A stretch of DNA of 12,244 nucleotides, from NCBI GenBank assembly GCA_030149685.1, contig JASLGI010000248.1, positions 1 to 12,244 on the forward strand. The letters run 5' to 3'. Both the position numbers and the translations under genes were made by a program. Source of the DNA: Bacillaceae bacterium. Lineage in GTDB: Bacteria; Bacillota; Bacilli; Bacillales_A; Planococcaceae. Below are positions 1 through 12,244 of the stretch, in pieces. Positions within the stretch are counted from its first letter, which is position 1; the number at the start of each line of letters is the position of its first letter. Below the pieces are notes generated by a model. The model saw only the letters and a list, made by a program, of their open reading frames with translations. It searched no databases and was not told the origin of the DNA.

Positions 1-22
1 TATTATTTGGAGGTTTTTTCAC

Positions 23-223
23 ATGAAACAAGGTACAGTTAAATGGTTCAACTCAGAAAAAGGTTACGGCTTCATCGAAGTTGAAGGCGAAGACGACGTT
101 TTCGTACACTTCTCAGCTATTGAAGGAGAAGGCTTCAAAACGTTAGAAGACGGACAAGAAGTAGAATTTGAAGTTGTAGACGGCGACCGCGGTCCACAAG
201 CTGCAAACGTAACAAAACTTTAA
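23..223 (+). CDS. cspA: Cold-shock protein (CspA/CspD type)
   Basis: A 66-residue protein of the usual length for a bacterial cold-shock domain protein. These are single OB-fold cytoplasmic proteins that bind single-stranded RNA and DNA and act as RNA chaperones. Both RNA-binding motifs are visible: RNP1 as KGYGFIEV (residues 13-20) and RNP2 as VFVHF (26-30), after the N-terminal KWFN. The C-terminal RGPQAANV is also typical of Bacillales Csp proteins. The ATG at 23 is preceded by GGAGG at 9-13. The promoter and any long cold-responsive 5' leader lie outside the window. A strong terminator follows 12 nt after the stop, so the gene appears monocistronic at its 3' end. The family is certain. 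The exact paralogue letter is not, because these organisms often carry several csp genes. Confidence 0.97.
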
Positions 224-235
224 TTCTGACTACCC

Positions 236-271
236 AAGACACTTGAGAGTTTCTCTCAAGTGTCTTTTTAT
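236..271 (+). terminator. Rho-independent terminator of cspA
   Basis: A perfect 12-bp stem (238-249 with 253-264) closes a three-base loop and is followed directly by TTTTTA. It lies just after the cspA stop. The arm sequence ACACTTGA/TCAAGTGTCT recurs in the hairpin at 1975-2002, on the far side of the next two genes. Confidence 0.93.
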
Positions 272-282
272 AATTTTATAAG

Positions 283-334
283 AATCGGGCGTAAAACCCC
301 TAACCTAAAGGCATAGGGGTTTTACGCCCTGATT
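283..334. repeat. Long intergenic inverted repeat (hairpin) without U-tract
   Basis: A 16-bp perfect inverted repeat (GGGCGTAAAACCCCTA at 287-302 against 314-329) extends by four more pairs (AATC/GATT) past a single bulged T at 330. The loop is about 11 nt. No T-run follows on either side, so it is not a standard terminator. It sits between the cspA terminator and the dispersed repeat at 346-379. It could be a small palindromic mobile element (REP/MITE-like) or part of a structured RNA. Function unknown. Confidence 0.75.
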
Positions 335-345
335 GCCTTGTGTTT

Positions 346-379
346 GAATCTACTAGGCTTTAGCCTAGTAGTAGTTCAA
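346..379 (-). repeat. Dispersed hairpin repeat, copy 1 (minus orientation)
   Basis: Read on the minus strand, this 34-nt stretch matches 1922-1955 (plus) at about 30 of 34 positions, including 16 identical bases in a row (AAAGCCTAGTAGATTC). It is itself a hairpin: TACTAGGCT at 351-359 pairs with AGCCTAGTA at 362-370, flanked by TTTGAA/TTCAAA. The two copies are inverted relative to each other and bracket the lipoprotein and coiled-coil genes. Confidence 0.8.
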
Positions 380-393
380 AATATGTGTGAAGG

Positions 394-420
394 TCATACG
401 ATCCCTTCGAGGTTGTATGA
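394..420. other. Small intergenic hairpin
   Basis: TCATACGATC (394-403) can pair with GGTTGTATGA (411-420) as RNA, with two G-U pairs and a seven-base loop. It has no U-tract. It is one of four consecutive hairpins in the gap between cspA and the lipoprotein gene. I see no coding sequence or recognised RNA family here. Confidence 0.5.
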
Positions 421-450
421 AAATCTTAATAGACAATATTTAAAGAACTT

Positions 451-502
451 AAAAAGTGATCGAAAGAATGAAAGCCATCGGCTACTTCTTTCGATCACTT
501 TT
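451..502 (-). terminator. Terminator of the lipoprotein gene
   Basis: A perfect 17-bp stem (452-468 with 486-502) encloses a 17-nt loop that itself contains AGCC/GGCT. On the minus strand the stem ends in a run of five T's. It lies 16 nt past the stop of the minus-strand lipoprotein gene. The T's on the plus side may make it bidirectional. Confidence 0.9.
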
Positions 503-517
503 ATTACGTATAAATAG

Positions 518-1246
518 TTAATTTTTCTTTGTCGTCATTTCGCCAATTACCCACTCGTTTGTTTTGATCGTTTCTTCATCTTTAATAACACGATCTGTTT
601 GAGCGATTAATCCGTAACCTTCAGCAAAATAACGAGTATATATTGTCGTTGTCGTATCATCAGCCTCTGATACAACAGTACTTTCCGTTACAACGACATT
701 ATCAAAAGTTTGTAAAGGAGTTTTAAATGTTTCGTGTACAGCAACGACTTCTCCTAATCCTCCTACTTGATCCCCTTTATGTAATGGGAATTGGAAAACG
801 ATTGTTCCTTCTTTATACGAACGAACGTCATCTAACGAAGGAAGGGAATCATCCTTTTTCACAGATGCTTCATTCAGTCGATAAATAATTCCTTCTTCTT
901 CGTCAATACGGTAAATCGTTTCGATAATCGCTTCATTCGTGTCCATCCGTGAAATAACAGTCGCTTTGCTATAAGGACGGAAATAGTCAATTGTAAGTGT
1001 TGATTCATTTTCATTTTTTTCAATGAACTTTTGATGTGTTCCATCTTTAGGGAAGAAATTTTCAGGTGTAATAGTAGCAAATGGTTTTTCTTTTACTTGT
1101 TGACCTTCATCTTTTTCTGTTTTCACAATTCCATTTTCTTCAACCCCTGGCATGAGTGTATCTTTTTCTGCCTCATTGTCTCCACTACACGCAGTTAAAC
1201 TCACTGCTAATGCGAGCGCCCCCAATGTCATCATTCGTTTTTTCAT
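518..1246 (-). CDS. Putative secreted lipoprotein, function unknown
   Basis: A 242-residue protein with a classic lipoprotein signal peptide: MKKRMM, a hydrophobic stretch (residues 7-18), then lipobox LTAC with the lipidated cysteine at residue 20. The mature part starts with an acidic, flexible linker (about 21-55). It continues as a mainly beta-strand domain with alternating hydrophobic residues and ends in a strand containing YFAEGYGLI. That ending is a recurring pattern in Gram-positive lipoproteins of unknown function. It is predicted to be anchored to the outer face of the cytoplasmic membrane. I recognise no catalytic motif. On the minus strand, AAAAAAGGA lies about 12 nt before the ATG, a slightly long spacing. 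It is transcribed divergently from the 1359-1925 gene, with overlapping promoters, and ends at a strong terminator. The lipoprotein assignment is firm. Any specific role is unknown. Confidence 0.88.
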   Translation of the reverse strand: MKKRMMTLGALALAVSLTACSGDNEAEKDTLMPGVEENGIVKTEKDEGQQVKEKPFATITPENFFPKDGTHQKFIEKNENESTLTIDYFRPYSKATVISRMDTNEAIIETIYRIDEEEGIIYRLNEASVKKDDSLPSLDDVRSYKEGTIVFQFPLHKGDQVGGLGEVVAVHETFKTPLQTFDNVVVTESTVVSEADDTTTTIYTRYFAEGYGLIAQTDRVIKDEETIKTNEWVIGEMTTKKN

Positions 1247-1275
1247 CCGTAGTCGACATCCTTTTTTCTGATTTT

Positions 1276-1317
1276 TTCTTGAATGCCAAGTGTATCATAA
1301 GCATTCTTGAATGCCAA
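1276..1317. repeat. Direct repeat TTCTTGAATGCCAA between divergent genes
   Basis: The 14-mer occurs twice (1276-1289 and 1304-1317), separated by exactly 14 nt, giving a 28-bp period. One copy covers the -35 elements of both predicted divergent promoters. The other lies at the start side of the minus promoter. The second copy is also part of the small palindrome GCATTC-TT-GAATGC. The position and helical spacing suggest a regulator site, but no regulator can be named. Confidence 0.6.
1289..1317 (-). promoter_or_regulatory. Predicted sigma-A promoter for the lipoprotein gene
   Basis: On the minus strand, TTGGCA (1317-1312) and TACACT (1294-1289) are separated by 17 nt. This places the start about 35 nt before the start codon. 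It shares bases with the plus-strand -35 element. Confidence 0.45.
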
Positions 1318-1335
1318 TAGTGATTCATTTATGCT
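1307..1335 (+). promoter_or_regulatory. Predicted sigma-A promoter for the 1359 gene
   Basis: TTGAAT (1307-1312) and TATGCT (1330-1335) are separated by 17 nt. Transcription would start just before the Shine-Dalgarno sequence, giving a very short 5' leader. Each hexamer matches consensus at four of six positions. Confidence 0.4.
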
Positions 1336-1358
1336 GGAAGGTAGAAAGGAGAGAGGAT

Positions 1359-1925
1359 ATGAACGATTATTTAATGAGAATTGCTACTTATCATCCTGAT
1401 CATTTATTGCCGATGACTCAATCGATTGAACAATTACTTATTAACTGCGACGCCTTAATTGAAACTGCCAGCCAATCTGCGAAAAACGCTTTACGTGAAA
1501 GAGATTTTATACGTCATGAAAAAGAAGTTCTTCTCATTCAGGAAACCGCTGCGTTAGAAGAACAATTGCGTCAACATCGAGGTGAACTTACGCTCGTCAC
1601 ACTCCAAAATGATTGGCTCCACTTACGTCCTGTAAGTTATATATGGCGAGGCGAAAAGAAAAATGTCGATACGTGGAAAAACATTTACATACAAATCGCT
1701 ACTCAATTATATACAGAAAACAAACATACCTTTGAACAATATGCCTTAACAGATACAGCATATCGCAAACAAAAAGAAGCGATTCGCGGCCTTGTCTCTA
1801 TCGGTCCCTATTATGTAAAAACGTACAATAGTACACAAACAATTCGCCGGTTAATCAAAGACTTATTTTCATACTTCAATGAAGATCCAACAAATTTACT
1901 GATCTTTATCGATACAAATCATTGA
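1359..1925 (+). CDS. Hypothetical coiled-coil protein, 188 aa
   Basis: I do not recognise this protein. The start at ATG 1359 is chosen because AGAAAGGAGA (1343-1352) sits 7 nt upstream. An ATG at 1311 in the same frame has no such site and falls inside the predicted promoter. There is no signal peptide or membrane segment, so it is probably cytoplasmic. Residues about 20-75 are rich in Glu, Gln, Leu and Arg with heptad-like spacing, suggesting a coiled coil. The C-terminal half (about 100-188) contains a tryptophan-led helical stretch (TWKNIYIQIATQLY), then GPYYVKTYNS and TIRRLIKDLFSYF. This loosely resembles the small W-led alpha/beta module seen at the ends of some restriction or regulatory proteins, but I could not confirm it. 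It is divergent from the lipoprotein gene. Its stop codon overlaps the first bases of a dispersed repeat. Confidence 0.8.
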   Translation: MNDYLMRIATYHPDHLLPMTQSIEQLLINCDALIETASQSAKNALRERDFIRHEKEVLLIQETAALEEQLRQHRGELTLVTLQNDWLHLRPVSYIWRGEKKNVDTWKNIYIQIATQLYTENKHTFEQYALTDTAYRKQKEAIRGLVSIGPYYVKTYNSTQTIRRLIKDLFSYFNEDPTNLLIFIDTNH

Positions 1926-1955
1926 ACTACCCTTAGGTTAAAGCCTAGTAGATTC
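1922..1955 (+). repeat. Dispersed hairpin repeat, copy 2 (plus orientation)
   Basis: This is the inverted partner of 346-379, about 30 of 34 identical, starting within the stop codon of the upstream gene. One arm differs so that AGGCT becomes AGGTT, which still pairs with AGCCT through a G-U pair. That hints that pairing in RNA matters. A terminator hairpin follows 20 nt later. Confidence 0.8.
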
Positions 1956-1974
1956 CTTCGATTCAATTAAAAAA

Positions 1975-2005
1975 ACACTTGAATTTTTAATCATTCAAGT
2001 GTCTG
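1975..2005 (+). terminator. Probable bidirectional terminator hairpin
   Basis: ACACTTGAAT (1975-1984) pairs perfectly with ATTCAAGTGT (1993-2002) around an 8-nt loop. The plus side has a moderately T-rich tail (CTGTTGTTATTT) and the minus side a run of T's. It would end the 1359-1925 transcript and back up the ABC-F terminator. The arms share ACACTTGA/TCAAGTGTCT with the cspA terminator. Confidence 0.7.
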
Positions 2006-2054
2006 TTGTTATTTAGAGACTATTTTGTCCCAGCTTCTTTTACTCACACTTATA

Positions 2055-2091
2055 AAAATCCACCTTCAACGATTGCGCTGAGGGGGATTTT
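2055..2091 (-). terminator. Terminator of the ABC-F gene
   Basis: AAAATCC (2055-2061) pairs with GGATTTT (2085-2091), with further CC/GG and TCA/TGA pairs inside. Read on the minus strand the stem ends in TTTTTATAA. It begins 5 nt past the stop codon of the minus-strand gene. Confidence 0.85.
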
Positions 2092-2096
2092 CTATA

Positions 2097-3701
2097 TTAC
2101 TTATTCTCTAAAGTTAATTCTACATATTCATCAAAAGTCATCACTTTATCGAAAATAGTTCCATCTTCTCGAATTTCAATAATACGATTTGCGATCGTGT
2201 TAATGAACTGGTGGTCATGAGATGTGAACACCATCGCTCCTTTAAAATCAACGAGACCGTTGTTTACCGCTTGAATAGATTCTAAGTCTAAGTGGTTTGT
2301 CGGCTCATCAAGAAGTAAAACGTTCGCACCTGAAAGCATCGAACGAGAAAGCATACAACGTACTTTTTCTCCTCCTGATAAAACAGCAGGTGCTTTTTTC
2401 GCATCTTCTCCAGAGAACAACATACGTCCTAAAAATCCACGAAGGAATGTTTCTGTCTCATCATCTGGTGAGAATTGACGCAACCAATCGACGAGTGTTC
2501 CTTTTTCATCTGTAAAGAAATCTCCGTGATCAAGAGGAATATACGTTTTCGTCGTCGTCACTCCCCATTTCACTGTACCTTCTGTCGGCTCAATTTTCTC
2601 TGCTAAAATATCGAGAAGAGCAGTTTTCGCTAATGGGTTACCGAGTAGAATGATTTTATCTTCACGGCCCATCGTAAAGCGAACATTGTCAAGCAATTTA
2701 TTGCCGTCTTCATCAACGTATGTGACACCATCTAATGTAACGACATCATTACCAATTTCTCGATTCATTTTAAAATTAACATATGGATAACGACGACTTG
2801 ATGGTTTAATATCGTCGAGCTCGATTTTTTCTAACGTTTTCTTACGGCTCGTCGCTTGTTTAGACTTCGATGCGTTCGCACTAAAACGAGCGATGAAATC
2901 TTGAAGTTCTTTCATTTTTTCTTCTTTTTTCTTATTTTGTTCTTGCGCAAGCTTTAATGCGAGTTGACTTGATTCATACCAAAAATCATAGTTTCCGGCA
3001 TACAATTGAATTTTCCCAAAATCAAGGTCCGCAATATGCGTACAAACTGTATTTAAAAAGTGACGATCGTGAGAAACGACGATTACTGTATTTTCGAAAT
3101 TCATCAAGAAATCATTAAGCCATTGAATCGCTGCTAAATCTAAATGGTTCGTCGGCTCGTCAAGAAGTAAAATATCCGGGTTACCGAATAATGCTTGGGC
3201 GAGCAATACTTTCACTTTTTGAGAACCTGTTAATTCATTCATCTGAACGTGGTGAAGGTCATCGGTAATGCCGAGACCTTGTAAAAGAATCGCCGCTTCA
3301 GACTCTGCTTCCCAACCATTCATTTCAGCAAACTCACCTTCGAGCTCCGCTGCGCGCATACCGTCATCTTCCGTCATGTTTTCGCCTTTTGCATAAATTT
3401 CTTCTTTTTCTTTCATGACACGATATAATTGCTCATACCCCATCATCACAGTATCAAGTACTTTTTCATCATCGTAAGCGAAGTGGTCTTGTTTTAACAC
3501 AGCTAAACGATCATCTGGATTCATAACGACAGAACCTTCTTGTGGTTCAAGCTCTCCCGATAAGATTTTTAAAAACGTAGACTTTCCGGCACCATTTGCA
3601 CCGATTAACCCGTAACAATTTCCGGGGTTGAACTGAATATTGACATCTTCAAATAATTTCCGGTCGCCGAAGCGTAAACCGACATTTTGTACAGCTAACA
3701 T
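2097..3701 (-). CDS. ykpA: ABC-F family ATPase (YkpA/YbiT type)
   Basis: A 534-residue soluble protein with two ABC ATPase domains and no membrane segments. This is the ABC-F layout of ribosome-associated translation factors, some of which give antibiotic protection. Domain 1 has Walker A GANGAGKST (34-42), signature LTGSQ (157-161), Walker B LLLDEPTNHLD (178-188) and the switch His in VVSHDRHF. A charged helical linker follows (about 245-300). Domain 2 has signature LSGGE (441-445), Walker B LLLDEPTNHLD (462-472) and switch TSHDHQF. Its Walker A position reads LGNPLAKTA (353-361), without the usual GxxGxGK. I recall similar degeneration in Firmicutes YkpA proteins, so this is probably a subfamily trait. 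The start at 3701 has AAAAGGAGA about 10 nt upstream. An in-frame ATG at 3710 sits too close to the same site, and the frame open to 3809 crosses the likely promoter. Its substrate is most likely the ribosome; the precise role is unknown. Confidence 0.94.
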   Translation of the reverse strand: MLAVQNVGLRFGDRKLFEDVNIQFNPGNCYGLIGANGAGKSTFLKILSGELEPQEGSVVMNPDDRLAVLKQDHFAYDDEKVLDTVMMGYEQLYRVMKEKEEIYAKGENMTEDDGMRAAELEGEFAEMNGWEAESEAAILLQGLGITDDLHHVQMNELTGSQKVKVLLAQALFGNPDILLLDEPTNHLDLAAIQWLNDFLMNFENTVIVVSHDRHFLNTVCTHIADLDFGKIQLYAGNYDFWYESSQLALKLAQEQNKKKEEKMKELQDFIARFSANASKSKQATSRKKTLEKIELDDIKPSSRRYPYVNFKMNREIGNDVVTLDGVTYVDEDGNKLLDNVRFTMGREDKIILLGNPLAKTALLDILAEKIEPTEGTVKWGVTTTKTYIPLDHGDFFTDEKGTLVDWLRQFSPDDETETFLRGFLGRMLFSGEDAKKAPAVLSGGEKVRCMLSRSMLSGANVLLLDEPTNHLDLESIQAVNNGLVDFKGAMVFTSHDHQFINTIANRIIEIREDGTIFDKVMTFDEYVELTLENK

Positions 3702-3734
3702 GTAAAGCATTCTCCTTTTAATTGCGATGCGCTC

Positions 3735-3740
3735 ATTATA
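3735..3740 (-). promoter_or_regulatory. Possible -10 element for the ABC-F gene
   Basis: TATAAT on the minus strand lies about 34 nt before the start codon, so transcription would begin just upstream of the ribosome binding site. No good -35 is seen at 16-18 nt, so this is tentative. Confidence 0.4.
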
Positions 3741-3801
3741 CACGAAAAGACCTAAAAAGTCCGTTAAAACTCCCCTCTTTTCAAAAACAACTGAAAGCAT
3801 T

Positions 3802-3830
3802 TTGAACAAATAGGACGACTATACTATAAT
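3802..3830 (+). promoter_or_regulatory. Strong sigma-A promoter for the LCP operon
   Basis: TTGAAC (3802-3807) and TATAAT (3825-3830) are separated by exactly 17 nt, close to consensus. The predicted start near 3837 leaves a 5' leader of about 85 nt. The leader contains a small CTTCT/AGAAG hairpin (3859-3871) and no recognisable riboswitch. Confidence 0.85.
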
Positions 3831-3921
3831 AGACAAACACTGACAGAAAAAAGGGGAACTTCTCAAAGAAGAATACGTCTATACATAGTATGCAAGAGTT
3901 TTGTTTAGGAGGTGTCGCCTG

Positions 3922-4890
3922 ATGGCTAAAAAAAGAACACGTAGAACACGTAAAAAAAGACGACCATGCCGCTGGATCGCACTATTTTTATTAGCAGGCA
4001 TTGCCGTCATAGGCACATACATTATGACACAATACGAAAAAGGAAAAATGAGCGTTGAAGAAGCATCTGTTCCAGAAGACTTTGTTGGAGATATGCATGA
4101 ACCGACGAGTCCAGAAGTTGAGAACTTTTTACTTCTCGGCGTAGATGATGACGGAACAGACACATATCGTACAGATACGATGATGGTCGCTTCATGGGAT
4201 AAAAAAGACGGTTCTATTAAATTAATTTCTTTTATGCGAGACATTCATGCGATTATCCCCGGGTATGATGCGCATAAATTAAATGCCGCTTATGCACTCG
4301 GCGGTGTACAAACATTGAAAGACACATTAACAAGTATGTTTGACTTACCGATTCACCATTACGTACTCGTCGATTTTGAACGTTTCGAACAAATTATCGA
4401 TATCGCTTTCCCAGAGGGAGTAGGGATTGAAGTAGAAAAAGACATGTCTTATCGTATCGGCGTCGATTTACGTGAAGGGTATCATCGACTAAATGGGAAA
4501 GAGTTGCTCGGTTATGCGCGTTTCCGTGCAGATGATGAGGGAGATTTTGGCCGTGTCCGCCGCCAACAGCAAGTCATTCAAGCTGTAAAAGATGAAGCGC
4601 TCAACGTCTACACATTACCGCAACTACCACAAGCACTCGGAGCAGTATCACAACTGATTGCTACCGACTTAACGACGAAAGAACAACTATCAAAAGCGAT
4701 GGCTTATGCTGTTCAATCTAAAAATACAATCGAAACATTACGTATACCAGTAGAAGATGGATTCGAACATCGTCGAGATCCAGCACTCGGCTGGGTAATT
4801 GATGTCGATCTGTACAAAAACAGAGAAGCAATCGAAGCGTTTTTAAATGGGGAATATAGGGAATACGAGGAAAAAGACTCGTCTTACTAA
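3922..4890 (+). CDS. LytR-CpsA-Psr (LCP) family wall-polymer transferase
   Basis: A 322-residue membrane-anchored protein. LCP enzymes attach anionic glycopolymers such as wall teichoic acid to peptidoglycan on the outer face of the membrane. The N-terminus is very basic (residues 3-15) and followed by one membrane helix (about 18-36), leaving the LCP domain outside. Conserved family features are visible: LLGVDDDG (71-78) and YRTDTMM (82-88) with the Asp and Arg residues that bind the polyprenyl pyrophosphate and metal, SFMRD (103-107), KLNAAYALGG (119-128), and YARFRADD with the Arg-rich RVRR (198-214). The start at 3922 has AGGAGG 9 nt upstream. A TTG at 3901 in frame would include that site and is rejected. 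Transcription is from a near-consensus promoter, and the AI-2E-family gene follows after 13 nt in the same operon. Which LCP paralogue (TagT, TagU or TagV type) cannot be decided here. Confidence 0.95.
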   Translation: MAKKRTRRTRKKRRPCRWIALFLLAGIAVIGTYIMTQYEKGKMSVEEASVPEDFVGDMHEPTSPEVENFLLLGVDDDGTDTYRTDTMMVASWDKKDGSIKLISFMRDIHAIIPGYDAHKLNAAYALGGVQTLKDTLTSMFDLPIHHYVLVDFERFEQIIDIAFPEGVGIEVEKDMSYRIGVDLREGYHRLNGKELLGYARFRADDEGDFGRVRRQQQVIQAVKDEALNVYTLPQLPQALGAVSQLIATDLTTKEQLSKAMAYAVQSKNTIETLRIPVEDGFEHRRDPALGWVIDVDLYKNREAIEAFLNGEYREYEEKDSSY

Positions 4891-4903
4891 GGGGGGAACT
4901 AAG

Positions 4904-6121
4904 ATGAAAAAGAACGATACATCTTCAACCCGTCCACTCATCACCTTACTCGGAGGACGGACGACCTTGTTCGTCCTCGCTTTAATCGCGATGACGGGAC
5001 TCATTATTTTATTATTTTCACAAGTTTCATTTGTTTTTAAACCGCTGCGGGTCTTCTTTTCAATTGTCGTGTTACCGATCGTACTTGCTGGAGTCCTTTA
5101 TTACTTACTCCGACCGATTTTACGACTACTCGAAAAATGGGGCATGTCTCGTAGTTGGGGCATTACAGCGATCTTCTTCGGAGGAACAGGATTTCTCGTT
5201 TTACTCGTCTTCTTAATTTTCCCATTTTTAAAAGTGCAGACGATGAATTTAATCGAAGAATTTCCAACATACTTTAAACAGTTTGTCTATAATATTGACC
5301 ATTATTTTCAAACATCTGCGATTTTTTCATCGTACTACAATGACTTAGATGTCAATATCGCTCAATTTTTCGAAGGAGATACATTAAAATCGATCGGTCA
5401 AGTAACAGGGAATGCACTTGGCAGTATCGCAACAGGTGTTACGAGCTTTATCGGAACATTAACAGGTATTATATTATCAATTGCGACAGTCCCATTCATT
5501 TTATTTTATTTATTAAAAGACGGTGAAAAATTACCACGCCACATCGTTCAACTATTACCACCGCGTATGCGAGACGATGCAGAAAAAATGCTTCGCGACT
5601 CGGATCGTCAACTGAGCGCCTACATACAAGGCCAAATCATCGTCGCAATATGTATCGGTATTATGGTATCGATTGGTTTTTACATTATCGGGATGAAATA
5701 TGCTGCACTTCTCGGCATTTTAGCGATGTTTACATCAGTCGTCCCATACCTTGGCGCAATGATTGCAATCACACCCGCTGCGATCATCGCCCTTGTTACG
5801 AGCCCGTTCATGCTCATTAAACTCGCAGTCGTTTGGACTGTCGTTCAATTAATTGACAGCAAATTTATTTCTCCGCAAGTCATGGGGAAATCACTCAAAA
5901 TTCATCCGATCACAATTATTTTCGTCTTACTTACATCCGGCGCATTGTTTGGAGTAGCAGGAGTTTTGCTCGGAATCCCTGGCTATGCGTTATTAAAAGT
6001 CGTCGTCACACATGGGTTTGATTTATTTAAAGAACGTTACGACCGAATTTACGGAGAAAGTGATAATTTATCTTATGCAATGACAACAAAAGAAGTTGAA
6101 AAAAAGACGGACACTCACTAG
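4904..6121 (+). CDS. AI-2E family transporter (PerM/YrrI-like membrane protein)
   Basis: A 405-residue polytopic membrane protein of the AI-2E transporter family (formerly UPF0118). Members have been linked to autoinducer-2 export, Na+/H+ exchange or permease functions, so the substrate cannot be inferred. Hydrophobic segments occur at about 22-39, 50-68, 87-108, 183-204, 245-264, 266-300, 303-316 and 334-367. An extracellular-type soluble stretch lies between about 112 and 165. Family-typical motifs include FILFYLLKDGEKLP (198-211), VVPYLGAMI (279-287) and the C-terminal ISPQVMGKSLKIHP with GVAGVLLGIPGYA. The start at 4904 is preceded by AAGGGGGG. An earlier in-frame start at 4847 would lie within the LCP gene without a good site. 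The stop codon lies inside the terminator stem. Co-transcription with the LCP gene suggests an envelope role. Confidence 0.93.
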   Translation: MKKNDTSSTRPLITLLGGRTTLFVLALIAMTGLIILLFSQVSFVFKPLRVFFSIVVLPIVLAGVLYYLLRPILRLLEKWGMSRSWGITAIFFGGTGFLVLLVFLIFPFLKVQTMNLIEEFPTYFKQFVYNIDHYFQTSAIFSSYYNDLDVNIAQFFEGDTLKSIGQVTGNALGSIATGVTSFIGTLTGIILSIATVPFILFYLLKDGEKLPRHIVQLLPPRMRDDAEKMLRDSDRQLSAYIQGQIIVAICIGIMVSIGFYIIGMKYAALLGILAMFTSVVPYLGAMIAITPAAIIALVTSPFMLIKLAVVWTVVQLIDSKFISPQVMGKSLKIHPITIIFVLLTSGALFGVAGVLLGIPGYALLKVVVTHGFDLFKERYDRIYGESDNLSYAMTTKEVEKKTDTH

Positions 6122-6149
6122 AAAAGGTTTACCCTTTTCTAGTTTTTTT
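6117..6149 (+). terminator. Terminator of the LCP/AI-2E operon
   Basis: ACTAGAAAAGG (6117-6127) pairs with CCTTTTCTAGT (6133-6143) around a 5-nt loop and is followed by seven T's. The stop codon TAG at 6119-6121 is part of the stem. The following 104 bases before the next start show no clear promoter. Confidence 0.93.
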
Positions 6150-6253
6150 ATGAAAGAAGCAAAAACACCGCCTTTTTTTAAAAAAGCATTCCTCGCCCAC
6201 TAAAGATAACAATAAAAACATTATGTCTACTTAAAGAGAAAGGAAGATACTCA

Positions 6254-6697
6254 TTGAAACGACTCCAATACTTTTTCAAAAAGCGAACGACACTCGCTAA
6301 AGAAGCGGTTCATTCTCTTTCGTATGACCTACCGAAACTTGAAAATGAAATCGAAATACTTTTTCACGAGCTCGGTCACGATCTTCCGTTTCCTTCTGGA
6401 AATATTCGACGAGCGACCGATTTAGAACTAGACGTCTTATTAAGCGTGCTACAAGCAGAACAAGCAAAAAAGAGCGATACTTCCTTTCTTTTAACGATTT
6501 TTTCGAGTATTATCGGATTAATCTCTGTCATTACGACGGACTTCCTTGAAGGATGGACGATTCGTCATTTATTAATTGCTGTATTTATTTGGACGACCTT
6601 ATTAATGATCGTTCAAAAATTTTACGATCATCGAATGGAGCGACTCACTTTACTCAGTGCATATATTGAAACGTACAAAGCGCATCGCAATCGATGA
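6254..6697 (+). CDS. Small membrane protein of unknown function, 147 aa
   Basis: I do not recognise this protein. It begins with TTG at 6254, with AAAGGA (6239-6244) 9 nt upstream, which supports this rarer start codon. The N-terminal half is basic then acidic and probably helical. Two closely spaced membrane segments follow (about 77-95 and 104-122), joined by a short loop containing DFLEGWT. A cytoplasmic-type charged tail ends in YKAHRNR. No signal peptide is seen. It lies 27 nt upstream of the membrane glycerophosphodiesterase gene on the same strand, so they are probably co-transcribed and may act together at the membrane. A HELGH sequence (38-42) matches the HExxH zinc-protease pattern by letter, but nothing else supports a protease. 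Confidence 0.78.
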   Translation: MKRLQYFFKKRTTLAKEAVHSLSYDLPKLENEIEILFHELGHDLPFPSGNIRRATDLELDVLLSVLQAEQAKKSDTSFLLTIFSSIIGLISVITTDFLEGWTIRHLLIAVFIWTTLLMIVQKFYDHRMERLTLLSAYIETYKAHRNR

Positions 6698-6724
6698 AAT
6701 CATTAGAAAGAAAGTAGTGAACTT

Positions 6725-8515
6725 ATGCGCCAATTAACGATTATTCAATTAAGTATGAAGCGGATCGTGCACAATCCGCGTGCGTATTTATTCGGATTTT
6801 TATTTTTACAAAGTATTCGGTGGCTCATCGCCGCACCGATCATTACATTTTTATTTTATCAATCATTACGGGTATCAGGACTATCTAGTGTAACGAATGC
6901 GAACATACAATATTTATTATCGCATCCTGGAGCGCTCGCCTTACTAACCTTACTCATTTTTTTACTCACTTTACTTATCTTTTTTGAGTTCGGGTATTAT
7001 TTTTTACTCGCTTCTAGTGATCGTCACGGAAAAAAGACGACACCACTTGCGATCATTCAACAATTAATGCAAAAAATCCCGAAGTTTTTCACGATGCATA
7101 CGATCGTGTTTACAATTTACTTTTTCTTATTATTGCCACTCGCATCTCTCGGCTTATCGTCTTCATGGACAGATTCATTACGAATTCCGCATTTTATTAC
7201 GGATGAACTGATGACGACGACGAGTGGGAAAGTATTGTTTTTCAGTGTTCTCGCGTTCGTATTACTCATTAACACACGATTTGTCTTTAGTGTTTATTAT
7301 TTCGTCATCGACCCGAACGAAACACTGCGTGGCGCTTTACGAAAAAGTTGGCACCATTCACGTGGGAAAACAATTCGTATTATTACATCACTGGCAGGAA
7401 TCGTATTCACGATGATCGTTCTCGTCATCTCTTTCGGTCTATTTATATTTACTCCGCTTTACATGGGCGAGACGATTTTCGAGAAAAACTTACCGATTCT
7501 CGCTGCGATGAGCCTTACTCTCTTTCAAGGAGTATTATTTATCGCAGGAGCTCTCCTTCAGCCACTCTTAACAGAAGCTGTCACTGTGATGGAAGGAGAA
7601 GAAGGAGCGCGACCAGAAACAATTCAGTTTACGAAAAGAAAATGGGTAAAACACCCGACAGCACTCACGATTCTTTTATTCAGCGGGTTTCTCGGGATGA
7701 GTACGATTCATTATATGACGTTGACAGAGACAGTGTATCAACCTGTAACGAAAATTGTCGCGCATCGCGGATACGCAGCGGTCGCTCTAGAAAATACGAT
7801 CGCAAGTTTAGAAGCTGCCGCAAAAGCAGGCGCTGATTATGTTGAGATGGACATTCAAGAAACGAAAGATGGAAAGTTTGTCGTCTATCACGATGAAACA
7901 CTTCGTCGTCTCGGTGGAACGAATGAAAAAGTGAGTGAATTAACGTTGGAAGAATTAACGAGTCGAACGATTTCAAACGGGACATATACCGAACGTATTC
8001 CATCATTTGAAGAATACATCGATCGAGCGAAAGCATTAGATATTGCCTTACTCGTGGAATGGAAAACGTACACAGGTTCCACGAAGCATCAAGCTGAAAA
8101 ACTCGCGCAATTACTCGAGGAAAAAGAAGTGCTCGGAGAATATATCGTACAGTCGCTCGACTTATCTTTTTTACGCGATTTAGAAGTGGTCGACCCTCGT
8201 ATTCAAACGAGTGATATTTTTGCGATGAATATTGGAGGTGTACCCGACACGCCCGCTACGTACCTCAGTATCGAAGACTTTTCCATTCGTCCATCATTTA
8301 TGAAGCAATTATCTGAAGAAGAGAAGTTGTTGTTCGTTTGGACAGTGAATGAAGAACGTCTCATGCATGAATATATGCAACTCGGTGTACACGGACTCAT
8401 TACGAATCACGTATCGGATGCCGTACGTGTGCGAGACTATTATGAAGAGGATATTCGATTGTTCGATCGAGTTGTTTGGATGGCTCGTCAAACAAAAATC
8501 GCGACAGGATTGTAG
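6725..8515 (+). CDS. Membrane-anchored glycerophosphodiester phosphodiesterase
   Basis: A 596-residue two-part protein. Residues about 1-335 form a membrane domain with around seven hydrophobic segments (near 22-47, 70-95, 124-144, 168-194, 217-245, 257-283, 311-330), matching the integral domain found before some bacterial GDPD enzymes. Residues about 343-570 form the GDPD TIM barrel. Visible features are AHRG (346-349), LENT (355-358), VEMDIQ (373-378) with metal ligands E374 and D376, the catalytic YHDETL (388-393), VEWK (444-447, usually EIK), FVWTVN (537-542) and GLITNH (557-562). The enzyme hydrolyses glycerophosphodiesters to glycerol-3-phosphate and an alcohol. Membrane-bound forms may act on lipid or lipoteichoic-acid-derived substrates. 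LENT instead of the common PENT is a mild change. The ribosome binding site before the ATG at 6725 is weak (AAAGAAAG), which fits coupling to the upstream gene. Confidence 0.94.
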   Translation: MRQLTIIQLSMKRIVHNPRAYLFGFLFLQSIRWLIAAPIITFLFYQSLRVSGLSSVTNANIQYLLSHPGALALLTLLIFLLTLLIFFEFGYYFLLASSDRHGKKTTPLAIIQQLMQKIPKFFTMHTIVFTIYFFLLLPLASLGLSSSWTDSLRIPHFITDELMTTTSGKVLFFSVLAFVLLINTRFVFSVYYFVIDPNETLRGALRKSWHHSRGKTIRIITSLAGIVFTMIVLVISFGLFIFTPLYMGETIFEKNLPILAAMSLTLFQGVLFIAGALLQPLLTEAVTVMEGEEGARPETIQFTKRKWVKHPTALTILLFSGFLGMSTIHYMTLTETVYQPVTKIVAHRGYAAVALENTIASLEAAAKAGADYVEMDIQETKDGKFVVYHDETLRRLGGTNEKVSELTLEELTSRTISNGTYTERIPSFEEYIDRAKALDIALLVEWKTYTGSTKHQAEKLAQLLEEKEVLGEYIVQSLDLSFLRDLEVVDPRIQTSDIFAMNIGGVPDTPATYLSIEDFSIRPSFMKQLSEEEKLLFVWTVNEERLMHEYMQLGVHGLITNHVSDAVRVRDYYEEDIRLFDRVVWMARQTKIATGL

Positions 8516-8545
8516 GAGTTTTTTAGCACTCACCACTATTTTTTT
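8512..8545 (+). terminator. Weak terminator after the glycerophosphodiesterase gene
   Basis: GGAGT (8515-8519) can pair with ACTC plus C (8528-8533) across a bulged A, with partial outer pairing. Seven T's (8539-8545) follow shortly after. The stem is short, so this is tentative, but the position directly after the stop is right. Confidence 0.45.
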
Positions 8546-8555
8546 ATACTTAACG

Positions 8556-8584
8556 TTGACAAAAAGGAAAATGTTCGTTACAGT
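8556..8584 (+). promoter_or_regulatory. Sigma-A promoter of the trp operon
   Basis: A perfect TTGACA (8556-8561) is followed after exactly 17 nt by TACAGT (8579-8584). Transcription would begin near 8591, about 50 nt before T-box Stem I. Copies and inverted copies of GTACGAA surround the -10 region. Confidence 0.85.
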
Positions 8585-8611
8585 ACGAAGTGTACCAGAG
8601 GGTACGAACTT

Positions 8612-8655
8612 GAGATGAGAGTAGAAGAGAAGAGAAATCAGAGATTTGAGAAGAG
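8612..8655 (+). promoter_or_regulatory. TRAP-like (G/U)AG repeat tract in the trp leader
   Basis: Triplets GAG, GAG, TAG, GAG, GAG start at 8612, 8617, 8622, 8627 and 8632, an exact 5-nt period with 2-nt spacers. Three more GAG triplets start at 8641, 8648 and 8653. TRAP, the tryptophan-activated RNA-binding ring, binds about 9-11 (G/U)AG repeats spaced by 2-3 nt. The first five lie upstream of the T-box core. The last three lie in the 5' strand of Stem I, so binding would oppose Stem I folding. The pattern is visible; the function is inference. Purine-rich spacer is the alternative. Confidence 0.5.
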
Positions 8656-8821
8656 TATTCGTCATTATGTTAAAGTGAGAGAGTGTACGGTTGGTGAAAG
8701 TACGCACATAGGACGATGAAATGGACTCAAAGAGAGCTCCTAAACGAATGAGTGAACGAGCCGGGAAGCGCCCGTTAACGCGCATTATAAGCGAAACGAT
8801 AGGTGGCACCGCGCTATAGAT

Positions 8822-8861
8822 GCGCCCTTTTACACATGTTTTATGTGGAAGGGCGCTTTTT
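8822..8861 (+). terminator. T-box leader terminator of the trp operon
   Basis: GCGCCCTT (8822-8829) pairs with AAGGGCGC (8849-8856), with an inner CACAT/ATGTG helix, followed by TTTTT (8857-8861). Its 5' arm can instead pair with the T-box strand (AGG with CCT and GCGC with GCGC), forming the competing antiterminator. Confidence 0.93.
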
Positions 8862-8896
8862 GTCGTTTTCTGATTTCTCGTAAAGGAGAAGAGCAA

Positions 8897-9973
8897 ATGA
8901 AAAAACAATTTTTATACGCTCCGAGTGGGAAGTCGCCATTTATCGGAGAAGGAATTGATGAACGATGGACGAAAGAAGATGGCAAGTGGTTCATGAATAA
9001 TAAACGAACGACAAAGACTGACCGAGAGATGTATGAACGGATGAAACAGAGTGATATGCCTTATATCGTGTTAATTACAGATCCTGTTACACGCCATTTA
9101 CCGAAAGCGTATCCGTTTCCGGATGTCGTTTGTATTCGACCGAAACGTCGCATTCCTCATTTACGAAAAGAGAAAACGGAATTTTCAGAGTCTTTCGTTC
9201 GACGATTGTCGTGGACGAAAGAAGACTTTCGTGTGGCGCAACGCGCAGCGGAGCAAGTCGTTTTATCCGAACGGCTCGTCTATCGTTATGAAGGAGATCC
9301 ACTCGCGCATTTTCGCGCAACATGTACTGAAAAGCAAACGACACAATTTTTTATAGAAGATGAATACCTCACAACATTTGGCGCTACCCCTGAAGTGATA
9401 GCAGAGAAAAAAGGGCGTTGTTTTGAAACGACGGTTTTAGCAGGAACAGCTCCAGTCGAGCGGTTAGAAAAATTGCAAACGACAAAAGAAAAGGAAGAAC
9501 ATGAAATGCTCGTTCAAGCGATCACTCAACGACTTTCAATACCGTTTGAGCAATCTGACCGTTTCATTTTACCGCTGCGCTACGTGCACCATTACGCGAC
9601 AACGCTCCGGTTAAAAACAGATAATTTGTTCCGTTGTTGGTCTGCGGTTTTTCCAGCTGATACATTAGTCGGAACGCCGAGAGAACAAGCAAGTCGCATC
9701 ATCGAACGAACAGAACGAGTATCTCGGCAACTGTTTGGAGGTGCGGTCGGACTTCTTAGTCAAAAAGAGGAACACTTTTCATTAGCTATTCGAATGGCAG
9801 TATGTGCACAAGGACAAGTGATGTATCAATCTGGTGCAGGTATTACAAAAGAATCAAGTGAGAAAGAGGAACGAGAAGAGATGAGAAAAAAACGAGCGCT
9901 CTTTCAACTAGGCGCAAAAAAAGAAGAGACTAGAAGAGAAGAGGAGAATGAACATGTATCATTTATCGATTGA
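8897..9973 (+). CDS. trpE: Anthranilate synthase component I, compact and divergent
   Basis: A 358-residue chorismate-binding enzyme, the aminating subunit that converts chorismate to anthranilate in the first step of tryptophan synthesis. The fold motifs are QVVLSER (120-126), FGATPE (161-166), LAGTAP (181-186), KEKEEHEMLV (197-206), FPADTLVGTPRE (252-263), GGAVGLL (281-287), LAIRMAV (296-302), SGAGI (312-316) and an acidic end motif (ESSEKEEREE, 319-328). TrpE proteins are usually about 460-515 residues; this one lacks most of the N-terminal half. GATPE, LAGTAP and VGTPRE look like isochorismate synthases. However, isochorismate synthases carry a Lys in the K-VVL(S/A)R motif, and here it is Gln, as in TrpE. 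The T-box and downstream trpD/C/F support TrpE. No trpG partner is visible; in many Bacillales it lies with folate genes. The start at 8897 has AAAGGAG 8 nt upstream. The charged tail (340-358) is unusual and overlaps trpD by 20 nt. Confidence 0.82.
   Translation: MKKQFLYAPSGKSPFIGEGIDERWTKEDGKWFMNNKRTTKTDREMYERMKQSDMPYIVLITDPVTRHLPKAYPFPDVVCIRPKRRIPHLRKEKTEFSESFVRRLSWTKEDFRVAQRAAEQVVLSERLVYRYEGDPLAHFRATCTEKQTTQFFIEDEYLTTFGATPEVIAEKKGRCFETTVLAGTAPVERLEKLQTTKEKEEHEMLVQAITQRLSIPFEQSDRFILPLRYVHHYATTLRLKTDNLFRCWSAVFPADTLVGTPREQASRIIERTERVSRQLFGGAVGLLSQKEEHFSLAIRMAVCAQGQVMYQSGAGITKESSEKEEREEMRKKRALFQLGAKKEETRREEENEHVSFID
9926..9946 (+). promoter_or_regulatory. TRAP-like (G/U)AG tract over the trpD ribosome binding site
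   Basis: GAG, TAG, GAG, GAG start at 9926, 9931, 9936 and 9941, again an exact 5-nt period. An AAG lies in phase at 9921 and a last GAG at 9944. The tract ends in GAGGAG (9941-9946), the Shine-Dalgarno of trpD. It shares the 13-mer TAGAAGAGAAGAG (9931-9943) with the leader tract (8622-8634). Binding here would block trpD translation, as TRAP does at some unlinked genes. It also encodes the charged TrpE tail, so a coding explanation remains possible. Confidence 0.4.
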
Positions 9974-10844
9974 AGAACAGATCCAACAATTAAAACGAGC
10001 AACATTTGATGACCTTCCGACATTGCTAGCACCTTTAGAAAAAGAAGCGACAGGTGCTTATTTCGACAATTGCGGAACAGGCGGCGACGGCTTATCGACA
10101 TTCAACATTAGCACAACTGCTGCGTTTGTTCTCGCAGCGGGAGGAGTTCCTATAGCGAAAAATGGAAATGGAGCAATTACGAGCCAGTCGGGAAGTTCTG
10201 ACGTTTTACAAGCGTTAGGTATTCCATGTACACCGGTGCAGCAAGTGCATGACAAAATTAAACAGAACAACCTCGCGTTTTTACACGCACCGAGTGTACA
10301 ACCATTACTCCAGCGAGTTAAAAAGGCACGTACATTGTATGGAGCACCATCCGTCTTTAATATTATCGGTCCGTTAACAAACCCATTTCCATTATATGCG
10401 CAATATGTTGGGATTACGGATAAAAAGTATTTGCTCCCCTATGCAAAACAATTACGCAATCTTGGAAGAAAGCGAGCGATCGTCTTAACGAATGAAACAG
10501 GTATGGACGAAGCAGGACTTGTCGGGGAAAATACATTCATTTTTTATGACGGTGACATTTTTCGTCAAGAAACATTTCATGCATCAGACTACGGATTACG
10601 TCCCGCACCATTAAAAGACGTGTTCGGCCGTGACCCAAAGACGAATGCGGAAATGATCGAACGTGTATTATTAGGAGAAAAAGGAGCCCCTCGTGATATC
10701 GTTTTATTAAATAGCGCGATCGGCTTTCTCGCATATGGCACTGTTTCTTCTATCGCTGATGGGCTATCGCTTGCTCGGTCATGTATCGATTCGAACCGAG
10801 CAATGGAAGTTCTTACACAAGCGAAGGAGGGAGTCGTATGCTAA
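9954..10844 (+). CDS. trpD: Anthranilate phosphoribosyltransferase, short form
   Basis: A 296-residue TrpD, which transfers phosphoribose from PRPP to anthranilate (second step of the pathway). Core motifs are present: the PRPP loop CGTGGDG (40-46), FNIST (50-54), SGSSDVLQALG (79-89), FNIIGPLTNP (135-144) with the conserved Arg at 126, and GMDE (183-186), the metal-binding Asp-Glu. Two things are odd. The PRPP loop starts near residue 40 rather than about 75, so roughly 35 residues of the N-terminal helical region are missing. The usually invariant KHGNR reads KNGNG (69-73). The start at 9954 has GAGGAG 7 nt upstream. A closer ATG at 9948 is only 1 nt from that site. It overlaps trpE by 20 nt and trpC by 7 nt, implying translational coupling. 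The gene is otherwise intact, with all later motifs in frame. Confidence 0.9.
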   Translation: MYHLSIEEQIQQLKRATFDDLPTLLAPLEKEATGAYFDNCGTGGDGLSTFNISTTAAFVLAAGGVPIAKNGNGAITSQSGSSDVLQALGIPCTPVQQVHDKIKQNNLAFLHAPSVQPLLQRVKKARTLYGAPSVFNIIGPLTNPFPLYAQYVGITDKKYLLPYAKQLRNLGRKRAIVLTNETGMDEAGLVGENTFIFYDGDIFRQETFHASDYGLRPAPLKDVFGRDPKTNAEMIERVLLGEKGAPRDIVLLNSAIGFLAYGTVSSIADGLSLARSCIDSNRAMEVLTQAKEGVVC

Positions 10845-11590
10845 CACGTATTCGTCAAACGAAGGAACGCGAAGTAAAGACGATGCCGACGTATCAACCG
10901 ACACCATCGACACATCCGTCATTACGTAGCCAACTTCTTCAATCTAATCAAGTAGAAGTCATTGCTGAAATAAAACGTGCTTCTCCGTCAAGAGGAGTCA
11001 TACGAGAAGAGGTCGATATTGAATCTCTCGCTAAAACATACGAACGAAGCGGCGCTTGCGCAATTTCTGTTTTAACAGATGATACGTACTTTCACGGAAA
11101 TGTTAATGATCTACGACGTGTCGCAAGAGTAACGACTATACCACTCCTTGCGAAAGACTTTATCTTTTCACCGAAACAAGTCGACCGCGCGCGATATTTT
11201 GGCGCACATATCGTATTAGTCATTGCTCGATTCGTCACGATAGAAGAAGCAAAAGCTGTCATTCAACGAGCGAAAGAATTACACATGGACATTTTCATTG
11301 AAGTGCATACAAAAAAAGAGATTGAAAAAATGCACATCTTTGCAAGTGATGCGATATTCGGCGTAAACAATCGAGATTTATCGGATTTCACGGTGAGCTT
11401 TGAACCGACGAATAGATTACATGACATATTACCACGTCCTTATATTAGCGAAAGTGGCTTTTTCACCGAAACAGATGTCCGACAATTATACAAAATGCCG
11501 GATGCGTTATTGATTGGTACAGCGCTAATGCTTCATGAAGACCCTGAACAATTGTTGCAGACGTTTCAGTTACCGAAGGAGGTCCATTAA
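10838..11590 (+). CDS. trpC: Indole-3-glycerol-phosphate synthase
   Basis: A 250-residue TIM-barrel enzyme that converts CdRP to indole-3-glycerol phosphate. Catalytic and binding residues are in place: E44 and K46 in EIKRASPSRG (44-53), K106 in LLAKDF (103-108), E155 in FIEVH (153-157), N177 in GVNNRDL (175-181), and SESG (204-207). ISVLTDDTYF (76-85) is also typical. The Lys-loop residue before K106 is Ala where Arg or Cys is common. The start at 10838 (ATG within GTATGC) has AAGGAGG 7 nt upstream and overlaps the end of trpD by 7 nt. An earlier in-frame ATG at 10781 would extend into trpD without a ribosome site. The next gene begins directly after its stop. The N-terminus is a little short but plausible. 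This is the least unusual enzyme of the operon. Confidence 0.95.
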   Translation: MLTRIRQTKEREVKTMPTYQPTPSTHPSLRSQLLQSNQVEVIAEIKRASPSRGVIREEVDIESLAKTYERSGACAISVLTDDTYFHGNVNDLRRVARVTTIPLLAKDFIFSPKQVDRARYFGAHIVLVIARFVTIEEAKAVIQRAKELHMDIFIEVHTKKEIEKMHIFASDAIFGVNNRDLSDFTVSFEPTNRLHDILPRPYISESGFFTETDVRQLYKMPDALLIGTALMLHEDPEQLLQTFQLPKEVH

Positions 11591-12244
11591 ATGAAAGTGA
11601 AAATGTGTGGCATTCAGACGAAGGAAGAGATTGCTCTTATGAATCGATATACACCTGATTTCATCGGTTTTATCTGTGTACAAGAAAGCCCTCGGTACGT
11701 AACGAAACATGCACTGCGAGAATTACTACCACTCGTACGTCCTGAAATAAAAGTTGTCGGTATTTTTCAAAAATCTTCCGATTATGAAAATAAATATTAC
11801 GACATACCCTTTGATTATGTTCAAGTGTATGACGTCGATGTGAAACCTTCGATTCCGTTCATTCCTGCAGTAAGTGATGTAACAGAAGCTCACTATTTGG
11901 CAGAATACGTATTGCTTGACCGCAGTCACGGACAAGGAAAAGTGACGATTTATGAAAATGTAACGACGACGCAAAAACTCGGAATCGCTGGAGGAGTGAA
12001 TGCAAACAATGTGTCACGCATGATCGAGCGCTACGCACCAGATATGATTGACCTTTCAAGTAGTATTGAAAGAAACGGAAAAAAAGACCCGACGCTCGTA
12101 CGTCGCTTTTTAGAAATTGCACGTCCGATGACATTCGGTGGTGCATACGTGCCAGAAACATTTATCCCCGCATTGCAAGAGTTAGAACGCGGGTTTCAAG
12201 AGATTCAACGAGATGAACAGTTCCGTCAATTGTTTTTACATGAA
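11591..12244 (+). CDS. trpF: Phosphoribosylanthranilate isomerase fused to tryptophan synthase beta (partial)
   Basis: The reading frame is open through the end of the window (218 codons, no stop). Residues 1-178 are a compact TrpF: KMCG (4-7) with the catalytic Cys at 6, SPRYV (33-37) with the substrate-binding Arg, VVGIF (55-59), IAGGVNANNV (132-141) and LSSSIE (155-160). Without a stop or spacer, residues about 179-218 read as the N-terminus of TrpB: FGGAYVPET (182-190), then IPALQELERGF and FRQLF. TrpB proteins start with a similar FGGxYVPE. So this gene seems to encode a TrpF-TrpB bifunctional protein, isomerase plus PLP-dependent beta subunit. The TrpF part is short (about 178 versus about 200-210 aa). 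It lacks the GGTGxxFDW motif carrying the usual acid Asp; GQGKVTIYEN (114-123) stands there. AAGGAGG (11576-11582) lies 8 nt before the ATG, directly after trpC. Confidence 0.88.
   Translation, partial: MKVKMCGIQTKEEIALMNRYTPDFIGFICVQESPRYVTKHALRELLPLVRPEIKVVGIFQKSSDYENKYYDIPFDYVQVYDVDVKPSIPFIPAVSDVTEAHYLAEYVLLDRSHGQGKVTIYENVTTTQKLGIAGGVNANNVSRMIERYAPDMIDLSSSIERNGKKDPTLVRRFLEIARPMTFGGAYVPETFIPALQELERGFQEIQRDEQFRQLFLHE

What the first reader, a model, noticed from the sequence alone, without database searches (positions are those of the whole stretch)
8591..8896. trp leader combines a tRNA-Trp T-box with a TRAP-like (G/U)AG tract
A complete T-box (specifier TGG at 8722-8724, TGGC acceptor pairing at 8804-8807, terminator 8822-8861) is preceded by GAG/TAG triplets at an exact 5-nt period (8612, 8617, 8622, 8627, 8632), with further GAG at 8641, 8648 and 8653. 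Known biology: T-box sensing of uncharged tRNA-Trp and TRAP sensing of free tryptophan are normally alternative ways of controlling trp operons. Inference: a TRAP-like protein bound at 8612-8655 would hold the 5' strand of Stem I, prevent tRNA-dependent antitermination and so make an AND gate: transcribe only when tryptophan is low and tRNA-Trp is uncharged. I am not aware of this combination on one trp leader.
Basis: partly seen in the sequence, partly recalled or inferred. Interest (0 to 1): 0.8.

Follow-up and report, generated by a model that had tools for sequence, protein, structure and literature searches.

The report
Tryptophan leader sensing two signals
The RNA in front of these bacterial tryptophan genes appears to carry both a switch that reads uncharged tryptophan tRNA and a binding track for the tryptophan-sensing protein TRAP, two controls usually found as alternatives, and many relatives in one bacterial family show the same pairing.

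Summary
At 8612-8634 five (G/U)AG triplets sit at an exact 5-nt period directly upstream of a tRNA-Trp T-box that leads into trpE-trpD-trpC. In the window alone this is only moderately unlikely (local shuffles P about 0.0017). Comparison makes it strong. The host groups with Savagea, Planococcaceae. In that family TRAP is in 250 of 250 genomes searched, anti-TRAP over cut-off in 1 of 151. Of 148 family leaders with a T-box core, 109 carry at least four in-phase triplets before the T-box (site A), at the trpE ribosome-binding site (site B), or both. Among 69 trpE leaders of other Bacilli: triplets only 40, T-box core only 19 (14 Rfam-confirmed), both 1, neither 9. Site A follows a 5' stem-loop with strong covariation. 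The sister genome Storch 2/2-2 lacks the T-box and has nine triplets. I conclude that this is a dual-input trp leader. TRAP in the host, TRAP binding, and how the two inputs combine (AND gate, Stem I blockage, one ring on A plus B) are inferred. The window has site A but no site B.

The parts
8556..8584 (+). promoter-like site TTGACA-17-TACAGT; start of transcript expected near 8588-8592
   Evidence: consensus scan, 10 of 12; 3 such sites found in 8300-9000 on both strands against a shuffle mean of 1.5
8588..8611 (+). 5' stem-loop: GUACC-AGAG-GGUAC (8592-8605), with a possible lower stem AAGU/ACUU around a GA bulge
   Evidence: upper hairpin in the MFE fold of 8591-8862; lower stem by eye only, and in that fold 8608-8611 pairs with 8619-8622 of the tract instead; equivalent hairpin covaries in relatives
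8612..8634 (+). site A: five (G/U)AG triplets at exact 5-nt period
   Evidence: same phase in relatives; best R1 match of the window 8563-8642, E 9e-4
8641..8655 (+). three further GAG (8641, 8648, 8653), out of phase with the tract, running into Stem I; 8653 overlaps the T-box AGTA
   Evidence: not seen as a set in the relatives listed
8632..8832 (+). T-box leader, Rfam match
   Evidence: RF00230 80.8 bits, E 4.7e-18, gathering score 93
8722..8724 (+). specifier UGG (Trp)
   Evidence: relatives GAAUGGAC/GGC
8804..8807 (+). UGGC, would pair with the uncharged tRNA-Trp end
8822..8861 (+). terminator hairpin and T run
   Evidence: not found by the simple terminator scan
8886..8893 (+). two GAG at 5-nt period in the trpE ribosome-binding site; place of site B in relatives, not a tract here
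   Evidence: B = 2
8897..9973 (+). trpE-like gene, 358 aa, chorismate-binding domain only
   Evidence: below the cut-off of the NCBIfam models listed
9948..10844 (+). trpD
   Evidence: TIGR01245 above cut-off
10781..11590 (+). trpC (start codon uncertain)
   Evidence: the models listed are matched below their cut-offs
11591..12244 (+). next gene, probably trpF, runs off the window
   Evidence: open frame; name from gene order and recalled motif, no family search run

Best explanation
The leader is a dual-input attenuator of the trp operon. A TRAP-type element (5' stem-loop followed by an in-phase (G/U)AG tract) lies directly before a tRNA-Trp T-box. When tryptophan is plentiful, tryptophan-loaded TRAP would bind the nascent 5' end and lower expression; when tRNA-Trp is charged, the T-box terminator forms. 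Full expression would need both low tryptophan and uncharged tRNA-Trp. Shown: the sequence elements, their conservation, and TRAP in the family. Inferred: TRAP in the host itself, TRAP binding, and the step at which TRAP acts. For the window, which lacks site B, I think an effect on transcription is most likely: interference with Stem I, or TRAP-induced termination as described for B. subtilis (PMC7430163, passage). In relatives with site B, TRAP would also block trpE translation.
For: Site A with at least four triplets in 46 of 149 T-box leaders (window included) against 0.78 expected from shuffles; site B in 95 of 149 against 1.86; 27 other T-boxes of three genomes: 0 of 27 at either place. 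Outside the family 1 of 20 leaders with a T-box core has a tract (15 of the 20 reach the Rfam gathering score, L332 included), against 108 of 148 inside by the same measure. 5' stem-loop: 7 of 7 pairs change on both sides, 99.1% of cells paired, 0 of 500 shuffles (33 rows). Model R1, trained without the window or Savagea serpentis, finds the latter at E 1.1e-9 and the window at E 9e-4. 30 of 30 best R1 loci are followed by a T-box core, 28 of 30 with a Trp specifier; 18 of 19 of them scanned, and 20 of 20 further family leaders chosen for site B, reach the Rfam T-box gathering score. Window against Savagea tract: 0 of 10 A and G positions and 5 of 8 spacer positions differ; 3 of 5 K positions differ, all G/T swaps. 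The host groups with Savagea, closest to Storch 2/2-2, whose leader has the stem-loop, nine triplets (six at strict 5-6 nt spacing) and no T-box by motif or by Rfam. TRAP 250 of 250; Savagea TRAP matches solved TRAPs (E 5.8e-30 to 1WAP); Lys37, Lys56 and Arg58, named as RNA contacts in PMC7430163, look conserved by eye (numbering recalled).
Against: No TRAP gene is shown in the host. Five triplets are fewer than the seven or more reported for stable binding. 39 of 148 family leaders have neither tract at four or more, nor has Lysinibacillus alkalisoli (A 1, B 1); 64 of 148 have site B only. TRAP is also present in 272 of 398 Bacilli genomes, so its presence alone proves little. Rfam's own TRAP-type trp leader, RF02370, does not match the window even at E up to 10, though it matched only 3 of 20 tract-only leaders of other Bacilli. 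The window fits R1 weakly (18.4 bits) and the model placed its stem-loop elsewhere; the MFE fold pairs part of the tract. Leaders are related by descent, so the counts are not independent.
Confidence: 0.7

Rival explanations
1. Site A in the window is a relic: an ancestral TRAP site that the T-box has replaced, with too few triplets left to bind TRAP.
For: Only five in-phase triplets and no site B; stable binding reported for seven or more; triplet number varies and 39 of 148 leaders have neither tract.
Against: The phase is kept while spacers change; the upper stem-loop still folds; a comparable tract remains in Savagea and in the leaders that trained R1.
Confidence: 0.15
2. TRAP acts in this family mainly on translation, through site B on the trpE ribosome-binding site; site A only helps loading.
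For: Site B in 95 of 149 leaders, more often than site A; blocking of ribosome-binding sites by TRAP is described for B. subtilis (PMC4347634, passages).
Against: The window has only two GAG there; 14 of 148 leaders have site A without site B.
Confidence: 0.3
3. The tract is a chance product of a purine-rich leader or of T-box sequence.
For: Ten (G/U)AG in 8587-8660; local shuffles reach the exact pattern with P about 0.0017.
Against: 0 of 27 other T-boxes, the shuffles and the other-family set; conserved phase and covarying stem-loop.
Confidence: 0.04
4. Another protein or a structure uses the triplets.
For: No binding was tested; the MFE fold pairs part of the tract.
Against: Period, stem-loop and the tract-only leaders of other Bacilli match TRAP sites, three of which Rfam names Bacillus tryptophan operon leader.
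Confidence: 0.06

Closest known systems
Bacillus subtilis trp leader (TRAP attenuation; Rfam RF02370)
   Same: 5' stem-loop then (G/U)AG repeats with 2-3 nt spacers in front of trpE (PMC3913778, passages; role of the stem-loop from its reference list and recall)
   Different: 11 repeats, no T-box; tRNA charging is read indirectly through anti-TRAP. RF02370 does not match the window
T-box riboswitch, tRNA-Trp class (RF00230)
   Same: specifier UGG, UGGC, terminator, full-length model match
   Different: preceded by a TRAP-type element; score under the gathering cut-off
B. subtilis anti-TRAP (rtpA) operon
   Same: joins tRNA-Trp charging (T-box) and TRAP in one circuit (PMC11255114, passages)
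   Different: there the T-box controls a TRAP inhibitor in trans; here the T-box is in the trp leader, and anti-TRAP exceeds its cut-off in 1 of 151 family genomes
TRAP sites on ribosome-binding sites (trpG, cited; trpP and ycbK recalled)
   Same: resembles site B of relatives
   Different: not found in the window; I recall no T-box upstream of trpG

Membership tests
T-box leader (RF00230) | Stem I with specifier, T-box core, terminator/antiterminator | tested here: met
   full-length RF00230 match, E 4.7e-18
T-box leader (RF00230) | score at Rfam gathering threshold | tested here: not met
   80.8 against 93 bits; relatives reach it, 18 of 19 and 20 of 20 scanned
T-box leader (RF00230) | readthrough on uncharged tRNA-Trp | not testable with these tools
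   needs a transcription assay
TRAP binding site | (G/U)AG repeats with 2-3 nt spacers | tested here: met
   five at 2-nt spacing
TRAP binding site | seven or more repeats for stable binding | tested here: inconclusive
   five in phase plus three irregular; threshold from PMC4027176
TRAP binding site | 5' stem-loop before the repeats | tested here: met
   lower stem by eye only
TRAP binding site | TRAP in the organism | tested here: inconclusive
   host genome not held; 250 of 250 family genomes
TRAP binding site | tryptophan-dependent TRAP binding | not testable with these tools
   needs a gel shift
Bacillus tryptophan operon leader (RF02370) | match to the covariance model | tested here: not met
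   no match in the window at gathering score or at E up to 10 in 8500-8960; none in the Storch leader L140; 3 of 20 tract-only leaders of other Bacilli match

The most novel reading that the evidence does not exclude
One TRAP ring binds a split site: site A loads TRAP on the nascent leader, and if the T-box lets transcription pass, the free subunits capture site B at the trpE start, looping out the T-box and blocking translation. In Savagea serpentis A 5 plus B 6 makes 11, the number of TRAP subunits. This does not apply to the window as it stands (site B absent).
Probability: 0.15. Interest if true: 0.9.

Novelty: new variant of a known kind. Interest (0 to 1): 0.76.

Why it matters
A family that often keeps both on one leader, nearly without anti-TRAP, suggests a different wiring of the same two inputs: free tryptophan and tRNA charging read by one RNA. 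It bears on the question, left open in PMC11255114, why only some Bacilli have anti-TRAP. The Savagea branch, with two leaders carrying both elements and one with triplets only, gives a natural comparison.

Tried and rejected
Chance or T-box sequence alone: rejected by other T-boxes, shuffles and the out-family set. The 27 control T-boxes are the 30 loci returned less the three trp leaders; their specificity was not checked. The three GAG at 8641-8655 as regular TRAP repeats: not seen as a set in relatives, and 8653 is part of the T-box motif. Site B in the window: two GAG only. The first genome scan with TrpE found nothing. A first T-box motif also hit the Stem I loop and inflated tandem counts; it was tightened. 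T-boxes were counted by that motif: scanned with Rfam, 18 of 19 R1 loci and 20 of 20 site-B leaders of the family are confirmed, but outside the family only 15 of 20; L343, L344, L352, L370 and L379 are not. 0 of 20 tract-only leaders scanned, of 40, hold a T-box at gathering score. The Fisher test used the motif counts and was not repeated.

Rows left out or biased: of the leaders listed, that of Lysinibacillus alkalisoli (G003) was left out of the 149; it has tandem T-boxes and neither tract. Leaders come from TrpE hits and sometimes belong to a TrpE paralogue: in five genomes examined the R1 hit marks a different leader with a T-box, so site A is probably undercounted. Leaders were not checked one by one for which TrpE paralogue follows. 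L201 was dropped as mis-phased. In one search, 33 of 52 stem-loop rows were aligned. In one search, 22 of 55 leaders trained R1, so several of the 34 family genomes with R1 hits of 35 bits or more are training members; the family genomes in that sample, 39, were counted by handle number from the list; only 12 candidates per genome were scored. The stem-loop search was conditioned on loops ending in AG (51 of 55 with four or more pairs). The 69 out-family leaders are 69 of about 115 non-family genomes with a TrpE hit, picked by hand from the list without sight of the leaders. The tree used 17 of the 80 loci plus the window; three more were lost by the script.

Papers: searches listed no paper whose title or abstract start reports TRAP and a T-box on one trp leader; several lists were capped (for example 12 of 673, 8 of 163), only open-licence PMC papers are held, and three key papers were not available. 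I saw passages of PMC2494555 (and its section 18 whole), PMC11255114, PMC3913778, PMC4027176, PMC4347634, PMC5378976, PMC7583486 and PMC7430163, none in full.

Full report
The finding. Five (G/U)AG triplets stand at an exact 5-nt period at 8612-8634, once in the whole window. A tRNA-Trp T-box follows (Rfam 8632-8832, 80.8 bits, E 4.7e-18, under the gathering score of 93), then a terminator and trpE, trpD, trpC and probably trpF. A promoter-like site ends at 8584, so the transcript should begin with a hairpin directly before the first triplet; its upper part, 8592-8605, is in the MFE fold, while 8608-8611 there pairs with the tract. With local composition kept, the exact pattern arises by chance with P about 0.0017: by itself suggestive only.

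Host. No genome is held; the protein search places trpE on a 12.27-kb contig. An ABC-F protein tree of 18 rows puts the window inside the Savagea branch (100/100): serpentis outside, then window with Storch 2/2-2, support 97/93 (identity 82% to Storch and 80% to serpentis).

TRAP in the family. PF02081 is found in 250 of 250 family genomes and in 272 of 398 across the class, so presence is not specific. Savagea TRAP lies behind a gene that looks like folE (by eye) and matches solved TRAPs. Anti-TRAP exceeds its cut-off in 1 of 151 genomes; 17 more have weak hits, most in longer frames that I take for DnaJ (identification recalled).

Leaders of relatives. TrpE was found in 147 of 151 genomes. 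I took 149 upstream regions listed in that call (30 loci and 119 fetched), plus the window; the listed leader of G003 was left out and has neither tract. All 150 but Storch (L140) have a T-box core by motif. Region A, 165-330 nt before the core: four or more triplets at 5-6 nt in 46 of 149 (window included), expected 0.78. Region B, between core and trpE start: 95 of 149, expected 1.86. Other T-boxes of three genomes: 0 of 27 for both. Without the window: both 31, A only 14, B only 64, neither 39, of 148. Rfam confirms the T-box in 20 of 20 site-B leaders scanned.

Other Bacilli. 69 trpE leaders outside the family, one per genome: triplets without T-box core 40, T-box core without triplets 19, neither 9, both 1. 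Rfam confirms 15 of the 20 with a core, including the one with both, L332, and not five others. It finds no T-box in 20 of the 40 tract-only leaders scanned and names three of them RF02370, Bacillus tryptophan operon leader. By the same measure 108 of 148 T-box leaders inside the family carry a tract (Fisher P 4e-9 on motif counts, relatedness not corrected). So the usual exclusion is seen outside and broken inside. RF02370 matches neither the window nor L140.

The 5' stem-loop. In 51 of 55 distinct leaders with three or more site-A triplets a hairpin with a loop ending in AG lies just upstream (search conditioned on that loop). In 33 aligned rows all 7 pairs change on both sides, 99.1% of cells pair, 0 of 500 shuffles reach it and slid versions fail. 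In 22 rows with the lower stem, 5 of 10 pairs change on both sides (6 of 500 shuffles reach that, 0 of 500 the other four measures).

Model search. R1 (stem-loop and tract, 22 family leaders) in 398 Bacilli genomes gives 35 bits or more in 34, all of them handles first met in the family searches; I count 39 such handles in the sample. The best other genomes score 29.8. Several of the 34 are training members, and two weak outside hits, in G354 and G251, lie just before trpE. Savagea serpentis, not trained, scores 49.4 bits. The window scores 18.4, best in the window but with a different hairpin placement. All 30 best loci, many of them leaders already counted, have a T-box core downstream, 28 a Trp specifier; 18 of 19 scanned reach the Rfam gathering score, L302 does not.

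Selection on the phase. Window and Savagea differ at 5 of 8 spacer positions, at 0 of 10 A and G positions, and at 3 of 5 K positions, all G/T swaps. Over 54 leaders the fourth triplet from the 3' end, not required by the filter of three, is (G/U)AG in 80%. The tract is more unpaired than the leader mean in the window (0.75 against 0.47) and in 41 of 53 relatives.

Mechanism. Shown: both elements, conserved together. Inferred: TRAP binds site A. B. subtilis TRAP binds stably to seven or more repeats (PMC4027176, passage); the window has five in phase plus three irregular, and a stem-loop that may help. TRAP could hinder Stem I, which begins about ten bases after the tract, or act on polymerase. 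Relatives with site B would also have translation blocked; in Savagea serpentis A 5 and B 6 sum to 11, but sums where both are four or more range from 8 to 13, so this may be coincidence.

Evolution. Savagea serpentis and the window carry both elements; Storch, nearest to the window, has the stem-loop and nine triplets, six of them at strict 5-6 nt spacing, without a T-box. The simplest reading is loss of the T-box and growth of the tract in Storch; three genomes are few.

Novelty. Nine paper searches, several with capped lists, show no title or abstract start that reports both controls on one trp leader; subscription papers are mostly not held. It joins two known elements, hence a new variant of a known kind.

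Noticed in passing
window 8897-9973: TrpE has only the chorismate-binding domain; the N-terminal domain PF04715 found in Savagea TrpE is missing, also in three relatives P0002-P0004. From recall that domain holds the tryptophan feedback site, so this enzyme may escape feedback and depend more on RNA control.
   Followed up: partly
L122/L139 (Savagea serpentis), before trpE: Six GAG triplets at exact 5-nt period across the trpE ribosome-binding site and start.
   Followed up: partly
L082/L140 (Storch 2/2-2): trpE and trpD appear in one open frame of 803 codons, possibly a fusion.
   Followed up: no
L324: Site A plus T-box in front of trpD rather than trpE, and an Rfam BsrG match (69.7 bits) on the same strand about 530 nt upstream of the T-box.
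   Followed up: no
L332: A leader outside the family handles with two Rfam-confirmed T-boxes and a five-triplet tract at the trpE start.
   Followed up: partly
window 6725-8515: Gene upstream of the leader: large protein with a glycerophosphodiester phosphodiesterase domain, below the NCBIfam cut-offs.
   Followed up: no
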